Shown here: positions 1-64,000 of the stretch, piece by piece
Position numbering within the stretch: position 1 is the first letter of the stretch
How the letters are laid out: each line of letters starts with the position of its first letter
From: Cytophagales bacterium
GTDB taxonomy: Bacteria; Bacteroidota; Bacteroidia; Cytophagales; Cyclobacteriaceae
Length of the DNA: 64,000 nt
NCBI GenBank assembly: GCA_017303795.1
Contig: JAFLBR010000012.1
Location: 62,001 to 126,000, forward strand
Direction: 5' to 3'
The notes under the pieces: model-generated
The model's database searches: none
What the model was told of the DNA's origin: nothing
Seen by the model: only the letters and a program-made list of their open reading frames with translations
Translations under genes and position numbers: made by a program

Positions 1-802
1 TAGCCGTGTTACCATTAAAAAAAGTAAAGATGAGAATTAACGCCAGCCCCGAGTTTTGAATACCAGTTTCAATAGCCACGGTGCGATTAACGTCTTCGGT
101 ATTTTTTAGTGCTTTACTGAAATAATAGGCTGCAGCTAAAGCCAAACCATTGTGGAGTAGCACAATCCAAAATACATTGCCGAGATGAATAGCAAAAGCA
201 TCTTGATTATTAAGTACTGCGGCAATAATAAATGCGATTAGTATAAACATGGATACGATGCGCACCGGTTTGGCAATTTTTTGTGCGATGCGGGGTAGGT
301 GCGAAGCCACACTCATGCCCAGTACAAGCGGCAATAATAAAATGGCCACCATATTAACGAGCAATGAAACCAAATCAACTTCGAATGATTTTATTTCGGT
401 AGCAAGTGAAGGCAAGATAGATCCCCAAAGAAAAAAACTAAGCGGTGTAATAAAAAACGCACCCAACGATGTGAATGCTGTAAGTGTTACCGACAACGCT
501 ACATGCCCGCGTGCCATTTGCGAAAAAAAATTCGACACATTACCACCAGGGCAACATGCCACCAGCAACATGCCTAATGCCATGCCGGGTGAAATCGGCA
601 ACACGGAAATTAATAGTAAAGTCAGTAGCGGCAACAAGATGATTTGTGAAAACAAGCCGGTGGCGATGGCTTTCTTTTGGCCTACCAGTTGGGTAAAGTG
701 TACCCACCGGATATCCAACGCTACACCAAACATGATGATGGCGAGACAGATGTTTAAAACAGTTAGGCTGCTTTCGGAGAATTGGATGGCGGCTTCGGGC
801 AA
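1..802 (-). CDS. Bile acid:sodium symporter (BASS) family transporter, 3' end outside window
   Basis: The minus-strand frame is open from a stop just upstream of about 815 to the left window edge, so the C-terminus is missing. The translation is a chain of hydrophobic helices. It includes CLAIIMFGVALDI near the start and an ACCPGGNVSNFFSQMARG stretch, both characteristic of the BASS/SBF family (sodium-coupled uptake of organic anions; substrate unknown here). No ATG lies before the MFGVALD segment (ATG at 733). A TTG at 802 gives a more family-like N-terminus (MPEAAIQFSES), so I chose it with reservation. The gene lies 42 bp downstream of the RNase HI gene on the same strand. Confidence 0.75.
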   Translation of the reverse strand, partial: MPEAAIQFSESSLTVLNICLAIIMFGVALDIRWVHFTQLVGQKKAIATGLFSQIILLPLLTLLLISVLPISPGMALGMLLVACCPGGNVSNFFSQMARGHVALSVTLTAFTSLGAFFITPLSFFLWGSILPSLATEIKSFEVDLVSLLVNMVAILLLPLVLGMSVASHLPRIAQKIAKPVRIVSMFILIAFIIAAVLNNQDAFAIHLGNVFWIVLLHNGLALAAAYYFSKALKNTEDVNRTVAIETGIQNSGLALILIFTFFNGNTA

Positions 803-844
803 GTGGTGTAGGTTTTGTTTTTAAAGATACAGGTTTGATTGAAA

Positions 845-1312
845 TCAATCGGATTCTTTTGTGCGGTTTTCTTCATACCAGCTATCAACAAGTAAATCAT
901 CGCTAAGGGCTGCTGAAACTGCAAGCTGATCGCACCGTTCATTTTCCGGGTGGCCTGCATGGCCTTTAACCCAACTGAACTTAGGTCGGAAGCGATGATG
1001 CAACGGAATGTAGCGCTGCCATAAATCGGCATTAGCTTTCTTGGCAAAATTCTTTTTCTGCCAGCCCCACAACCAACCTTTTTCAATCGCATCAATTACA
1101 TACTTCGAATCGGAATACACGGTTATGGGCATCCCGAATTTTTTGATGGCTTCCAGTGCTACAATCACCCCCAGCAATTCCATGCGGTTGTTGGTAGTAA
1201 GCCGATACCCCTGGTTAAGTTCTTTTACATGGCCGTTAAACTTTAAGACAATACCATACCCCCCAGGGCCGGGATTACCTTGTGCAGCACCATCGGTGTA
1301 AATGCGAATCAT
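845..1312 (-). CDS. rnhA: Ribonuclease HI
   Basis: 155 residues, the usual size of bacterial RNase HI, which cuts the RNA strand of RNA/DNA hybrids in the cytoplasm. The family start IYTDGAAQGNPGPGGYG is present. The catalytic acids of the DEDD set are visible: D7, E45 (NNRMELLG), D68 (VYSDSKYV) and D128 (ENERCDQLA). The H118 loop (WVKGHAGHPENERCD) is intact, so the enzyme should be active. It has no signal peptide. It is transcribed leftward and the BASS-family gene follows. Confidence 0.95.
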   Translation of the reverse strand: MIRIYTDGAAQGNPGPGGYGIVLKFNGHVKELNQGYRLTTNNRMELLGVIVALEAIKKFGMPITVYSDSKYVIDAIEKGWLWGWQKKNFAKKANADLWQRYIPLHHRFRPKFSWVKGHAGHPENERCDQLAVSAALSDDLLVDSWYEENRTKESD

Positions 1313-1418
1313 GCTGCAAAAATATAAGTTTGAAGATGATTGTGGGGAATGACTGAAAAGTTAAGCCAAGCAAATTGAAGCATGGATGGGCACACGCTTT
1401 TCCGGGCTTCTGATTTGG

Positions 1419-1448
1419 TTTGCAGGAAATGGAAATTTGATATATTTG
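1419..1448 (+). promoter_or_regulatory. Bacteroidota-type promoter of tRNA-Ala
   Basis: TTTG at 1419-1422, then an 18-bp spacer and TATATTTG at 1441-1448. This matches the known Bacteroidota primary-sigma consensus (TTTG, 17-23 bp, TAnnTTTG) exactly. The tRNA begins 13 bp after the -7 element, the expected place. Confidence 0.75.
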
Positions 1449-1461
1449 CACCCTCTCAAAC

Positions 1462-1535
1462 GGGGGATTAGCTCAGCTGGCTAGAGCGCTTCCATGGCAT
1501 GGAAGAGGTCATCGGTTCGACTCCGATATTCTCCA
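1462..1535 (+). tRNA. tRNA-Ala (anticodon GGC)
   Basis: A 74-nt cloverleaf can be folded by hand. The 7-bp acceptor is GGGGGAT/ATTCTCC with two G-U pairs. The D stem is GCTC/GAGC. The anticodon stem is CTTCC/GGAAG with loop ATGGCAT (anticodon GGC). The T stem is ATCGG/CCGAT around TTCGACT. The discriminator is A and CCA is not encoded, as is usual in Bacteroidota. Confidence 0.95.
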
Positions 1536-1560
1536 CAAAACCATCATTTGAATGCGAATG

Positions 1561-1596
1561 AAACATCGGTTGCGACTTATCGCGACCGATGTTTTT
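1561..1596. terminator. Bidirectional hairpin after tRNA-Ala
   Basis: A perfect 10-bp outer stem (AAACATCGGT/ACCGATGTTT) continues into TGCGA/TCGCG with one G-T pair and closes on a 4-nt loop. T-runs lie on the right. It sits between the tRNA and the convergent LytTR regulator gene and could end transcription from both sides. Confidence 0.75.
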
Positions 1597-1618
1597 CATT
1601 TAAACAAGAACCGTACTT

Positions 1619-2338
1619 TTATTGAATGTGCTTCTTATCAATAAACTCACGGAAAGTTTTACGGTAGGTATCGCCAATAGGCAAAGAAGCAGCACCAATC
1701 TGCACTTCATTTTTTTGTACCACGTCAATTGCCTGCACGGCCACTATGTAGGAGTTATGGATGCGAATAAATTTATCGGCTGGTAATTGTTCTTCCAGCG
1801 TTTTCATCCGCTGCAGCGTGGTAATTTTCTGTTGTTTGGTGTGAATGGTTACGTAATCTTTCAAGCCTTCCACATATAGAATTTCAGCCAGCGTAATTTT
1901 TACGGATTTGGTACCATCTTTCACAAACACATAATCCGGTAACACTTGTATTTCAGTTACAGGGCTTGCTTTACTTTCGCCCGAAAGGCGTTGTGTTACT
2001 TTATCAACTGCTTTTAAAAAGCGCTCGAACGTTACAGGCTTTAACAGGTAATCGGCTACATCAAGTTCATATCCTTCCAGGGCATATTCAGAATAAGCCG
2101 TAGTAAGAATCACCATCGGTTTGTTTTGCAAAACTTTAAGTAACGAAATGCCCGTGAGTTGCGGCATTTGTACATCCAGAAATAAAATATCTACAGGTTG
2201 AGCGCGCAAAACTTCAAGTGCTTCCAGTGGATTGCCAAAAGCCTGCACCAGATTAAGTGTAGGTACTTTACTTACATAATCAACCAGCAGGTTGCGCGCC
2301 AGTGGTTCATCTTCAATAATGATGCAATTCAGTTTCAA
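1619..2338 (-). CDS. LytTR-family response regulator
   Basis: 239 residues. Residues 1-120 form a receiver domain with the acidic pocket IIIEDEP (E9, D10), phospho-acceptor D55 (ILFLDVQMP), T80 and K100 (YLLKPV). Residues of about 132-235 form a LytTR DNA-binding domain (EILYVEGLKDYVTIHT, FIRIHNSYIV). It should be phosphorylated by the kinase encoded just upstream, whose stop it overlaps by the ATGA arrangement, so the two are translationally coupled. Targets are not known. The divergent barrel gene at 3637 is the nearest candidate, because a LytTR-like direct repeat lies in front of it. Confidence 0.92.
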   Translation of the reverse strand: MKLNCIIIEDEPLARNLLVDYVSKVPTLNLVQAFGNPLEALEVLRAQPVDILFLDVQMPQLTGISLLKVLQNKPMVILTTAYSEYALEGYELDVADYLLKPVTFERFLKAVDKVTQRLSGESKASPVTEIQVLPDYVFVKDGTKSVKITLAEILYVEGLKDYVTIHTKQQKITTLQRMKTLEEQLPADKFIRIHNSYIVAVQAIDVVQKNEVQIGAASLPIGDTYRKTFREFIDKKHIQ

Positions 2339-3372
2339 CTTAAAGCGAGTGTTACCTGAACGAAATATACATCCTTTTTATCTTCAGTAATCAGATTGTA
2401 TTGTTTCGGATAACTGAGATCAAGCCTGCGCTTTACATTCTGCAAACCAATGCCCGACTTCTCGTGCAGATTAGCGGTATCGGGTTTGCTGTTCTCTACC
2501 GTATAAATCAATTGTTTGCCTTCTAATTGAATGGTAACGTTTACCCACGATTTTGCATTATTACCACTTACGCCATGTTTAAAGGCATTCTCTAAAAACG
2601 TAATCAATACAAGTGGTGCTATGCGAAGATTATCAGCATTCCCAATCACTTCAAATTTTATGGGGATCTGGTCGTTTAGTCTTAACCTTTCCAGACTTAT
2701 GTAATTTTGCATGTACTCTATCTCTTTCGAAAGCAACACTTGCGTGTGATTGCTGTCATAAATCATATAGCGCATCATCTGCGAAAGCTTGGCAATTACT
2801 TCAGTTGTATTATCGGATTTGGTGTACGCCAGATAATACAAATTATTTAAGGTGTTGAAAAGAAAATGAGGATTGATCTGAGCTTTTAAGAAATTTAACT
2901 CAGCCATTAACTTCTCATTCTCAATTTCTCTGCGTTTCGATTCCAGTTCAAACCACTCTACCGCAAAACGAAGCATACCAACAAACAACACAATGAGCAG
3001 TGTAATGGCCACCATCTGCACAATAAAAAAACTGGAGTAGAAATATTCTACCCGGTGTGAGTAGCCATCGGCCAGGTAGCGTTGCAGGTAAACACGTAAT
3101 GTAAGTAAGCCGCTAATGGTAACGCCAAACTCTAGGAGGTAGCGAAGTAAATTTTTTGTTCTGATAAACCGCGGCCAGATAAAGAAGTAGTTGAGGTAGG
3201 CAATGGTGATGGTAAACACCAACTGCACCGAAGTAGAGGTTAGCAAACGCTCCCAATCATACCCGCGGCCACGTTGAAAAACGGAAGCCTGATATAAGTT
3301 AAACGAGAGGTAAACAAACCAAAACGAGATGTGCAACAAAACTACCCTGTTCCGGTTAATGAAGGATTGCAT
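2335..3372 (-). CDS. Sensor histidine kinase of the LytS/YehU type
   Basis: 345 residues. Four hydrophobic membrane segments fall at about 10-30, 48-68, 78-98 and 115-136, followed by a short coiled-coil linker. The His_kinase core has its phospho-accepting H169 in AQINPHFLFNTLNNL. An HATPase domain holds the N-box (TFLENAFKHG) and a G-box (GIGLQNVKRRL). It autophosphorylates at the inner membrane and passes the phosphate to the adjacent LytTR regulator. The sensed signal is unknown because there is no large extracytoplasmic domain. The gene is first in a two-gene operon and diverges from the gene at 3637. Confidence 0.92.
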   Translation of the reverse strand: MQSFINRNRVVLLHISFWFVYLSFNLYQASVFQRGRGYDWERLLTSTSVQLVFTITIAYLNYFFIWPRFIRTKNLLRYLLEFGVTISGLLTLRVYLQRYLADGYSHRVEYFYSSFFIVQMVAITLLIVLFVGMLRFAVEWFELESKRREIENEKLMAELNFLKAQINPHFLFNTLNNLYYLAYTKSDNTTEVIAKLSQMMRYMIYDSNHTQVLLSKEIEYMQNYISLERLRLNDQIPIKFEVIGNADNLRIAPLVLITFLENAFKHGVSGNNAKSWVNVTIQLEGKQLIYTVENSKPDTANLHEKSGIGLQNVKRRLDLSYPKQYNLITEDKKDVYFVQVTLALS

Positions 3373-3491
3373 GTTTTTAACAAAAAATTAATTTTTGTTT
3401 CAAAGGTAGAGGGCAGAAGCAGACCAGTTGCACTTGAGGTTAGCTTTTAGACCGTTAACGTAATTTAATCGACCGACCATCCTAAGCCTGC

Positions 3492-3521
3492 GTTTTCGGA
3501 GTGTTTTTACACTGTTTCGGA
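3492..3521. promoter_or_regulatory. Candidate LytTR operator (9-bp direct repeat, 12-bp gap)
   Basis: GTTTTCGGA at 3492-3500 and TGTTTCGGA at 3513-3521 share TTTCGGA and are separated by exactly 12 bp. LytTR regulators such as AgrA are known to bind two imperfect 9-bp direct repeats with a gap of this size. A small inverted repeat AGTGT-N4-ACACT (3500-3513) lies between them. The site is in the divergent intergenic region between the LytTR-system kinase gene and the barrel gene. That it is used is inference. Confidence 0.35.
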
Positions 3522-3636
3522 ACTGTCGAATCGTTTAGCCGGATTGTCTAATACATCAACTTAAGAGCAAACAAAAAACTTCCTTTGTAGTTAAATAGGC
3601 TGATAAGTGAAGCGATTAATAAAATTCAACCCCCTA

Positions 3637-6543
3637 ATGAAAAAGTTTTTTTTAACAATTGTAGCAGCATTTACCGCATTAGCAGGCTTTGCCCAAGGCA
3701 ATGGTCGCATTATTGGTGTGGTGATGGATGAAAAATCAAAACAACCAGTGGAGTTTGCTACCGTAGCGCTAACCGATGCCGAAGGCAAAACCGTTAACGG
3801 TACTATTGCCGATGCAAAAGGAAAATTTGAGATCGCAAAAATTGCCAATGGTACTTATACCGTAACCATTTCTTTTATTGGATATGAAACAATAACCAAA
3901 TCTGATTTGGTATTGGACGGCAGAAGAGCCGAAATTAATCTGGGAACAGTAAGTATTACCGAAGAAGCTACGCAATTGGGTGAGGTTGTAGTGGAAGCAA
4001 AGAAAGATTTAGTAGAAGAACGTGTTGATCGCACTATTTATAATGCAGAGAACGATGCTACTACCAGAGGTGGTGATGCATCGGATGTGTTAAAACGTGT
4101 GCCTATGCTTTCGGTTGACCTGGATGGTAACGTGAGCATGCGCGGTAGTTCTAACATTATGGTGTTAATTAATAATAAGCCATCTACCATTATGGCTAAT
4201 TCAGTTGCAGATGCTCTAAAGCAGATTCCTGCCGATCAGATCAAGACTGTAGAAGTTATTACCTCGCCCTCAGCTAAGTACGATGCAGAAGGGTCAGCTG
4301 GTATAATCAACATCATCACCAAGAAAAATACGTTGGAAGGTTTAACCTTGAATGTAGATGCCGGTGCCGGATTGCGCGGTTCAAACCTGGGTTTGAATGG
4401 AAACTACCGCAGAGGCAAGATGGGTTTTTCGCTGGGCGGATTTGGAAGAGCGAGTTATAATGTAAGTGGTGCCTTTGAAAGCAACTCGCTAAACTCAACA
4501 ACAGTAAATAATGTTCCCACGGAAACACGTACCGTACAAAACGGAGAAAATCGCAGTAGAGGATTGTTTGGTAATTATAATCTTGGGTGGGATTATGATG
4601 TCAACAAAAAGAATTCATTAGCCGCTTCGGTAAGATTTGGTGTACGCAACAATCAATCCTTTCAAGATAATTTGTTATCTGAGATTTTCAGAAACGGGAC
4701 GCTTGCTTCTGGAAGCTTAAGAGATGCTAATACCAAAGATCTTTCTAATAATGTGGATATGAATTTCACGTACACCAGACTTTTTGACAAGCCACAAAAG
4801 GAATTTAGTGTAATGGCGATGTATAGCAGAAATAACAGAAATAATGATTTTGCAAATACGATTTACACAAGCAGTACAGGAGAAGAAATTCAATCTCGGC
4901 TGAAGAATTTAAATGATGGTGTGAATGAAGAGTACACTATTCAGGCAGATTATCAGACTCCCATTGGTAATAATCAAATGTTTGAGATCGGTGCCAAACA
5001 AATTACCAGAAAAGTTGTGAGTGATTTTGAATACTTTACAGCATTAGGGGCAACAGGAGTATTTGAACGCGATGGAAGGGATAGTCTTTCAAACCAATTA
5101 AATTATAATCAAGATGTACTCTCTGGCTATATGTCTTATACCTATAGTGCCAAAAGTGGTTATAGCTTAAAAGCAGGTACTCGTTATGAATATACCGTTA
5201 TTAATGCTTATACCAGAACTGAATCGAATATTGAGATCCCGGAATATGGTGTAATCGTTCCAAGTTTCAACGCATCGAAAAAACTTAAAAAGGGTACCGT
5301 TAAAGCTTCTTACAATAGAAGAATTCAAAGGCCATCCATTCAATTTCTTAACCCAACCGTGCAACGCCCAAATCAATTGAGCGAAAGCGTAGGTAATCCA
5401 TCTTTGGATCCGGAGTTTACAAACAACTTTGAAGTAGGTTATAGCACCTTTATTAAAGGTACATCGCTTAACCTTACTGGCTTTGTACGTAATTCAAACA
5501 ATGCTATACAGAGTTACAGACAGGTTGTACGCGATAGTGTTATTCTAACAACCTATGGTAACCTTGGTAAAGAAAATGCATATGGTGCAAGTCTTTTTAC
5601 AAACATTAGTGCCGGTAAACTTTCATTCAACGTAGGTGGCGATGTTTACTTTGCCGATATGTTAAATCCCGGCTCCCCGGTAACAGCTCGCGTAAGCAAT
5701 AGCGGCTGGGTATACAGTGGTCGTGGTTTTGGAAGTTATGATTTGGGCAATGGCTGGGCCTTGCAAGGCTTTGGTTTCTATCGCGGGCGCAGAGTAAACC
5801 TGCAAGGTTTCCAGGGTGGTTTCGGTACGTATAGTGTTGGAGCACGCAAAGAATTTAAAAACAAAAAGGGCAGCATTGGTGCAGGTTTGGAAAACTTCCT
5901 GGCACCATCTATGAAAATCAGAAACTCGGTAGTAACCAATACCGAAACGCAGAGCATCAATCAAAACAGCTTTACTGAAATGCGTAACTTCAGTTTCCGT
6001 GTAAACGTAAGCTATCGTATTGGTAAAATGAGTTTCGATCAGCCACGCAGACGTGGTGGTCGCTCTGTAAACAATGACGATTTGAAAATGGGTGGCGATG
6101 GCGATGGTGGCGGTATGGATAACGGAGGTGGTAATATGGGTGGCGGACAACGCGGTAACTTCAATGGCGGTGGCCAACGTAACCCAGCAACTGTTAAGCC
6201 GGCAGAAACCGTTAAAGCCGATACTGCTGCAATTGTTGTTGCCGAAGGTAATTGGGAATATTCAGTTGAAAGTCCACAAGGCGCAAATGGTGGTACACTT
6301 AAGATTACGAAAGAAGGAGATACGTACAGCGGTGTGCTTGTGAATGCCCGCTTCAATCGCGAAACTCCAATTAAAGATGTGAAGGTGAACGGTAACGAAC
6401 TTAGCTTTTCATACGAAGTAAGCTTTGGCGGAAACACCAGCAACATTCTGGTAAAAGGAATTATTACCGGAGATCAGTTTGCCGGAAACATGACGATGGG
6501 TCAGTTTGGATCGTTCCCGATGACGGCCAAGCGTGCACAATAA
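3637..6543 (+). CDS. TonB-receptor-type outer membrane barrel protein with an extra C-terminal domain
   Basis: Start placed at the ATG at 3637, because MKKFFLTIVAAFTALAGFAQG is a clean signal peptide; the frame also has a GTG 30 bp earlier. 968 residues. After the signal comes a carboxypeptidase-D-regulatory-like domain (about 20-105, RIIGVVMDEKSKQPVEFA). Next is a TonB plug (about 135-220, GGDASDVLKRVPMLSVDLDG, IITKKN). A long aromatic-rich barrel of the OMP_b-brl_3 kind extends to about 810. A Gly/Asn/Asp-rich linker (about 815-865) leads to a last domain of about 95 residues (starting GNWEYSVESPQG). I recognise that domain from the ends of unrelated secreted proteins. Such proteins sit in the outer membrane; the substrate is unknown. 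A hairpin terminator follows. Confidence 0.85.
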   Translation: MKKFFLTIVAAFTALAGFAQGNGRIIGVVMDEKSKQPVEFATVALTDAEGKTVNGTIADAKGKFEIAKIANGTYTVTISFIGYETITKSDLVLDGRRAEINLGTVSITEEATQLGEVVVEAKKDLVEERVDRTIYNAENDATTRGGDASDVLKRVPMLSVDLDGNVSMRGSSNIMVLINNKPSTIMANSVADALKQIPADQIKTVEVITSPSAKYDAEGSAGIINIITKKNTLEGLTLNVDAGAGLRGSNLGLNGNYRRGKMGFSLGGFGRASYNVSGAFESNSLNSTTVNNVPTETRTVQNGENRSRGLFGNYNLGWDYDVNKKNSLAASVRFGVRNNQSFQDNLLSEIFRNGTLASGSLRDANTKDLSNNVDMNFTYTRLFDKPQKEFSVMAMYSRNNRNNDFANTIYTSSTGEEIQSRLKNLNDGVNEEYTIQADYQTPIGNNQMFEIGAKQITRKVVSDFEYFTALGATGVFERDGRDSLSNQLNYNQDVLSGYMSYTYSAKSGYSLKAGTRYEYTVINAYTRTESNIEIPEYGVIVPSFNASKKLKKGTVKASYNRRIQRPSIQFLNPTVQRPNQLSESVGNPSLDPEFTNNFEVGYSTFIKGTSLNLTGFVRNSNNAIQSYRQVVRDSVILTTYGNLGKENAYGASLFTNISAGKLSFNVGGDVYFADMLNPGSPVTARVSNSGWVYSGRGFGSYDLGNGWALQGFGFYRGRRVNLQGFQGGFGTYSVGARKEFKNKKGSIGAGLENFLAPSMKIRNSVVTNTETQSINQNSFTEMRNFSFRVNVSYRIGKMSFDQPRRRGGRSVNNDDLKMGGDGDGGGMDNGGGNMGGGQRGNFNGGGQRNPATVKPAETVKADTAAIVVAEGNWEYSVESPQGANGGTLKITKEGDTYSGVLVNARFNRETPIKDVKVNGNELSFSYEVSFGGNTSNILVKGIITGDQFAGNMTMGQFGSFPMTAKRAQ

Positions 6544-6571
6544 AAATTTAGGTTAGGGGTGTTTGGGTAAA

Positions 6572-6599
6572 ATGCCGGACCGCAAGGGCCGGCATTTTT
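6572..6599. terminator. GNRA-loop hairpin terminator
   Basis: ATGCCGG (6572-6578) pairs with CCGGCAT (6589-6595). Inside, one mismatch is followed by CC/GG closing a GCAA tetraloop, and TTTTT follows. It ends the rightward barrel gene. It lies 3 bp before the stop end of the convergent CotH gene and probably serves that too. Confidence 0.8.
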
Positions 6600-6601
6600 G
6601 T

Positions 6602-9600
6602 TTACCGCTTAAGTATTCGCTTTGCGAAAATGTTACGCTCTGTTATTACACTCACCACATACAGTCCGGCAGGCAAATGCGCTAAAGAAATAGTACCCGA
6701 TTCTTGAATCTGTGTGCTGTACACCATAGTGCCCTGCATGTTTGTTATTTTGATGTGTGCCGCTTCGGGAACATCAATAGTTAACAGATCAGTTACCGGG
6801 TTTGGATAAATAGACAACGCCTGCTCTGCTTCGTAAATACTGGTAATGGTTTCAAAAATGTTTGCAGCGCGCGGTGTAGGTCGGGCTGTTAAGACAATCG
6901 GGCCTGTTAAATCCGGAATCCGGCTTGCCGTTACATTTTCTGAATGTGATCCAAAACTGATTTCATCTAATACCATAAGGTTAGAGCCCACCATTTGGTA
7001 AAGGCCTGCTTGTTCACCATCGGCAGATAACCGGAAGTTTGTATGCAGTGCACTTTGACCGGTCTGATTATCGGCCCAGATTAATTTATACTCACCCGGA
7101 TTAATTTTGGTTTCAGTTCCCGATACAAGCTGATGTTTTAATTTAGTTTGCAGATTATCGGTAATAAATAAACCTCCAAGTTCAATAGGTTGGGCCGATG
7201 CATTATAAATTTCAATCCAGTCTTCCGTTTCATTAAACTCATCAACAGCATCGGTACCCGCTGCAGCAACTTCGTTAATAATTAATCCAGTAACCGGAGT
7301 TGCTTCTTCAAAATGGGCTTCAAGGGTTACATAGCGATCGGCCACACCAGTCAAGGTAAGGTCTGTTGAAATAAATTCTTCCGAACTACCTTCGGTTGTA
7401 CCTGACATTCTGAAATCAAAACTAAGATCAGAACTTTGAGGCGAGTTCTGGTGTACTTCTATCGCAATTAAATTGTTTCCTTCTACCAACAGATTTTTTG
7501 GTACTGTAAAATCAACAAATACATTTTCTACAGCAATAGCAGCAAGTGCAAGCGTATTGTTTGCAATGGTGCCGGTGGGCATATTGTTGCGATAAACTTC
7601 GGTACCATTTAAGTACACTACTATTCCGTCATCAAAAAGTATGGAAGCGTTTAAAGCAGCTATCGCACTTACATTGCTTGCAGTAAAAGTTTTTCGGAAA
7701 TAAGTGGTAACATGTTTATTGTTTGCGTTACCACCAAAACTTACTACGGTTTGTTCATCGCCTTCGCCATAACCCAACTGTGCGGCTCCGGTTGCCCAGG
7801 AAACATCGTTGTAGGCCGCGCTATTCCAATTTGCCGCAGGTAGAACCCCGCTATCAAAATATTTCCAGGCTGTGCCATTTGTTATTAAAGATGAAACTGA
7901 AACATCGCGTTTAATAATTTTCCAATTTTTAAATGCATAACCCGGTGCCGGAATGGGTTTGGCGTCAAAGGTTAAATCTCTGTAGTAATCAGCCAGCACC
8001 AAAGGTTCGTTCAGGGTTACGCCATTCAGTTCAATTTTACCGGTACCCTCAGGAAAAGTACCCGTGCTGATTTTTACATCGCCTGTTACATTAAAAAACT
8101 GGGCGATATGTTGAAGTATGTATTGATGGCGATCGGTGGCAAAGTTGCGCAGGCGTTGTACTTCATAATTCCAATCGTTTATGTTACCGCCCCATCGTTG
8201 TTTGTGAAACGGCATTTCAGTTGCAATCCGTTGTGCAAACAAATCAACGGTTTCGGTTACATGTTGTGGACTAAATCCAGAGCCCATTGCAGTTGCAAGA
8301 GTTTGAATAAACTTTGTTTTGAACTTTGGATTCTGCATCACCAACCGGATATGTTGTGTACTCCACGGTGGATTGGGCCAATCTACTCCACTGTTCGGAT
8401 CAGTAGCAAATGTTAAAGTTGGATGGTTAAAAGAATTATACAGCGCAAAACCAAAATCCAGATCGTACAGCAACCACCTGAACTTACCGCCCGAACGTTT
8501 TTTCCAATACTTAATATTATTGCCAGGCCAATCGGTATTTCCAAAATAAATCTGGGCAACCAGGTAGTTGATATACTCCTGCACTTCAATATTCTGCTCA
8601 ATAAAATCAAATGTAGAGGTTAGCGCGGGGTTAAGTGTTTGTAATGTATTGAGATAAGTAAAGTACGCGGTATTTGTTCCTTCCACTGCGTTGCCCCACG
8701 ATTCTAACAGATCAAGATCGTTCCGCTTTATACCATAATTGGTTTCGATATAATCGGCATCAATTTTTTCGCGCATGTTTTGTATGCCCCAGTATTGTCC
8801 GTTAAGATAAAAGACTGTGGGCTTGTATGCGAGGTAAGCTCCCTTTAATTGCGAACGGGTCAACTCTTGCATCAATGCATCTCTGAACATGGAGACATTA
8901 AAATCGTTTCCGGAGTTACGCATGGTAAAGCCGCCATACCGATCGTGAGGTTTATCCGAAAACAACTTGTATTCCATCACATTGTCACCATATTTATCGC
9001 GCGCCTTTACGATGAATGACCTTTGCGGATTGTTGCGACTACAACCACCGCCAATGCTGATATCCACAAACTGGCTATGGTTGATTTTACCGGAAGCATC
9101 AAAAAAACTTACCGAGGCGTGCCGATCCCAATCTTGATTCCAGTTAACCGGATTGTTATTACAATTACCAGCGATCCCATTTGTTCCATTGGTATAAATC
9201 CCAATCGTGTTATTCGATAAATAATCGGGCCGCGTTGAAATAGAAACCACGGGTAAATTAAAAGCGCGTTCGTTTATGAAGTAAGTCTCCACTAAAGTTT
9301 CACCGGGTATCATGCCCGCGTTAAAAGCTCTTGCTTTTAACGTGGTGGTTTGACTAATTGAAATGGGTGAACTATAAAGTAATGAGGTTGGCCGAGGTGC
9401 TGAACCATCTAACGTGTACCGGATTTCGGTAGCTGATGTTGCATGTGTAAGAGTTATGGATTGTGTGGCCGCGTAGCGCCCCGATTTTATAGAAGCTATC
9501 GGTACTGCCAATACAACTTCGCCATTTGGGGATTCATTTTTTGAAGCAGGACTGGGTGTACTCAAATAGGACCACGTAGCTCCGCCATCTGTAATACGGC

Positions 9601-10006
9601 CATAAGAAACATTGGTGTGCTGTTTTGGAAATTCAATCTGATCAACAAGTTGATTGGTTGGTGATGTCAATACCACACGCTCACCGTCACTATCCAATGA
9701 AAAAGATGTGTGCAAACCCGTGTTGCGATCATCGCACCAGATTAACAAATACCCTTTAGCGGCAATTGAAACGCCTGCCGGGATTTTCCACTTAGTAGGA
9801 TTGGTTTGATCATCCGAAAGGAAATAGCCCCCAACCTGAACTGAGGTGTTGCCCGCATTATGTAACTCTACCCAAGGCGAGAAGTTGAAGAACTCCGAAT
9901 CAAAATTAACATCGGCATTGGAAGGGCAGATCTCATTGATCACCACCTGGGCCTGACCAAACATAAAAATCGAAACACAACAAATGGTAAGTAGAATCCG
10001 CATCAT
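6602..10006 (-). CDS. Secreted CotH-kinase / lamin-tail-domain protein with T9SS sorting tail
   Basis: 1134 residues with a signal peptide ending at about residue 19 (FMFGQAQ). In order: a lamin-tail domain (about 20-145, VVINEICPSN); a chitobiase/hexosaminidase C-terminal-type module (about 165-245, YTLDGSAP); a CotH-like kinase domain (about 290-560) with RGG-like YGGFTMRNSGNDF, WGIQNMREKID and the putative metal motif WLLYDLDFGF; a beta-sandwich stretch; a second lamin-tail domain (about 880-1010); and a type IX secretion tail (IYPNPVTDLLTIDV to KRILKR). It should be exported through the outer membrane and anchored or released. CotH domains phosphorylate proteins in other systems, but the substrate here is unknown. 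It may be the last gene of the leftward run that starts at 12285. Confidence 0.85.
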   Translation of the reverse strand: MMRILLTICCVSIFMFGQAQVVINEICPSNADVNFDSEFFNFSPWVELHNAGNTSVQVGGYFLSDDQTNPTKWKIPAGVSIAAKGYLLIWCDDRNTGLHTSFSLDSDGERVVLTSPTNQLVDQIEFPKQHTNVSYGRITDGGATWSYLSTPSPASKNESPNGEVVLAVPIASIKSGRYAATQSITLTHATSATEIRYTLDGSAPRPTSLLYSSPISISQTTTLKARAFNAGMIPGETLVETYFINERAFNLPVVSISTRPDYLSNNTIGIYTNGTNGIAGNCNNNPVNWNQDWDRHASVSFFDASGKINHSQFVDISIGGGCSRNNPQRSFIVKARDKYGDNVMEYKLFSDKPHDRYGGFTMRNSGNDFNVSMFRDALMQELTRSQLKGAYLAYKPTVFYLNGQYWGIQNMREKIDADYIETNYGIKRNDLDLLESWGNAVEGTNTAYFTYLNTLQTLNPALTSTFDFIEQNIEVQEYINYLVAQIYFGNTDWPGNNIKYWKKRSGGKFRWLLYDLDFGFALYNSFNHPTLTFATDPNSGVDWPNPPWSTQHIRLVMQNPKFKTKFIQTLATAMGSGFSPQHVTETVDLFAQRIATEMPFHKQRWGGNINDWNYEVQRLRNFATDRHQYILQHIAQFFNVTGDVKISTGTFPEGTGKIELNGVTLNEPLVLADYYRDLTFDAKPIPAPGYAFKNWKIIKRDVSVSSLITNGTAWKYFDSGVLPAANWNSAAYNDVSWATGAAQLGYGEGDEQTVVSFGGNANNKHVTTYFRKTFTASNVSAIAALNASILFDDGIVVYLNGTEVYRNNMPTGTIANNTLALAAIAVENVFVDFTVPKNLLVEGNNLIAIEVHQNSPQSSDLSFDFRMSGTTEGSSEEFISTDLTLTGVADRYVTLEAHFEEATPVTGLIINEVAAAGTDAVDEFNETEDWIEIYNASAQPIELGGLFITDNLQTKLKHQLVSGTETKINPGEYKLIWADNQTGQSALHTNFRLSADGEQAGLYQMVGSNLMVLDEISFGSHSENVTASRIPDLTGPIVLTARPTPRAANIFETITSIYEAEQALSIYPNPVTDLLTIDVPEAAHIKITNMQGTMVYSTQIQESGTISLAHLPAGLYVVSVITERNIFAKRILKR

Positions 10007-10060
10007 CGCTTTAACAAAAACGTAATATGCTGATAATACCGGAAAAATGGAATTGGTAAG

Positions 10061-10810
10061 CTACTGAAGCAAGGCTGCTTCGGCTAATTGCCGCATTGTT
10101 TTTACGCGCTTCGGATCCACCGTGCGCAGTTTAAACTCGGCACCTTCATCAGAACCCATGCCCGCTATGTTGGGGTTGCGGTATTGCATGGCGCTTTCGC
10201 GGAAGGCGGTTGCCGAAAAATGAATTTCGGTGGCTTTAGATTTTTGAACAATCTCCTGAACCGTATTTTCATTTACGCCCGAACCCGGCATAATGGCAAT
10301 GCGGCCATTTGCTTTCTGAATTAACTGTGCAATCAAATCAGCACCTTTGTCAGCAGTAGCTTGTTGGCCGGCTGTAAGAATTCTATCGAAGCCTACTTCA
10401 ATGCAATCTTCTAAAGCTTCGAACGGATCGCGTGTCATATCAAACGCGCGATGGCAGGTAACTTTAAGTGGTCGGGCTCTATCAATCAGTTCTTTACAGC
10501 GTTTTTTATCGAGGGTGCCATCGGCATTTAAAATACCAAACACCACACCATCTACACTTAAACGCTGGCACTGATCTATGTCGCGCTTCATGCTATAAAA
10601 CTCATAACTGGAATAGTGAAAATCGCCACCACGCGGACGAATCATAACAAACACATCCATGCTTACATGTTGGCGTACTGATTCAATAATTGCATACGAT
10701 GGAGTTGTTCCACCTTCACCGGGATTATCACACAATTCAATCCGGTCCGCTCCGCCTTCTTGTGCCTTAAGTGCGGATTCGATGTTGTAAACTACTATCT
10801 CGATTTTCAT
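10061..10810 (-). CDS. cutC: CutC-family protein (copper homeostasis protein CutC)
   Basis: 249 residues, full length for the family. The start IEIVVYNIESALKAQEGGADRIELCDN and the internal VMIRPRGGDFHYS and CHRAFD motifs are the CutC signatures of a TIM-barrel fold. CutC was named for copper tolerance, but its biochemical activity is unsettled. It has no signal peptide, so it is cytoplasmic. It starts 8 bp after the stop of the glycosylasparaginase gene, which suggests one transcript. Confidence 0.92.
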   Translation of the reverse strand: MKIEIVVYNIESALKAQEGGADRIELCDNPGEGGTTPSYAIIESVRQHVSMDVFVMIRPRGGDFHYSSYEFYSMKRDIDQCQRLSVDGVVFGILNADGTLDKKRCKELIDRARPLKVTCHRAFDMTRDPFEALEDCIEVGFDRILTAGQQATADKGADLIAQLIQKANGRIAIMPGSGVNENTVQEIVQKSKATEIHFSATAFRESAMQYRNPNIAGMGSDEGAEFKLRTVDPKRVKTMRQLAEAALLQ

Positions 10811-10818
10811 ATAAAATT

Positions 10819-11781
10819 CTAGTAGAAGCTTTTCGCTTCAAAAATTTTATTCGAAACTTCATTGCTATACACCGCATACGTAAATCCTTTCTGCAAGGCA
10901 AACGCTCCATACTCTCCGTTTTTACTCAATGCTAAAAATCCAACCTGTATCTCTTTCGATTTTTGAGGTTGATTTTTTACAATGCGCGCCACAGCCAACT
11001 CGCAGGCTTGCTGCGGTGAATTACCTTGTCGCATCAGTTCAACTACAAGATGCGAACCTACAATCCGAATTACTTCTTCGCCCACACCCGTGCTGGTAGC
11101 CGCACCAATTTCATTATCTACAAACAAGGCCGCACCAATTATTGGTGAATCGCCCACACGACCATGCATTTTATACGCCATGCCGCTGGTGGTACACGCA
11201 CCCGACAAATTTTGTTTTGTATCCAACGCTACAATTCCAATGGTGTCGTGGTTTTCAATGTTGGCTACGGGTTTATACTTAGCGGTTTTCAACCATTCCT
11301 TCCACGCTTTTTCCGATTGTTTGGTTAGCAGGTTTTCTTTTTTAAATCCCTGGTCCAACGCAAACTTCAGTGCGCCATCGCCAACCAGAAATACATGTGG
11401 AGTTTTTTCCATCACTTTTCGCGCCACCGAAACCGGATGTACAATATGTTCCAGACAAGCTACTGCTCCGCAGTTGGCAAACTCATCCATAATGCACGAG
11501 TCTAACGTTACTCTTCCATCGCGATCGGGCAAACCACCCAACCCCACCGAACTTTCTTTCGGATCGCCTTCGGGCACGCGGGCCCCAGCTTCTACGGCAT
11601 CCAACGCCCGACCATCAGTAGAAAGAATTTTCCACGCTTCTACATTTGCGCCCACACCAAAATTCCACGTAGAAATTACTACTGGCTTAGAAACTTTAGC
11701 TGCCGGTTTACCCCATGCTTTTGTGAATGATGCGAGCGATGCCAACGCACCCAACTGAATAAATTTTCGTCTTGATGTCAT
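10819..11781 (-). CDS. N(4)-(beta-N-acetylglucosaminyl)-L-asparaginase (glycosylasparaginase)
   Basis: 320 residues with a twin-arginine-type signal (TSRRKFIQLGALASLASF), so the folded enzyme is probably exported by Tat. The family start PVVISTWNFG is present. The autocleavage/nucleophile threonine is T180 in NHDTIGIVALD. The later motif GRVGDSPIIGAALFVDNEIGAATSTG carries the substrate-binding R and D and the GATG-like loop. The enzyme cleaves the GlcNAc-Asn bond of N-glycopeptides and self-processes into two chains. It lies between the NlpC/P60 and CutC genes with gaps of 6 and 8 bp. Confidence 0.92.
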   Translation of the reverse strand: MTSRRKFIQLGALASLASFTKAWGKPAAKVSKPVVISTWNFGVGANVEAWKILSTDGRALDAVEAGARVPEGDPKESSVGLGGLPDRDGRVTLDSCIMDEFANCGAVACLEHIVHPVSVARKVMEKTPHVFLVGDGALKFALDQGFKKENLLTKQSEKAWKEWLKTAKYKPVANIENHDTIGIVALDTKQNLSGACTTSGMAYKMHGRVGDSPIIGAALFVDNEIGAATSTGVGEEVIRIVGSHLVVELMRQGNSPQQACELAVARIVKNQPQKSKEIQVGFLALSKNGEYGAFALQKGFTYAVYSNEVSNKIFEAKSFY

Positions 11782-11787
11782 AAATCG

Positions 11788-12285
11788 TTAGTCAATAATT
11801 CTGCGCGCCTTGCGGTAACGCTTAATGTAATAATCGGAATACAAATTGGTTTCTACCACACCTAATGAGGTAGAGGCATGAATAAACTTTACGTCATTGT
11901 TTCCATTCACATCGGTAACAATACCTACGTGTGTGATTTCGCGTCTCTTCTTGCCGGTGGCAAAAAACACCAGATCGCCCGGAGCAAGTTTTCTGCGCTT
12001 CACTTTTTTACCTACCGTAGCTTGTGCATCGGCTGTGCGCGGCAAATCCAACTCAACAGCACGGTATGCATTGCAGGTTAAACCCGAACAATCCATCCCG
12101 GTGCGGGTGGCTCCGCCCCATTTGTATGGTGTTCCGGTAAAGGTTCTGGCTGTGGCGATTACTTTTTCGCGTTGCTCGCGCACCCGGCCCGATACACACG
12201 CGCTTAGTAAAATTAAAATGACTGGAAAAAGCCAAAGTCTTTGAAGTGTTATTTCCTTAATTTTGTGGCTTCGTTTTAACACCAT
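11788..12285 (-). CDS. NlpC/P60 cysteine peptidase lipoprotein
   Basis: 165 residues. A basic N-terminus and hydrophobic segment end in the lipobox LLSAC (C30), so it is a lipoprotein. The NlpC/P60 domain (about 38-150) has the catalytic triad C66 (GMDCSGLT), H119 (THVGIV) and H136 (FIHAST). Such enzymes cut peptide stems of peptidoglycan, usually D-Glu to diamino acid. It is the first gene of a leftward operon. Its ATG is only 24 bp from the start of the divergent oxidase gene, so each promoter must overlap the other gene's start region, unless the long N-terminus before the hydrophobic segment is over-called. Confidence 0.9.
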   Translation of the reverse strand: MVLKRSHKIKEITLQRLWLFPVILILLSACVSGRVREQREKVIATARTFTGTPYKWGGATRTGMDCSGLTCNAYRAVELDLPRTADAQATVGKKVKRRKLAPGDLVFFATGKKRREITHVGIVTDVNGNNDVKFIHASTSLGVVETNLYSDYYIKRYRKARRIID

Positions 12286-12309
12286 ATTGAAATCAAAGTT
12301 ACTCTATTG

Positions 12310-13746
12310 ATGGCAAACCTTAAAGAAAGTGAAGTAATTCAATCGTTGAGCCACGAACTCATCGACCAATTCCGTGCCATCGTTGGCGAGCAATATATGA
12401 TTGTGGATGAAGAACAGCGCAATGAGTATGGCCACGATAAAACAGAAGATTATCTCTTCTTACCTGATTTGGTTATAAAACCGAGTACTCCCGAAGAAGT
12501 AAGTGCTATCCTTAAAGTCTGCAACCAATATAAAGTGCCGGTTACTCCGCGTGGGGCTGGTACCGGTCTGGCAGGTGGCGCTATACCCGTTCGCAAAGGG
12601 GTTGTAATTTCGATGGAGCGGTTCAATAGGATTCTGGAGATTGACGAACTGAATCTGCAAGCCACAGTTGAACCCGGAGTAATAACCGAAGTATTTCAAA
12701 ATGCTGTAAAAGCTAAAGGTCTTTTCTACCCGCCCGATCCGGCCAGTAAAGGTTCTTGTTTTCTGGGTGGTAATCTGGCCAACAACTCAGGCGGGCCGAA
12801 GGCAGTGAAATATGGCGTTACCCGCGATTATGTAATCAACATGCAGGTGGTTTTACCAACAGGCGAAATAATCTGGACGGCTGCAAACGTGTTGAAGAAT
12901 TCCACGGGTTATAATCTTACGCAATTGATGTGCGGCAGCGAAGGCACATTGGGCATCATCACCAAAATTGTATTTAAGCTGCGCGGCTTTCCGCAGAAAA
13001 ATGTGTTGTTGTTTATTCCATTTGTTACAAACGAAGAAGCGTGTAAGGCTATTGCCGCCATTTTTGTGGAAGGCATTACACCATCGGGGATGGAGTTTTT
13101 TGAACGCGAAGCCGCCATTAAAACATATGAGTATTGCGAGAAGGTTTTGAATAGCCCCGTAACAACCAAGTTGGTTGATGGCATGGATGCTTACTTACTG
13201 TGCGAGTTGGATGGCAACGATGAAGAAGTGTTGATGCGCGATGCCGAGCGCGTAATGAACGTGGTGGAAAAATTTCAGAGCGGTGAAGTTTTGTTTGCCG
13301 AAAGCAGCGCCCAGAAAGAAGAACTGTGGAAAGTGCGTAAAAATATTTCACCAGCCGTAAACTGGTACACACTTACTAAGTCTGACGATGTGGTGGTACC
13401 ACGCAATAAGCTACCCAAGCTGATTCAGGGAATAAAAGCGATTGGTAAACAATTTGGTTTTAATACAGTTTGCTTTGGCCACCTGGGCGATGGCAATCTT
13501 CACGTAAACATTCTGAAAGAAGATATCAGCGAACACGATTGGGAAACCAAAATCCCGGAAGGTATTGGTGAGATTTTTAAACTTACCGTAAGCCTGGGTG
13601 GTACCCTTTCGGGTGAGCATGGTATTGGTATTGCCAAGCGCCCTTACATGCCTATTGCTATGAGTGAAGTGAACCTGAACCTGATGCGGGGTATTAAAAA
13701 AGTGTTTGATCCGAATGGGATTCTGAATCCCGGAAAGATTTTTTAG
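12310..13746 (+). CDS. FAD-linked oxidase, GlcD / D-2-hydroxyacid dehydrogenase family
   Basis: 478 residues from the ATG at 12310 (an in-frame TTG is directly before it). The FAD_binding_4 domain (about 50-190) has VTPRGAGTGLAGGAIP and CFLGGNLANNSGGPKAVKYG. The FAD-oxidase C-terminal domain ends in GTLSGEHGIGIAKRPYM. It should oxidise a D-2-hydroxy acid (glycolate, D-lactate or 2-hydroxyglutarate); the sequence alone does not decide which. The iron-sulfur partner subunit (GlcF) is not adjacent. A nested-palindrome terminator follows. Confidence 0.88.
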   Translation: MANLKESEVIQSLSHELIDQFRAIVGEQYMIVDEEQRNEYGHDKTEDYLFLPDLVIKPSTPEEVSAILKVCNQYKVPVTPRGAGTGLAGGAIPVRKGVVISMERFNRILEIDELNLQATVEPGVITEVFQNAVKAKGLFYPPDPASKGSCFLGGNLANNSGGPKAVKYGVTRDYVINMQVVLPTGEIIWTAANVLKNSTGYNLTQLMCGSEGTLGIITKIVFKLRGFPQKNVLLFIPFVTNEEACKAIAAIFVEGITPSGMEFFEREAAIKTYEYCEKVLNSPVTTKLVDGMDAYLLCELDGNDEEVLMRDAERVMNVVEKFQSGEVLFAESSAQKEELWKVRKNISPAVNWYTLTKSDDVVVPRNKLPKLIQGIKAIGKQFGFNTVCFGHLGDGNLHVNILKEDISEHDWETKIPEGIGEIFKLTVSLGGTLSGEHGIGIAKRPYMPIAMSEVNLNLMRGIKKVFDPNGILNPGKIF

Positions 13747-13755
13747 GGGTTAAAT

Positions 13756-13802
13756 AAGGTTGCCAACCTTCTGTACTTACGAGCAGAAAGGTTGGCAACC
13801 TT
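13756..13802. terminator. Bidirectional terminator made of two nested palindromes
   Basis: Arms AAGGTTGCCAACCTTCTG and CAGAAAGGTTGGCAACCTT pair over about 18 bp with one bulge. It lies between two convergent genes. Each arm contains its own 15-nt palindrome (AAGGTTG-C-CAACCTT and its counterpart), so alternative folds are possible. Confidence 0.75.
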
Positions 13803-13808
13803 AAATCC

Positions 13809-14630
13809 TTACTTAAACGAACGCAGCGTTCCGAAATAATAGTGCAAACCTAATTGCACACCTACCAACAGGTTGGCGCGACTTCCAAAAATATCAGAAG
13901 CATTTCCGTTTTTGATTTTATCAATTACATCGCCATTACGCATATCTGTTAAACTGTAGTTAGCCCGAACCTGTGCCGATAAATAGATGTGTTTCGATAA
14001 ATCGAGATCCAGACCAAATGCTGCTGCTAATTGAAATTCTGTATTCTTGAAATTGTTTGCTTCTTTGGTTAAGAGGTCTTCCTTTAAATCTGACGGAATG
14101 GTATAAGAAGTACCGCTATTTGATAACTCCGCTCCAGGAAAATCCTGCCGAATATCTTCAATGGTAAGTCCTTCAGGTAAGGCAAATTCACTTCCGCCAT
14201 CGGCCTGCAAACTTTCAACTGCTTTAGTAAGGATTGACATCTGCGGACCGAAGTTGAAGTTAGTTCTGGCTTTGCCATTACCACCGCCCATAAACTTCAT
14301 CATCAAGGGCAGGTTAATGTATTGCAAATCAATTTTGCGTTGGCCTTTTACCTGTTCAGCAATATCAATTAGTTCATAAATCTGGCCTTGGTTCGATAAG
14401 ATCGATTCCAATTGTAAACCAAACTTGCGCCCGAAGTCAACACCAAAATTAAACCCGATGGGTGCGATCTGATAGGTATAAGTAGAGTTGTACCGGGGGT
14501 CTTCGCTTAATCCTTTATCCAAAACAAAGGTTGCATTGTACGCGGTGGTTGCTCCAAAATGCACCTGCCCGAAAGCAGAGCCCGCCAACATAAAAATGAA
14601 GCAGCCAATCAAGTAGTTCTTAGGTTTCAT
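13809..14630 (-). CDS. Outer membrane beta-barrel protein (PorT-like family)
   Basis: 273 residues with a signal peptide (MKPKNYLIGCFIFMLAGSAFGQ). The rest alternates polar and aromatic residues in the strand pattern of the OMP_b-brl_2/PorT-like family. This includes GVDFGRKFGLQLESILSNQG, INLPLMMKFMGG and an end in VGVQLGLHYYFGTL, the family's last barrel strand. It probably forms a small 8-strand barrel in the outer membrane. No specific function can be given. It diverges from the DUF1080 lipoprotein gene. Confidence 0.78.
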   Translation of the reverse strand: MKPKNYLIGCFIFMLAGSAFGQVHFGATTAYNATFVLDKGLSEDPRYNSTYTYQIAPIGFNFGVDFGRKFGLQLESILSNQGQIYELIDIAEQVKGQRKIDLQYINLPLMMKFMGGGNGKARTNFNFGPQMSILTKAVESLQADGGSEFALPEGLTIEDIRQDFPGAELSNSGTSYTIPSDLKEDLLTKEANNFKNTEFQLAAAFGLDLDLSKHIYLSAQVRANYSLTDMRNGDVIDKIKNGNASDIFGSRANLLVGVQLGLHYYFGTLRSFK

Positions 14631-14728
14631 GTGTTTAATAGTTTTAGTTTGTGGTCACAAAAACAGTTATCAAGGTCTTAATTTCCACTAAAATACAATT
14701 AGTAACCTACCTTAAACTCACTAAATCC

Positions 14729-15481
14729 ATGAAAAAAGTACACGCCATCGGAGTTATGCTCTTACTCGCAGTTATTTTAACAGACTGCACACCCAAAAAA
14801 GTGGAGGAGAACGCTGACCCTGTATCAGTTGAGAACCAATTGACTGCCGAGGAATCTGCTGCCGGATGGAAGCTGCTCTTTGATGGCAAGACACTTACCG
14901 GCTGGACAATATTTAAAGCACGACCAAATAATACCTGGGAAGTATTGGATGGTACCTTGCACTGCAAAGCATTAAACGAAACCACAGGCGATGGCAACGA
15001 ACGTGCTGACCTGCGCACTACCGAACAATTTCAAAACTTTGAATTGGTTTTCGATTGGAAAGTAGCAGCCGAAGCCAACAGTGGAGTAATGTTTCGGGTA
15101 ACGGAAGAATTTGAACAACCTTATTATAGCGGCCCCGAATACCAATTGATTGATGATACGGGCTATCCAGGCGAATTAACCGAGTTGCAAAAGACCGGAA
15201 GCAATTACGATATGCATGCTGCGCCTGCCACCAAACCTGTTAAGCCTGCTGGCGAATGGAACACCACAAAAATTGTAGTGAATGTAAATCATGTTGAACA
15301 TTGGTTGAACGGAGCCAAGGTTGTGGAGTATGAATTACAATCGGACGATTGGAAGCAACGCAAGGATGCCAGTAAATGGAAAGAGGCAGCTGGTTATGGC
15401 ATGGCACCCACCGGCTATATAGATTTTCAAGATCATGGCAATGAAGTGTGGTTTAAGAATATAAAAATTAAAACTCTGTAA
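14729..15481 (+). CDS. DUF1080 / 3-keto-disaccharide hydrolase-domain protein
   Basis: Start placed at the ATG at 14729, because MKKVHAIGVMLLLAVILTDC is an N-terminal signal; the frame extends 78 bp further upstream without support. 250 residues. The signal ends in LTDC, a lipobox with an unusual D before the Cys, so lipidation is likely but not certain. The domain has the family marks GWKLLFDGKTLTGWTIF, NSGVMFRVTE and SGPEYQLIDD. The fold is a concanavalin-like jelly roll, and some members hydrolyse 3-ketoglycosides. No oxidoreductase partner is adjacent. Confidence 0.85.
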   Translation: MKKVHAIGVMLLLAVILTDCTPKKVEENADPVSVENQLTAEESAAGWKLLFDGKTLTGWTIFKARPNNTWEVLDGTLHCKALNETTGDGNERADLRTTEQFQNFELVFDWKVAAEANSGVMFRVTEEFEQPYYSGPEYQLIDDTGYPGELTELQKTGSNYDMHAAPATKPVKPAGEWNTTKIVVNVNHVEHWLNGAKVVEYELQSDDWKQRKDASKWKEAAGYGMAPTGYIDFQDHGNEVWFKNIKIKTL

Positions 15482-15518
15482 GATTAGCAGACACTACCAT
15501 TTGACAGAAACCGATTTT

Positions 15519-15546
15519 GTCAACTGTCAACTGTCAATCGTCAACT
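15519..15546. repeat. Four tandem heptamers directly before asnB
   Basis: GTCAACT, GTCAACT, GTCAATC, GTCAACT run without gaps and end 5 bp before the asnB ATG. The last unit plus following bases (TCAACTAATT) recurs at 17482-17491, just after asnB. Confidence 0.8.
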
Positions 15547-15551
15547 AATTT

Positions 15552-17444
15552 ATGTGCGGTATAACCGGAGTATTTGCGTTTAACCTGCTGGGTAAGTTTA
15601 ACATGATTCATGTTACAGCTGCTACCATTGCTTTGGAAAAACGCGGCCCCGATGCACATGATGTTTATACCGATGAGTTTGTAGGTCTCGGGCATCGCAG
15701 ACTTTCTATTATTGATACCAGCGCTGTGGCCAATCAGCCCATGTGGGATTCGCAGAAGCGGTATTGCATCGTATTTAATGGCGAGATATTTAACTATCAG
15801 GAATTACGCAAAGAACTGGAAGCGGAAGGCGTTCAGTTTGTTTCTTCGTCCGATACCGAAGTGCTACTTAATCTGTACATCCGCGAAAAAGAAAATTGCT
15901 TAAGTAAACTTAATGGCTTTTTTGCTTTCTGTGTATATGATAAACAAGAGCAAACTTTTTTTGTAGCCCGCGATCGTTATGGCATTAAACCGTTACTCTA
16001 TCTTTTCGATGAAGATAAATTTCTATTTTCATCAGAAATGAAATCGATGCTGCGATACGGCATTGATAAAGAACTGGATTATGCTTCGCTGCAAACCTAT
16101 CTGCATCTTAATTATATACCGGCACCTCACACTATCTTTAATCATGTTAAAAAACTGCTACCCGGCCATTACCTTAAAGTGGGTAGAAAAAAATTAGAGG
16201 GTGGACAATTTTATTCTATTGCCACGAAAGCAGAACCAACATCGTTAACCTACGATCAGGCAAAGACTGAACTAAAAAATTTGTTGAACGACTCCGTGCA
16301 ACGCAGATTGGTTGCCGATGTGCCGGTGGGTGCGTTTTTAAGTGGCGGAGTGGATTCATCTGTTATCACGGCATTGGCTGTAAAGCACAAACCCGACCTG
16401 CACACCTTTTCCATTGGCTTTCGCGATGATAAATTTTTTGATGAGACAGCTTATGCGAATACAGTAGCCAAACATCTTAAAACCAATCACACCGTTTTTT
16501 CGCTCACGCATAAAGACTTGTTAGATCATGTAGATCAGGTATTAAATTACATTGATGAACCCTTTGCGGATTCCTCAGCGCTCAATGTTTTCATTTTAAG
16601 TAAAGAAACCCGCAAGCATGCCACAGTTGCCCTTTCGGGCGATGGTGCCGATGAGTTGCTGGGTGGCTATAATAAACACGCAGCCTTTAATCGAATTATA
16701 AATAAAGGCTGGAAAGAAAATCTGATTGGCAGTCTTGCTCCACTCTGGAAAAAATTACCCCAATCGCGTAGTGGTAAAATGGGCAATCTGGTAAGGCAAC
16801 TCAATCGCTTTGCGGAAGGAATGAAGTTGAGCAGCAAACAACGCTATTGGCAATGGGCCGGGTTTACAACCGATACGCAGAATTCATGGTTGAGTGAAGC
16901 CGCGCACCAAAAATTAAATCAACAGGAGTTTGATTCCCGTAAGGAAAATTACCTGCGCCATATTTCAACGCCAGAAACCATGCGCGAAATTTTGCTTACC
17001 GATATGCAGCTGGTTTTGCCAGGCGATATGCTTGCAAAAGTGGATAGTATGAGCATGGCCAATAGTCTGGAAGTACGTGTTCCATTCCTGGATTACCGCG
17101 TTGTGGATTTTATTTTCAGTTTGCCTGATGATTATAAAATCAACCGATCGATGCGCAAGCGTGTTCTGCAAGATGCGTTTCACGAGGAGTTGCCACCCGT
17201 ATTGTATAACCGTCCCAAGAAAGGTTTTGAAGCGCCGATGTTAAACTGGTTGCGTAAAGAACTTCAGCCTATGCTGGATGATTTGCTGTCAGAAAAAATG
17301 ATTTCGGAACAAGGAATCTTTAACTATTCCGAAATTCAAAAACTGAAGGCACAATTAAATTCAACTAATCCGCAAGATGTACATGCCCGTGTTTGGGCGT
17401 TGCTGGTATTTCAATCGTGGTACAGAAAGGTAATTGGCAATTGA
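15552..17444 (+). CDS. asnB: Asparagine synthase (glutamine-hydrolysing)
   Basis: 630 residues, full length. The N-terminal class-II glutamine amidotransferase domain starts directly at the nucleophile C2 (MCGITGVFAF). It has GHRRLSIID and FNGEIFNYQELR. The C-terminal synthetase domain has the ATP-pyrophosphatase loop LSGGVDSSVI and ALSGDGADELLGGY. It makes asparagine from aspartate, glutamine and ATP. Some family members instead amidate cell-wall or polysaccharide precursors, which cannot be excluded. It is flanked by related TGTCAAC-type repeats on both sides. Confidence 0.93.
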   Translation: MCGITGVFAFNLLGKFNMIHVTAATIALEKRGPDAHDVYTDEFVGLGHRRLSIIDTSAVANQPMWDSQKRYCIVFNGEIFNYQELRKELEAEGVQFVSSSDTEVLLNLYIREKENCLSKLNGFFAFCVYDKQEQTFFVARDRYGIKPLLYLFDEDKFLFSSEMKSMLRYGIDKELDYASLQTYLHLNYIPAPHTIFNHVKKLLPGHYLKVGRKKLEGGQFYSIATKAEPTSLTYDQAKTELKNLLNDSVQRRLVADVPVGAFLSGGVDSSVITALAVKHKPDLHTFSIGFRDDKFFDETAYANTVAKHLKTNHTVFSLTHKDLLDHVDQVLNYIDEPFADSSALNVFILSKETRKHATVALSGDGADELLGGYNKHAAFNRIINKGWKENLIGSLAPLWKKLPQSRSGKMGNLVRQLNRFAEGMKLSSKQRYWQWAGFTTDTQNSWLSEAAHQKLNQQEFDSRKENYLRHISTPETMREILLTDMQLVLPGDMLAKVDSMSMANSLEVRVPFLDYRVVDFIFSLPDDYKINRSMRKRVLQDAFHEELPPVLYNRPKKGFEAPMLNWLRKELQPMLDDLLSEKMISEQGIFNYSEIQKLKAQLNSTNPQDVHARVWALLVFQSWYRKVIGN

Positions 17445-17466
17445 CAAAGTGTATTGATTGTCAATT
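17439..17466. terminator. Possible hairpin at the asnB stop
   Basis: AATTGACA (17439-17446, overlapping the stop codon) pairs with TGTCAATT (17459-17466) over a 12-nt loop, between convergent genes. There is no T-run, so a terminator role is uncertain. It belongs to the same TTGACA/TGTCAA repeat type as the heptamers before asnB. Confidence 0.4.
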
Positions 17467-17493
17467 ACCTGTTGTCAACTTTCAACTAATTCT

Positions 17494-18255
17494 CTATCCG
17501 TAAATAGTATTCAACAACGCAGCCAGGCGGATGCCAGCCTGCAACAGGCGTTCTTTCGCAATTGGTAAATATTTATACGAATACGAATAACTTAACGAGC
17601 CATTACCAATATCATAAACCTGCGGTCTGTAGCTAACGGATTCTAAAGCCCAATCGCGCACGGTACCTTGTTGCCACTTGGCCAGTTTGTCTTTACCGGG
17701 TTTGCCCAGCGCATCGGCTAATTCGGTATAACTTAATTTTGTATCGTCAATCATTTCGCTATCCCACACGCGGTGCAGGTTTGAATCGTTTCTAAACCAT
17801 TTTACTTTTACATCATTTCCACCTCGGTCGCCTGGCTTGCCTACATGCAAGGGTTGGTGCATATCGCCAATCATGTGTACCAGCATTTTTAAATACTCCT
17901 GTTCCTGTTTCGCACTCAAACCACCGCGCTTCAACTCTCCGATTATTTTTTCAATCATCATAATTACCTTCCCATCAGGATTACTTTCTACATCTTCATA
18001 CTTGCCGCCATCGGGTATGGTTGTCCAATGCCAATCGGCTGTATAATTATACGTGGAGTCAGATCGGATTTCATCCATCCAGTTACTAACCATAGCCAAC
18101 GACTCGCCTCCGAGAATGGCATCAATTTTCTTTTTTGCCTTTTTGGAAAGATGGCGCTCTGCAATTAAACCCGTAGCGCGGTGGCCGGTAGCACCCCAGC
18201 CAAATCCTTCTATTACCGATACCGACACAAGCAGAATTACAAAAAGCTTTTTCAT
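17494..18255 (-). CDS. S1/P1-type zinc nuclease, secreted
   Basis: 253 residues. The signal peptide MKKLFVILLVSVSVIEGFG precedes W20. In S1/P1 nucleases the mature N-terminal Trp is itself a zinc ligand, so cleavage before WGATGHRATGLIAE fits. Further ligands are visible in ADWHWTT, LVHMIGDMHQPLHVG and RGGNDVKV. It degrades single-stranded DNA/RNA and releases 3'-phosphates outside the cytoplasm, probably for phosphate or nucleoside scavenging. It diverges from the helix-hairpin-helix gene at 18360. Confidence 0.92.
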   Translation of the reverse strand: MKKLFVILLVSVSVIEGFGWGATGHRATGLIAERHLSKKAKKKIDAILGGESLAMVSNWMDEIRSDSTYNYTADWHWTTIPDGGKYEDVESNPDGKVIMMIEKIIGELKRGGLSAKQEQEYLKMLVHMIGDMHQPLHVGKPGDRGGNDVKVKWFRNDSNLHRVWDSEMIDDTKLSYTELADALGKPGKDKLAKWQQGTVRDWALESVSYRPQVYDIGNGSLSYSYSYKYLPIAKERLLQAGIRLAALLNTIYG

Positions 18256-18359
18256 AGTGGTTGTAAAAATTATCTCACAATATTAGGTGTTTCGCCTGAT
18301 TTTAGATTTTCTAAAGATGATAATAAGTTTAAATTTGATAAGTGGCTTAATCATTTGGT

Positions 18360-19259
18360 ATGATCAACCGGCTCAGATCCTGGACACGGGCCTTTTTCGG
18401 AATCTCTACCCGCGAAGCAAACGGGTTAATAATACTCTTGCCCATGCTGCTGGTAAGTGTGTTTATTATTCCGGCTTATCATCAATGGCAAAGCAAACAA
18501 CCCATCGACTTTAGCGAGAATCAACGGAAGTTGGATAGTTTGCTGGCGCATTGGCCCGAAAAAAAAGATTCTTTACAAACTCCAAAAAGAATTACCCGCT
18601 TTGCTTTCGATCCTAACACGGCAAGCCTTGCTCAATTTGATAGTCTTGGGTTTCCTGAATTCTTAGCACAGCGCATTCATAATTATCGTAGTAAGAATGG
18701 AAAGTTTAAAGTAAAAACCGATTTGCTAAAGCTTTATGGAATGGATACTGCATTCTATAATCAGGTAGCACCTTATATTTTATTACCCGATCAACAGGTT
18801 GCTGCCAATCCGAAAAAAGAAACTCCAAAAACTGTTGTTGCAGAATCTAAACCAGAAAAGTTCGATCTTAATCTGGCCGATTCCACACAACTCACTAAAA
18901 TTTATGGCATTGGAGCAAAGCTAAGTGCACGCATTATTAATTATCGCAACAGATTAGGCGGCTTTATTTCCATTACTCAATTGCAGGAAGTGTATGGGTT
19001 GGATTCAACCGTAATTAATCGGTTGGAGAAAAAATATTTTATTGATACCGCCTTTCAACCTAAAAGAATTATCCTCAATCAGGCATCAGAAAAAGAATTG
19101 GGCAGTCATCCGTACATTAAATACCCTTTAGCGAAGGCTATTACCACTTACCGGTTTCAGCACGGAAATTTTAACGCACTTGAAGATGTTAAGAAAATAG
19201 CCTTAGTGGATGAAACGTTTTATACCAAAATATTACCTTACCTTTCTTTAAATCCTTAG
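18360..19259 (+). CDS. Membrane-anchored helix-hairpin-helix (ComEA-like) protein
   Basis: 299 residues. One membrane segment lies at about 22-42 (LIILLPMLLVSVFIIPAY). Three helix-hairpin-helix repeats follow at about 72-105, 165-200 and 240-275, with cores SLGFPEFLAQRIHNYR, IYGIGAKLSARIINYR and HPYIKYPLAKAITTYR. The middle repeat has the full IGxxxA hairpin. Such proteins bind double-stranded DNA non-specifically, and the topology resembles competence protein ComEA. It ends 1 bp before the GTG of the helicase gene, so the two are probably translated together. That link suggests a joint role in DNA handling but does not prove it. Confidence 0.8.
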   Translation: MINRLRSWTRAFFGISTREANGLIILLPMLLVSVFIIPAYHQWQSKQPIDFSENQRKLDSLLAHWPEKKDSLQTPKRITRFAFDPNTASLAQFDSLGFPEFLAQRIHNYRSKNGKFKVKTDLLKLYGMDTAFYNQVAPYILLPDQQVAANPKKETPKTVVAESKPEKFDLNLADSTQLTKIYGIGAKLSARIINYRNRLGGFISITQLQEVYGLDSTVINRLEKKYFIDTAFQPKRIILNQASEKELGSHPYIKYPLAKAITTYRFQHGNFNALEDVKKIALVDETFYTKILPYLSLNP

Positions 19260-19260
19260 C

Positions 19261-22200
19261 GTGGCCCTTTCTGATCAAACCAAAAAACTGCTCACCACTT
19301 ATCTCAGGCGGCTTACAAACCTTTCGGGCAACAATCGCTCATTGTTTTTGGCGCGCCTTACGGCCGATCAGTTTATAGATGTGCAGGAGTTGAGTCAGTT
19401 AAATGGTGAACCTGCATTTTCAATTATTCAGGCGTTGATCAGCGATAAGCCAAAATTTATTTGTCCGGTGCTGGATAGCCGCATGGAGGCTGCAAACGAA
19501 GCGAGCAAGAAGTTGAAGAAGCTGCAACGCATCGATCAGTTTATTTTTGATGAACGTGGCTCTAAAGATTTACATGTAGGCTGGCCGATTGTGCAGGGTA
19601 AACTGAAAGATGATACGTTGGTGCGTTGTCCGCTGATGTTTTTTCCGGTAGCACTAAGTATCCAGAACAACCAATGGTGGCTGGAACCACGCGAAGATGC
19701 TGGGATAACGTTCAATAAATCGTTTTTGTTGGCCTACGCATTTTACAATAAGGTAAAACCGAGTGAAGCGTTGATGGATGAAACCTTTGAAGACATTGAT
19801 CGCGACAGTACCTCCTTTCGAACAGCCATTTATCAACTGCTTCAAAAGCACGAACTCGAACTCAATTTTAATTCAGACAACTTTCGTGATGAGTTAACGC
19901 CATTTGTAAATCTGAAACGCGATGAATTTGAAGAAGGCCTGAAAACCGGAGAACTGAAGTTATTTCCCAAAGCAGTATTAGGAATTTTCCCGCAAGCAGG
20001 TTCATTTCTGGTACCCGATTACCTGCACCTGATTGAAAACGATAGTGTGTCTGATTTAGAAAGTTTCTTTGAGGCACGTTCGGTATCGCATCCCGAAAAC
20101 AAAAATTTTATTAATCAGGTAAAAGAAGAAAAAATTTATTCATCGTTTCCAGCTGACATCTGGCAAGAAAATTCTCTTAAGGCGGTAAAGCTGGGGCATT
20201 CTATTGTGGTGCAAGGGCCACCGGGCACGGGCAAGTCGCAGTTAATCTGTAACCTGATTGGCGATGCATTGGCAACGGGCAAACGCGTGCTGGTGGTATG
20301 CCAGAAACGTGCGGCCTTGGATGTGGTATATAACCGACTTCAAAGTAAACAGCTAACGGATTTTGCAGCACTGGTTCACGATTTTAAAAATGATCGCAAA
20401 GAAATTTATGAAAAGATTGCGCGACAGATAAATCGGTTGGATGAGTATAAGTCCCGTAACGTAAGTATTGACGCTATTCAATTAGATAGGAAATTTTTAC
20501 AGATCAGCCATAGAATAGATCAGGTAACGGAAGAGCTGGAAAGTTTTAAACAGGCCTTGTTCGATGAAAAAACCTGTGGCACCACTATTAAAGAATTATA
20601 CCTGCAATCTAATCCCGCACAGGAATCCATTAACCTGAAGCAGGAGTTTTCGCATTTCCGGTACGATAATCTGAATACCTTTCTGCGTAAACTCACTACC
20701 TATGCGCACTATGCACAAAATCTGGAGCGCCATGATTATCCGTGGAAAGATCGAAAATCATTCAGCGCCTTGCTTGCAAGTGATGAAGCAAACATTCGAA
20801 AAGTGATTCAGGATGTGGGCAGTTACTTTCAGCAACTTACCGCAGCGCTGGTAGATAAGTTAGGCATTAAGTTAGATTGGGAACAATGCGAAGGATTAAT
20901 TGAAAAGCGATTGTTGATTGATGAAATCAGATCATTACTCACCAACGATTCCATCTATCGGTACTTTCAAAGTATGGCTACCGAGAGCGATGAAGAAACC
21001 AGTGCGCTCTGGCTTTCGAACACGGAGAAAAATTTAATGACTTGTTTCGAGAAAGAAGGACCCGAATCATTTGTGCCAGCCAATCAGTTAGGTGTTTTGC
21101 AAAAGGCGCTTTACCGCAGCATGAAAGCGCGCAAAAGTTTATTCGGGTTAATCCGGTGGGAATTATTTTCGAAGGATAAATTTTTGATTAAGCGGGCATT
21201 GGTTCAAAACGGATTAGAAAGCGATAAAGTCGGCTTTGCTACATTGGAACGCAAACTGGATTATCGGCTTAACCTGGAACATAACCTCTCTAAGCTGAAA
21301 GCGAAAGTGTGGATGAAGCAAGTGCCGGAGTCGTTATCGCAAAAAGAATTTATTCAATGGTTTGCCGATCAGCATTTTGCTTTGCAGGCAAAACTTGTTT
21401 TTGCGCAAGTACGTGGATTAAAAAACATTATAGATCCAACGGCTTTTACCCGCGAACAGTTTATTGCGCGCATTGCGGAACTCTTCGGTTTGCTGGATGA
21501 TATTCCCACGCACAAAGAAAACTGGGTGCGGTATCTTACACCCGCGCAGATCAATACGATTACCACGCAACCGTGGTTTAGTCAAAAACTACAGGAAAGT
21601 TTGAAGGCCGACTTCGATTCGATTTGTGAGTTTGATAAACTGGTGGAGGGGCTTTCGCCTATAGAGAAAACAGTACTAAGCCGATTATTTGAACTTCACC
21701 CTACCTGGGATGAATACCAGATGAAAGGTTTGTTTATGAACAGCCTTGGCCTTACGTGGATCGATCACCTGGAAAACCGCAGCCCGGAATTGCGCATGGT
21801 ATCTTCAGGAAAAATCATGCTACTTGAAAATGAGTTGCAAGAGCTGATTGTGGATAAGCAAGAGTTAAGTGCTGAAATTATTTTACTTCGCGCACGCGAA
21901 AAAGTAATTGACGATTTAAAAGTTAACCGGCTTAATAACACGGTATCGTATCGCGATTTGCTGCATCAGGTTACCAAAAAGAAAATGATCTGGCCAGTAC
22001 GCAAAGTAGTAGCTTCGTTTGAAGAAGAACTATTTAAAGTTGTGCCGTGCTGGCTGGCTTCACCCGAATCGGTTTCGGCTATCTTCCCAATGGAAGAATT
22101 TTTTGATCTCGTTATTTTTGATGAAGCCTCGCAATGTTTTGCCGAGCGCGGCATTCCGGCTTTGTATCGCGGTAAGCAAGCCATTATTGCGGGCGATGCC

Positions 22201-23262
22201 ATGCAATTGAAGCCCGGAGATTTTTATCAGGCGCGTTGGCAAGATGATGAAGAAGCACATGCCGATGCCGAAGTTGATTCACTCTTGGATTTGTGCAATC
22301 GCTATTTGATCTCTACGGTGTTGCAAGGACATTACCGCAGCAAAACCTTAGAGTTGATTGATTTCTCTAATCGTCATTTTTATAAGGGCAACTTGCAATT
22401 ACTTCCACACCGCCAGGCTATGGTTTCGGACGAACCCAATATTTTATACGATCAGGTAGCAGGACAGTGGCACAATAATTCGAATCTGATAGAAGCCACA
22501 CGCATTGTAGAACACGTTACGCGATTGTTAAACACGCAAGCCGATAAGTCGATTGGCGTTATCACTTTTAATGCACCGCAGCAAAGTTTAATTCTCGATT
22601 TGCTGGAAGATGAACTTGGTTCGATACCCAAAAACATTTTTGTAAAGAATATTGAAAACGTGCAGGGCGATGAATGTGATGTAGTATTATTTTCAATTGG
22701 GTATGCGCCCGATAAGAATAATCGCATTGCTGCGCAGTTTGGCAGTCTGAATCTGGCTGGTGGCGAAAACCGATTGAATGTAGCGGTAAGCCGTGCCCGC
22801 GAAAAAATAATTGTAGTCTGCAGTTTCTTGCCCGAACAATTACAAGTGGAAGAAACGTTGCACCCTGGCCCGAAACTTTTAAAAGCTTACTTGCTCTATG
22901 CATGGCAGGTTTCAAAGGGCGAGTTTGTGCCGGGAATATTACAAGCAGCCACCAAAAATAATTCTATGCGCTTAAAAGAAGAGATTAAAAAACGCGCGGA
23001 ACAAAAGTGGCCGGAGTTTGAATTGCAGGAACATGCCGTTCCGTTTCACGACCTTACCGTGAATAAAAAAGCGCAAGCGTTTGGAGCTATCCTTACCGAT
23101 GATGGAAGTTATTATACCAGCATGAGTGCGCGGGCTGACCATGCCCTTACACCACAATTGTTATCGCTCAAAGCGTGGCCTTTTGTGCGCGTGTATAGCC
23201 GCAACTTTTGGCAAGACCCCGATAAGTTTTTAAATGAGATTGGGAAGTTTATAAATCAGTAG
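19261..23262 (+). CDS. DUF4011-type SF1 helicase with C-terminal Vsr/MTES_1575-like domain
   Basis: 1333 residues; GTG start 1 bp after the preceding stop. The N-terminus (about 1-190) resembles DUF4011: RRLTNLSGNNRSLF, then CPLMFFPVALSI. The SF1 core is split. Walker A GPPGTGKSQL is near 318 and DEASQ (Upf1-like box) near 952, with a long insertion between. The C-terminal RecA part has VGVITFNAPQQ near 1097 and NVAVSRAREK near 1172. The last 95 residues (from about 1238) follow the outline of Vsr/MTES_1575 nuclease domains (TDDGSYYTS, then RVYSRNFWQDPDKFL), but the usual IECDG core is altered. This is the layout of Gao et al.'s Hhe defence gene. A housekeeping DNA-repair role is the alternative. 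Confidence 0.78.
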   Translation: MALSDQTKKLLTTYLRRLTNLSGNNRSLFLARLTADQFIDVQELSQLNGEPAFSIIQALISDKPKFICPVLDSRMEAANEASKKLKKLQRIDQFIFDERGSKDLHVGWPIVQGKLKDDTLVRCPLMFFPVALSIQNNQWWLEPREDAGITFNKSFLLAYAFYNKVKPSEALMDETFEDIDRDSTSFRTAIYQLLQKHELELNFNSDNFRDELTPFVNLKRDEFEEGLKTGELKLFPKAVLGIFPQAGSFLVPDYLHLIENDSVSDLESFFEARSVSHPENKNFINQVKEEKIYSSFPADIWQENSLKAVKLGHSIVVQGPPGTGKSQLICNLIGDALATGKRVLVVCQKRAALDVVYNRLQSKQLTDFAALVHDFKNDRKEIYEKIARQINRLDEYKSRNVSIDAIQLDRKFLQISHRIDQVTEELESFKQALFDEKTCGTTIKELYLQSNPAQESINLKQEFSHFRYDNLNTFLRKLTTYAHYAQNLERHDYPWKDRKSFSALLASDEANIRKVIQDVGSYFQQLTAALVDKLGIKLDWEQCEGLIEKRLLIDEIRSLLTNDSIYRYFQSMATESDEETSALWLSNTEKNLMTCFEKEGPESFVPANQLGVLQKALYRSMKARKSLFGLIRWELFSKDKFLIKRALVQNGLESDKVGFATLERKLDYRLNLEHNLSKLKAKVWMKQVPESLSQKEFIQWFADQHFALQAKLVFAQVRGLKNIIDPTAFTREQFIARIAELFGLLDDIPTHKENWVRYLTPAQINTITTQPWFSQKLQESLKADFDSICEFDKLVEGLSPIEKTVLSRLFELHPTWDEYQMKGLFMNSLGLTWIDHLENRSPELRMVSSGKIMLLENELQELIVDKQELSAEIILLRAREKVIDDLKVNRLNNTVSYRDLLHQVTKKKMIWPVRKVVASFEEELFKVVPCWLASPESVSAIFPMEEFFDLVIFDEASQCFAERGIPALYRGKQAIIAGDAMQLKPGDFYQARWQDDEEAHADAEVDSLLDLCNRYLISTVLQGHYRSKTLELIDFSNRHFYKGNLQLLPHRQAMVSDEPNILYDQVAGQWHNNSNLIEATRIVEHVTRLLNTQADKSIGVITFNAPQQSLILDLLEDELGSIPKNIFVKNIENVQGDECDVVLFSIGYAPDKNNRIAAQFGSLNLAGGENRLNVAVSRAREKIIVVCSFLPEQLQVEETLHPGPKLLKAYLLYAWQVSKGEFVPGILQAATKNNSMRLKEEIKKRAEQKWPEFELQEHAVPFHDLTVNKKAQAFGAILTDDGSYYTSMSARADHALTPQLLSLKAWPFVRVYSRNFWQDPDKFLNEIGKFINQ

Positions 23263-23272
23263 GGGGGTTGGT
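23262..23272. repeat. Left copy of an 11-bp inverted repeat around the fic gene
   Basis: GGGGGGTTGGT here and ACCAACCCCCC at 24549-24559 are exact reverse complements and enclose the fic gene. It starts on the last base of the helicase stop codon. It could be the edge of an inserted segment or chance. Confidence 0.4.
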
Positions 23273-23297
23273 TCAGCGGCAAATGCATTGGCTTGCT

Positions 23298-24344
23298 CTA
23301 CTTTTCAATAATTTCCCAATGTCCTGTTTTGTCGCTGCCGATGCGTTCTATTAAACCCAATTTTTTAAGTTCCTGTATGTGTCGTTTTATTGTGGCAGCG
23401 GAATAACCTGTCTTTTCTGCAAGTTCAGCGTAGTTCGCTTTCGGGTTTTGCTTTAGGTAATGTAATATGTTCGCTTTTACAGGGTCATTTACAAGGTCAT
23501 TTTGCTTGTTTACAAGGTCATTCACGGGCTCAACAAACTGAATGTGCATTTCTCGGTTTTTAAGTGAATGATTTTCTTTCAGCAGCAAGTTTGAAAGGAA
23601 GCGTACTAAAAATTTTTCTGTCTTATAAATACCTTTCGATAAGTCTTCGTAGTTGGCTCTTACAAATGCGTTTCGGAAATACCAGGAGTTGTCAGCAAAT
23701 AATTCGTTGTTTACATTTTTGAAACCCAATTTTCGCAAATACTTAATTAAAAAGATTGCTGTTGCTCGTGTGTTACCTTCTCCAAAAATGTGGATTTGCC
23801 ACACGTTAGAAATGAAATGTGCAATGTGTTCAATGATTTCTCGTTCGCTTAAACCTTTGTAACTAAATTTTTTCTCTTGCTCAAAATCGTATTCCAACGT
23901 TGCTTTCAAGCTATTGGCACTTGCGTAGAGAACCGTTTCGCCATTCAATACCCATTCTTTTTTGGTGATATTATAATCACGGATTTTTCCTGCGAGGTTG
24001 TATATCCCTTGAAACAATCTCCGATGAATGGACAAATATTCTGCTGGCGAAAACGTAAATGTTTGTTCGCTCAACATTTCTGCAATGCGTGCAGAGACTT
24101 TGTCGGCTTCTTCGGTGCGGTCTTCGTCTGTTTTGGTTGGGTGTTGTTGATAGTAAGTGTCAATGCGTTTTTTTACTTCGTCAATGGTAATTTCGCCTTC
24201 AATGTTTTGCTTGGCGGTTTCAATGAGGTAGTCAGAGGGTTTCAGCCCATCCACTTGTTGCAAGCCGATGGCCGTTTTCCAAACTTTTGCTTTTTCTGCT
24301 TTATTTGGTTCACCTTGTCTTAAATATTCATCAAAGTTTTCCAT
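23298..24344 (-). CDS. Fic-family AMP-transferase with fused VbhA-like antitoxin domain and C-terminal winged helix
   Basis: 348 residues from the ATG at 24344; the frame runs 57 bp further but the family-like N-terminus starts here. Residues of about 16-65 (VWKTAIGLQQVDGLKPSDYL, GEITIDEV) resemble VbhA, the antitoxin of Fic toxin VbhT. The inhibitory SxxxEG motif reads L28xxxD32-G33. The Fic domain holds H185-R193 (HIFGEGNTR) instead of HPFxxGNGR, with the catalytic His, acidic residue and Arg kept. Residues of about 280-345 form a winged-helix domain (YAELAEKTGYSAATIKRHIQ). It should transfer AMP to a target protein; the target is unknown. Base use is more AT-rich than the neighbours. Confidence 0.85.
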   Translation of the reverse strand: MENFDEYLRQGEPNKAEKAKVWKTAIGLQQVDGLKPSDYLIETAKQNIEGEITIDEVKKRIDTYYQQHPTKTDEDRTEEADKVSARIAEMLSEQTFTFSPAEYLSIHRRLFQGIYNLAGKIRDYNITKKEWVLNGETVLYASANSLKATLEYDFEQEKKFSYKGLSEREIIEHIAHFISNVWQIHIFGEGNTRATAIFLIKYLRKLGFKNVNNELFADNSWYFRNAFVRANYEDLSKGIYKTEKFLVRFLSNLLLKENHSLKNREMHIQFVEPVNDLVNKQNDLVNDPVKANILHYLKQNPKANYAELAEKTGYSAATIKRHIQELKKLGLIERIGSDKTGHWEIIEK

Positions 24345-24458
24345 TTCGGTTCTTTCTAATTTGGTTGTATGTTTATCATTCAACCTTATATCCTGTAACA
24401 ATCAAATTTAACGTTTTAGTAGTCTGGGCTTTTTCGAGAATGTTGTCCTGAAGAGCCT

Positions 24459-24559
24459 AAAATGTAGCTCAGCGAAATGTTAAGTCCGACCTGCTCCGAA
24501 ATGTCCCCGTGACCAAACTACATTTTGAAACACAAACTTTAATTTAACACCAACCCCCC
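24459..24559. repeat. Structured intergenic repeats beside the fic gene
   Basis: AAAATGTAG (24459-24467) and CTACATTTT (24518-24526) are an inverted pair. Between them CGAAATGT occurs twice (24473-24480 and 24497-24504). The right copy of the 11-bp inverted repeat (24549-24559) follows. No coding frame is convincing here. It may be a recombination site or mobile-element remnant. Confidence 0.5.
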
Positions 24560-24596
24560 ACATTGCATAAACATTTTTGTTGTGAGCTGGGAGGTT

Positions 24597-25037
24597 TCAT
24601 CGTCCTTTCTTTATAACACGTCCTTCACTCATTGTGATATGAACATTCCCACAATATGTCAAACGAAATTTATGTCTGTCAACTAGTTCGTAACAACCGC
24701 CACCATAAGACAGCGATGTTCTTATAAGAGTCTTTTGAACAGAATTTAAAGAGTCAAAGTTATTCGGTGCCTTGTCGTCTGAATAAATTTTAAACTTGCA
24801 ATTGTCAGGCCACCACTGAATTTCTCCCTGTAAACCTTCTTGACCGTCTTTAATAACAGTGAATCGGTCTCCCGAAATTGCTAATATAAAGTCCGCCTTT
24901 TTATGTCCTTTAGTTTTATGTTTAAATAGATATTGTCCGTCAGTTAGCGTTTCACAATCTTGTCCAAATGCCGTTAATGTCTGCATTGTCAAAATTGACG
25001 TTGAAAGAAATATCTTTAAAATTAATAGTCTGTCCAT
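24597..25037 (-). CDS. Small secreted protein of unknown function
   Basis: 146 residues with a signal peptide ending near LTAFGQ (about residue 25). Four cysteines are in the mature part. The pattern (C.., DGQYLFKHKT, a basic middle, GEIQWWPDNCKFKIY) recalls short secreted Bacteroidota proteins that databases often mislabel as DNA topoisomerase IV. There is no topoisomerase feature. The codon use is AT-rich, like the fic gene next to it, and both may belong to one acquired islet. Confidence 0.65.
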   Translation of the reverse strand: MDRLLILKIFLSTSILTMQTLTAFGQDCETLTDGQYLFKHKTKGHKKADFILAISGDRFTVIKDGQEGLQGEIQWWPDNCKFKIYSDDKAPNNFDSLNSVQKTLIRTSLSYGGGCYELVDRHKFRLTYCGNVHITMSEGRVIKKGR

Positions 25038-25184
25038 TTGTTATTGAAACTTTTCTGTCCCACGGCCTTGCGCACAACTCCTAAATATACGCAACTTCAT
25101 TACGCATATCCACCCGTTTCGGCATGATATACGCACGTTAGTAACTCACTCAGATTTGAGAAGACTTTTTTAGGTTCGTGTTAA

Positions 25185-26630
25185 TCACTTCCTGTAATCC
25201 AGTGCCGGCTTCCGGTCGCCAATCAACGATTCATACTTAAAACTTTCGCCAGTACGGGTGCGGAATTCTTTCCACGCATTGTCAATCAGCATCGGGTTGC
25301 TCATTACATCGGTAATACTTAGCGCCAATGTTTTTGCAGCCACCAACATACCCTTATGCCCAATGGAAGTTCCACCCGCAGCCACTGCCTGCCAACTGTG
25401 TGCAGCAGTGCCCGGAACCCACGTAGCCGTTGATAAGCCCGCAGTAGGTACTACCCAACTTACATCGCCTACATCGGTAGAACCAAAACCAGCACCATCG
25501 GTAATTTTAAATTCGCTGATGGCGCTGGTACTGGTAAGCGCAGGCGGAACCGTAGTAAATGTCTTTTGAATTTTTTCGGCAAATGCTTTTTCAGTTTCAT
25601 CGAAACTATAACCGCCAACGGTACGCAAGTTGGCATCTACTACACGGGCCAGTGCTTCGTTGGGCAACAGATCGTACACGCCACCAATTATTTCCCATTC
25701 TACTTTTGTGTCGGTACCCAAAGCTGCACCTTGTGCGGCTCGTGTAATGCGTTCCCACATATCTTTTACAACTGTTCTGTTTGGATGGCGCACATAATAA
25801 TACACTTCCGCGAAAGCGGGAACTACATTAGGTGCTTCACCACCGCGTGTAATTACATAATGCATGCGTGCTTCTTGTGGAACATGCTCGCGCATCATGT
25901 TAGTCATATCGTTCATCGCTTCTACACCATCTAAAGCCGAGCGCCCACGATCGGGTGCGGCCGCTGCATGCGAAGCCACTCCATAAAATCTGAACTTACC
26001 GGTTTTATTGGCGAGCGAACTTCCGGCACTGGCATTGTTCTGCGCACCCGGATGCCAATGAAACACCAGGTCAACATCTTTAAACAAACCTTCGCGCACC
26101 ATATATACTTTGCCCGATCCACCTTCTTCGGCCGGGGTTCCATAAAAGCGAATGGTTCCGGATTTATTATTGGCATTCATCCAGTTTTTTACTGCGATGG
26201 CTGCTGCTGCCGATGCGGTTCCAAACAAATGATGACCACAGGCATGTCCTGCAGGTCGGCCGGGTACTTGTTTCACTTCGGGTACAGCATCTTGCGATAC
26301 ACCGGGTAGGGCATCGTACTCACCTAAAATTCCGATTACGGGTTTCCCTGATCCGTATGAAGCGACAAATGCGGTTGGTATTCCGGCTACTCCGGTTTCA
26401 ATAGTAAAGCCAGCCTGCTTTAAGGTTTCCTGTAGCAAAGCCGAACTCTTTTCTTCCTGATAGCCTACTTCTGCAAACTCCCAGATTTTATGGGCGATGT
26501 TGGAGTAGTTTTCATAATTCGCATCAATGGATTTGATAATTTCTTGTTGCGTTTTCTGAACGTCTGGCTTTTTCTTTTGGGCAGATGCTGTTGCAGCAAG
26601 TAGAACGAGGGCTATGCAGAAGTACTTCAT
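25185..26630 (-). CDS. M20-family amidohydrolase, AbgB-like (p-aminobenzoyl-glutamate hydrolase type)
   Basis: 481 residues with a signal peptide (MKYFCIALVLLAATASAQ). The M20 catalytic domain has GILGEYDALPGVSQD, the metal-binding GHACGHHLFG and the acidic pair in PAEEGGSGKVYM. A dimerisation domain is inserted in the middle (GVASHAAAAPDRGRSALDGV). It resembles AbgB, which splits p-aminobenzoyl-glutamate, but members act on various N-acyl amino acids and the substrate is not decided by sequence. It is probably periplasmic. A dispersed inverted repeat lies upstream. Confidence 0.85.
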   Translation of the reverse strand: MKYFCIALVLLAATASAQKKKPDVQKTQQEIIKSIDANYENYSNIAHKIWEFAEVGYQEEKSSALLQETLKQAGFTIETGVAGIPTAFVASYGSGKPVIGILGEYDALPGVSQDAVPEVKQVPGRPAGHACGHHLFGTASAAAAIAVKNWMNANNKSGTIRFYGTPAEEGGSGKVYMVREGLFKDVDLVFHWHPGAQNNASAGSSLANKTGKFRFYGVASHAAAAPDRGRSALDGVEAMNDMTNMMREHVPQEARMHYVITRGGEAPNVVPAFAEVYYYVRHPNRTVVKDMWERITRAAQGAALGTDTKVEWEIIGGVYDLLPNEALARVVDANLRTVGGYSFDETEKAFAEKIQKTFTTVPPALTSTSAISEFKITDGAGFGSTDVGDVSWVVPTAGLSTATWVPGTAAHSWQAVAAGGTSIGHKGMLVAAKTLALSITDVMSNPMLIDNAWKEFRTRTGESFKYESLIGDRKPALDYRK

Positions 26631-26667
26631 AACAATAGGGTTAGGTTAAAGTAAATGTATAGAAAAA

Positions 26668-26800
26668 TTTGCCACGAAGACACAAAGTCGCAAAGGCTGC
26701 ACAAAGCAATTCTAATCCTAAAGTAAAATCCTACAGATTAACCAAAGAATGATATGCTCTTTGTGATAGCTTAGTGTCTTGGTGCCTTTGTGGCAAAAAA
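26668..26800. repeat. Long imperfect inverted repeat of the TTTGCCACAAAG type
   Basis: The left arm (26668-26706) begins TTTGCCACGAAGACACAAAG. The reverse complement of the right arm (26757-26800) begins TTTTTGCCACAAAGGCACCA. Arms of about 40 bp flank a 50-bp centre. Sequences of this kind occur in many copies in Bacteroidota and some other phyla. It fills the gap between the Amt gene and the AbgB-like gene. Confidence 0.65.
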
Positions 26801-26819
26801 TCAAACGTTCACTAAAGAT

Positions 26820-28127
26820 TTACTTCGTAGAAAGTTTCATCGTTTCGGAATGCTGACTCAGATCAAGTCCTAATTGTTCATCTTCTGGCGAAACCCGCAA
26901 ACGTGTAATCATGCCGGTGATCTTGAAGATTACATACGATCCACCAAACGTAAACACACCTACAATCACCAAAGCCAGCAAATGGTACTTAATGGTTTCG
27001 GTGTTGCCATCCATCAAGCCAACATCTTTAGCAAACACAGCGGTTAATATCATCCCTACAATCCCGCCAAGGCCGTGGCAAGGAAATACATCTAACGTAT
27101 CGTCAAGCGAAGTTTTGTTTTTATAGTACACCGCCATGTTACTTACAATAGAAGCGACAAAGCCTATAAAAATACTTTGACCTAAATTCACAAAACCGGC
27201 TGCGGGTGTAATGGCTACTAATCCTACAACGGCACCAATACACGCACCCATAGCCGAAATTTTTCTGCCCACCAGTGCATCGAACATAACCCACGTAATC
27301 ATTGCCGAAGCGGAAGCCATATTGGTTGTTGCAAATGCCTGCACGGCTAAACCATTTGCAGCCAAGGCCGAGCCCGCATTAAAACCAAACCATCCAAACC
27401 AAAGCATACCCGTACCCAGAATAATAAATGGAATGTTGGCGGGCTGATGTTGTTTCTCTTCGCGCTTGCCTAACACATACGCACCAGCCAATGCCGCAAA
27501 CCCAGCCGACATGTGTACTACTGTGCCTCCGGCAAAATCAAGTACACCCCACACACGCAAAAATCCATCAGGGTGCCAGGTCCAATGTGCCAGCGGACAA
27601 TAGATCAATAATGAAAACAAACACATGAAGATGAGATACGAAGTAAACTTTACGCGCTCAGCAAAGCTTCCGGTAATTAATGCCGGTGTTATAATGGCAA
27701 ATTTCAGTTGGAACAAAGCGAATAACAAAAACGGAAATGTAGGTGCCAATGCCGGATGCGGATTGAGGCCTACATTTTTAAAAGCAAAGAAAGTTGTAGG
27801 GTTACCGATAATACCACCGATGCTATCGCCAAAAGCAAGGCTAAACCCAACCAGGTACCACAACAAACTAATCACGCCAAGTGCAATAAAACTTTGTAAC
27901 ATGGTAGAGATAACATTTTTGAAACTCACCATGCCGCCATAAAAAAATGAAAGACCGGGTGTCATAAACAACACAAACGCAGTGGCCACAATCATCCACG
28001 CGGTATCCGATTTATCGATTGATTCGGCCTGATCGCTGATGGGGTCTCCGGCTTTGAATAGGACAAGAAGTTGCAGAACGGTGAGGATAGCAAAGATTAC
28101 AATCCAACGGGTTTTTGGTTTGCTCAT
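26820..28127 (-). CDS. amt: Ammonium transporter (Amt family)
   Basis: 435 residues with about 11 hydrophobic helices, the normal Amt topology. Family motifs are DTAWMIVATAFVLFMTPGLSFFYGG near the N-terminus, DFAGGTVVHMSAGFAAL with the first pore His, and FPCHGLGGIVGMI with the second. It moves ammonium across the inner membrane. No glnK/PII gene is adjacent, which is common in this phylum but leaves regulation open. Confidence 0.95.
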   Translation of the reverse strand: MSKPKTRWIVIFAILTVLQLLVLFKAGDPISDQAESIDKSDTAWMIVATAFVLFMTPGLSFFYGGMVSFKNVISTMLQSFIALGVISLLWYLVGFSLAFGDSIGGIIGNPTTFFAFKNVGLNPHPALAPTFPFLLFALFQLKFAIITPALITGSFAERVKFTSYLIFMCLFSLLIYCPLAHWTWHPDGFLRVWGVLDFAGGTVVHMSAGFAALAGAYVLGKREEKQHQPANIPFIILGTGMLWFGWFGFNAGSALAANGLAVQAFATTNMASASAMITWVMFDALVGRKISAMGACIGAVVGLVAITPAAGFVNLGQSIFIGFVASIVSNMAVYYKNKTSLDDTLDVFPCHGLGGIVGMILTAVFAKDVGLMDGNTETIKYHLLALVIVGVFTFGGSYVIFKITGMITRLRVSPEDEQLGLDLSQHSETMKLSTK

Positions 28128-28244
28128 AGGGAGGTAGATTTAGGTCAAAGTAAACCCAATTAGGTTTAATTTTACCCTATCGATACCAAAATATTACTGA
28201 AAACGATTTAGATGAGTTAAAAATTAACCTAACAGTTGTAAAGG

Positions 28245-29681
28245 TTAAGGTTTCTTCTTCTCCAGGATTTTCTTTTTGAGGGCGAGTCCGGCTTTGCCCC
28301 GCGCACGCAGAATCCACTGAATATCGGAGCCGGTTATTAAAGAAGCATGCGAAGTAATGGCCAGCGAATCGACTGTGAGTTTTACTTTGTTACCCGATTT
28401 ACCTTGCGCAATAGCGGTTTCAATTAATTGCGGCAATGCGCTTAACTCTTCGGTTAAATCTTTCTTCACCGTATCGGCCAGAATAGCCACAAGGTTATCG
28501 TGCATCATCCAATCGGCAGTGTTGAGCAAGGCTTCTTCGGTACTTAAATCGTAACGTAAATTAGTTAACCCGATTACCTGATGAATGGTATCGTAATAGG
28601 GCAATGCTTTAAAATAAATTTTACCACGCAGCGCGCCTCGCACCCGAAGTTCAAGCGCCAACTCTTGTTCGCTACCATACAACTCGGCATGGTGCAGTTT
28701 TACGATATAGTTATTATATGTGAGCGACATCTTTTCGAGATTACGATTTACAAAGGCATTGATCTGGTAAAACGGCAAGTTGGCATGCACGTATAAATCC
28801 AGTTCATCTTCTTCGTTAGGTGCATACCGGTGGCGTGGCAAAGGGCCGGGTTCAATTACCATCGGTTGCTCAAACCAACTATATACCCGCGCCTTTAAGG
28901 TTACCATTCCCGAAATGTTTCCATCCGGATTGGGATTCCACCGCGAACTTAAGGCTTCCGCTTTGGTGGTAAGTCCAATCTGCGGTTCAGTCTTTTTTAT
29001 AATGATGGGTTTATGAATATCGTTCCATACTTTTTCAATCACCTTGCGGCTATCAATTACTTCGTACATCAGGCTATCAAACCGATGGGTAAGTTTTTCT
29101 TCGTTGCGTTCCAGATATTTATCGGCCAGCCCGCGCAGGTTTACATTTACAAAAACTACTTTAAGGGTGGGCTCCATTTTCCAGATCACGGTATCAATAG
29201 CCGTTGTTGATTTTAAACCCCAGCGGTCGTCCAGCATTACATTTGATTTAAGTCGCATTACTACTTCAGCCACCACAGGTTTATCGTTGCTGATACGAAT
29301 ACCAGCAGCTTTTTTCATAAACTTAAACTCAATGCGTAAGGGTACTTCGGCTGTAAGCAGTCCGGGTTTCCAGTTTAACTTGATTGCATCAAACCGTTCG
29401 AGTCCCAGGTAAACACTGTCTTTTTTCTTATCGCCTACGGCCATCCATTCATGTAAAAAAACTCCACTAAGTTTTTTATTCACGGTTGTTTCCAGATCGC
29501 GCAATGAAAAATCGAGTGGAATGCGCAGTGTTGAAACCGGTACCTGCAAGGTTGAGTCGAGCATAGAGCGCGGAGGCGCAACCGGCTTTACCGAAGGGTT
29601 ACGAGAACTATAATACCAACAGGCTCCGGCAGCGCCTATGGCCAGCAGTATGATTAGTAAAATTACTCTTCGGATTACCAT
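28245..29681 (-). CDS. DUF4403-family protein
   Basis: 478 residues with one N-terminal membrane anchor (about 5-25, VILLIILLAIGAAGACWYY). The rest is soluble and probably extracytoplasmic. It follows the DUF4403 pattern of repeated beta-rich segments (STLRIPLDFSLRDLETTVNK, EVPLRIEFKFMKKAAGIRIS, GLTNLRYDLSTEEALLNTAD). The family is restricted mainly to Bacteroidota/Proteobacteria and resembles lipid-binding tubular folds. I know of no demonstrated function. It diverges from the amidohydrolase at 29764 by 82 bp. Confidence 0.75.
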   Translation of the reverse strand: MVIRRVILLIILLAIGAAGACWYYSSRNPSVKPVAPPRSMLDSTLQVPVSTLRIPLDFSLRDLETTVNKKLSGVFLHEWMAVGDKKKDSVYLGLERFDAIKLNWKPGLLTAEVPLRIEFKFMKKAAGIRISNDKPVVAEVVMRLKSNVMLDDRWGLKSTTAIDTVIWKMEPTLKVVFVNVNLRGLADKYLERNEEKLTHRFDSLMYEVIDSRKVIEKVWNDIHKPIIIKKTEPQIGLTTKAEALSSRWNPNPDGNISGMVTLKARVYSWFEQPMVIEPGPLPRHRYAPNEEDELDLYVHANLPFYQINAFVNRNLEKMSLTYNNYIVKLHHAELYGSEQELALELRVRGALRGKIYFKALPYYDTIHQVIGLTNLRYDLSTEEALLNTADWMMHDNLVAILADTVKKDLTEELSALPQLIETAIAQGKSGNKVKLTVDSLAITSHASLITGSDIQWILRARGKAGLALKKKILEKKKP

Positions 29682-29763
29682 TTATACTTAATTTCAGAAG
29701 TACTCAACACACAATGATGGTTTAACTTGTTGAAAATACCTACTTTCCAAAAAACATTACTAC

Positions 29764-31338
29764 ATGCGTCAATTATTTTTCCTCAGTCTGGTTTGCATCA
29801 CACTGGTAGCACAGGCACAAATCGCGAAAGCACCCGAAGTAAAAGAAGGCGAAGGGCCCTACACCCAACTCATCATTCGCGGAGTTATCTTAATAAATGG
29901 TACCGGTGCACCACCCATTGGGCCGGTTGATATTGTGGTGAAACAAAATCGCATTGTAAACATTGCCAACGTTGGTTATCCCGGTGTGCCGATTAATGAA
30001 GCCCGCAGACCAAAACTGGAAGCGGGTGGTAAAGAGTTGGATTGCAGCGGCATGTACCTGATGCCCGGCTTTGTAGATATGCATGGCCACATTGGTGGTA
30101 GCCAGGCTCCGTTTGCCGAATATGTTTTTAAACTCTGGATGGCACACGGTATTACTACTATTCGCGAACCTTCTTCCGGTAACGGATTGGATTGGGTGCT
30201 TGAACATAAAACCAAAAGTGCGCAGAATAAGATAACGGCACCTCGCATTTATGCTTACACGGCCTTTGGTATGGGCGCGAAAGAACCCATTGTTACGGCC
30301 GATCAGGCGCGCGCGTGGGTTGTTGAAAACAAAAACAAAGGTGCTGATGGGATAAAATTTTTTGGCGCTGCACCCGAAGTAATGGAGGCAGCTCTTAAAA
30401 AGAATAAAGAACTTGGTTTACGTTCGGCCACACACCACGCACAAATGAGTGTGGCGCAATGGAATGTTTTACACTCGGCCCGTGCCGGACTTACCAGCAT
30501 GGAGCATTGGTATGGTTTACCCGAAGCGTTGTTCACCAACCAAACCATACAAAACTTTTCACTCGATTATAATTATCAAAATGAAATGGATCGCTTTGGC
30601 GATGCCGGAACATTATGGAAACAAGCAGCACCACCACATTCCGATCATTGGAACAAAGTGATGAATGAATTGCTGGCGCTGAATTTTACGTTAGATCCAA
30701 CTTTTAATATTTACGAAGCCAACCGCGACTTGCATCGCGCGCGCAGGGCCGAGTGGCATGAAGATTATACGTTACCAACGTTGTGGGCTTTCTATCAGCC
30801 CAGCAAAATTTCGCATGGCTCGTACTGGCATGCGTGGGGTACGGAGCAGGAAATTCAATGGCGTGAAAATTATAGATTGTGGATGGCTTTTGTAAACGAA
30901 TATAAAAACCGGGGCGGTCGCGTAACCACAGGTTCTGATTCGGGTTTCATTTTTCAATTGTATGGTTTTGCGTACATCCGCGAACTGGAGTTGTTGCGCG
31001 AAGCAGGCTTTCATCCATTGGAAGTTATTCGTTCGGCAACACTTTATGGGGCGCAGGCATTGGGTGCCGATAAAGATCTGGGCTCGGTTGAAATTGGTAA
31101 GCTGGCCGACTTTGTAATTGTAACAGAAAATCCTTTGCCCAATTTGCAAACCCTTTACGGAACCGGTGCGATAAAACTAACCGATGATAATAAAGTAGTT
31201 CGCGCAGGCGGAGTAAAATATACCGTGAAGGATGGTATAGTTTACGATGCAAAGAAACTATTAGCCGATGTAAAGAAGCTGGTAGAAGAAGAAAAACGTA
31301 AAGCTGGATTTACGTTGAAACAACCGGGTAACGAATAA
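29764..31338 (+). CDS. Secreted metal-dependent amidohydrolase
   Basis: 524 residues with a signal peptide (MRQLFFLSLVCITLVAQAQ). The amidohydrolase superfamily barrel has the first metal pair in GFVDMHGHIGG, further His ligands in SATHHAQMS and SMEHWYG, and the catalytic Asp in TTGSDSGFI. The end (LGSVEIGKLADFVIVTENPL) is the classic family close. It is nearest to imidazolonepropionase/prolidase-like exported members that hydrolyse cyclic amides or dipeptides. The exact substrate is unknown. The TPR lipoprotein gene starts 12 bp after its stop and is probably co-transcribed. Confidence 0.85.
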   Translation: MRQLFFLSLVCITLVAQAQIAKAPEVKEGEGPYTQLIIRGVILINGTGAPPIGPVDIVVKQNRIVNIANVGYPGVPINEARRPKLEAGGKELDCSGMYLMPGFVDMHGHIGGSQAPFAEYVFKLWMAHGITTIREPSSGNGLDWVLEHKTKSAQNKITAPRIYAYTAFGMGAKEPIVTADQARAWVVENKNKGADGIKFFGAAPEVMEAALKKNKELGLRSATHHAQMSVAQWNVLHSARAGLTSMEHWYGLPEALFTNQTIQNFSLDYNYQNEMDRFGDAGTLWKQAAPPHSDHWNKVMNELLALNFTLDPTFNIYEANRDLHRARRAEWHEDYTLPTLWAFYQPSKISHGSYWHAWGTEQEIQWRENYRLWMAFVNEYKNRGGRVTTGSDSGFIFQLYGFAYIRELELLREAGFHPLEVIRSATLYGAQALGADKDLGSVEIGKLADFVIVTENPLPNLQTLYGTGAIKLTDDNKVVRAGGVKYTVKDGIVYDAKKLLADVKKLVEEEKRKAGFTLKQPGNE

Positions 31339-31350
31339 ATTTACATAATC

Positions 31351-32286
31351 ATGAAACGTTTTATTTTATTCATTGCATTGGCTTTGGTGGCGTTTGCCTG
31401 CAAAGAAAATAATCCTGAACAAGCTGCGGCCGAAGCGGCTGAAGTGTATTCGTTATTGGGTTTGGAATATTATGCTCCAACCGAACCCAATCCAAAAGCA
31501 GATAGCAACCTGGCAGTAGCGCAGAAAAATTTTGATGCCGATGCTTCCGAAGAGAATTACATCTGGTTGGGGCGTAGGCTGGCGTATAAAGTAAAATACA
31601 ATCAGGCCATTGATGTGTTTACCGAAGGCATTGAACAATATCCTAACTCTTACAAACTCTATCGCCATCGCGGGCACCGCTATATTTCGCAACGCAAATT
31701 AGATGCCGCCATTGCCGACTTTACCAAAGCGGCTGAGTTAATGCCAGCAACACCATTAGAAATTGAGCCCGATGGCATACCTAACAAAATCAACAAGCCG
31801 TTATCTACTACACAATTTAATGTGTGGTATCATTTAGGTTTGGCGCATTACCTGAAAGGTGAATTTGACAAAGCCGAACAAGCTTACTTAAAATGTATGG
31901 AGGTAAGCGATAATGATGATCTGATTACGGCCACGGTAGATTGGTTGTACATGACTTACCGCAGTCAAGGCAAAACAGATGAAGCAAAACTGTTGTTGGA
32001 AAAAATTACTCCTAACATGACAATTGTTGAAAATGATTCTTACTTCAAGCGACTCAATCTCTATAAAGGCAGCCTTCCCGTTGATTCGGTGCTGAACGTA
32101 AGCAGCACTTCAACCGATGCCGACCTGGCCATTGCCACGCAAGGTTATGGCGTGGGCAACTGGCATTTGTACCATGGCGATACTGTGCAGGCTATTGCTG
32201 TTTTCGAGCGTGTGATAGGCGGAAAACACTTTTCTGCTTTTGGATTTATTGCAGCCGAAGCTGACCTGGCGCGGATAAGAGAATAA
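31351..32286 (+). CDS. TPR-repeat lipoprotein
   Basis: 311 residues with the lipobox ALVAFAC (C17). At least three tetratricopeptide-like helix pairs are visible: NYIWLGRRLAYKVKYNQAID, YKLYRHRGHRYISQRKLDAA and VWYHLGLAHYLKGEFDKAEQ. TPR domains mediate protein contacts. As a lipoprotein paired with the secreted amidohydrolase it may help place or stabilise that enzyme, but this is inference from the 12-bp spacing only. tRNA-Arg follows 67 bp later. Confidence 0.8.
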   Translation: MKRFILFIALALVAFACKENNPEQAAAEAAEVYSLLGLEYYAPTEPNPKADSNLAVAQKNFDADASEENYIWLGRRLAYKVKYNQAIDVFTEGIEQYPNSYKLYRHRGHRYISQRKLDAAIADFTKAAELMPATPLEIEPDGIPNKINKPLSTTQFNVWYHLGLAHYLKGEFDKAEQAYLKCMEVSDNDDLITATVDWLYMTYRSQGKTDEAKLLLEKITPNMTIVENDSYFKRLNLYKGSLPVDSVLNVSSTSTDADLAIATQGYGVGNWHLYHGDTVQAIAVFERVIGGKHFSAFGFIAAEADLARIRE

Positions 32287-32317
32287 ATTGCACTGGCTTT
32301 ATTTTCTCTTAAATTTG
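32287..32317 (+). promoter_or_regulatory. Candidate promoter of tRNA-Arg
   Basis: ATTG (32287-32290), 19-bp spacer, TAAATTTG (32310-32317). The -7 element matches TAnnTTTG exactly, and the -33 element matches three of four bases. The tRNA begins 36 bp downstream. Confidence 0.5.
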
Positions 32318-32353
32318 CGGCCTGTTTGTGAGACTTTAATGCCTCAAAAAACT

Positions 32354-32425
32354 GGTCCCGTAGTTCAATGGATAGAATAGGAGTTTCCTAAACTTTTGAT
32401 GCAGGTTCGATTCCTGTCGGGACTA
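32354..32425 (+). tRNA. tRNA-Arg (anticodon CCT)
   Basis: A 72-nt cloverleaf. The 7-bp acceptor is GGTCCCG/CGGGACT. The D stem is GTTC/GAAT and the anticodon stem GGAGT/ACTTT, with loop TTCCTAA (anticodon CCT). The T stem is GCAGG/CCTGT around TTCGATT. The discriminator is A, with no CCA encoded. A diverged second copy lies at 34670-34741, on the far side of a two-gene cassette. Confidence 0.93.
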
Positions 32426-32504
32426 CTAATTGTACCTGATGCACCATTTTACGCAAAGTCATTGACTTTCGAGTTAGTTAAGAAATGGATTTAATGTAAA
32501 AATA

Positions 32505-33956
32505 ATGATTACACGAATTAAAATTGACGGCTTTAAAAGCTTGCTAAATACAGAATTGTATTTTGGACCTTTTACTTGCATAGCGGGAGCAAATGCAATT
32601 GGGAAGTCCAATTTTTTTGATGCTTTGTCTTTTTTATCAAAACTTGCAGATAATACCATCCTCTATGCAGCAAAATCAATAAGAAGCGAAGAGCAGAAGC
32701 ATTCTGACATTAAAGATATTTTTTTTAAAAGCGGTAAAGAATATTACGAAAAAATGTCTTTTGAGATTGATATGTTAGTTTCTAAAAAAGCAGAGGATGA
32801 TTTAGGTCAAGATGCAGAGGCAAGTATCACTAGTCTCAGATATTCGCTTGAACTAAAATTGAATCTCGATAACACGGAAGGCCAACCGATACAAATAATT
32901 AAAGAAGAGCTCAGGCCGATAACTTTGGGTGAAACAAAGAAAGGAATTCATTTTGAAAGGGACAAAAATTGGGTAAACTCAGTGGTGTTAGGAAAAAAGA
33001 CAACTGCCTTTATAACCACATTGTCAGAAAAAATAAAACTTCATCAAGATGGAAATAAGGGCAGGACAACGGAATTTATTGCTGAAAAAATGCCACGGAC
33101 ACTCTTATCGACCGTTACATCCGAGTCGCCTACGGCTTTTTTGGCCAGACAAGAGATGCGAAACTGGATTATGTTGCAGTTTGAACCAAGTGCTTTGAGA
33201 CAACCAAATAGCACTTACGAAGTTAAGAATGCAGAGATAACGGCTAATGGCAGTAATTTACCAGCAACATTGTACAGGTTGCATACCGAAAAAAATGAAA
33301 ACGATGTTTATCAAAAATTAACCAATAAATTAAAGAGTCTTGTTAATGATGTAGATGAAATAAATGTTGATAAAGACGAAAAGAGAGATTTGTTAACGCT
33401 TCAAATTAAGTTTAAAGACGGTCTTGTTTTGCCTGCTCAATCACTCTCTGATGGCACGCTGAGATTTTTGGGATTGGCCATTATTCAGGAAGACAACAAA
33501 AGCAGCGGACTTATTTGTTTGGAAGAACCAGAGAATGGCATAAACCCTAAAAAGGTAAATGAAATGGTAAACTTGTTAGAGGATATGGCAACTGATACGG
33601 CCTATGAAGTGAATGAAGACAATCCTTTAAGGCAAGTTATTATTAATTCTCACTCTCCCTTGGTCGTTAGAACTGTTTCGGCTGAGAGTTTGTATTTAGC
33701 TACAGAACGTGAGGTCTATTCTGATTTTTTTCAGAAAAAAATTAAACACACTAAGTTCTCTGCGTTGAACAATACTTGGAAAACGGATAATTATCTGATA
33801 GATGCCACTACTATCGGGGATATTATCTGTTATTTAGATAATTCTCAAGTCAATATCAATAAATCAGTGAACGAGTCGTCAGAAGTATACAAGGCCAAAA
33901 GCAAAAAGAAAAGGACGGTTGCAGAAAGTATTAATCAATTAAATCTTCAATTCTAG
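32505..33956 (+). CDS. AAA/ABC-type ATPase (AAA_15/AAA_21, OLD/RloA-like), putative defence ATPase
   Basis: 483 residues. The N-terminus is typical of SMC-like ATPases (MITRIKIDGFKSL), with Walker A GANAIGKS at 28-35. A long middle region holds the coiled/variable insert. The ABC signature is LSDGTLRFL near 314. Walker B is LICLEEPENGI near 335-345 and the H-loop NSHSP near 380. This is the ATPase type found in AbiL, PARIS (AriA) and OLD-related anti-phage systems. Its stop is 3 bp before the Toprim-like gene, so the two act as a pair. AT-rich base use and flanking tRNA copies suggest transfer. The precise system is unidentified. Confidence 0.82.
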   Translation: MITRIKIDGFKSLLNTELYFGPFTCIAGANAIGKSNFFDALSFLSKLADNTILYAAKSIRSEEQKHSDIKDIFFKSGKEYYEKMSFEIDMLVSKKAEDDLGQDAEASITSLRYSLELKLNLDNTEGQPIQIIKEELRPITLGETKKGIHFERDKNWVNSVVLGKKTTAFITTLSEKIKLHQDGNKGRTTEFIAEKMPRTLLSTVTSESPTAFLARQEMRNWIMLQFEPSALRQPNSTYEVKNAEITANGSNLPATLYRLHTEKNENDVYQKLTNKLKSLVNDVDEINVDKDEKRDLLTLQIKFKDGLVLPAQSLSDGTLRFLGLAIIQEDNKSSGLICLEEPENGINPKKVNEMVNLLEDMATDTAYEVNEDNPLRQVIINSHSPLVVRTVSAESLYLATEREVYSDFFQKKIKHTKFSALNNTWKTDNYLIDATTIGDIICYLDNSQVNINKSVNESSEVYKAKSKKKRTVAESINQLNLQF

Positions 33957-33959
33957 AAA

Positions 33960-34604
33960 ATGCCTGAATTGAGATTTACATTGATAGCCGATGGTAGTTC
34001 AGACAGCACCTTATTGACTGTAATTAAGTGGCTATTAGACGATGTATATCCTACCATCGCAGTTCAAAGAAGTTTTGCGGATTTTAGACATCTTCCGAAA
34101 CCACCCCAAGCAGGTGACATCCAAGCACGAATAGATTGTGCTAGTCAATATTATCCATTCGATATCCTTATTTATCACCGTGATGCTGAAAGTAGAGATA
34201 AGGGAATAGTTCTTCAGCGAAAAAATGAAATTTTAGCCAATCTCGTTGATTCAGAAATTGTTGTGTGTGTTATTCCTGTTGAAATGATGGAGGCATGGCT
34301 TTTAATTAGTGGAGAGGCTATAAAAAAAGCGGCTGGAAATCGAGGCTACAATAAGGATATGAAACTTCCGGCAATACAAGCAATAGAGGCCGTATCTAAC
34401 CCCAAAGATCTTCTTCACCAAATATTGAAACAAGTAAGTGGATTGAAGGGTAGGAGACTAAATAGTTTCAATGTGCATCAAGCTGTTCATTTGGTTGCGG
34501 AAAACATTTCAGATTTTTCCTCCTTAAGACAACTAAATTCGTTTCGAGTCTTCGAGAAGGATTTAAGAGAAGCTGTTGATAAGATAGTGGCAAATGGCAA
34601 TTAG
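33960..34604 (+). CDS. Toprim-like partner protein of the ATPase (putative effector nuclease)
   Basis: 214 residues. The start LIADGSSDSTLL matches the first Toprim-type motif (acid-G-x-x-D), and DILIYHRDAES (D75, E77) matches the second acidic motif. A further conserved-looking part reads PVEMMEAWLL (106-115), followed by AAGNR, LP, NPKDLL and GRR. I recall this signature in unnamed partners of AAA_21 ATPases, loosely like DUF4276, but cannot assign a Pfam family. In PARIS, OLD and AbiL/RloB-type systems such a partner is the nuclease or toxin that the ATPase controls. That role here is inference. Confidence 0.65.
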   Translation: MPELRFTLIADGSSDSTLLTVIKWLLDDVYPTIAVQRSFADFRHLPKPPQAGDIQARIDCASQYYPFDILIYHRDAESRDKGIVLQRKNEILANLVDSEIVVCVIPVEMMEAWLLISGEAIKKAAGNRGYNKDMKLPAIQAIEAVSNPKDLLHQILKQVSGLKGRRLNSFNVHQAVHLVAENISDFSSLRQLNSFRVFEKDLREAVDKIVANGN

Positions 34605-34649
34605 ATTAAATCTGCCTGTTGCAAAAATGTATTCAACCCATTCCAATTT

Positions 34650-34657
34650 TACCTTTG
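34650..34657 (+). promoter_or_regulatory. -7 element before the second tRNA-Arg copy
   Basis: TACCTTTG fits TAnnTTTG and ends 12 bp before the tRNA-like sequence, the same spacing as at tRNA-Ala. A good -33 TTTG is not seen at the right distance. Confidence 0.4.
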
Positions 34658-34669
34658 ACAACTTTCTTT

Positions 34670-34741
34670 GGTTCCTTAGTTCAATGGATAGAATAGAAGT
34701 TTCCTAAACTTTTGATCCCAGTTCGATTTTGGGTGAGACTA
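34670..34741 (+). tRNA. Diverged second tRNA-Arg(CCT)-like gene
   Basis: 72 nt, identical to 32354-32425 at 60 of 72 positions. This includes an unbroken D-arm block and the whole anticodon loop (CCT). The T stem differs at several bases yet is still fully paired (CCCAG/TTGGG), and the anticodon stem change keeps pairing. The acceptor (GGTTCCT/TGAGACT) has two mismatches. It may be a weakened or dead gene, or the tRNA-like end of an integrated element. I therefore call it tRNA-like rather than surely functional. Confidence 0.65.
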
Positions 34742-34747
34742 CAAAAT

Positions 34748-35728
34748 TTATCTGCCGGAATAGTTTCGAAGAATAAATTCAACAATCCACTTTTGAAGGA
34801 TTGTTTTTTGCTCCGGTGTAGCGAAGGCAAATCCATGATCAGCCCCCTCAACAAAATGAATTTCGTTTTTCACTTTCAGCGAATCCATTTTAGCCTGTAG
34901 TTTAATACTTTGATCAACGGGCACTACCCGATCTTTATCGCCATGAATGATAAGGGTGGGTGGGGCAGCGCTGGTAAGAAAATTGTAAGGAGAATATGTC
35001 TCCATCATTTGCTGCGCACGGACACTATCTTGTTTTGGGTCAAAACCAAAAATGAATTTTGGTAGATCCAGCCGTCCGCGTAGGCCATTCGGTAACTGCG
35101 CCAAGGCTGAATATAATGTATCGATAACGGGAGCCTGATAAATATCTTTTAATCGGGTGGGGCCGTACACCTCAACCACATACTTAAGTTGAATAGCAGG
35201 AAGTTCTTTGGGTTGATTTATGGTGGGTGAATAAGCAACCATCATGGCGATATGAGCACCGGCAGATTCACCAAAGAGGCCAACATTGTTTAAGTCAAAT
35301 TTATATTCAGTCGCATGCTCTTGAATCCATTTTAAAGCATCGGTAGCATCGCTAATGCAAGAAGGGAATGGGCTTTGATTGGACGTTGCCAACGTATAGT
35401 TGATGCTGATGATTGCATAACCGGATTTGCGCAGTTGGTTAGCCGCTTCATTGAAGCGATTGAAGTTTAACCCTTCTTTAATTCCAGTGACCCACGCGCC
35501 TCCGTGTATGTAAACAACTACAGGTATTTTATCATAAACATTTTGTGTGGGCAAGTAGATGTCGAGATCAAGTCCGTCTTTGTATTTGATGTTGCGTATA
35601 ACCTGCCCGGAAACGATGGGAGCATTATTGGCAATAAGATAGTATGCCAACGCTGAAGCCGAACCTGCGATTAGGATCAATAGGTAAATTAAAAATTTCC
35701 AACGCTTTTTCAACTTAGGTTGTGCCAT
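34748..35728 (-). CDS. Membrane-anchored alpha/beta-hydrolase (esterase, BD-FAE type)
   Basis: 326 residues. There is one N-terminal hydrophobic segment (about 12-33), then the BD-FAE/carboxylesterase fold. The oxyanion motif is VYIHGGAWVTG, the nucleophile is in LFGESAGAHIAMM, the catalytic Asp in IHGDKDRVVPV and the His in EGADHGFAFA. It should hydrolyse small esters in the periplasm or at the membrane surface; the substrate is unknown. Its 3' end is 6 bp from the tRNA-Arg-like sequence. Confidence 0.88.
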   Translation of the reverse strand: MAQPKLKKRWKFLIYLLILIAGSASALAYYLIANNAPIVSGQVIRNIKYKDGLDLDIYLPTQNVYDKIPVVVYIHGGAWVTGIKEGLNFNRFNEAANQLRKSGYAIISINYTLATSNQSPFPSCISDATDALKWIQEHATEYKFDLNNVGLFGESAGAHIAMMVAYSPTINQPKELPAIQLKYVVEVYGPTRLKDIYQAPVIDTLYSALAQLPNGLRGRLDLPKFIFGFDPKQDSVRAQQMMETYSPYNFLTSAAPPTLIIHGDKDRVVPVDQSIKLQAKMDSLKVKNEIHFVEGADHGFAFATPEQKTILQKWIVEFILRNYSGR

Positions 35729-35827
35729 GTCAAGAGGGAGTTTGTAAAATAGCGATAACTTCTATTTTGAATTATTTAACCAGAACGGAATACGTTGCGT
35801 TGAAGTTTCTCGATGATTAGTAATAAA

Positions 35828-36397
35828 TCACACCGGAAACACATTCCCTTTAAAAATCTTCACCGCTATGGCCAGCAGAATTACACCAAAAACCCTGCGC
35901 AGTACAGCAAAGCCTGATTTGCCGATTACACGCTCCAGCCAAGAGGAAGATCGCAGCACGAGGTAAACAAAAAGCAGATTTACAAGAATGCCAATCAACA
36001 CATTAGTCTCTGCATAAACTGCGCGCAACGAAAGAATGGTAGTTAACGTTCCGGCTCCGGCAATTAACGGAAATGCCAATGGCACAACGGAACCCGTACC
36101 TTTTGCATCGGGGTCATCTTTAATCAATGTTATTCCCAGAATCATTTCCATGGCTACAATAAAAATTACAATCGCTCCGGCCACAGCAAAAGAAGCCACA
36201 TCCAACCCAAAAAGATTTAGAATAGATTGCCCGAGGTAAAGAAACCCCACCATCAGCGCAGCCGAAATAAGTGTAGCTTTTTCAGCGTAAATACGCCCCT
36301 CTCTTTTTTTGATGAGAATTATAAAAGGCACTGAACCGATAATATCAATTACCGAGAAGAGAATTAATGATACCGAAAAAATTTCCTTGAAGTCCAT
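35828..36397 (-). CDS. MarC-family integral membrane protein
   Basis: 189 residues from the ATG at 36397. The frame extends further, but family members begin like MDFKEIFSVSLILFSVIDIIG. There are about six membrane helices, with the family motif GSVPFIILIKKREGR and PLAFPLIAGAGTLTTIL. MarC was linked to antibiotic resistance by early genetics, but the role was not confirmed and the transport substrate is unknown. It diverges from the membrane protein at 36434 with only 36 bp between the start codons. Confidence 0.88.
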   Translation of the reverse strand: MDFKEIFSVSLILFSVIDIIGSVPFIILIKKREGRIYAEKATLISAALMVGFLYLGQSILNLFGLDVASFAVAGAIVIFIVAMEMILGITLIKDDPDAKGTGSVVPLAFPLIAGAGTLTTILSLRAVYAETNVLIGILVNLLFVYLVLRSSSWLERVIGKSGFAVLRRVFGVILLAIAVKIFKGNVFPV

Positions 36398-36433
36398 AAA
36401 TAGAAATGCGATGCAAAGGTAGCAGAAAATTGA

Positions 36434-36985
36434 ATGGGCGGTTGGCTTATTGCTTATCTTTCCAAAGTGAAAAGGCAAAACCTATTTTGGTTAGTTACCG
36501 CAGCAACCATTGGCTGGATGTTGGTTATGCGCCCGGTTACGCCAACCAATATCATCGAGTTTGAGTTTGCACGCACGCCCGAGAAAGCTGTAAAAATTTT
36601 TATAGACTGGGGTGGAAGCGGAGTAGAGAAAGCAAAAATGAGTATTCTGCTTGATTTCGTTTTTCTGGTTCTTTACAGTTGGGCCATAAGCCTGGGATGT
36701 AAAGTAGCAGCAGGTTTTTCTAATACTTCAATCATTTCAAAAATCGGGTTACGGCTTTCGCGGATTATCTGGATGGCAGGTGCCTGCGACATGATAGAAA
36801 ATGTTTCGCTTCTGTTGGTGATGCGTAACCTGAACGCCATGCTTCTTGAACTTGCTTTTTGGACAGATGGTATCAAGTTCACAATAGTAATAATAGCCTT
36901 ACTTTTTATAATAGTTGCTTTTGGTATTGGCTTGACGCAGAAACTACTTCATTCGAACGAAAAGAATGACTCAACCTTTTCGTAA
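36434..36985 (+). CDS. Four-helix membrane protein of unknown function
   Basis: 183 residues. Hydrophobic segments lie at about 18-33, 68-90, 105-125 and 145-168. Recognisable but unassigned motifs are ILLDFVFLVLYSWAISLGC and GACDMIENVSLLLVM, an arrangement I have seen in Bacteroidota hypothetical proteins. No catalytic motif is evident. Its 3' end overlaps the 3' end of the convergent aminotransferase gene by 15 bp. Confidence 0.65.
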   Translation: MGGWLIAYLSKVKRQNLFWLVTAATIGWMLVMRPVTPTNIIEFEFARTPEKAVKIFIDWGGSGVEKAKMSILLDFVFLVLYSWAISLGCKVAAGFSNTSIISKIGLRLSRIIWMAGACDMIENVSLLLVMRNLNAMLLELAFWTDGIKFTIVIIALLFIIVAFGIGLTQKLLHSNEKNDSTFS

Positions 36986-38011
36986 AACATTCATCAACCT
37001 TTTACTGTCTGATGGTTTTATAGCCGGAAAATTGGCAATCCGGAAAGTAATTGGCTTCAACTTACCATAACCTTCTCCTAACAAAAAACCAGCTTTGAGC
37101 ACTCGTGATTTTGTAGCCTTGATTTGTGACTGAGTGCCAGTAACAGCAATTACCGTATCCGATCGGACAGCAATATTATTTATTAAAGGTTTGATGGTTT
37201 TTGTTTCCAGAAGTTTGTACCATTCTTTAGCCTGCTGTTTTAATCTTTTATGAATGACGAGAATGAAAGGTGAGTTTTGAAGTACCCGATACAATAAATA
37301 TATACCCAATACATTTGGTGTGTGCGTGGTCTGAAATTTTTCAGCAAACTGTAGTTGATGCACCAGACTATTGTAATGCGAACGTTCATTGAGTTGTTGC
37401 GCTTTGGTAACTGCACGAGGCGAACAAATCAATACAGCAAGTCCGGCAGGCAAGCCAAAACATTTTTGTGCAGAAGCAAACCAAATATCACCCACTGAAA
37501 AATCCAATGCTTGTCCACCCATTGACGATGTGGCATCAATAGCAATTAGCTTAGCTGGATTTTTTTTACGCACTTCACGTAAGATTTTATTGCTTACCTG
37601 CGTGCCATTACTGGTTTCGTTTTGTGTAATGCAGATTACATCGCCAGCATAAACGGCAACGGGTAATTCTTGTTGCGGATCGAATCTTATACTTGCGGCA
37701 CCCGGGTTTAATGCTAGTGTGTAGGTAAACCATTTTTTACCGAATGCACCATTATATATGTGTGTACTGGTTTGCTTGATCAGCGATTGCGCAATTACTT
37801 CCCAGCATTCTGTAGCAGACGACAAGAACAAAACTGTGTACGATTTTGGAGTGCGAAGTTTCTTCTTTAGTTCATTGGAAGTTTTCTTCACTAAATCCAA
37901 GCATGCTGCACTGCGGTGATTCATACTCAGTACACCCAGCCGTTGTGCATCCTTCACATACGAAGGTATTTTGTTATGGACTTGCGAAGGGCCTGGGTAG
38001 AAGGAAATCAT
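36971..38011 (-). CDS. Class V aminotransferase, phosphoserine-aminotransferase-like
   Basis: 346 residues. A PLP-dependent class V fold starts with ISFYPGPSQV and MNHRSAACLDL, as in SerC and alanine-glyoxylate aminotransferases. The Schiff-base Lys is in FASAQKCFGLPAG, with the preceding Asp in AIDATSSMGG and the SerC-like QNETSNGTQV. It most likely makes phosphoserine for serine synthesis, with other small amino acids as an alternative. No serA is adjacent. A small membrane protein gene lies 12 bp after... on the leftward side its end overlaps the 36434 gene. Confidence 0.82.
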   Translation of the reverse strand: MISFYPGPSQVHNKIPSYVKDAQRLGVLSMNHRSAACLDLVKKTSNELKKKLRTPKSYTVLFLSSATECWEVIAQSLIKQTSTHIYNGAFGKKWFTYTLALNPGAASIRFDPQQELPVAVYAGDVICITQNETSNGTQVSNKILREVRKKNPAKLIAIDATSSMGGQALDFSVGDIWFASAQKCFGLPAGLAVLICSPRAVTKAQQLNERSHYNSLVHQLQFAEKFQTTHTPNVLGIYLLYRVLQNSPFILVIHKRLKQQAKEWYKLLETKTIKPLINNIAVRSDTVIAVTGTQSQIKATKSRVLKAGFLLGEGYGKLKPITFRIANFPAIKPSDSKRLMNVLRKG

Positions 38012-38023
38012 TCTCTAGTTCGT

Positions 38024-38512
38024 TTATCGGGTAAGCTCACGTAGAATTCTGCTGAAATAATGTTGTAAATCCAGTTCGCTTTCCTGAATAGAGATGAATC
38101 TTACAATCATCAAACCAATTTGAATTAGAATATAGATTACTGCTGTAGCAATTGACGGTGATAAAAGAATAATCGGAATAAATACAAGAGTAAAAATAAT
38201 AGCAATTAACCAAGTAAAGAATTTCAAACCACCTGTATCAGGAAAATAGTTGACAATTATTTTAGTTTGATTGCCGTTGTCATGAAGTTCTGCTTTAATT
38301 ATGCCTGTAGACTGAAACTTCCTTGCTAAAATATTGTAGTTTCGTTTAACCAGTAACAATTTTTCATTTACAGAAATACTGGCCAGCTCAAGATATTTTG
38401 GATCCATTTTTTCCCATAAATCGGGCTTGTGATCCTTTACTTTATCTTGAATTTTAAGAATAAATTCTTCCAATGGTAGGGAAACAAAATAAGTTTTTTT
38501 TTGGATACTCAT
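38024..38512 (-). CDS. Hypothetical protein with two C-terminal membrane segments
   Basis: The minus-strand frame extends to 38818, but that part lies inside the well-supported hydrolase gene, so I place the start at the ATG at 38512 (MSIQKKTYFVSLPLEEFI); an ATG at 38611 is possible. 162 residues. A soluble N-terminal half of about 90 residues is followed by two hydrophobic segments (FFTWLIAIIFTLVFIPIILL and ATAVIYILIQIGLMIV). No family is recognised. It starts upstream of the aminotransferase on the same strand (12 bp between its stop and that ATG). Confidence 0.55.
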   Translation of the reverse strand: MSIQKKTYFVSLPLEEFILKIQDKVKDHKPDLWEKMDPKYLELASISVNEKLLLVKRNYNILARKFQSTGIIKAELHDNGNQTKIIVNYFPDTGGLKFFTWLIAIIFTLVFIPIILLSPSIATAVIYILIQIGLMIVRFISIQESELDLQHYFSRILRELTR

Positions 38513-38635
38513 CTCTGGGAAGCTCTTATCAAAACTTTTCTTTAACACGATTAAAGATGCAAAAAACTTGTCAATACGAACCTGTGATTTATGGTAAATT
38601 ATTCTGTACATTTCCTCAACCGAAAAACAACTGCC

Positions 38636-39520
38636 ATGAAACCACTTCAAAAGGAAGACATCAAACAAGAAGTTTTTGATCTGTATGACGATTATGCCCA
38701 TAACCGGATTGACCGGAGAACGTTTCTGGAAAAACTTTCGATGTATGCAGTGGGTGGTGTAACCGTAGCTGCGTTGCTCAGTTTTATCAGCCCCGATTAT
38801 CAGATCATTCAGGTGCAAGCCAACGATCCACGCCTAAAGTCCGACTATATAAATTACGATTCGCCCAAAGGCGGAGGTTCCATAAAGGGTTTACTTTCCA
38901 AACCGGCCGATGCAAAAGGAAAACTACCGGGTGTGGTGGTGGTGCATGAAAATCGTGGTCTGAATCCATACATTGAAGATGTTGGCAGAAGAGCCGCGCT
39001 TGCTGGTTTTATTTCATTAGCACCCGATGCGCTAACTCCATTAGGTGGTTATCCCGGTAATGATGATGAAGGTCGAACGTTGCAAAGCAAACGCGATCGG
39101 AATGAAATGCTGGAAGATTTTATTGCGGCCTTTTATCATTTAAAGTCTCATCCCGATTGTAACGGAAAAGTAGGTGTAGTAGGTTTTTGTTTCGGTGGTT
39201 GGATTTCGAATATGATGGCGGTACGCGTACCAGAGTTGGCGGCAGCGGTTCCGTTTTATGGTGGTCAGGCACCGGCAGCTGATGTTCCAAAAATCAATGC
39301 TCCTTTATTGTTGCACTTTGCCAGCTTGGATACCCGTGTAAACGAAGGCTGGCCTGCTTACGAGCAAGCATTAAAAGAAAACAATAAAAAATATATCGCT
39401 CACATGTATCCCGATGTTAATCATGGGTTTCATAATGATAGCACACCACGTTTCGATAAACCCGCTGCTGAGTTAGCGTGGCAACGCACGGTAGATTTCT
39501 TTAAAGAAAACCTGAAGTAA
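38636..39520 (+). CDS. Dienelactone-hydrolase-family protein, exported
   Basis: 294 residues from the ATG at 38636. The N-terminus has a Tat-like motif ([20 protein letters not shown]), so export is likely. The alpha/beta-hydrolase fold has the DLH nucleophile Cys in [10 protein letters not shown], Asp in FASLDTRVN and His in DVNHGFHND. Dienelactone hydrolases open dienelactones in chlorocatechol degradation, but Tat-exported relatives are widespread in bacteria without that pathway, so the substrate is unknown. The stop is 1 bp from that of the convergent gene at 39522. Confidence 0.88.
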
Positions 39521-39521
39521 C

Positions 39522-40097
39522 TTAGTTTAGCTCAAGCTTTGTTAAACGCTTATATCCAAAGTAACCCTTCGCTTTAGCGTTAAATAAATCTACATTGCGA
39601 TACGTTAGTGTAACCTTCTTACCAATCAATTTTTTATAGTCACTTAAAAAATCTTGTGCCCCCTCAACTTCTGTTAACCAGACTAATCTTACCTCCTGAT
39701 TTGTGGTTAATTTAAGTGTGATAAATAGAAACTCTTTTTCTTCAACGGATTTTACAACTCCTGTAACAGATTCATCCGGATTAGGTGGAGGCGGTGGTAC
39801 TTCCGATTCCTCCATCAGTTTCGAAAAAACATCAGGGCAAATAGGTGCCATTTGCACACCTACCTTTTCGCCAAACTTTCGCATAGCCTCACCATCGGCC
39901 ATGTCTACTTCTATTTTGCGAGCCTGAACAACTTCAAACATGCAAAGCCCCAGCGCCATTTCAATTGATTTTTTTGAAGCGTTGCTGAGGTTTTTCTTCT
40001 GTATACAGTCACAGGTTTCCTGCGCAATGCCTTTGTAATCTTCTTGTGCAAATGCTAGTTTAGAAACAAACAGTAATGCGAGAATCAATTTTTTCAT
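39522..40097 (-). CDS. Secreted protein of unknown function
   Basis: 191 residues from the ATG at 40097, which gives a clean signal peptide (MKKLILALLFVSKLAFAQ). The first half has four Cys in a helical pattern (ETCDCIQKKN, ALGLCMFE, APICPDVF). A proline run (PPPPPNPDE) separates it from a second half that looks like a small beta-barrel fold (VTGVVKSVEEKEFLFITLKL). The Cys-rich half resembles short secreted Bacteroidota proteins without assigned function. Confidence 0.65.
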   Translation of the reverse strand: MKKLILALLFVSKLAFAQEDYKGIAQETCDCIQKKNLSNASKKSIEMALGLCMFEVVQARKIEVDMADGEAMRKFGEKVGVQMAPICPDVFSKLMEESEVPPPPPNPDESVTGVVKSVEEKEFLFITLKLTTNQEVRLVWLTEVEGAQDFLSDYKKLIGKKVTLTYRNVDLFNAKAKGYFGYKRLTKLELN

Positions 40098-40185
40098 GAC
40101 GGTCAAATGTTAGAGATAGAAAGGTAGGTATAATCTTTTAAATCTGGAGCGTGAGGCTCTTACGTATTTACGGTTCGTTTTATTA

Positions 40186-43100
40186 TTAGAGATTCAGATC
40201 AACCGAACTTTTGCTCAACTGTTGTTGATAGTCTTTCGGGTTTAAACCGTACTCAGCCTTAAAGCATTTGGAAAAGTAGGAGAGATTCGCAAAACCAACT
40301 TCATACATAATCTCCGTTACGTTACCACCCTTGTTGCGCAGCAAAATAGCGGCCTTCTTAAGCCGATACTTTTTAATAATATCATTAGTAGAAAGTTGCG
40401 TAAGCGATTTTAGTTTTCGGTATAAGTAGGAGGCACTCATTCCGATCTCTTCGCTTAACTGTTCTACACCAAAACCCGGATCAGAAATATTGGCTTCGAT
40501 GACATTCATTACTTTCTTCACAAACTTCTCATCTTCATTTTCTTTGTTAGTAGTAATTGGTGGGGTATGGAGTATCTGTTTCAGGTAATTCGTCAATTCT
40601 TGTTTGCGTGCCAGTAAATGATCTATGTGTGCTTCCAGCAAATCAATGTCAAAAGGTTTGGTAATGTACACATCGGCTCCTTCGCGAATTCCCTCCGCTT
40701 GTTGCGTTACCAGGGTACGTGCCGTTATCAGAATAATACCAATGTGGCTTGTGCTGGAATTCTCCTTTATTTTTTTACAAAATGTTATGCCATCCATAAC
40801 GGGCATCATCACATCGCTTATTATTACTTCGGGTAAGAAACTACTGGTTTTCTGTAATCCTTCTTCTCCATTTTCGGCTGAAATGAAATTGTATTTGTGT
40901 GCCAGGCTGATCTGCACAAACTCGATCATGTCTGGACTATCATCAATCAGTAGTACCAAGGGTTTGTTCGATTGCAGATCAAGACGATAAGCTTTCTGAG
41001 GTAAATGAGTTGGCACTTTAGTAGCCACTAATTCTAATTCTTGTTCTTCGTGTATGGAATCTACCGGAAGGTGATGCTTACCTAATGGAAGTTGAACAAC
41101 AAACGTAGTTCCTTTTCCCTTTACACTTTCAACCTGAATTTGTCCGTAGTGTAGCTTAATGTATTCAGAGGCTAATGCAAGGCCGATGCCGGTGCCACTT
41201 TCCATCAAGCGGGCTTCATCCGTTTGATAAAATGGTTGGAATATTTTCTCCTTTTCATGAGCATTTAATCCAATACCGCTATCACTGATTTCAATTATTG
41301 CCGAACCATCAGGAAATCCTTCTGAAGGTGAACCTTGCTTCAGGTTAACGTGAATGGTGCCACCTTGTGGCGTAAACTTAAATGCATTAGAAAGAATATT
41401 GAATAATACAGTCTCAATCTTCTCGCTATCCATCCAAACCGGCAACTCTTGCAAATCAGCCTGAAAGTGGTAATTAATTTTCTTTCGATGGGCTTTATCG
41501 GTAAAGAGCGTCTGGATTTCGTGTGTAAATGCAACAAGATTGGTGCGACTAATTTTTATTTCAAGTTTGTCGTTCTCTAATTTTCTAAAATCCAAAATTT
41601 GATTGATTACCCGCAATAACCGATGTGAATTTTTTTCGGCCAGGCTAATTAAACTACGACTGGTTGAATCAAGCGTACCCTGTTTGAGAAGTTGCTGTAT
41701 GGGTGGCATAATCAAACTTACAGGAGTCCGAAGTTCGTGCGAGATGTTGGTGAAGAATTGTTGCCGTGCCTGAATAAGTGCTTCGCCATGTTGTTTCTCA
41801 ATCCGTGCTATATTTAGCTCGTTTTGCAATTTTAAACGGGTACTATATATGCGCATCCCAATAACGATGGAGGTTATTAGTAATACTCCGTAAAGCGCAA
41901 GAAACACTGTACTCAAAAATAACGGTGGTTTTACTTTAATAGTTAAAACAGCTTCCTGTTCGCTCCATTGTCCGTAGTTATTGGAACCGCGTACCCGGAA
42001 TGTGTAATTTCCGGACGATAAATTGGAATAGATGGCAAAATTTTTCTGCCCTGAAGTATATAGCCAATCTTCATCAAAGCCTTCTAACATATATGCGTAA
42101 ATGTTTGCATGGGGTTGCCAGTAATGCAGCGAAGAAAACTGCATGGCTATTGACCGATGTGCATAATCTACAGGCAGATGCGAGGCGATAGAAATATCGC
42201 GATCAAGCACATGGCGACCAATGGTATCGCCTTGGTTAACAGTTTTGTTATTGATGGCAAGCGAAGTGATATAAACTTTAGGTTGAAAATTTAGAAGTTG
42301 AGTACGGCTTGTTTGAATGGTGAGATAACCATTATCGCCACCAAACAAAAGCTCACCTTGCGGATTGCGGGCACTGCAACCTGAATAGAAACTTTTAAGG
42401 GGCAGGTTCTGATCTAATGGAAAAAGTTCTGTAACACGCGCAAGAGGGGAATACTTAATGACAAAGTGATTGGTAGTACCCCAGATATTTCCATCGTTAT
42501 CTTCGTTAAGGCTACTAATCAATACATCACGCCCGGTCTTGATAGCATGAAAGTTCGATTTGTTTTGCTGTGGGTCGTATTCAATCAAACCGTTTTGTGT
42601 ACCAGCCCACACTTTATTTTTGGAAGAGTAGAATAATCCATGAATATCATTCTTAGTAGCTTCCGAATTTGCTGCTTCAATTTTTTCTTGCTTGCCAGTG
42701 GTAAGATCAAGCCGGTACAAATCGTTATACATGGCAAACCAAAGTGAGTTTGCGCCAGCTACAATTTTTTCAGAACCAAATTCATCTGACACACGCTCAA
42801 ACCTGAGTAGGTCTATGTTTTTCAGATCGCCCTGTGTTTTAAACAAACCACCCTGGTATGTACTTACCCACATGGTATTATCTGGGCCACGTAGTATGCG
42901 TGCAATGTAGTTAGTAATAAGTCCATTGGTTGGATTGGCCGTAATGGCATACATTTTTTGATTTGCCTCATCCCAGATGTTTATTCCGCCTGCGGTGCCA
43001 ATCCAGATTCTGTTGTATGCATCTTCTTCCAGTGCATACACGTTGTTGAGTAAGATTTTTTGTGGTGCTTTGCTATTGGTATCAAAAATAAATATGATTT

Positions 43101-43212
43101 TCCCGGTCGTGTGATAGAGACCGTGTCTACACATAACAACGGCACTACAAGCTATACCACCAAACGAAGGATGGAATATGATCACGGCAGTCGGCTTAAG
43201 AGAGTGTACCAT
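40186..43212 (-). CDS. Hybrid two-component regulator (HTCS type), 5'-truncated
   Basis: The native sequence seems to begin only near 43086 (about residue 43, FDTNSKAPQK). The first 42 residues are translated from the opposite strand of the RHS gene and there is no signal peptide. In order: incomplete beta-propeller repeats (YNRIWIGTAGGINIWD), a Y_Y_Y domain near 370-425, a membrane helix near 430-452, a HisKA domain with H in FTNISHELRTPV near 490, an HATPase domain to about 715, a receiver with D near 802 (VIISDVMMPVMDG), and an AraC-type HTH near 905-1000. Such regulators control polysaccharide-use genes; two GH13 genes lie 4.7 kb away. Loss of the sensor start suggests it is now inactive. 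Confidence 0.82.
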   Translation of the reverse strand: MVHSLKPTAVIIFHPSFGGIACSAVVMCRHGLYHTTGKIIFIFDTNSKAPQKILLNNVYALEEDAYNRIWIGTAGGINIWDEANQKMYAITANPTNGLITNYIARILRGPDNTMWVSTYQGGLFKTQGDLKNIDLLRFERVSDEFGSEKIVAGANSLWFAMYNDLYRLDLTTGKQEKIEAANSEATKNDIHGLFYSSKNKVWAGTQNGLIEYDPQQNKSNFHAIKTGRDVLISSLNEDNDGNIWGTTNHFVIKYSPLARVTELFPLDQNLPLKSFYSGCSARNPQGELLFGGDNGYLTIQTSRTQLLNFQPKVYITSLAINNKTVNQGDTIGRHVLDRDISIASHLPVDYAHRSIAMQFSSLHYWQPHANIYAYMLEGFDEDWLYTSGQKNFAIYSNLSSGNYTFRVRGSNNYGQWSEQEAVLTIKVKPPLFLSTVFLALYGVLLITSIVIGMRIYSTRLKLQNELNIARIEKQHGEALIQARQQFFTNISHELRTPVSLIMPPIQQLLKQGTLDSTSRSLISLAEKNSHRLLRVINQILDFRKLENDKLEIKISRTNLVAFTHEIQTLFTDKAHRKKINYHFQADLQELPVWMDSEKIETVLFNILSNAFKFTPQGGTIHVNLKQGSPSEGFPDGSAIIEISDSGIGLNAHEKEKIFQPFYQTDEARLMESGTGIGLALASEYIKLHYGQIQVESVKGKGTTFVVQLPLGKHHLPVDSIHEEQELELVATKVPTHLPQKAYRLDLQSNKPLVLLIDDSPDMIEFVQISLAHKYNFISAENGEEGLQKTSSFLPEVIISDVMMPVMDGITFCKKIKENSSTSHIGIILITARTLVTQQAEGIREGADVYITKPFDIDLLEAHIDHLLARKQELTNYLKQILHTPPITTNKENEDEKFVKKVMNVIEANISDPGFGVEQLSEEIGMSASYLYRKLKSLTQLSTNDIIKKYRLKKAAILLRNKGGNVTEIMYEVGFANLSYFSKCFKAEYGLNPKDYQQQLSKSSVDLNL

Positions 43213-45780
43213 AAATTCAGTACGGAACCGGAGATCCTGTTAGTTGAAAACGAATACAATGAGTTGGGTCAACTAGTTACCAAGAAGCAACACTCCCGCA
43301 ACAGCGGCAGTACGTTCGCACAACTTACAGACTACCGCTACAACATCCGCGGGTGGCTCGAGAAAGTAAATGATCCGGATGCGCCAGAGGTTAATGACTT
43401 GTTCAGCATGCAACTCAACTACAATATACCAACAGCCAATGGCGGTGCAGCTCAGTTCAACGGCAACATCAGCGAAATCCGTTGGAGCAGTGCAGGTATG
43501 GATAAACAATCGTATGGCTATAACTATGATGCCATGAACCGCTTGAAAGTAGTCAATTACTTCAACGCCATTAAACCTTTGGAAAATGGGCGTTACAATG
43601 AAAAACTTATTGGCCCCGGCAACACTTCCGGTTATGATCTGAATGGAAATATTCTTTACCTCTCCCGAAGCGGCAAACGCGCAGCCACGCCACAAGGAAT
43701 ATTTGATGACCTTACATATAAATATGTTGGTAACCAGTTAAAGATTGTGAACGATGCTATTGCTGACCATGCCAATGAAGAAGGCTTTAAAGAATTAACC
43801 GAAAAGACCTTTAATGTAAACAATACGGATGCTCAGAATGAATATGCCTATGACAAAAACGGCAACATGACCAAAGATGATAACAAAGGTATTACAGCGA
43901 TCACGTACAACCATCTGAACCTGCCGCAGCAGGTAAACAAAGGAACTACCAATTATGTAGTCTATACCTATGATGCGACAGGGCGTAAACTCAAGCAGCA
44001 GGTGTTTGGCAGTACCCCTAAAACTACAGAATACCTCGGTGAGTTTATTTATGAAAACAATGCCCTTCAATACATCCTACATGAGGATGGTAGGATTGTG
44101 GCCGACAACAGCCCCGGTGCCCCACGCCCGTGGGAGTATCAGTACCATCTCAAAGATCATTTGGGCAATGTGCGGGTAGGCTTTAGTGAAAAGACTACGA
44201 CAACCGTAAACAGTGCTACATTAGAAAATGCTACTCAAACAACCGAGCAAGCTACGTTCAGAAAGTATGGAAACCGCAGTGCGCTCAGCATCTTTAACAA
44301 AACACCGGGCGGCACATACTCGCAAGTACTGAATGGTGGCAACAACAACCAGATTGGCCTTGCCAAAAGTTTTGCTGTAAATCCAGGCGATGTGTTTGAC
44401 CTGGAAGTGTATGGAAAGTATGAACAACCCACCGCAACTGGCAATAACTTAAACACCTTGTTCTCCGCATTGGTTTCTGCCTTTACCCTTAACCCAACCG
44501 GTGGTACCGGAATAGACGGCCAGCAAGCTTACAATGCCATTAACGGATTGTATGGTGGTGGCCCAGCCATTACCACGGGCGAGTGGGAAGATGACAATGC
44601 ACCCAAAGCCTATTTGAATTATATCCTATTCGATCAGAATTTTGCCTTACTAGATATGGGTTGGGATCAGATCGGTGTTTCTGCCAAGCAAGTGGGTGTT
44701 TCTCCTGTAGTTGCGCATGATTTAATGAGCCTGCATGTAAAGGTAAAGCAGCAAGGGTATTTATACATATTCCTGAGCAATGAGAATCCTACCATGAGCA
44801 ATGTGTACTTTGATGATTTTGTAATCAAACGAAGTACTGCCATTGAGCAGGTGGCCAATTATTATGCGTTTGGGTTGGCACAAAATTCAAATGGGTTTGA
44901 ACGGGAGGGCGGAATAAAAAATCCGTTGTTGTATAATGGAAAGGAATTACAGGATGAACTTAATTTAGGGTGGTTGGATTATGGGGCAAGGATGTATATG
45001 CCGGATTTAGGTAGGTGGGCATTAATAGATCCAATGAGTGAATTTTATAGTGCCTGGTCTCCTTACAATTATGTTTTGAACAATCCTATTAGGCTGATAG
45101 ATCCTAATGGAATGGCAGTGGTTGAAACAGACAGTAGTTTTGTGTTTACTGGAGATGACATCTTACCAATTTGGAATCACATAACTAGACCTAAAACACA
45201 TACAATCAAAGAAGGTGATACATATTATGGATTGGCAAAAAGGACATACAAAGGTGCGTTTAGTGTCGATGATTTAAAAGAATGGAACCCGAATGTTGAT
45301 TTTACCAAATTGAAGAATGGACAAGTCATTAACTTAGCATCTGAAGAAGATAGAAAGTTGGATGCCCTCGTAAGGTATGTTGCTAAACAAATTGAGGCTG
45401 AAGGGATTGATTCTAATGATCCATTAGTGCTGCAAGTTATTTGGCAAAGTTTTGATGGTAAAGTAAATCCTAATGACATCCAAATTGATGAAGGAGGTAA
45501 CTTACAAGGTATTGGAATAATTGGAGAACTTAGTGGACCTGTTGCGCAAAAGGAGGCTGGAAAATGGTTAGGAAAAAAGATGACTACAGCAGGTGCTTCA
45601 GCGGTAGCAACCAAACTAGTTGTTGGCGGTGCTAAAACAGCTGTGGGGACAGTTTTTTCCTTAATCTTCATGCTATTAGATCCTAACGATGCTGGAAAAG
45701 GCAGTTCACTTACAGAACAGAGAGAGGCAAAAGCGAGCTATATTTCGAAGACGCTTGATACTTACCTTGGATTAAACTAA
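43060..45780 (+). CDS. RHS-repeat protein, 5'-truncated, with LysM and variable C-terminal tail
   Basis: An in-frame TAA at 43051 and the lack of an ATG at the start show that the 5' part is missing; native RHS sequence begins near 43084 (KNKYDFPGRV). YD-type repeats run to about residue 640. The RHS core ends at SPYNYVLNNPIRLIDPNGM near 683. The tail (about 690-906) has a LysM-like domain (HTIKEGDTYYGLAKRTY), a stretch with no known family, and a Gly/Ala-rich hydrophobic end (VVGGAKTAVGTVFSLIFMLL). Base use turns AT-rich after the core. RHS tails often carry toxins; this one suggests a membrane-active one, by inference. A 61-residue membrane protein gene follows after 2 bp. Confidence 0.8.
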   Translation: MWCFAIGIKNKYDFPGRVIETVSTHNNGTTSYTTKRRMEYDHGSRLKRVYHKFSTEPEILLVENEYNELGQLVTKKQHSRNSGSTFAQLTDYRYNIRGWLEKVNDPDAPEVNDLFSMQLNYNIPTANGGAAQFNGNISEIRWSSAGMDKQSYGYNYDAMNRLKVVNYFNAIKPLENGRYNEKLIGPGNTSGYDLNGNILYLSRSGKRAATPQGIFDDLTYKYVGNQLKIVNDAIADHANEEGFKELTEKTFNVNNTDAQNEYAYDKNGNMTKDDNKGITAITYNHLNLPQQVNKGTTNYVVYTYDATGRKLKQQVFGSTPKTTEYLGEFIYENNALQYILHEDGRIVADNSPGAPRPWEYQYHLKDHLGNVRVGFSEKTTTTVNSATLENATQTTEQATFRKYGNRSALSIFNKTPGGTYSQVLNGGNNNQIGLAKSFAVNPGDVFDLEVYGKYEQPTATGNNLNTLFSALVSAFTLNPTGGTGIDGQQAYNAINGLYGGGPAITTGEWEDDNAPKAYLNYILFDQNFALLDMGWDQIGVSAKQVGVSPVVAHDLMSLHVKVKQQGYLYIFLSNENPTMSNVYFDDFVIKRSTAIEQVANYYAFGLAQNSNGFEREGGIKNPLLYNGKELQDELNLGWLDYGARMYMPDLGRWALIDPMSEFYSAWSPYNYVLNNPIRLIDPNGMAVVETDSSFVFTGDDILPIWNHITRPKTHTIKEGDTYYGLAKRTYKGAFSVDDLKEWNPNVDFTKLKNGQVINLASEEDRKLDALVRYVAKQIEAEGIDSNDPLVLQVIWQSFDGKVNPNDIQIDEGGNLQGIGIIGELSGPVAQKEAGKWLGKKMTTAGASAVATKLVVGGAKTAVGTVFSLIFMLLDPNDAGKGSSLTEQREAKASYISKTLDTYLGLN

Positions 45781-45782
45781 TT

Positions 45783-45968
45783 ATGGCATACACCGAATTA
45801 ATTAAGTTCTTAGGGAGCCTGTTGAGGTGGGCTGTTAATGGGTTTAAAGGAAAATTTGTTGATTATTATGACGAAAAGTTAGAGCGTGAAAACTTTACTT
45901 TTGGAATCATTCTAATAATTCTCATAGTGCTAATAATTATCCCTATCATTGGAAATCTCGTTGCTTAA
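45783..45968 (+). CDS. Small membrane protein, possible immunity protein for the RHS tail
   Basis: 61 residues. An amphipathic N-terminal half (YTELIKFLGSLLRWAVNGF) is followed by one strongly hydrophobic segment (FGIILIILIVLIIIPIIGNL). The ATG lies 2 bp after the RHS stop, so translation is probably coupled. A single-helix membrane protein right behind a polymorphic toxin tail fits an immunity role against a membrane-targeting toxin. No homology is recognised, so this is an inference from position. Confidence 0.6.
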   Translation: MAYTELIKFLGSLLRWAVNGFKGKFVDYYDEKLERENFTFGIILIILIVLIIIPIIGNLVA

Positions 45969-46005
45969 AGTGCTCACCCGCCCCGAAGTTGATGTTGGTC
46001 AATTG

Positions 46006-46117
46006 CTGGTCGCCTGACCAGAAATCTTAATCTTAGGTTATTAATTCAATATGAGAAGGGTTTATAGATTGAAACTATTCATTATAGTTTTTGCAGGCAT
46101 GCTGGGCGACCAGCATG
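46006..46117. repeat. Two related hairpins in the intergenic region
   Basis: CTGGTC-GCCT-GACCAG at 46006-46021, and CATGCTGG-GCGA-CCAGCATG at 46098-46117 with a GNRA-type loop. The first contains TGGTCGCC and the second contains its near reverse complement. The intergenic stretch 45969-46232 holds no convincing gene. A 29-codon frame at 46051-46140 spans the second hairpin and is probably not a gene. Confidence 0.5.
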
Positions 46118-46232
46118 AACATTTGCTTTACCAAGACTAGGTCTCGTCCTAAAATAAGTTTACGGTTTTTAGTGGATAATCCTACAATAGGTTTACAATG
46201 GTAAATGCTTCTTTTCTCCGTATCTTTTCCTT

Positions 46233-47702
46233 GTGAAACAACTCTTGCTTTTACTCGTGTTTCTAATAGCCTGTTCGGCCCAAGCCCAGCAAGTGGATAG
46301 CTTATTTAGTAAACTAAATCCAGACAGTTTATTCAGGCTCAAGCCGGATACTTTACTCACCAACAAAATAAAAAAAGCAGATTCTTTGGCCCTCGGCTTT
46401 CAATCCAAAGCGGACAGCCTTCACAACAGCTACCAGCAACAACTCAACAGCATCAATGCCACCCGCAATAGACTCCAACAAAAAATCGATAGCCTCAATA
46501 ACCTGAAAGTACCTACGCAGAAACTTACTCAGCAATTGGATAGCTTAAATCAATTGCAAACGCAAAAGCTAAATGAGGTGACCACCAAAATCAACAACCT
46601 CAAAACCAAAGCCACCAAGTCGTTAGATGAAATCAACCTGCCACAGGAATTGCAAGGGCCGGTTAACAATCTCAAACAGTCCATCAATGGTTTTACTCTG
46701 CCGGGAACCAGCCCAAAAAATTTAGCGATCGGCAATCTTGATTTGCCCAACATTACCAACACCCAACTTCCAACGTTAACGGATCAGATTAAGCTTGATC
46801 CTAGCCTTAAAAACTTTTCCAGCGAACTCAGTCAACTCAATGGTTTCGGTAACAACCTCGGTACCTATGCCGAAGATGTCAAACAACTTACACAAGGCAA
46901 CCTCGATGAAGTCAAGAGTGTAGATAAGCTTATCGAGAATAAAGTAGCCGGTATAGAAGGCATGGAGCAATTGCAGGAAGGAAAAGCCCTCATGGAAAAA
47001 GCTAAACCCGATTCAGCTGCATTGGCAAACATGGCTAAAGAAGTGGTGCAGGAACAAATTCTCAATTCAGCACAAGATCACTTTGCAGGCAAAGAAGCCG
47101 TGTTGCAGCAGGCTATGGACAAGATGAGTAAACTCAAAAACAGATACTCGGAAGTGAAAAGTATGGCTGAGTTACCAAAACGATTACCCAATCCCCTAAA
47201 GGGCAAACCATTTATTGAACGGTTGGTTCCAGGCATCTCCTTTCAGATTCAGAAGTCGCAATACTTTCTGTTGGATGTAAATCCTGTACTACGCTATAAA
47301 ATCAGACCCAGAATCTCTGCCGGTATGGGTTGGAATGAACGACTCCCGTTTGATGGTTGGAAAATACAAGGGGGTAATGAACGGGTCTATGGTCCTCGGG
47401 CAGTCTTTCAGGTTGCCTGGACAAAAGGCATCATCTTTACGCTACAACCAGAAGTAATGAATACCACCATACCACCGTTGCTGGCAAGTCGGTTGGGTTA
47501 TGATCCTGCTTACCGCACCTGGATCACCAGCGTGTTCGGTGGAATCAAAAAAGAGTTTACGGTTTACAAAGGCATCAAAGGCAACAGCGAGTTCCTTTAC
47601 AACTTCCGCGATAAAGATGGCATGAGTCCCTATGCAGATAAAGTAAATGTTCGGTTTGGGTTTGAGTCTCCAATGAAAAAGAAACAAAAAATCAAGAACT
47701 AA
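46233..47702 (+). CDS. Secreted coiled-coil protein with C-terminal barrel-like domain
   Basis: 489 residues with a GTG start that gives a good signal peptide (MKQLLLLLVFLIACSAQAQ). Residues of about 45-160 are Leu/Asn/Gln/Lys-rich heptads, a long coiled coil (DSLNQLQTQKLNEVTTKINN). The middle is helical. Residues of about 330-480 alternate in the pattern of outer-membrane strands (VLRYKIRPRISAGMGWNER, FRDKDGMSPYADKVNVRFGF). No family is named. It could reach across the periplasm and sit in the outer membrane. It lies on the same strand as the RHS gene and may serve it, by position only. Confidence 0.65.
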   Translation: MKQLLLLLVFLIACSAQAQQVDSLFSKLNPDSLFRLKPDTLLTNKIKKADSLALGFQSKADSLHNSYQQQLNSINATRNRLQQKIDSLNNLKVPTQKLTQQLDSLNQLQTQKLNEVTTKINNLKTKATKSLDEINLPQELQGPVNNLKQSINGFTLPGTSPKNLAIGNLDLPNITNTQLPTLTDQIKLDPSLKNFSSELSQLNGFGNNLGTYAEDVKQLTQGNLDEVKSVDKLIENKVAGIEGMEQLQEGKALMEKAKPDSAALANMAKEVVQEQILNSAQDHFAGKEAVLQQAMDKMSKLKNRYSEVKSMAELPKRLPNPLKGKPFIERLVPGISFQIQKSQYFLLDVNPVLRYKIRPRISAGMGWNERLPFDGWKIQGGNERVYGPRAVFQVAWTKGIIFTLQPEVMNTTIPPLLASRLGYDPAYRTWITSVFGGIKKEFTVYKGIKGNSEFLYNFRDKDGMSPYADKVNVRFGFESPMKKKQKIKN

Positions 47703-47743
47703 ACAGGGTATGGTTATGCACTTCATTTATGATTTTGCTGTTG

Positions 47744-47891
47744 ATGGCTTATCATTTCAACCTGTTATGGATTTTACGCGGCAGGCGATGTGCGAAATAT
47801 GAAAATACTTGCAGGAAGTGATATGAAGTTTATTGTGATTGGAAGAAATGATGATTCGGTTTCAATTTTTAAAGTGAACGTACATGACTAA
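47744..47891 (+). pseudogene. Possible C-terminal remnant of an FG-GAP/VCBS-type protein
   Basis: An open frame without a proper start translates to GFYAAGDVRNMKILAGSDMK... and ends in RNDDSVSIFKVNVHD. This resembles the last repeat of secreted FG-GAP/VCBS propeller proteins of Bacteroidota. An ATG inside (47799) would give only 30 residues. The stop overlaps the start of the GH13 gene at 47884. It is probably the leftover 3' end of a gene lost when the RHS block arrived or rearranged. Confidence 0.35.
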
Positions 47892-49722
47892 GCTTGTTCC
47901 ATGTTTTTTGTTACTGCTATGTGGCGCAACAGTTTCTGCGCATGCCCAAACAACAAATTTTAATAAACCCCCTAAGTGGGCGAGTGAAGTTACCTGGTAC
48001 CAAATCTTTGTAGAACGTTTTTATAATGGTGATAAAAACAATGATCCCCATCCGGAAAATATAGCCATCCCACCTATGAATGTAGCCGCTCCGCAAGGTT
48101 GGAGCGTTACACCATGGACGTGGAATTGGTTTACACAGGAAGAGTGGGCTAAAATTCCAGGCCGATCTTTTGGAGACATGTTGCAATACCGAAGATACGG
48201 TGGTGATTTACGAGGCGTGTTGAATAAGTTGGACTATTTACAAGAGTTGGGAATTACCGCACTGTTTCTGAATCCGATTAATGATGCGCCTTCGCTACAC
48301 AAATACGATGCGCGGTATTATCATCACGTGGATGTAAACTTTGGGCCCGATCCGGTTGGCGATAATAAAATTATTGCAACCGAAGATCCACGCGATCCGG
48401 CCACCTGGAAATGGACTGCCGCAGACAAACTATTTCTTAAACTGGTGGACGAAGCGCATAAGCGCGGAATGAAAATTATTATGGATTACTCGTGGAACCA
48501 TACGGGTACCACTTTTTGGAGCTGGTTAGATATTTTAAAGAATCAACAAAAGTCAGCCTATAAAGATTGGTATTCGATAAAATCATTTGACGATCCTGCC
48601 ACACCCCAAAATGAATTTGATTACGAGGGCTGGTTAAATGTAAAATCTTTACCCGAAGTAAAAAAAGTAAACGTTACTACCGAGCGAAAACATGGGTTGC
48701 CTTACGAGGGCAACATTCAGGAAGAATTTAAAGCTCACGTTTTTGATGTAACCAAAAGATGGCTTGCACCCGATGGTGATATCACAAAAGGAATTGATGG
48801 CTTTCGGTTAGATGTGGCCGACCAGATAGGCCTTGGCTTTTGGCGCGACTACAGAAAGTTGGTGCGGGCCATTCAACCCGAAGCGTATTTAGTGGGCGAA
48901 ATCTGGTGGGAGCAATGGCCTGATAGGTTAATGAACCCTGTGCCTTACACCAATGGCGATATGTTTGATGCCGTTATGTTTTATCAGGTATATCGGCCCG
49001 CGCGTTACTTTTTTGCCAAAACCGATTTTGAAATAGATGCAGCAGCATTTAAAGATAGTCTGGAGTTTCAGTGGAAGCGATTAGCAAAGGACAATTTATA
49101 TGCGATGATGAATGTAGCCACCAGCCACGATACACCACGGTTACTTACGGATTTTTTTAATCCGAATAAATATAAGTTTAATACCTATCCGGATAATCCG
49201 GCTTATAAAACCAATAAGCCGGATGCAGAAACCTACAAGCGACTTCAGTTATATCTGGTGCATGCGTTTACATCAATTGGGGCACCGCACATCTGGAATG
49301 GCGAAGAGATGGGCATGTGGGGTGCCGATGACCCGCATCCGCGAAAGCCGCTTATGTGGAAGGAGTTTACGTTTGAGCCTGAAACCAAAGACAACTACCG
49401 GAATAAGCTGAATGAGTTTGATGCAGTAGCATTTAACCAGCAACAGTTTGATTTTTATAAAGAGCTTATTGCCATTCGCAAAGCAAACCCGGTACTTGTA
49501 TCAGGTGAATTGGAATTTATTAAAGCAGAAGGAAAACTATTGGGTTACCGCAGGTTTTTGGGTAAAGATGAGATTGTGGTTTTGTTTAATGTTAGCAACG
49601 CGAAGGCTTTGTTTTCGCTCACACCCGGCAACTCGTACCGGTATTTGTGGGGTGGAAAAGGAACTTGCAAGAAATCAGTTAGTGTAAACACCTTGCAGTC
49701 TGTTATATTGAAAAAGATTTAA
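47884..49722 (+). CDS. Secreted GH13 alpha-amylase-family enzyme
   Basis: 612 residues with a signal peptide (MTKLVPCFLLLLCGATVSAHAQ). The GH13 catalytic barrel has the nucleophile Asp near 310 (GFRLDVAD), the acid/base Glu near 339 (YLVGEIWWE) and the third acid near 416 (ATSHDTPRL). The N-terminal WYQIFVERFYNGD is the family start. It should cleave alpha-1,4 (or 1,6) glucans in the periplasm, comparable to neopullulanase/maltogenic types. The second GH13 gene follows 26 bp later on the same strand. No SusC/SusD pair is present in the window. Confidence 0.9.
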   Translation: MTKLVPCFLLLLCGATVSAHAQTTNFNKPPKWASEVTWYQIFVERFYNGDKNNDPHPENIAIPPMNVAAPQGWSVTPWTWNWFTQEEWAKIPGRSFGDMLQYRRYGGDLRGVLNKLDYLQELGITALFLNPINDAPSLHKYDARYYHHVDVNFGPDPVGDNKIIATEDPRDPATWKWTAADKLFLKLVDEAHKRGMKIIMDYSWNHTGTTFWSWLDILKNQQKSAYKDWYSIKSFDDPATPQNEFDYEGWLNVKSLPEVKKVNVTTERKHGLPYEGNIQEEFKAHVFDVTKRWLAPDGDITKGIDGFRLDVADQIGLGFWRDYRKLVRAIQPEAYLVGEIWWEQWPDRLMNPVPYTNGDMFDAVMFYQVYRPARYFFAKTDFEIDAAAFKDSLEFQWKRLAKDNLYAMMNVATSHDTPRLLTDFFNPNKYKFNTYPDNPAYKTNKPDAETYKRLQLYLVHAFTSIGAPHIWNGEEMGMWGADDPHPRKPLMWKEFTFEPETKDNYRNKLNEFDAVAFNQQQFDFYKELIAIRKANPVLVSGELEFIKAEGKLLGYRRFLGKDEIVVLFNVSNAKALFSLTPGNSYRYLWGGKGTCKKSVSVNTLQSVILKKI

Positions 49723-49748
49723 TGTGTAATAATTAAAACGTGAGTGGT

Positions 49749-52580
49749 ATGAAGCGATTTTTTACAGTATTAATGGTTAGTGTTTGTTCGGTGGCGTGGG
49801 CGCAAAATGTAAACAAGATACCCACCATAACACCATCCTTGTTCCAATACAACGATCAGATAACGGTTACCTACGATGTTACCGGAACGGCATTGGCCAA
49901 TTTGCCTAATGCATGGATTTGGGTCTGGATACCCGGAAAAAACATTAATGCCAGGTATAATATCAATCCCGCAACAGCGGCTGCAGATGCTGCTAAATTC
50001 ACAAAAGCAGTGGCTGGTGGCACTACCACGTGGAGCATAACATTTAAGCCATCCGATTTTTTTACTACCGATATCAGTAATGAAATTCAGATTGGGATGC
50101 TGTTAAAAGCAAGCGATTGGTCGGGCGGACAAACGGTTGATCACCTTGCAAACTTCGGGTTCAAAATTAGTTTGACTTCACCAAATGAATTTCCAATAGC
50201 GGTATTGGAAGGCAACACACTTAACATCAATGCAACCGCTCCGGCTTCAGCAAATTTTCAATTATTTATAAATGAAGTACTCACCGATTCCAAACCGGCA
50301 AGCACGAGTTATACCTATGCTTTTGTTGTACCGGCTTTACCGGCCAATGGTTCTGTTCGCTTGCTGGCAACTGCAGTTACCGGTGGTGCCACCCATCAGG
50401 TAGAGTTTCAATATATAGTGAAGCAAAATAGTCCGGTGGTTGCGCGGCCAACAGGAATTATTGCGGGCATAAATTATAATGCCGATCCCACTAAAGTTAC
50501 GTTGTGCTTTTGGGCACCCGATAAATCTTCCATTTACCTGCTAGGCGATTTCAGTAATTGGGATGTGAAGTCGGAGAATCTGATGAATCGTGATGGTGAA
50601 TTTTTCTGGAAAGAGTTAACCGGATTAACACCGGGGCAGGAGTATGGCTTTCAATATTGGGTAGAAGGTTCACTTCGTATTGCAGAACCATTTGCGGATA
50701 AAATTCTGGATCCGGACGATCAATATATACCGGCAGCTTCGTACCCTAACTTAAAAACGTATCCCGCAAAGGCACGTTCCTCCAAATGGTATGAACAACG
50801 CGTTTCTGTGTTTCAAACCAACCAACCTGAGTATGAGTGGCAGGTAACCAACTTTGTAAAACCGAAAAAGGAAAGTCTGGTGGTTTATGAATTATTGTTG
50901 CGCGATTTTTTTGGTTCGGGTAATCGCAACTATCAAACATTGATTGATACACTTTCCTATCTTAAAAGGTTAGGCGTTAATGCAATTGAACTGATGCCCG
51001 TTATGGAATTTAATGGTAATGAGAGTTGGGGCTATAATCCCACTTTTATGTTTGCTCCCGATAAATTTTACGGCACCAAGAATAAATTGAAAGAGTTTAT
51101 AGACAAATGCCATCAAAATGGTATGGCGGTAATCTTTGATATTGCCATGAACCATCAGGACATTCCCAATTCATTTGCCATGCTGGATTTCAATTTCACC
51201 ACGTTTAAACCTAACCCAACTAATAAATGGTTTAATGTAAATGCTACGCATCCGTTTAATGTGTTTAACGATATGAATCACGAAAGTGCATACACCAAAA
51301 AATATTTAGATACAGTAAATTATTATTGGATTAACGAATACAAAATTGATGGCTATCGGTTTGATTTAACAAAAGGCTTTACACAAACCAATCATCCTAA
51401 CGATGTAAATGCATGGTCGGCATACGATGCCAGTCGAATAGCATTGTTAAAACGGATGTCAGATAAGATTTGGCAACATTCGCCCGATGCGTATGTGATT
51501 TTTGAACACCTAGGTGTTAATCAAGAAGAGAAAGAGTTGGCCGAATACCGATCTGGCGAAGGCAAAGGCATTATGTTTTGGGGAAAGATGACCGATCAAT
51601 ACAATCAGAATACCATGGGGTATGGATCGGGTTCGGATATTACGGGAGTATATCATGGCACACGGGGCTGGACAGTTCCACATCTGGTGGGTTATATGGA
51701 GAGCCATGATGAAGAGCGATTGATGTATAAAAATCTGCAGTTTGGAAATAACGCAGCAGGTTACAATGTTAAAACACCAAGTACTGCTTTGAAGCGAATG
51801 GAGGCTGCATCAGTATTGTTTTATACCATACCGGGACCTAAGATGCTGTGGCAGTTTGGTGAACTTGGTTTTGAGTATAGTATTAATCGATGTGAAAACG
51901 GACTCATTAATCCACCCGGTTCCGAAGGAGGTGATGGTGATTGCCGACTATCGATTAAACCTCCAACTTGGAATTACCTTGATGATTATAACAGGCTCAG
52001 TCTTTTTAATCATACCTCCAGCCTTATAAAATTGAAAAAAGCAGCTAATGTATTTCAAGATGGTGTGGTAACCTTCTCAAGCGATAACCTGGTGAAGGCT
52101 GCTTCTATTCGGAATAAGAATTTTACAACTACACCGGCTGATTCGCTGGAGATGAGTGCAGTAGTGGTGGCCAACTTTGATGTAAGCACCAAAACTTTTA
52201 ATCTCAGTTTTCCGCATACTGGCACTTGGTACGAATATTACACGGGTGATGAACTTACTGTAAGTGCGGCTACCCAAACAGTAAATCTTACCGCGGGTGA
52301 GTATAGAATGTATACCAACACGCTATTGGTTAAAACTGTAATAACCAGTGTGGCTGACGAGCAACATATTTTGCAACTTTATCCTAACCCGGTAGTTAAT
52401 TATATCGAGAGTGATGAGTTTTTAGATCAGATTACCTTGATAGGTGTAACAGGAGTTCGGTATTCATTAATACGTCTTAATCCATACCAATGGGATGTCT
52501 CGGGTGTGCCAGCCGGGTTCTATGTAGCAGTATCTGTAAAGAATGGCACTGTAACCAAGAATAAAATTCTAAAACGGTAA
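49749..52580 (+). CDS. Secreted GH13 alpha-amylase-family enzyme with T9SS sorting tail
   Basis: 943 residues from the ATG at 49749 (signal MKRFFTVLMVSVCSVAWAQ; a GTG lies 9 bp earlier). Two beta-sandwich modules occupy about 20-220. A CBM48-like E-set follows near 230-330 (CFWAPDKSSIYLLGDFSNWD). The GH13 barrel has Asp near 538 (GYRFDLTKG), Glu near 586 (YVIFEHLG) and Asp near 653 (MESHDEERLM). The last 75 residues (LYPNPVVNYIESDEF to KNKILKR) are a type IX secretion signal, so the enzyme acts on the cell surface or outside. With the preceding periplasmic GH13 it suggests stepwise starch or glycogen breakdown. Confidence 0.9.
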   Translation: MKRFFTVLMVSVCSVAWAQNVNKIPTITPSLFQYNDQITVTYDVTGTALANLPNAWIWVWIPGKNINARYNINPATAAADAAKFTKAVAGGTTTWSITFKPSDFFTTDISNEIQIGMLLKASDWSGGQTVDHLANFGFKISLTSPNEFPIAVLEGNTLNINATAPASANFQLFINEVLTDSKPASTSYTYAFVVPALPANGSVRLLATAVTGGATHQVEFQYIVKQNSPVVARPTGIIAGINYNADPTKVTLCFWAPDKSSIYLLGDFSNWDVKSENLMNRDGEFFWKELTGLTPGQEYGFQYWVEGSLRIAEPFADKILDPDDQYIPAASYPNLKTYPAKARSSKWYEQRVSVFQTNQPEYEWQVTNFVKPKKESLVVYELLLRDFFGSGNRNYQTLIDTLSYLKRLGVNAIELMPVMEFNGNESWGYNPTFMFAPDKFYGTKNKLKEFIDKCHQNGMAVIFDIAMNHQDIPNSFAMLDFNFTTFKPNPTNKWFNVNATHPFNVFNDMNHESAYTKKYLDTVNYYWINEYKIDGYRFDLTKGFTQTNHPNDVNAWSAYDASRIALLKRMSDKIWQHSPDAYVIFEHLGVNQEEKELAEYRSGEGKGIMFWGKMTDQYNQNTMGYGSGSDITGVYHGTRGWTVPHLVGYMESHDEERLMYKNLQFGNNAAGYNVKTPSTALKRMEAASVLFYTIPGPKMLWQFGELGFEYSINRCENGLINPPGSEGGDGDCRLSIKPPTWNYLDDYNRLSLFNHTSSLIKLKKAANVFQDGVVTFSSDNLVKAASIRNKNFTTTPADSLEMSAVVVANFDVSTKTFNLSFPHTGTWYEYYTGDELTVSAATQTVNLTAGEYRMYTNTLLVKTVITSVADEQHILQLYPNPVVNYIESDEFLDQITLIGVTGVRYSLIRLNPYQWDVSGVPAGFYVAVSVKNGTVTKNKILKR

Positions 52581-52672
52581 TTTTTTTGCACAAAACGGGC
52601 ATGACATAATTATTTAATTCTTTGTAGTTAGGTAAGAGTTTTTGTTATTTGAACGTGCCTTAACTTTTTACC

Positions 52673-54268
52673 ATGGCCAGTACTCTAAAGACCCGATCCC
52701 GACTTCTGTTCGCAGTGGTTTCGGTTATTGGAATTTTGCTGGCTATTAATGCCATTCTGATTTATCAAAACAGTCTTTCAATTGAGCGCAATCAACTCTT
52801 GCTAAAAAATGCAGAGCAGGCTAAACTCAATTCATTAGATGTAATCAGAAATATTCATTTAATGGATTTAGCCTTGCGGGGTTATGCTTTAACCGAGCAA
52901 GAACCGCAGTTAGCCGCCACCGATTCTGCAAAAATTAGTCATCCTAAAATTGTAAAGCGACTGCGGGAAGCCTTACAAGCCCAGCATTTTGACCGACTTA
53001 CGGAACTTGATTCACTGGAACTAACCGTTACAGCATATTTCAATCACTGCGACAAGATGTTATTGTTAGTAAAGAATAAAAAAATGGATGAATTTCTTAC
53101 GCTATTGCGAGCCAACGAAGGCTACGAAGTTTGGCGTGCCTATAAAACATTCTCCGATCGGGTAACAATTTTTGAAACGAAAGTAGTTGCCGATGCAAAC
53201 GTTAATATTCAGCGGGCCCTACGCGGTAGCTACCTGCTACAATTTTTGATTTTTTTGTTAGCTGTACCTGCATTGGGTTACATGGCATTTTCAACAGCTA
53301 AAACATTTCTATTGTCGGATGAACTAAGGAAGGCGCAACAAGAGAAGAACAAAATTCTTCAGCAGAATAATGAGGAGCTTGACAGGCAGGTAAAAGCAAA
53401 AACAAAAGACTTATTTGAACAGAACGAATCCATAAAAGCGCACAACGAACAATTAATTCTTCAGCAACGGCAGATTAAACTCGCTAACGAAACCATTGAA
53501 GCGCAGGCGTTCCAGATTGAACAAAAGAATAAAGAACTCGCACAAGAAGTAGAACGACAAACAAACGACCTGTTGATTGCCAACCGCGAGTTAGGAGAAC
53601 AGAATACTCGCTTGCAGCAGTTTACCTATATTATTTCGCATAACCTTCGTGCCCCAATGGTGCGCCTGATGGGATTAGCTAACCTGCTAGAATATAGCGA
53701 GGCTGCTGCCGATAAGGATGACATTTATAAAATGGTGGTTAAATCCTGTAGGGATATTGATGAAGTTATTCGTGATTTGAGTGATATACTCTATGTCCAG
53801 CGACAAAATACTCTTACCCGATCGGAAGTTGATTTGAATCAAATGGTTCATAAGGTGCTGGTAACGTTACAAGATGAAATCAGTGTGGTGAATGCCACTG
53901 TAGATCTACGAATGGGAAATGAAAAAATTCTTTCGGTGGCACCATATGTAGAAAGTGTTTTATATAACCTGATTAGTAATGCCATTAAGTACCGTGATCC
54001 GGATCGCCTTTTAAAAATTGAAATTGTAAGCTTTATTACAAACTCATTTGTTTGTGTAGAGATTACCGACAACGGTTTGGGTATTGATATGACCATGCAT
54101 CGTGATAATCTTTTTAATCTCTACAAACGGTTTCATCAGCATGTAGAAGGCAAGGGGTTGGGATTGTATCTTGTAAAAACACAGATGGAAGCTTTAGGGG
54201 GAAAAATTGAGGTAGAGAGTGAAGTAAACAAAGGCACCCGGTTTGTACTTTATTTTAACATAGGATAG
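52673..54268 (+). CDS. Sensor histidine kinase with CHASE3-like sensor and long coiled coil
   Basis: 531 residues. The first membrane helix is at about 10-30 and the second at about 185-208. They enclose a helical CHASE3-type periplasmic domain (SIERNQLLLKNAEQAKLNSL, ALRGYALTEQ). A coiled coil follows (about 215-310). The HisKA domain has His near 323 in YIISHNLRAPMVRLMG. The HATPase domain has LISNAIKYRDPDR and GKGLGLYLVKTQME. No response regulator gene is adjacent, so the partner is elsewhere. The signal is unknown. The gene stands alone between the GH13 enzyme gene and the leftward gene at 54295. Confidence 0.88.
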   Translation: MASTLKTRSRLLFAVVSVIGILLAINAILIYQNSLSIERNQLLLKNAEQAKLNSLDVIRNIHLMDLALRGYALTEQEPQLAATDSAKISHPKIVKRLREALQAQHFDRLTELDSLELTVTAYFNHCDKMLLLVKNKKMDEFLTLLRANEGYEVWRAYKTFSDRVTIFETKVVADANVNIQRALRGSYLLQFLIFLLAVPALGYMAFSTAKTFLLSDELRKAQQEKNKILQQNNEELDRQVKAKTKDLFEQNESIKAHNEQLILQQRQIKLANETIEAQAFQIEQKNKELAQEVERQTNDLLIANRELGEQNTRLQQFTYIISHNLRAPMVRLMGLANLLEYSEAAADKDDIYKMVVKSCRDIDEVIRDLSDILYVQRQNTLTRSEVDLNQMVHKVLVTLQDEISVVNATVDLRMGNEKILSVAPYVESVLYNLISNAIKYRDPDRLLKIEIVSFITNSFVCVEITDNGLGIDMTMHRDNLFNLYKRFHQHVEGKGLGLYLVKTQMEALGGKIEVESEVNKGTRFVLYFNIG

Positions 54269-54294
54269 GCGAATGCTTCCTCAGCGTAATCAAA

Positions 54295-55116
54295 CTACCC
54301 CATTACCGCAACCATTTTCAATACAGGCGCGCTTAAACTTTTGTCGCCAACAACTTTTACGTTTGCTTCGGCTTGTGCGGGAGTTAAGGCTTTGGTAAAC
54401 AATTTCCAAGCAGTGTCAGGAGTAAGCGTTAGCGAGGTTGCAATAGGTTGCCCCGATTCCACCAGGCTCCACTTGCCGGATTGTGATTGAATGATCCATT
54501 TGCCGCCCGCATCGCCCGTTATAGTTACCTGAACACAGGTTCCGTCCGGTGCTGTAGTATTTCTAAAATTGTGCGACAATGCGCGCAGTAACGTGTCAAT
54601 CATCGGGTAGAAGTATTCACGCGTCATGATACCTTCTTGTTGTACGGCATCGCGTATTTGTTGCTGATGATGCCAGCGCTCGGTGTATTCGCGTGCAATG
54701 TGAAACCAGTTCTTAGATTCATTTTCGCCAGCCCACGCAACCGAAAACATGGCCGGTGCTTCTAAATCCAGCGAATGATAATACGCAATCATAGGTTGTT
54801 GTGTGAGTTGCAAAAAATCGATCAGTGTTTGCGGACTAACGCGCCTCATGGCTTTTACCCAATCGGCATTAAGCTGGTTAAGGTAATCAACCAAATCCTG
54901 ATAGGAGTTAATCGCATCGGGCGGATCACCTGCATGTTGCTGCAACATAGCAATGGTTCGCACACTGGTGTCTAATAAATGTGCCGCAACATCTTTTACG
55001 GTCCACAGTTTGGCAACCGTTGGTTTATTCCAGTCGGCTGGCGATAAACTTTTCAGTAGTTCAATCAGTTTTTGTTCGAGTGGTTCGAACAAATGCAACG
55101 TATTAATCTTTTTCAT
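54295..55116 (-). CDS. DinB/mycothiol-dependent maleylpyruvate isomerase-fold protein
   Basis: 273 residues from the ATG at 55116, which overlaps the stop of the upstream dipeptidyl peptidase gene (TAATG), so translation is coupled. The frame itself runs 21 bp further. The four-helix N-terminal domain has LWTVKDVAAHLLDTSVRTI, the first metal-binding His of this fold, and YTERWHHQQQIRDA with the others. Members transfer or isomerise with small thiols, but Bacteroidota lack mycothiol, so the cofactor and reaction are unknown. Confidence 0.75.
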   Translation of the reverse strand: MKKINTLHLFEPLEQKLIELLKSLSPADWNKPTVAKLWTVKDVAAHLLDTSVRTIAMLQQHAGDPPDAINSYQDLVDYLNQLNADWVKAMRRVSPQTLIDFLQLTQQPMIAYYHSLDLEAPAMFSVAWAGENESKNWFHIAREYTERWHHQQQIRDAVQQEGIMTREYFYPMIDTLLRALSHNFRNTTAPDGTCVQVTITGDAGGKWIIQSQSGKWSLVESGQPIATSLTLTPDTAWKLFTKALTPAQAEANVKVVGDKSLSAPVLKMVAVMG

Positions 55117-57290
55117 TACCGTGGGCCAGGAGGACAATGTTTGCGTAAGTAATCGGAATACAAAGTGGCTAAATGCTCGGAAGTACCTTCGCCTTCGCTA
55201 ATACCATGCGTACGGTTGGGGTAAGCCATAAACTGAAATTGCTTGCCGTGTTTAACCAATTCGTTCACTAACATTTCAGCATTGGCATAATGCACATTAT
55301 CATCGCCAGTGCCATGAATATAAAGTAAATTGCCCTGAAGATTTTTCGCATAAGTAATAGGCGAACCAGCAATAAAGTCTTGCAGATTTTCTTGTGGCAA
55401 ACCCATGTAGCGCTCCTGGTACAGGTTATCGTAAGTAAGTTGATTGGCTACTGCGGCAACAGCAATGCCGGTTTTATAAATTTCAGGATATTGAAACAAG
55501 AGGTTAAGTGTTGCTGAACCACCACCGCTCCAGCCCCATACTGCAATTCTATCAGCATCTACGAAAGGCCATTTCAAAATCTCTTTTGCTGCCAGTGCCT
55601 GATCTTTTATATTGACCAAACCGATTTTACGATATACGCTTTTTCGCCACGCTCTTCCCTTTGGGGCAGGTGTTCCGCGGTTATCAATCGACATATAGAT
55701 ATAACCTTCTTCGGCCATGTCGCCAGTAAATAAGTGATTGTCGGCTGCGCCATACGTATCATGTACATTAGCGCCCCACGGTTCCGTATATACATAAAAC
55801 ACCACCGGATATTTTTTGGTCGCATCAAAGTTGGTGGGCTTCACCATCCAGCCATCCATTTCTACACCTTCTTCTGTTTTTACTTTAAAGAACTCAACCG
55901 TTTTAGGTTGGGTAGCATCTTTCAGTTTAGCCTGAATACTTTCTTTTTTATTTAGAGGGGTGTGCTTGGGTAAGGCTATCAGTTCATTTACCGGTTTGGT
56001 AAAACTGTTGTTGAAGCTATGCGAGGCAAATGTTCCGGTAGGTGATATAGAATAGTCGTGGGTTCCGGCTAAAGCCGATGGTGTTACCAATTCAGCTTTT
56101 CCTTTTCCGTCTAACTTAATTTTATAAAGATATTTCTGCGTGGCATTTTGTGGCGATGCCAGAAAATACAAGAGGTTATTCTTTTCATCAACCAACCGGA
56201 TATCCATCACATCATAATCGCCTACGGTAATTAAAGTTTGTTTTGTTCCGTCTTTCGAGATGCGATATGCATGCCGCCAACCATCTTTCTCACTCATCCA
56301 TAAAAATTCTTTTCCACCATTCAGCCACCGGAAATAATGCCTGAAGTCTAACGCATACACATTTTCCCACGGAGTATAAAGATCAATCCAGGCGGCATCC
56401 GTTTCAACATAAACCTGAGTGGCTACACCGGTTTGTGAATGGCACGAAAAGATTTTGCTTTCGTTTTGTTTGCGATTAAGCTGCTGCACCAGAATTTCGG
56501 TAGCGCTGTTCCATTCCATGCGCGGCAGGTAATGTTGTTTCGCATCGCCCGGAAGGGCAAGCCAGGTTATTTTACCAGATGTTACATCGGCCACGCCAAT
56601 ACGGGCAGGCGAAGGAGTTTGGCCCGCGGTAGGATATTCTACCGGAATGATTTTAGAATAAACCGAATCGGTATTGTTGATCATGTAGAAATCGCGAATC
56701 TGGCGCGCATCCAATTGCCAGAATGAAAGTTGTTTGCTGTCCGGGCTCCATTGAAAGCCATCGCGACATGCAAATTCTTCTTCGTAGGCCCAATCAAAGG
56801 TGCCGTTTATTAACTTCCGGTTGCCATCGGTTGTAATGGCTTTTACCTGCCCGCTGCTCAGATCTTCCACATATAAATTTTGCTCGCTTACATAGGCGGC
56901 TTTGGTGCCATCGGGCGATAACTTGGCAAACATAAGTGAGGAGGCAGGTCTTGATTTTCCGATCTGCGTTAAGGCTTTTGTTTTCAGATCAAGCACCCAA
57001 TAATCGCCCCGCGTATCTAAGCGCCATACGCGTTGGGTATTGGTAAAAATCAACAGTTTGGATTGATCTTTCGAGAAGGCATAGTTGCGTACCCGTAAGG
57101 CCTGGGCTCCGGCCGGGGTAAGTTCGGTCCTTGATACAAATGTAGTTTTGGTGTTGGCCGGTAAGTTATATCGATTGATTTCTCCGCCTTCTACACGGTA
57201 GTAGGCGTTTCCTTCAGGTGCCCACCGCAGGCCTTGTGCCTGTATAAACCACGGGGCAATCAGTAATAGTACAATCAGAATTCTCTTCAT
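55116..57290 (-). CDS. Dipeptidyl peptidase IV (S9B family)
   Basis: 724 residues from the ATG at 57290, which gives a signal peptide (MKRILIVLLLIAPWFIQAQ). The N-terminal eight-bladed propeller (DPPIV_N, about 60-440) contains the Glu pair for the substrate amino group in FDWAYEEEFACRDGFQW. The C-terminal peptidase domain has the nucleophile Ser near 585 (GWSGGGSATLN), Asp near 661 (GTGDDNVH) and His near 692 (NRTHGIS). It removes X-Pro/X-Ala dipeptides from peptide N-termini in the periplasm. It is coupled to the DinB-like gene at 54295. Confidence 0.93.
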   Translation of the reverse strand: MKRILIVLLLIAPWFIQAQGLRWAPEGNAYYRVEGGEINRYNLPANTKTTFVSRTELTPAGAQALRVRNYAFSKDQSKLLIFTNTQRVWRLDTRGDYWVLDLKTKALTQIGKSRPASSLMFAKLSPDGTKAAYVSEQNLYVEDLSSGQVKAITTDGNRKLINGTFDWAYEEEFACRDGFQWSPDSKQLSFWQLDARQIRDFYMINNTDSVYSKIIPVEYPTAGQTPSPARIGVADVTSGKITWLALPGDAKQHYLPRMEWNSATEILVQQLNRKQNESKIFSCHSQTGVATQVYVETDAAWIDLYTPWENVYALDFRHYFRWLNGGKEFLWMSEKDGWRHAYRISKDGTKQTLITVGDYDVMDIRLVDEKNNLLYFLASPQNATQKYLYKIKLDGKGKAELVTPSALAGTHDYSISPTGTFASHSFNNSFTKPVNELIALPKHTPLNKKESIQAKLKDATQPKTVEFFKVKTEEGVEMDGWMVKPTNFDATKKYPVVFYVYTEPWGANVHDTYGAADNHLFTGDMAEEGYIYMSIDNRGTPAPKGRAWRKSVYRKIGLVNIKDQALAAKEILKWPFVDADRIAVWGWSGGGSATLNLLFQYPEIYKTGIAVAAVANQLTYDNLYQERYMGLPQENLQDFIAGSPITYAKNLQGNLLYIHGTGDDNVHYANAEMLVNELVKHGKQFQFMAYPNRTHGISEGEGTSEHLATLYSDYLRKHCPPGPR

Positions 57291-57404
57291 AGGTGCCAAG
57301 TTTATGTGTTGGGGACTTTGGTAGGGCAAGTTATCTAACCCGATGGGCAAAAAACAACACTCTTAACTAAAATTGCCCTTATCATAAATTTGGATTAGAA
57401 GTTC

Positions 57405-57431
57405 TTTGATTGTGAAGACCTGTTAAATTTG
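57405..57431 (+). promoter_or_regulatory. Candidate promoter of the gene at 57461
   Basis: TTTG (57405-57408), 15-bp spacer, TAAATTTG (57424-57431). The -7 element fits TAnnTTTG exactly and lies 30 bp before the ATG. The spacer is shorter than the usual 17 bp or more. Confidence 0.4.
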
Positions 57432-57460
57432 TATCTTTTCAGGTCTAATAGACTCCCGTA

Positions 57461-58921
57461 ATGGCCAAGCTAAAGAACATTGTCAAACAACTTTCGGATA
57501 CCGATTACAAATCCATCTACGATTCGCTTAGTGAAAGCAATGCCGAGAAGTCTGCACACTTGCTAAAAGCTTTACGCGAACGCCAGTTATCGGATAGTAA
57601 GATTATGGTTGAGTTGGAGGTAAATGCCAATGCGTATTACACGCTGCGGTCGCGCTTAAACCAAAAAATTGAAGAGCATCTGCTACAGCAGATGGAAAGC
57701 CCACGCACTGATATTCTGCGTAAAGTGGCTAACCTGAACGAAGTACTGTTTACCAAGAAGCGCACCATTACCATTGCTACATTAAAGAAATTAGAAAAGG
57801 AATTATTGGATTACGATCTGGCTAATGAGCTTACCGTAATCTATAAATCGCTGAAAAAGCTGCATATCAATTCACCCGATCATTTTCAATACTCACAATT
57901 GTATAACCGCCATGTGGCCTACATGCTGGCGGTTGATAAAGCCGAGGACTTACTAACCGAATATTTCAGAAAATACGGCAGCTACTTTTTATCAAACGAT
58001 GAGAACGAGAAGCTGGGGCTTTCATTGCTGATGAAAGAAATGCAGAACGTGGCCCGCATTTACGAATCGCACCGGCTTTATGTGTACCAGAGTTGTATGC
58101 TGGTGTTTCACCGGTTGTTTGTAGAACCTGATGATAACCTGCACCTGGATGGCGAATCGATAGAAGATATCTTCAAGCATGTTCAGAAAATCTTTGACAC
58201 CTATAACCTCGACCCACTCTATTATCACCTCAACCTGATTTTCGAATTCCTGAAATTAGAGTACTATAATCACTACGGGGTTTATCACCAGGTAGAAAAA
58301 AGTTTTGAGGAGGTTAACGATGCGGCCACCAACCTGCTCATCAACTATCCATTCTACACATTTGCAGCCCGCTTTCTGATTACCAAAGTAGAGCGGCACT
58401 TGCGCTTGAATACAGAAAAGGAGATGTATGCCGAGAATGAAGGTTTGTTTGAGGATATTGAATCGGATACGCAAGACGTAACGCGGCATACCATTCACGT
58501 GGTATATCGCGCTCTGGGTTGTTATTATGCCAGTAAGTTTGAAGAAGCAGCCAAGCTGATAAACGGGTTACTAAACGATGTAAGCCTGAAACGGTTTCCG
58601 TTTGTACACATGGAAGTGAAGGCTATTCTGGCACTTCAGTATTGCATGTTGAAAGATTTCGAATTGTTTAATCAACTTACCAGCAGCATTCAGCGCCAGA
58701 TCAGGCTGTTTGGAAAAGATGAATGTGAGAACGTATTACTCTTCTTAAAAATTTTGAAGATTGCCACCAGCGAAGCCAAGCGCGAAAAAGCAAAAAAGAT
58801 TATGCAAGTGATACCTAAATTCAAATCATTAAAGCTGAATTACTTTGCGCCTACTACTTTCATCCGCATGGATAAAGAGTTTGTAGATAATCTTACGGCT
58901 ATTGATGCTCCGGGCAGTTAG
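57461..58921 (+). CDS. Helical protein of unknown function
   Basis: 486 residues, almost entirely charged alpha helix (AEKSAHLLKALRERQLSDSK, LKKLEKELLDYDLANELTVI), with no signal peptide or membrane segment. The spacing of helix pairs suggests a TPR-like superhelix, but no TPR consensus is clear. Similar lone proteins are common in Cytophagales as hypotheticals. It stands between divergent and convergent neighbours and shows no operon partner. Confidence 0.65.
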   Translation: MAKLKNIVKQLSDTDYKSIYDSLSESNAEKSAHLLKALRERQLSDSKIMVELEVNANAYYTLRSRLNQKIEEHLLQQMESPRTDILRKVANLNEVLFTKKRTITIATLKKLEKELLDYDLANELTVIYKSLKKLHINSPDHFQYSQLYNRHVAYMLAVDKAEDLLTEYFRKYGSYFLSNDENEKLGLSLLMKEMQNVARIYESHRLYVYQSCMLVFHRLFVEPDDNLHLDGESIEDIFKHVQKIFDTYNLDPLYYHLNLIFEFLKLEYYNHYGVYHQVEKSFEEVNDAATNLLINYPFYTFAARFLITKVERHLRLNTEKEMYAENEGLFEDIESDTQDVTRHTIHVVYRALGCYYASKFEEAAKLINGLLNDVSLKRFPFVHMEVKAILALQYCMLKDFELFNQLTSSIQRQIRLFGKDECENVLLFLKILKIATSEAKREKAKKIMQVIPKFKSLKLNYFAPTTFIRMDKEFVDNLTAIDAPGS

Positions 58922-58935
58922 TTAGCTTTCTTGAA

Positions 58936-60429
58936 TCAAGGAACTCGTGTAAACGCCATTCCTTCAACTTCAAGTGTTGTGGCGCGACCAGCAGCATTCA
59001 GTGTAAACTGAACTTTTGTTTTTCCCCACCAGCGTTTATCATACCACCCGCTAAAGGTATCGTAATTCCAATGGTCGAGTTTTGCATTCACTACATTATT
59101 AATGGCGAGATTTAAACTATTGCCATCAGTCGTTACGATAATTTCTCCATAAAGATCGCTGGCATACTTACCAGTATATTCTGTTAACGCGAGTGATGGT
59201 TTTGTATTGAGTATGCGTTGCAGATCTTGTTCTTTCTGTTTCTGTTCATATTGCTGACCAAGATTTTTATAAAGTGCCTGAAATTCCGTACTCCAATCGC
59301 GGGTACCGCCTAAAGCAAACACATCAAAAGCTTTAAACATTAATGCATGGCGCACTTCGGCATGATCAAGATTTCCAAAAACATAAACCCCTAATTTACT
59401 TTCGGGTAATTGACCATTGATGGCAGTTTCTCCGGCAAGGCTTCCGGTATGAAAGTTTACTTTCTTGCCTTTATAATCCTGCTGAAACCAACCCAGACTG
59501 TAAGTAGTCCAGTTGGGTTTGGTAAGCTGTGCAGTTGGATAAAACTCATCGGCAGGAACAATTACCTGCGGTTTAAAAAGTTCCGCCCAGGTAGTTGGTT
59601 TTACCAATCGTCCACCGGCATACTTGCTGCTATCTAACATACAGATTGCCCATTTACTCATATCGTCAACAGAGGCCCACACACTACCGGCTGGGCCAAT
59701 AGCATCGGCATTCGTGCGACTAATAACAACTGTCTTGCCATCTACCCAATAATGTTCGCTGCTCTGATTGGCATCGTTCACCATTTGCAAATGCGGGTAG
59801 GTGCGCGTCATACCCAACGGTTCAAAAATTCTTTTCTTAATAAAAACTTCCCAGGGCGAACCACTTACTTTCTCAATCACTTTGCCCGCATATAAATAAA
59901 AAATGTTCTGATAAATAAAACTGGATCGCAGTGAATAGGTAGGAGGTACTTGTTTCATTCGCGCCAACACTTCATCCGAAGAAATATCCATCACACTCCA
60001 TAAAAAATCAGTATTACCAACGCCCGAGTTGTGTGTAAACAAATCGCGGATTTTCAGGTCGCGTGTAACGTACGGATCATACAATTGAAAATCGGGAAGG
60101 TGTTTGATCACCGCATCATCCCAACTTATTTTTCCTTCGTCAACCAACATGGCCATGCAAGTAGCGGTCATGGCTTTGGTAGTGGAGGCGCACGCAAACA
60201 AAGTTTGGTCGTTCACGGCTTCGGGTTTATCAAGTTGCCGTACGCCATAGCCTTTCTTAAGCAATACTTTTCCATCCTTCACCACGGTAATAGCAAGGCC
60301 AGGTACTTGATATTGCTTGCGCGATTTTTCTACGTACGCATCAAACTCTTTAATCAGTTTGGCTTCTGGTGTTTGGGCTTGTATGGTAATGGTACCAAGT
60401 ACAAGAATGATGAGTAAAATTCTTTTCAT
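58936..60429 (-). CDS. Serine hydrolase of the beta-lactamase (class C/EstB) family with C-terminal DUF3471-like domain
   Basis: 497 residues with a signal peptide (MKRILLIILVLGTITIQAQ). The penicillin-binding fold has S82xxK85 (FACASTTKAM), a tyrosine motif near 168 (SFIYQNIFYLYAG) and the third motif region (VNFHTGSLAGE, an HTGS-type box). Residues of about 405-495 form an extra beta domain (LTEYTGKYASDLYG) like DUF3471. Family members act as esterases or peptidases as often as beta-lactamases. It follows another serine hydrolase gene after 3 bp. Confidence 0.88.
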   Translation of the reverse strand: MKRILLIILVLGTITIQAQTPEAKLIKEFDAYVEKSRKQYQVPGLAITVVKDGKVLLKKGYGVRQLDKPEAVNDQTLFACASTTKAMTATCMAMLVDEGKISWDDAVIKHLPDFQLYDPYVTRDLKIRDLFTHNSGVGNTDFLWSVMDISSDEVLARMKQVPPTYSLRSSFIYQNIFYLYAGKVIEKVSGSPWEVFIKKRIFEPLGMTRTYPHLQMVNDANQSSEHYWVDGKTVVISRTNADAIGPAGSVWASVDDMSKWAICMLDSSKYAGGRLVKPTTWAELFKPQVIVPADEFYPTAQLTKPNWTTYSLGWFQQDYKGKKVNFHTGSLAGETAINGQLPESKLGVYVFGNLDHAEVRHALMFKAFDVFALGGTRDWSTEFQALYKNLGQQYEQKQKEQDLQRILNTKPSLALTEYTGKYASDLYGEIIVTTDGNSLNLAINNVVNAKLDHWNYDTFSGWYDKRWWGKTKVQFTLNAAGRATTLEVEGMAFTRVP

Positions 60430-60432
60430 AGG

Positions 60433-61515
60433 TTAATCGAGCCAGTTGTATTTTTTGAGAATGGAAAGTACGGCAGTTCGTTTTTCTTCTTGTGGTGTGG
60501 GAATGTTACACAGCATCACATACACAATTCCTTTTTCAGGAATGCTTACATAATCACCATAAAAGCCACCTTGTGTGCCCGTATGGTAAATCATTTTGTA
60601 TCCTTCATCGGTTTGCCCGATAAACCAACTCGCCCCGATAAAAGGCGGTGTAGCATCCTGCCATTGCGGATAATTCCAGATGGTTCGCGAAGTGGTAATG
60701 ATTTCTGCATTTAATATTTTATGATCGCGCAACGATTTTTCATAGAGCACTAATTCTTCCACCGAACTCCACACACCACCATTACCGGCAGCAGCAAACG
60801 TGGGCTCTTCGCCATAATCTTTTTCGATGTAGCCGGTTGGTGTTTTCAGGTAGGCATGCGCCACGCCTGTTGTAGGGTAGGGCCCATCGGTAATCGTGCT
60901 GGTTTTCATTCCGGCAGGAATAAAAATTCTGTTCTTTACTTCGTCCTGCCATTTGTTGCCCGTAACTTTTTCAATGATCAAGGCCAGTCCGTTAAAAGCT
61001 GGATTGGAATATTCATAGCGCGACCCCGGTTCGAATAGCAATGAATCATTTAATAGAATCGGATTAAAGTTCTCCTGATCTTTCGCTGTAAGCAGAAACA
61101 CACTGTCCAAATGTTGCCTGCGGTTATCGGGCAAGCCGGAAGTATGTGTAAGCAAATGATGTACGCGAACTTTTTGTGCTAGCTGCGGATTTTTAAATTC
61201 AGGAAAAAATCTGGCGATGCTATCGTTCAAGGAAAGTTTGCCTTCCTGTGCCAACTCAAGAATTACATAGGCAACAAATGTTTTTGAAATAGAACCTGTG
61301 TTGAATAAAGTTTGAGTAGCAATTTTTTCTTTTGATGGTAAATCGGCCAGGCCATACGCATGACTAAATACTACCGAATCATTTTTTAGAATAAGAACCG
61401 CGCCACCGGGTGTATTGCCGTTCAGGTAAGAAAAAATGGCATCAACTTCTTTCTCAAATGTGGGTGCCTGAGTGCAACCGGTTAGGATGAAAACAAGCGC
61501 GATGAATTTTCTCAT
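60433..61515 (-). CDS. Serine hydrolase lipoprotein (beta-lactamase family)
   Basis: 360 residues from the ATG at 61515, which overlaps the previous stop (ATGA). The signal ends in ILTGC (C14), so it is a lipoprotein. Catalytic S75xxK78 (FNTGSISKTF), the YSN motif in YEYSNPAF and the HTG box in YHTGTQGGFYG are all present. It is probably a D-aminopeptidase or esterase at the periplasmic face. It lies in a tight operon with the small membrane protein before it and a second, longer serine hydrolase after it. Confidence 0.88.
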   Translation of the reverse strand: MRKFIALVFILTGCTQAPTFEKEVDAIFSYLNGNTPGGAVLILKNDSVVFSHAYGLADLPSKEKIATQTLFNTGSISKTFVAYVILELAQEGKLSLNDSIARFFPEFKNPQLAQKVRVHHLLTHTSGLPDNRRQHLDSVFLLTAKDQENFNPILLNDSLLFEPGSRYEYSNPAFNGLALIIEKVTGNKWQDEVKNRIFIPAGMKTSTITDGPYPTTGVAHAYLKTPTGYIEKDYGEEPTFAAAGNGGVWSSVEELVLYEKSLRDHKILNAEIITTSRTIWNYPQWQDATPPFIGASWFIGQTDEGYKMIYHTGTQGGFYGDYVSIPEKGIVYVMLCNIPTPQEEKRTAVLSILKKYNWLD

Positions 61516-61763
61516 TTCACTGCGGGTTTGCGCATCATTCTGAAAATGGCCACCACTGCAATTACAGCCCAAACGGTATTGATAAATGTAAACGGATACG
61601 CTTCTTTAAATACACTGTTAATGATGAGCAACACCGCGCCCGTAAGGTTCAACACTTGAAAGATGAGTGAATCGGATTTTATTTTTTGCAGGCTGTTTAG
61701 TGCATAGGCGGCAATCACAGCCACCGAACCAATCCAACCCATTGCCGTTATCCAAACCTCCAT
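61512..61763 (-). CDS. Small membrane protein, CBU_0592-like
   Basis: 83 residues with three hydrophobic helices (WIGSVAVIAAYALN, LIFQVLNLTGAVLLIIN, FINTVWAVIAVVAIF). The layout, including the LNSLQKIKSDS turn, matches the CBU_0592 domain, for which I know no function. It overlaps both neighbours by a few bases (TAATG with the SMP-30 gene, ATGA with the hydrolase gene), so all are one translational unit. Confidence 0.78.
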   Translation of the reverse strand: MEVWITAMGWIGSVAVIAAYALNSLQKIKSDSLIFQVLNLTGAVLLIINSVFKEAYPFTFINTVWAVIAVVAIFRMMRKPAVK

Positions 61764-62749
61764 TACTTTCTCAGTTTTACCCGAACCAGATACATGTCGG
61801 CAGTAATGTACAAGGTTTTTTCATCGGGCGATAGCGCACAGTTAGCAGCCAGTTCGGTTAATCTGATTTTGCCCAATACTTTTCCGGTTGAGTCAAAAAT
61901 CCAAACGCCACCGGGCCCCGTAGCATAAATGTTTCCGTTGCGATCAACTTTTAGTCCATCCGGCAAACCTCTGTCGGTAGCAAGGTTTTCTGTGGCATCA
62001 TAAAAAATACGGGCATTGGCTACACTGTCCGTATCGGTTAACTCAAACTCATACCAGGTTGCTTTTTTAGGATCGGAATTAGCTACGATAATTTTTTTCT
62101 GATCGGGCATTACAATAATACCGTTTGGTTTAGTCAGGCTATCTACCAAGAGTGAAACCACACCTGAAGTGTTTACTTTGTAAACCCCATTGTGAGGTTG
62201 TTCTTTTTCAGGATCGGCATCGTGTTTGGCTAAGCCGTAAGAGGGATCAGTAAAAAATAATTCGCCTAAACTATTATAGACTGCATCGTTCGGGCTGCTG
62301 AATCTTTTTTCGTTATGCGCAGCAGCTATAGAAATAAACTCTGGTTTCGGATTGCTTAGGGCGGCATTCATTCGTGCCACTCTGCGATCACCATGCTGAC
62401 AAAGAATTAATGAATCGTTATAATAGATTAATCCATTGGAGCCAGGCTCGTTGCTGGTGGTAGTGGTGCCAGTAAATCCGGAAGGCGTAAGGTAAACTTC
62501 TGCGCCTTCACTTTCTGTCCATTTATAAACCGTATTCCTGGGTACATCCGAAAACAAAAGCATGTTTTCTTTTTCTATCCACACCGGGCCTTCACTCCAT
62601 TCGTAACCTTCGGCAACAATTTCAATAGATGCATCTGCATCCACCAATGCATCCAGTGCAGGGTCAAGCCGTTCAATGGAGCCAATGGTTTTAGTTTCTT
62701 TGGGTGTACAGGCAGCGAGTAAGAGCGCTGCAAGAATAAGGTTTCTCAT
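61763..62749 (-). CDS. SMP-30/gluconolactonase-family lipoprotein
   Basis: 328 residues. The signal peptide ends in LLLAAC (C14), so it is a lipoprotein. The six-bladed propeller has the family motifs YEWSEGPVWIEKENMLLFSD, SSPNDAVYNSLGELFFTDPS and DGLKVDRNGNIYATGPGGVW, which supply the metal-binding Glu, Asn and Asp. It should hydrolyse a sugar lactone, such as gluconolactone, in the periplasm. It shares a transcript with the flanking genes. Confidence 0.9.
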   Translation of the reverse strand: MRNLILAALLLAACTPKETKTIGSIERLDPALDALVDADASIEIVAEGYEWSEGPVWIEKENMLLFSDVPRNTVYKWTESEGAEVYLTPSGFTGTTTTSNEPGSNGLIYYNDSLILCQHGDRRVARMNAALSNPKPEFISIAAAHNEKRFSSPNDAVYNSLGELFFTDPSYGLAKHDADPEKEQPHNGVYKVNTSGVVSLLVDSLTKPNGIIVMPDQKKIIVANSDPKKATWYEFELTDTDSVANARIFYDATENLATDRGLPDGLKVDRNGNIYATGPGGVWIFDSTGKVLGKIRLTELAANCALSPDEKTLYITADMYLVRVKLRK

Positions 62750-62793
62750 GGTAGGTTTATTTTGCGATGGAAGTTAGGAAAAATGTGCTTCGG

Positions 62794-63492
62794 TTACGCC
62801 TTCATCAGCAATTTTCGCAACGACATGATGTGTAAGGTGTAGGCTAACGGTACCAGATAGGCCGGCAAGAACAAGAATGGAAATTGGGTAACAATTACAT
62901 TGGCAGGTTCATTATCAAAAAACCGGATTGGTGTTGGCATAGATAGAATAGCGACAGCTACAATGTTGATAAGCAGCACGAGTCCGAAAATATTCCAAAC
63001 AATAAGCCATGGTTTTGAATTCAATAGGAAGCGGGCTGCCAATACTGCTGTAACTCCTGTAAGCACATCCCAATTTAATCCTTCAAACGTCATTTGAATA
63101 GGCAACAGGTTTTGAAGAAATAACATCCAGAGAATAATTTCTACAAACACCCGAAATACCTGAAGCTGGGTTAATGCCTTTAATGAAATGTGGTGCAGAA
63201 TATCTTTCATGGTGCTGCTAAAGAGTAAAAACAAAATGGTTATCAGCGGCAGAACAACTACAGGCATGGCGTTGGCCGGAAATAAATCGAACCGCGAAGT
63301 AAACCCAGAGGCAGAAGCTGCACTAACGGCAACAGCCCAAAGAATAAATCCGATTAAAATCCGCAAGCTGATTTTTTGTTTTCGTTCGGGTATCCAGTTG
63401 GTTTTAGCTATGGCCGATTTTAATTCCCGATACAGCAACACAATGAAGATGAGTGTAATAACAGGAAAACCGAGGGTACTGATAATTTTCAT
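62794..63492 (-). CDS. Multi-helix membrane protein of unknown function
   Basis: 232 residues with about seven hydrophobic segments (for example VITLIFIVLLYREL, ILIGFILWAVAVSAASASG, VVVLPLITILFLLFS). No catalytic or transport signature is visible. Its start overlaps the stop of the TauE-type gene (ATGA), and the SMP-30 gene follows after 44 bp, so it belongs to the same leftward operon. Confidence 0.65.
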   Translation of the reverse strand: MKIISTLGFPVITLIFIVLLYRELKSAIAKTNWIPERKQKISLRILIGFILWAVAVSAASASGFTSRFDLFPANAMPVVVLPLITILFLLFSSTMKDILHHISLKALTQLQVFRVFVEIILWMLFLQNLLPIQMTFEGLNWDVLTGVTAVLAARFLLNSKPWLIVWNIFGLVLLINIVAVAILSMPTPIRFFDNEPANVIVTQFPFLFLPAYLVPLAYTLHIMSLRKLLMKA

Positions 63493-64000
63493 ACTGAATG
63501 ATTTTTTGTTGCAATAAATTCCTGAACCAACATCAGCAAGCCGATTGCCAGTATAAGATACAAAACCAGTTTTTGAAATGTGGCTTGATTAAGCTTACCC
63601 AGAATAATTTTGCCTGCGTAACTTCCGCCAAAAGCAGCTAACACCAGCAACGGCACATACCATATAAATTCTTTTTGTAAAAAACCAAAGTTGAGATACA
63701 GCACCGATCGCGCTACATCCACACCAAAGTCGATAGCGGCAGAAGTGCCTACAAACAAATTTTTTTCAAGTTGATAAGCCGTTAGCGCCAGCCCACGAAT
63801 AGCCCCACCAGTTCCGATAAACCCAGCCATAAATCCGGCCAGCGATCCCGTCCACACCAAGTTGGCATGTGTAGGTTTAAGACTTGCCTCTGGATTTCGG
63901 AGAAAGAAAATTGAAAAGCCAACTAAGAAAATTCCCAACAAGGTTTTGGCGTATGTGAAAGCAACCAGTTGGGTAAGCCATGCGCCAATCACCACAAACA
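63489..64000 (-). CDS. TauE/SafE-family permease, 5' end outside window
   Basis: The frame is open to the right window edge, so the N-terminus is missing; about 170 C-terminal residues are visible. Hydrophobic helices and GSLAGFMAGFIGTGGAIRG are the hallmark of the TauE/SafE (DUF81) family, which exports sulfite or sulfonates. GGSYAGKIILGKLNQ is the conserved loop before the last helix. It appears to be the upstream member of the leftward operon. Confidence 0.82.
   Translation of the reverse strand, partial: FVVIGAWLTQLVAFTYAKTLLGIFLVGFSIFFLRNPEASLKPTHANLVWTGSLAGFMAGFIGTGGAIRGLALTAYQLEKNLFVGTSAAIDFGVDVARSVLYLNFGFLQKEFIWYVPLLVLAAFGGSYAGKIILGKLNQATFQKLVLYLILAIGLLMLVQEFIATKNHSV

Follow-up and report, generated by a model that had tools for sequence, protein, structure and literature searches.

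Two tRNA-Arg(CCT) genes bracket a pair of protein-coding genes in the window, by which we mean the whole stretch of 64,000 nucleotides that was analysed. The features of the locus and of its immediate flanks are listed below.

31351-32286, plus strand: TPR lipoprotein-like gene, the left neighbour (Pfam TPR), conserved beside the tRNA in relatives
32310-32353, plus strand: leader of copy 1, with the TAAATTTG box (sequence comparison)
32354-32426, plus strand: tRNA-Arg(CCT) copy 1 (ARAGORN), intact, probably a foreign allele
32505-33956, plus strand: HEC-01A-like ABC/AAA_21 ATPase of 483 aa (PADLOC HEC-01A, E 5.4e-97; Pfam AAA_21, E 1.5e-28)
33960-34604, plus strand: HEC-01B-like partner of 214 aa (PADLOC HEC-01B, E 9e-27; DUF4276, E 9e-4, sub-threshold)
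34650-34657, plus strand: TACCTTTG box upstream of copy 2 (sequence)
34670-34742, plus strand: tRNA-Arg(CCT) copy 2 (ARAGORN), decayed, with a 3' half of the type of syntenic relatives G009 and G339
34748-35728, minus strand: alpha/beta hydrolase, the right neighbour (Pfam BD-FAE)

The two tRNAs are identical at 60 of 72 nt and share the same anticodon loop. Copy 1 scores 63.0 bits against the Rfam tRNA model (cut-off 29) and has an acceptor stem free of mismatches, with one G-U pair, while copy 2 scores 44.3 bits and has two mismatches. The far end of the insert is occupied by this whole decayed tRNA and not by a tRNA fragment. An assembly artefact that joined two repeats is conceivable for a draft in 24 contigs; however, 12 of 72 positions distinguish the copies, both are far from the ends of a 154-kb contig, and synteny is retained in the left flank. 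We regard such an error as extremely improbable.

Between the tRNAs, the only ORFs of note are the two listed genes, which have the same orientation and are 3 nt apart. The GC content of this cargo is 36.2% as compared to 42.1% for the window, and is below that of every non-overlapping 2.1-kb stretch sampled in the window. HEC-01A and HEC-01B are the best PADLOC models for the two adjacent, co-oriented genes, and by these matches the pair is a fresh member of the HEC-01 candidate defence family. For the ATPase, weaker PADLOC matches extend to numerous other defence ATPases, AriA (E 2e-27) among them. The alignment of this 483-aa protein contains the invariant motifs GxxxxGKSN, LSDG, CLEEPENG and HSP, with nucleotide-binding motifs common to eight homologues, and its predicted model (mean pLDDT 70.9) is closest in fold to ATPases of the retron, PtuA and SMC types, at TM-scores of about 0.4. 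In the alignment of the 214-aa protein, the motifs [DE]G[ST][ST]D and HxDA are conserved and would be compatible with a metal site. A fold comparison of the model of this protein (pLDDT 84.7) with the PDB and viral libraries gave no match at E <= 1e-3, and its sequence has no PDB match below E 0.1.

These observations agree with the first-pass annotation of the locus, which had described two tRNA-Arg(CCT) copies with 60/72 identity and exactly two AT-rich, co-oriented genes between them. Its proposal of a defence pair as cargo holds in so far as both candidate defence models match, but the Toprim-like character given to the second protein is not confirmed, because the predicted model lacks a fold match at the above threshold and the DUF4276 match is sub-threshold. 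By analogy with its family, the pair probably works like other modules of an ABC ATPase and a partner, in which case the ATPase would sense infection and the small protein would act as the effector. No published work on HEC-01 activity was found in the open PMC papers searched. A PARIS label was considered for the pair and rejected, as DUF4435 is absent in the Pfam scan and AriB is absent among the 12 PADLOC families.

Flanks and origin of the two tRNA copies

On the left side, the order amidohydrolase, TPR gene and tRNA, all in the same orientation, is shared between the window and seven relatives (G009, G013, G024, G339, G351, G329 and G337). G008 has the arrangement in inverted orientation, with the TPR gene still beside the tRNA, and in G018 it is displaced; the syntenic comparison of nine relatives includes both of these. 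Relative G329 shares the TAAATTTG box and the final bases (AAAAAACT) of the leader of copy 1, and this side is therefore resident DNA. Boxes of the TAAATTTG and TACCTTTG types were read against TAnnTTTG, which we take to be the Bacteroidota promoter consensus. Immediately before copy 1, a 'TGAGACT' stretch was seen by eye; it is perhaps a relic of the resident tRNA but is too short to use.

The genome of G329 aligns with window positions 26814-32426, which comprise 5.6 kb of left flank and one intact tRNA, at 78.7% identity, while positions 32427-34668 are absent there. The tRNA of G329 is followed by a short tRNA relic and then by the MarC-PSAT-DLH block, in inverted orientation relative to the window. 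In the window this block occupies 35830-39519, and its inversion relative to G329, next to the tRNA, marks a rearrangement breakpoint on the tRNA side. The block lies elsewhere in the other relatives tested and right flanks vary widely among relatives. Owing to this inversion relative to G329 and to the variation among relatives, the right junction is not clean. The alpha/beta hydrolase is not found at tRNA-Arg(CCT) in the relatives compared; homologues at E <= 1e-20 occur in 7 of 39 genomes including its own, the best outside its own genome having 45% identity (G035). As far as can be told, the hydrolase lies outside the cassette. Read against the relatives, the cargo with its tRNA is an insertion at tRNA-Arg(CCT).

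Copy 1 is identical over 73/73 nt to the tRNA of four of the 17 family genomes compared, three from one other genus (G131, G053 and G173) and one from another genus (G164). Between it and the nine syntenic relatives there are 9-12 differences, and between it and the nearest alleles of the same genus there are 2; it is probably a foreign allele, bearing in mind that a 73-nt tRNA offers few informative sites for such a comparison. The 3' half of copy 2 shows 1 difference in 37 from syntenic G009 and G339 and from non-syntenic G350, 2 differences from G329 and 5-8 from the remaining six relatives with synteny. For its 5' half, the closest alleles are non-syntenic (minimum 2 differences, as compared to 3 for syntenic ones). 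The sequences of G016 and G006a in this comparison are interrupted copies, on which no claim here is based. The TACCTTTG box that precedes copy 2 is similar to that in other clades of the genus, being also present upstream of tRNA-Arg(CCT) in G348 and G345, with TACCTTTA in G006. Because of this 5' half and this box, copy 2 could be imported or a chimera. In the simplest reading, copy 1 is foreign and stands behind the promoter of the resident, while copy 2 is the displaced, decayed and possibly chimeric resident, but copy 2 could itself have been imported.

tRNA-Arg(CCT) loci and HEC-01 pairs in related genomes

The tRNA core pattern, searched with up to 3 mismatches allowed, matches 49 of the 62 genus genomes searched and is single copy in 46 of these, with more than one match only in the genome of the window (G000, 2 matches), G016 (3) and G006 (3). 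A third tRNA-like match in the genome of the window, on contig C5, turned out to be tRNA-Arg(ccg) and not a further copy. Neither HEC-01 gene is present, at E <= 1e-10, in any of the 48 tRNA-Arg(CCT) loci fetched from same-genus relatives. The arrangement of two tRNA copies and both genes, whose conservation across the genus the first-pass annotation had named as counting against a mobile island, is thus not a genus-wide one. That annotation had also pointed to empty sites and to other cargo between the tRNA copies as signs to look for in relatives. G329 and others carry the tRNA at the same left flank with no HEC-01, and several loci of relatives carry a GIY-YIG gene.

A second tRNA copy or remnant, in several cases with a GIY-YIG gene, lies at 17 of 49 tRNA-Arg(CCT) loci as compared to 1 of 154 control stretches, where the span searched was 2.5 kb to the right for the window and 1 kb for the other loci, G006 supplies two of the 49 loci, G340 is omitted because its contig end has no ARAGORN tRNA, and G013, G024, G007 and others with remnants that look more decayed by eye are not counted. 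When the window is left out, the count is 16 of 48. By these counts, the tRNA-Arg(CCT) locus is a hotspot for tRNA-bearing inserts in the genus. The same counts bear on a plainer history, in which a tandem duplication of the tRNA came first, as in the GIY-YIG arrays and perhaps through repair of a break, and untargeted recombination later placed the HEC-01 pair between the two copies. Tandem or nested tRNA copies without defence cargo are common, as the 16 of 48 other loci show, and HEC-01 pairs elsewhere are, among the neighbours listed, lone pairs between ordinary genes, as for example in L064 and L066. However, such a history alone leaves unexplained both the identity of copy 1 to alleles of other genera and its 12-nt distance from copy 2, and we consider it possible but rather unlikely.

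Close GIY-YIG genes number 28 in 18 of the 62 genus genomes (G350, G343, G342, G001, G023, G024, G017, G016, G334, G347, G006, G018, G007, G331, G011, G000, G010 and G002; loci L043, L044, L046, L070, L082, L099, L113 and L150-L166), and all of them lie by tRNA genes. An ARAGORN tRNA is found within 100 bp of 22 of the 28 and within 1 kb of 26, and the other two are beside tRNA-like sequence seen by eye, which is cut by N or interrupted. The neighbouring tRNAs are Arg (CCT, CCG and ACG) and Leu (CAA, GAG and CAG), with Ser nearest in one case. From their positions, these genes look like tRNA-homing units. The genome of the window has one of its own (G000:C20:206832-207056, L150), between tRNA-Leu(gag) and tRNA-Leu(cag), and the stretch of the window searched has no GIY-YIG match. 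No description of bacterial arrays of GIY-YIG genes and tRNAs was found in a search confined to open PMC papers, which is weak evidence of novelty.

At some loci, one tRNA is nested in another. In L047 (G019) and L102 (G327), the anticodon region of an older tRNA-Arg(CCT) contains a second, complete one that has short inverted repeats; L038 and L039 look similar to these. Decayed tRNA copies often carry palindromes of about 20 bp in their T, D or anticodon loops (L043, L127, L047, L037 and L150-L161); a search of the window for five such patterns gave no match.

The distribution of HEC-01, which rests on genome samples or pattern scans, is patchy. HEC-01A is present in 4 of 295 sampled family genomes at E <= 1e-60 and in 2 of 395 sampled phylum genomes at E <= 1e-70, the genome of the window being counted in both, and a pattern scan of genome contigs gave four HEC-01 loci at 67-75% identity. 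All eight other HEC-01 loci lack a tRNA-Arg within the stretches fetched; in one of them, a tRNA-Lys lies at a distance of about 4 kb. Among the neighbours listed, the other pairs stand alone between ordinary genes, for example glpD/glpK (L064) and tsaD (L066). A donor that carries this tRNA and HEC-01 together was not found in the genome samples and pattern scans.

The tRNA might be a part of the defence module, with HEC-01B attacking tRNA-Arg(CCT) and the flanking copy serving as a spare or antidote. Such a role has a precedent in the related ATPase/nuclease system PARIS, which is reported to cleave tRNAs, with extra tRNAs rescuing the cells (PMC12409363). However, tRNA-Arg is near none of the eight other HEC-01 loci in the stretches fetched, both anticodon loops are identical, the second copy is decayed, and HEC-01B is not DUF4435 and is at most a putative nuclease. 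We consider this role very unlikely. A functional tRNA-nuclease link was likewise judged unlikely, since the other HEC-01 loci are without tRNA-Arg.

Proposed replacement of the resident tRNA and other possible routes of insertion

It is well known that tRNA genes are landing sites. The features that appear unusual here are the small cargo bracketed by whole tRNAs, the apparently foreign tRNA in the place of the resident and the lack of an integrase in the cargo.

The explanation that we favour, with a probability of roughly 0.6, is that a 2.3-kb cassette, consisting of a complete foreign tRNA-Arg(CCT) and the HEC-01A/HEC-01B candidate pair, entered the resident tRNA-Arg(CCT) gene by recombination and took its place. 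The exchange would have occurred in or at the tRNA sequence, after which the incoming tRNA would have taken over AGG decoding and the resident copy, now redundant, would have decayed. The enzyme of the exchange would come from outside the cassette, and the event may have involved a recombinase or tRNA-cutting endonuclease acting in trans, break repair in the tRNA or homologous recombination. The layout is in line with such a replacement, having the resident leader on the left, the foreign-type intact tRNA next and the decayed tRNA beyond the cargo. Against it, the type of the 3' half of copy 2 (1 difference) is found in only two of the nine syntenic relatives. Further points against it are the 5' half and the box of copy 2, the few informative sites of the tRNA, the lack of a donor in the genomes searched and the right junction.

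When the 5' half of copy 1 is joined in silico to the 3' half of copy 2, the acceptor stem is mismatched. The cassette may be hard to lose, because recombination between copy 1 and copy 2 would leave such a stem, and retention of the cargo would thereby be favoured. Conservation in single copy is our reason for regarding tRNA-Arg(CCT) as important; AGG may in addition be read by another tRNA-Arg. If replacement and lock-in are true, they would offer a simple route by which a defence module of two genes becomes fixed, and would make tRNA-Arg(CCT) of this genus a natural test system for tRNA renewal by mobile DNA. More tentatively, an essential-looking single-copy tRNA might be replaced repeatedly across the genus by copies bearing cargo (defence or endonuclease genes), each locking in its cargo as the old copy decays, with the window as the defence-carrying version and a mechanism related to the units of GIY-YIG gene and tRNA.

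Recombinases bear on another route. The insert, with only two genes between the tRNAs, contains no recombinase. The genome of the window has six tyrosine recombinase matches and one serine recombinase match, none of the seven on contig C4, which is the contig of the window; two of the tyrosine recombinase matches have a tRNA gene (tRNA-Ser and tRNA-Lys) at a distance of about 1 kb. A match on contig C12 near a serine recombinase was dismissed, as its 11-26 nt are at chance level and no tRNA is there. Large serine recombinases are encoded at tRNA-Arg(CCT) or (CCG) at three loci in relatives (L046, 6505-8157; L124, 7317-8936; L126, 10504-11937); in G001 and G347, the end of the coding sequence either reaches into the 3' part of tRNA-Arg(CCT) or lies directly against it, and in G017 the gene is beside tRNA-Arg(CCG).

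The first-pass annotation had proposed a mini-island of about 2.3 kb without its own integrase and had suggested searching the genome for an integrase of the tRNA-Arg type. The insertion and the lack of an integrase inside it stand, and serine recombinases of the type for this site are present in relatives G001 and G347; integration of such an island by an integrase is kept here as a rival. According to this rival, a circle with a tRNA-Arg(CCT) attachment site was integrated by a recombinase encoded elsewhere. The recombinases of G001, G347 and G017 indicate that an integrase type for the site exists in the genus, and the order of leader, copy 1, cargo and copy 2 suits a circle integrated at a tRNA. 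However, the insert is without a recombinase, the single serine recombinase match in the genome of the window is 27% identical to that of G001 and is located elsewhere, and the cargo is flanked by whole tRNA copies rather than by one tRNA and a 3' fragment. Integration of a circle is therefore doubtful in our view.

Comparison with known systems

The pair shares with the PADLOC candidate HEC-01 its two adjacent, co-oriented genes with HEC-01A and HEC-01B as best models, but it lies between two tRNA-Arg(CCT) copies, whereas the other HEC-01 loci are without tRNA-Arg. PARIS (AriA and AriB) is similar in combining an ABC ATPase with a small partner gene, and the ATPase of the window matches AriA (E 2e-27). 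The partner in the window, however, is HEC-01B/DUF4276-like and not DUF4435, and no AriB model matched. PARIS is reported from P4 satellite hotspots (PMC9122126), and its AriB is reported to cleave tRNAs (PMC12409363).

Islander-type islands, as defined in PMC4383910, resemble the locus in that a tRNA gene receives cargo, the target is regenerated and a second copy is displaced. The insert in the window differs from them in lacking an integrase and in that its second tRNA is complete, where the islands have a fragment. A close parallel is the SegB-type GIY-YIG endonuclease of phage T6, for which tandem units of tRNA and GIY-YIG gene are described, the 3' end of the gene overlapping the 5' end of the tRNA (PMC13096335). 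Overlapping tandem units of this kind are present in G016, G350 and other relatives. In contrast to those of the phage, the units of the relatives are in bacterial chromosomes, and at the window locus HEC-01 stands where the GIY-YIG gene would be. If replacement and lock-in are true, the window locus would also link the bacterial loci to the tRNA and GIY-YIG amplification of phage T6.
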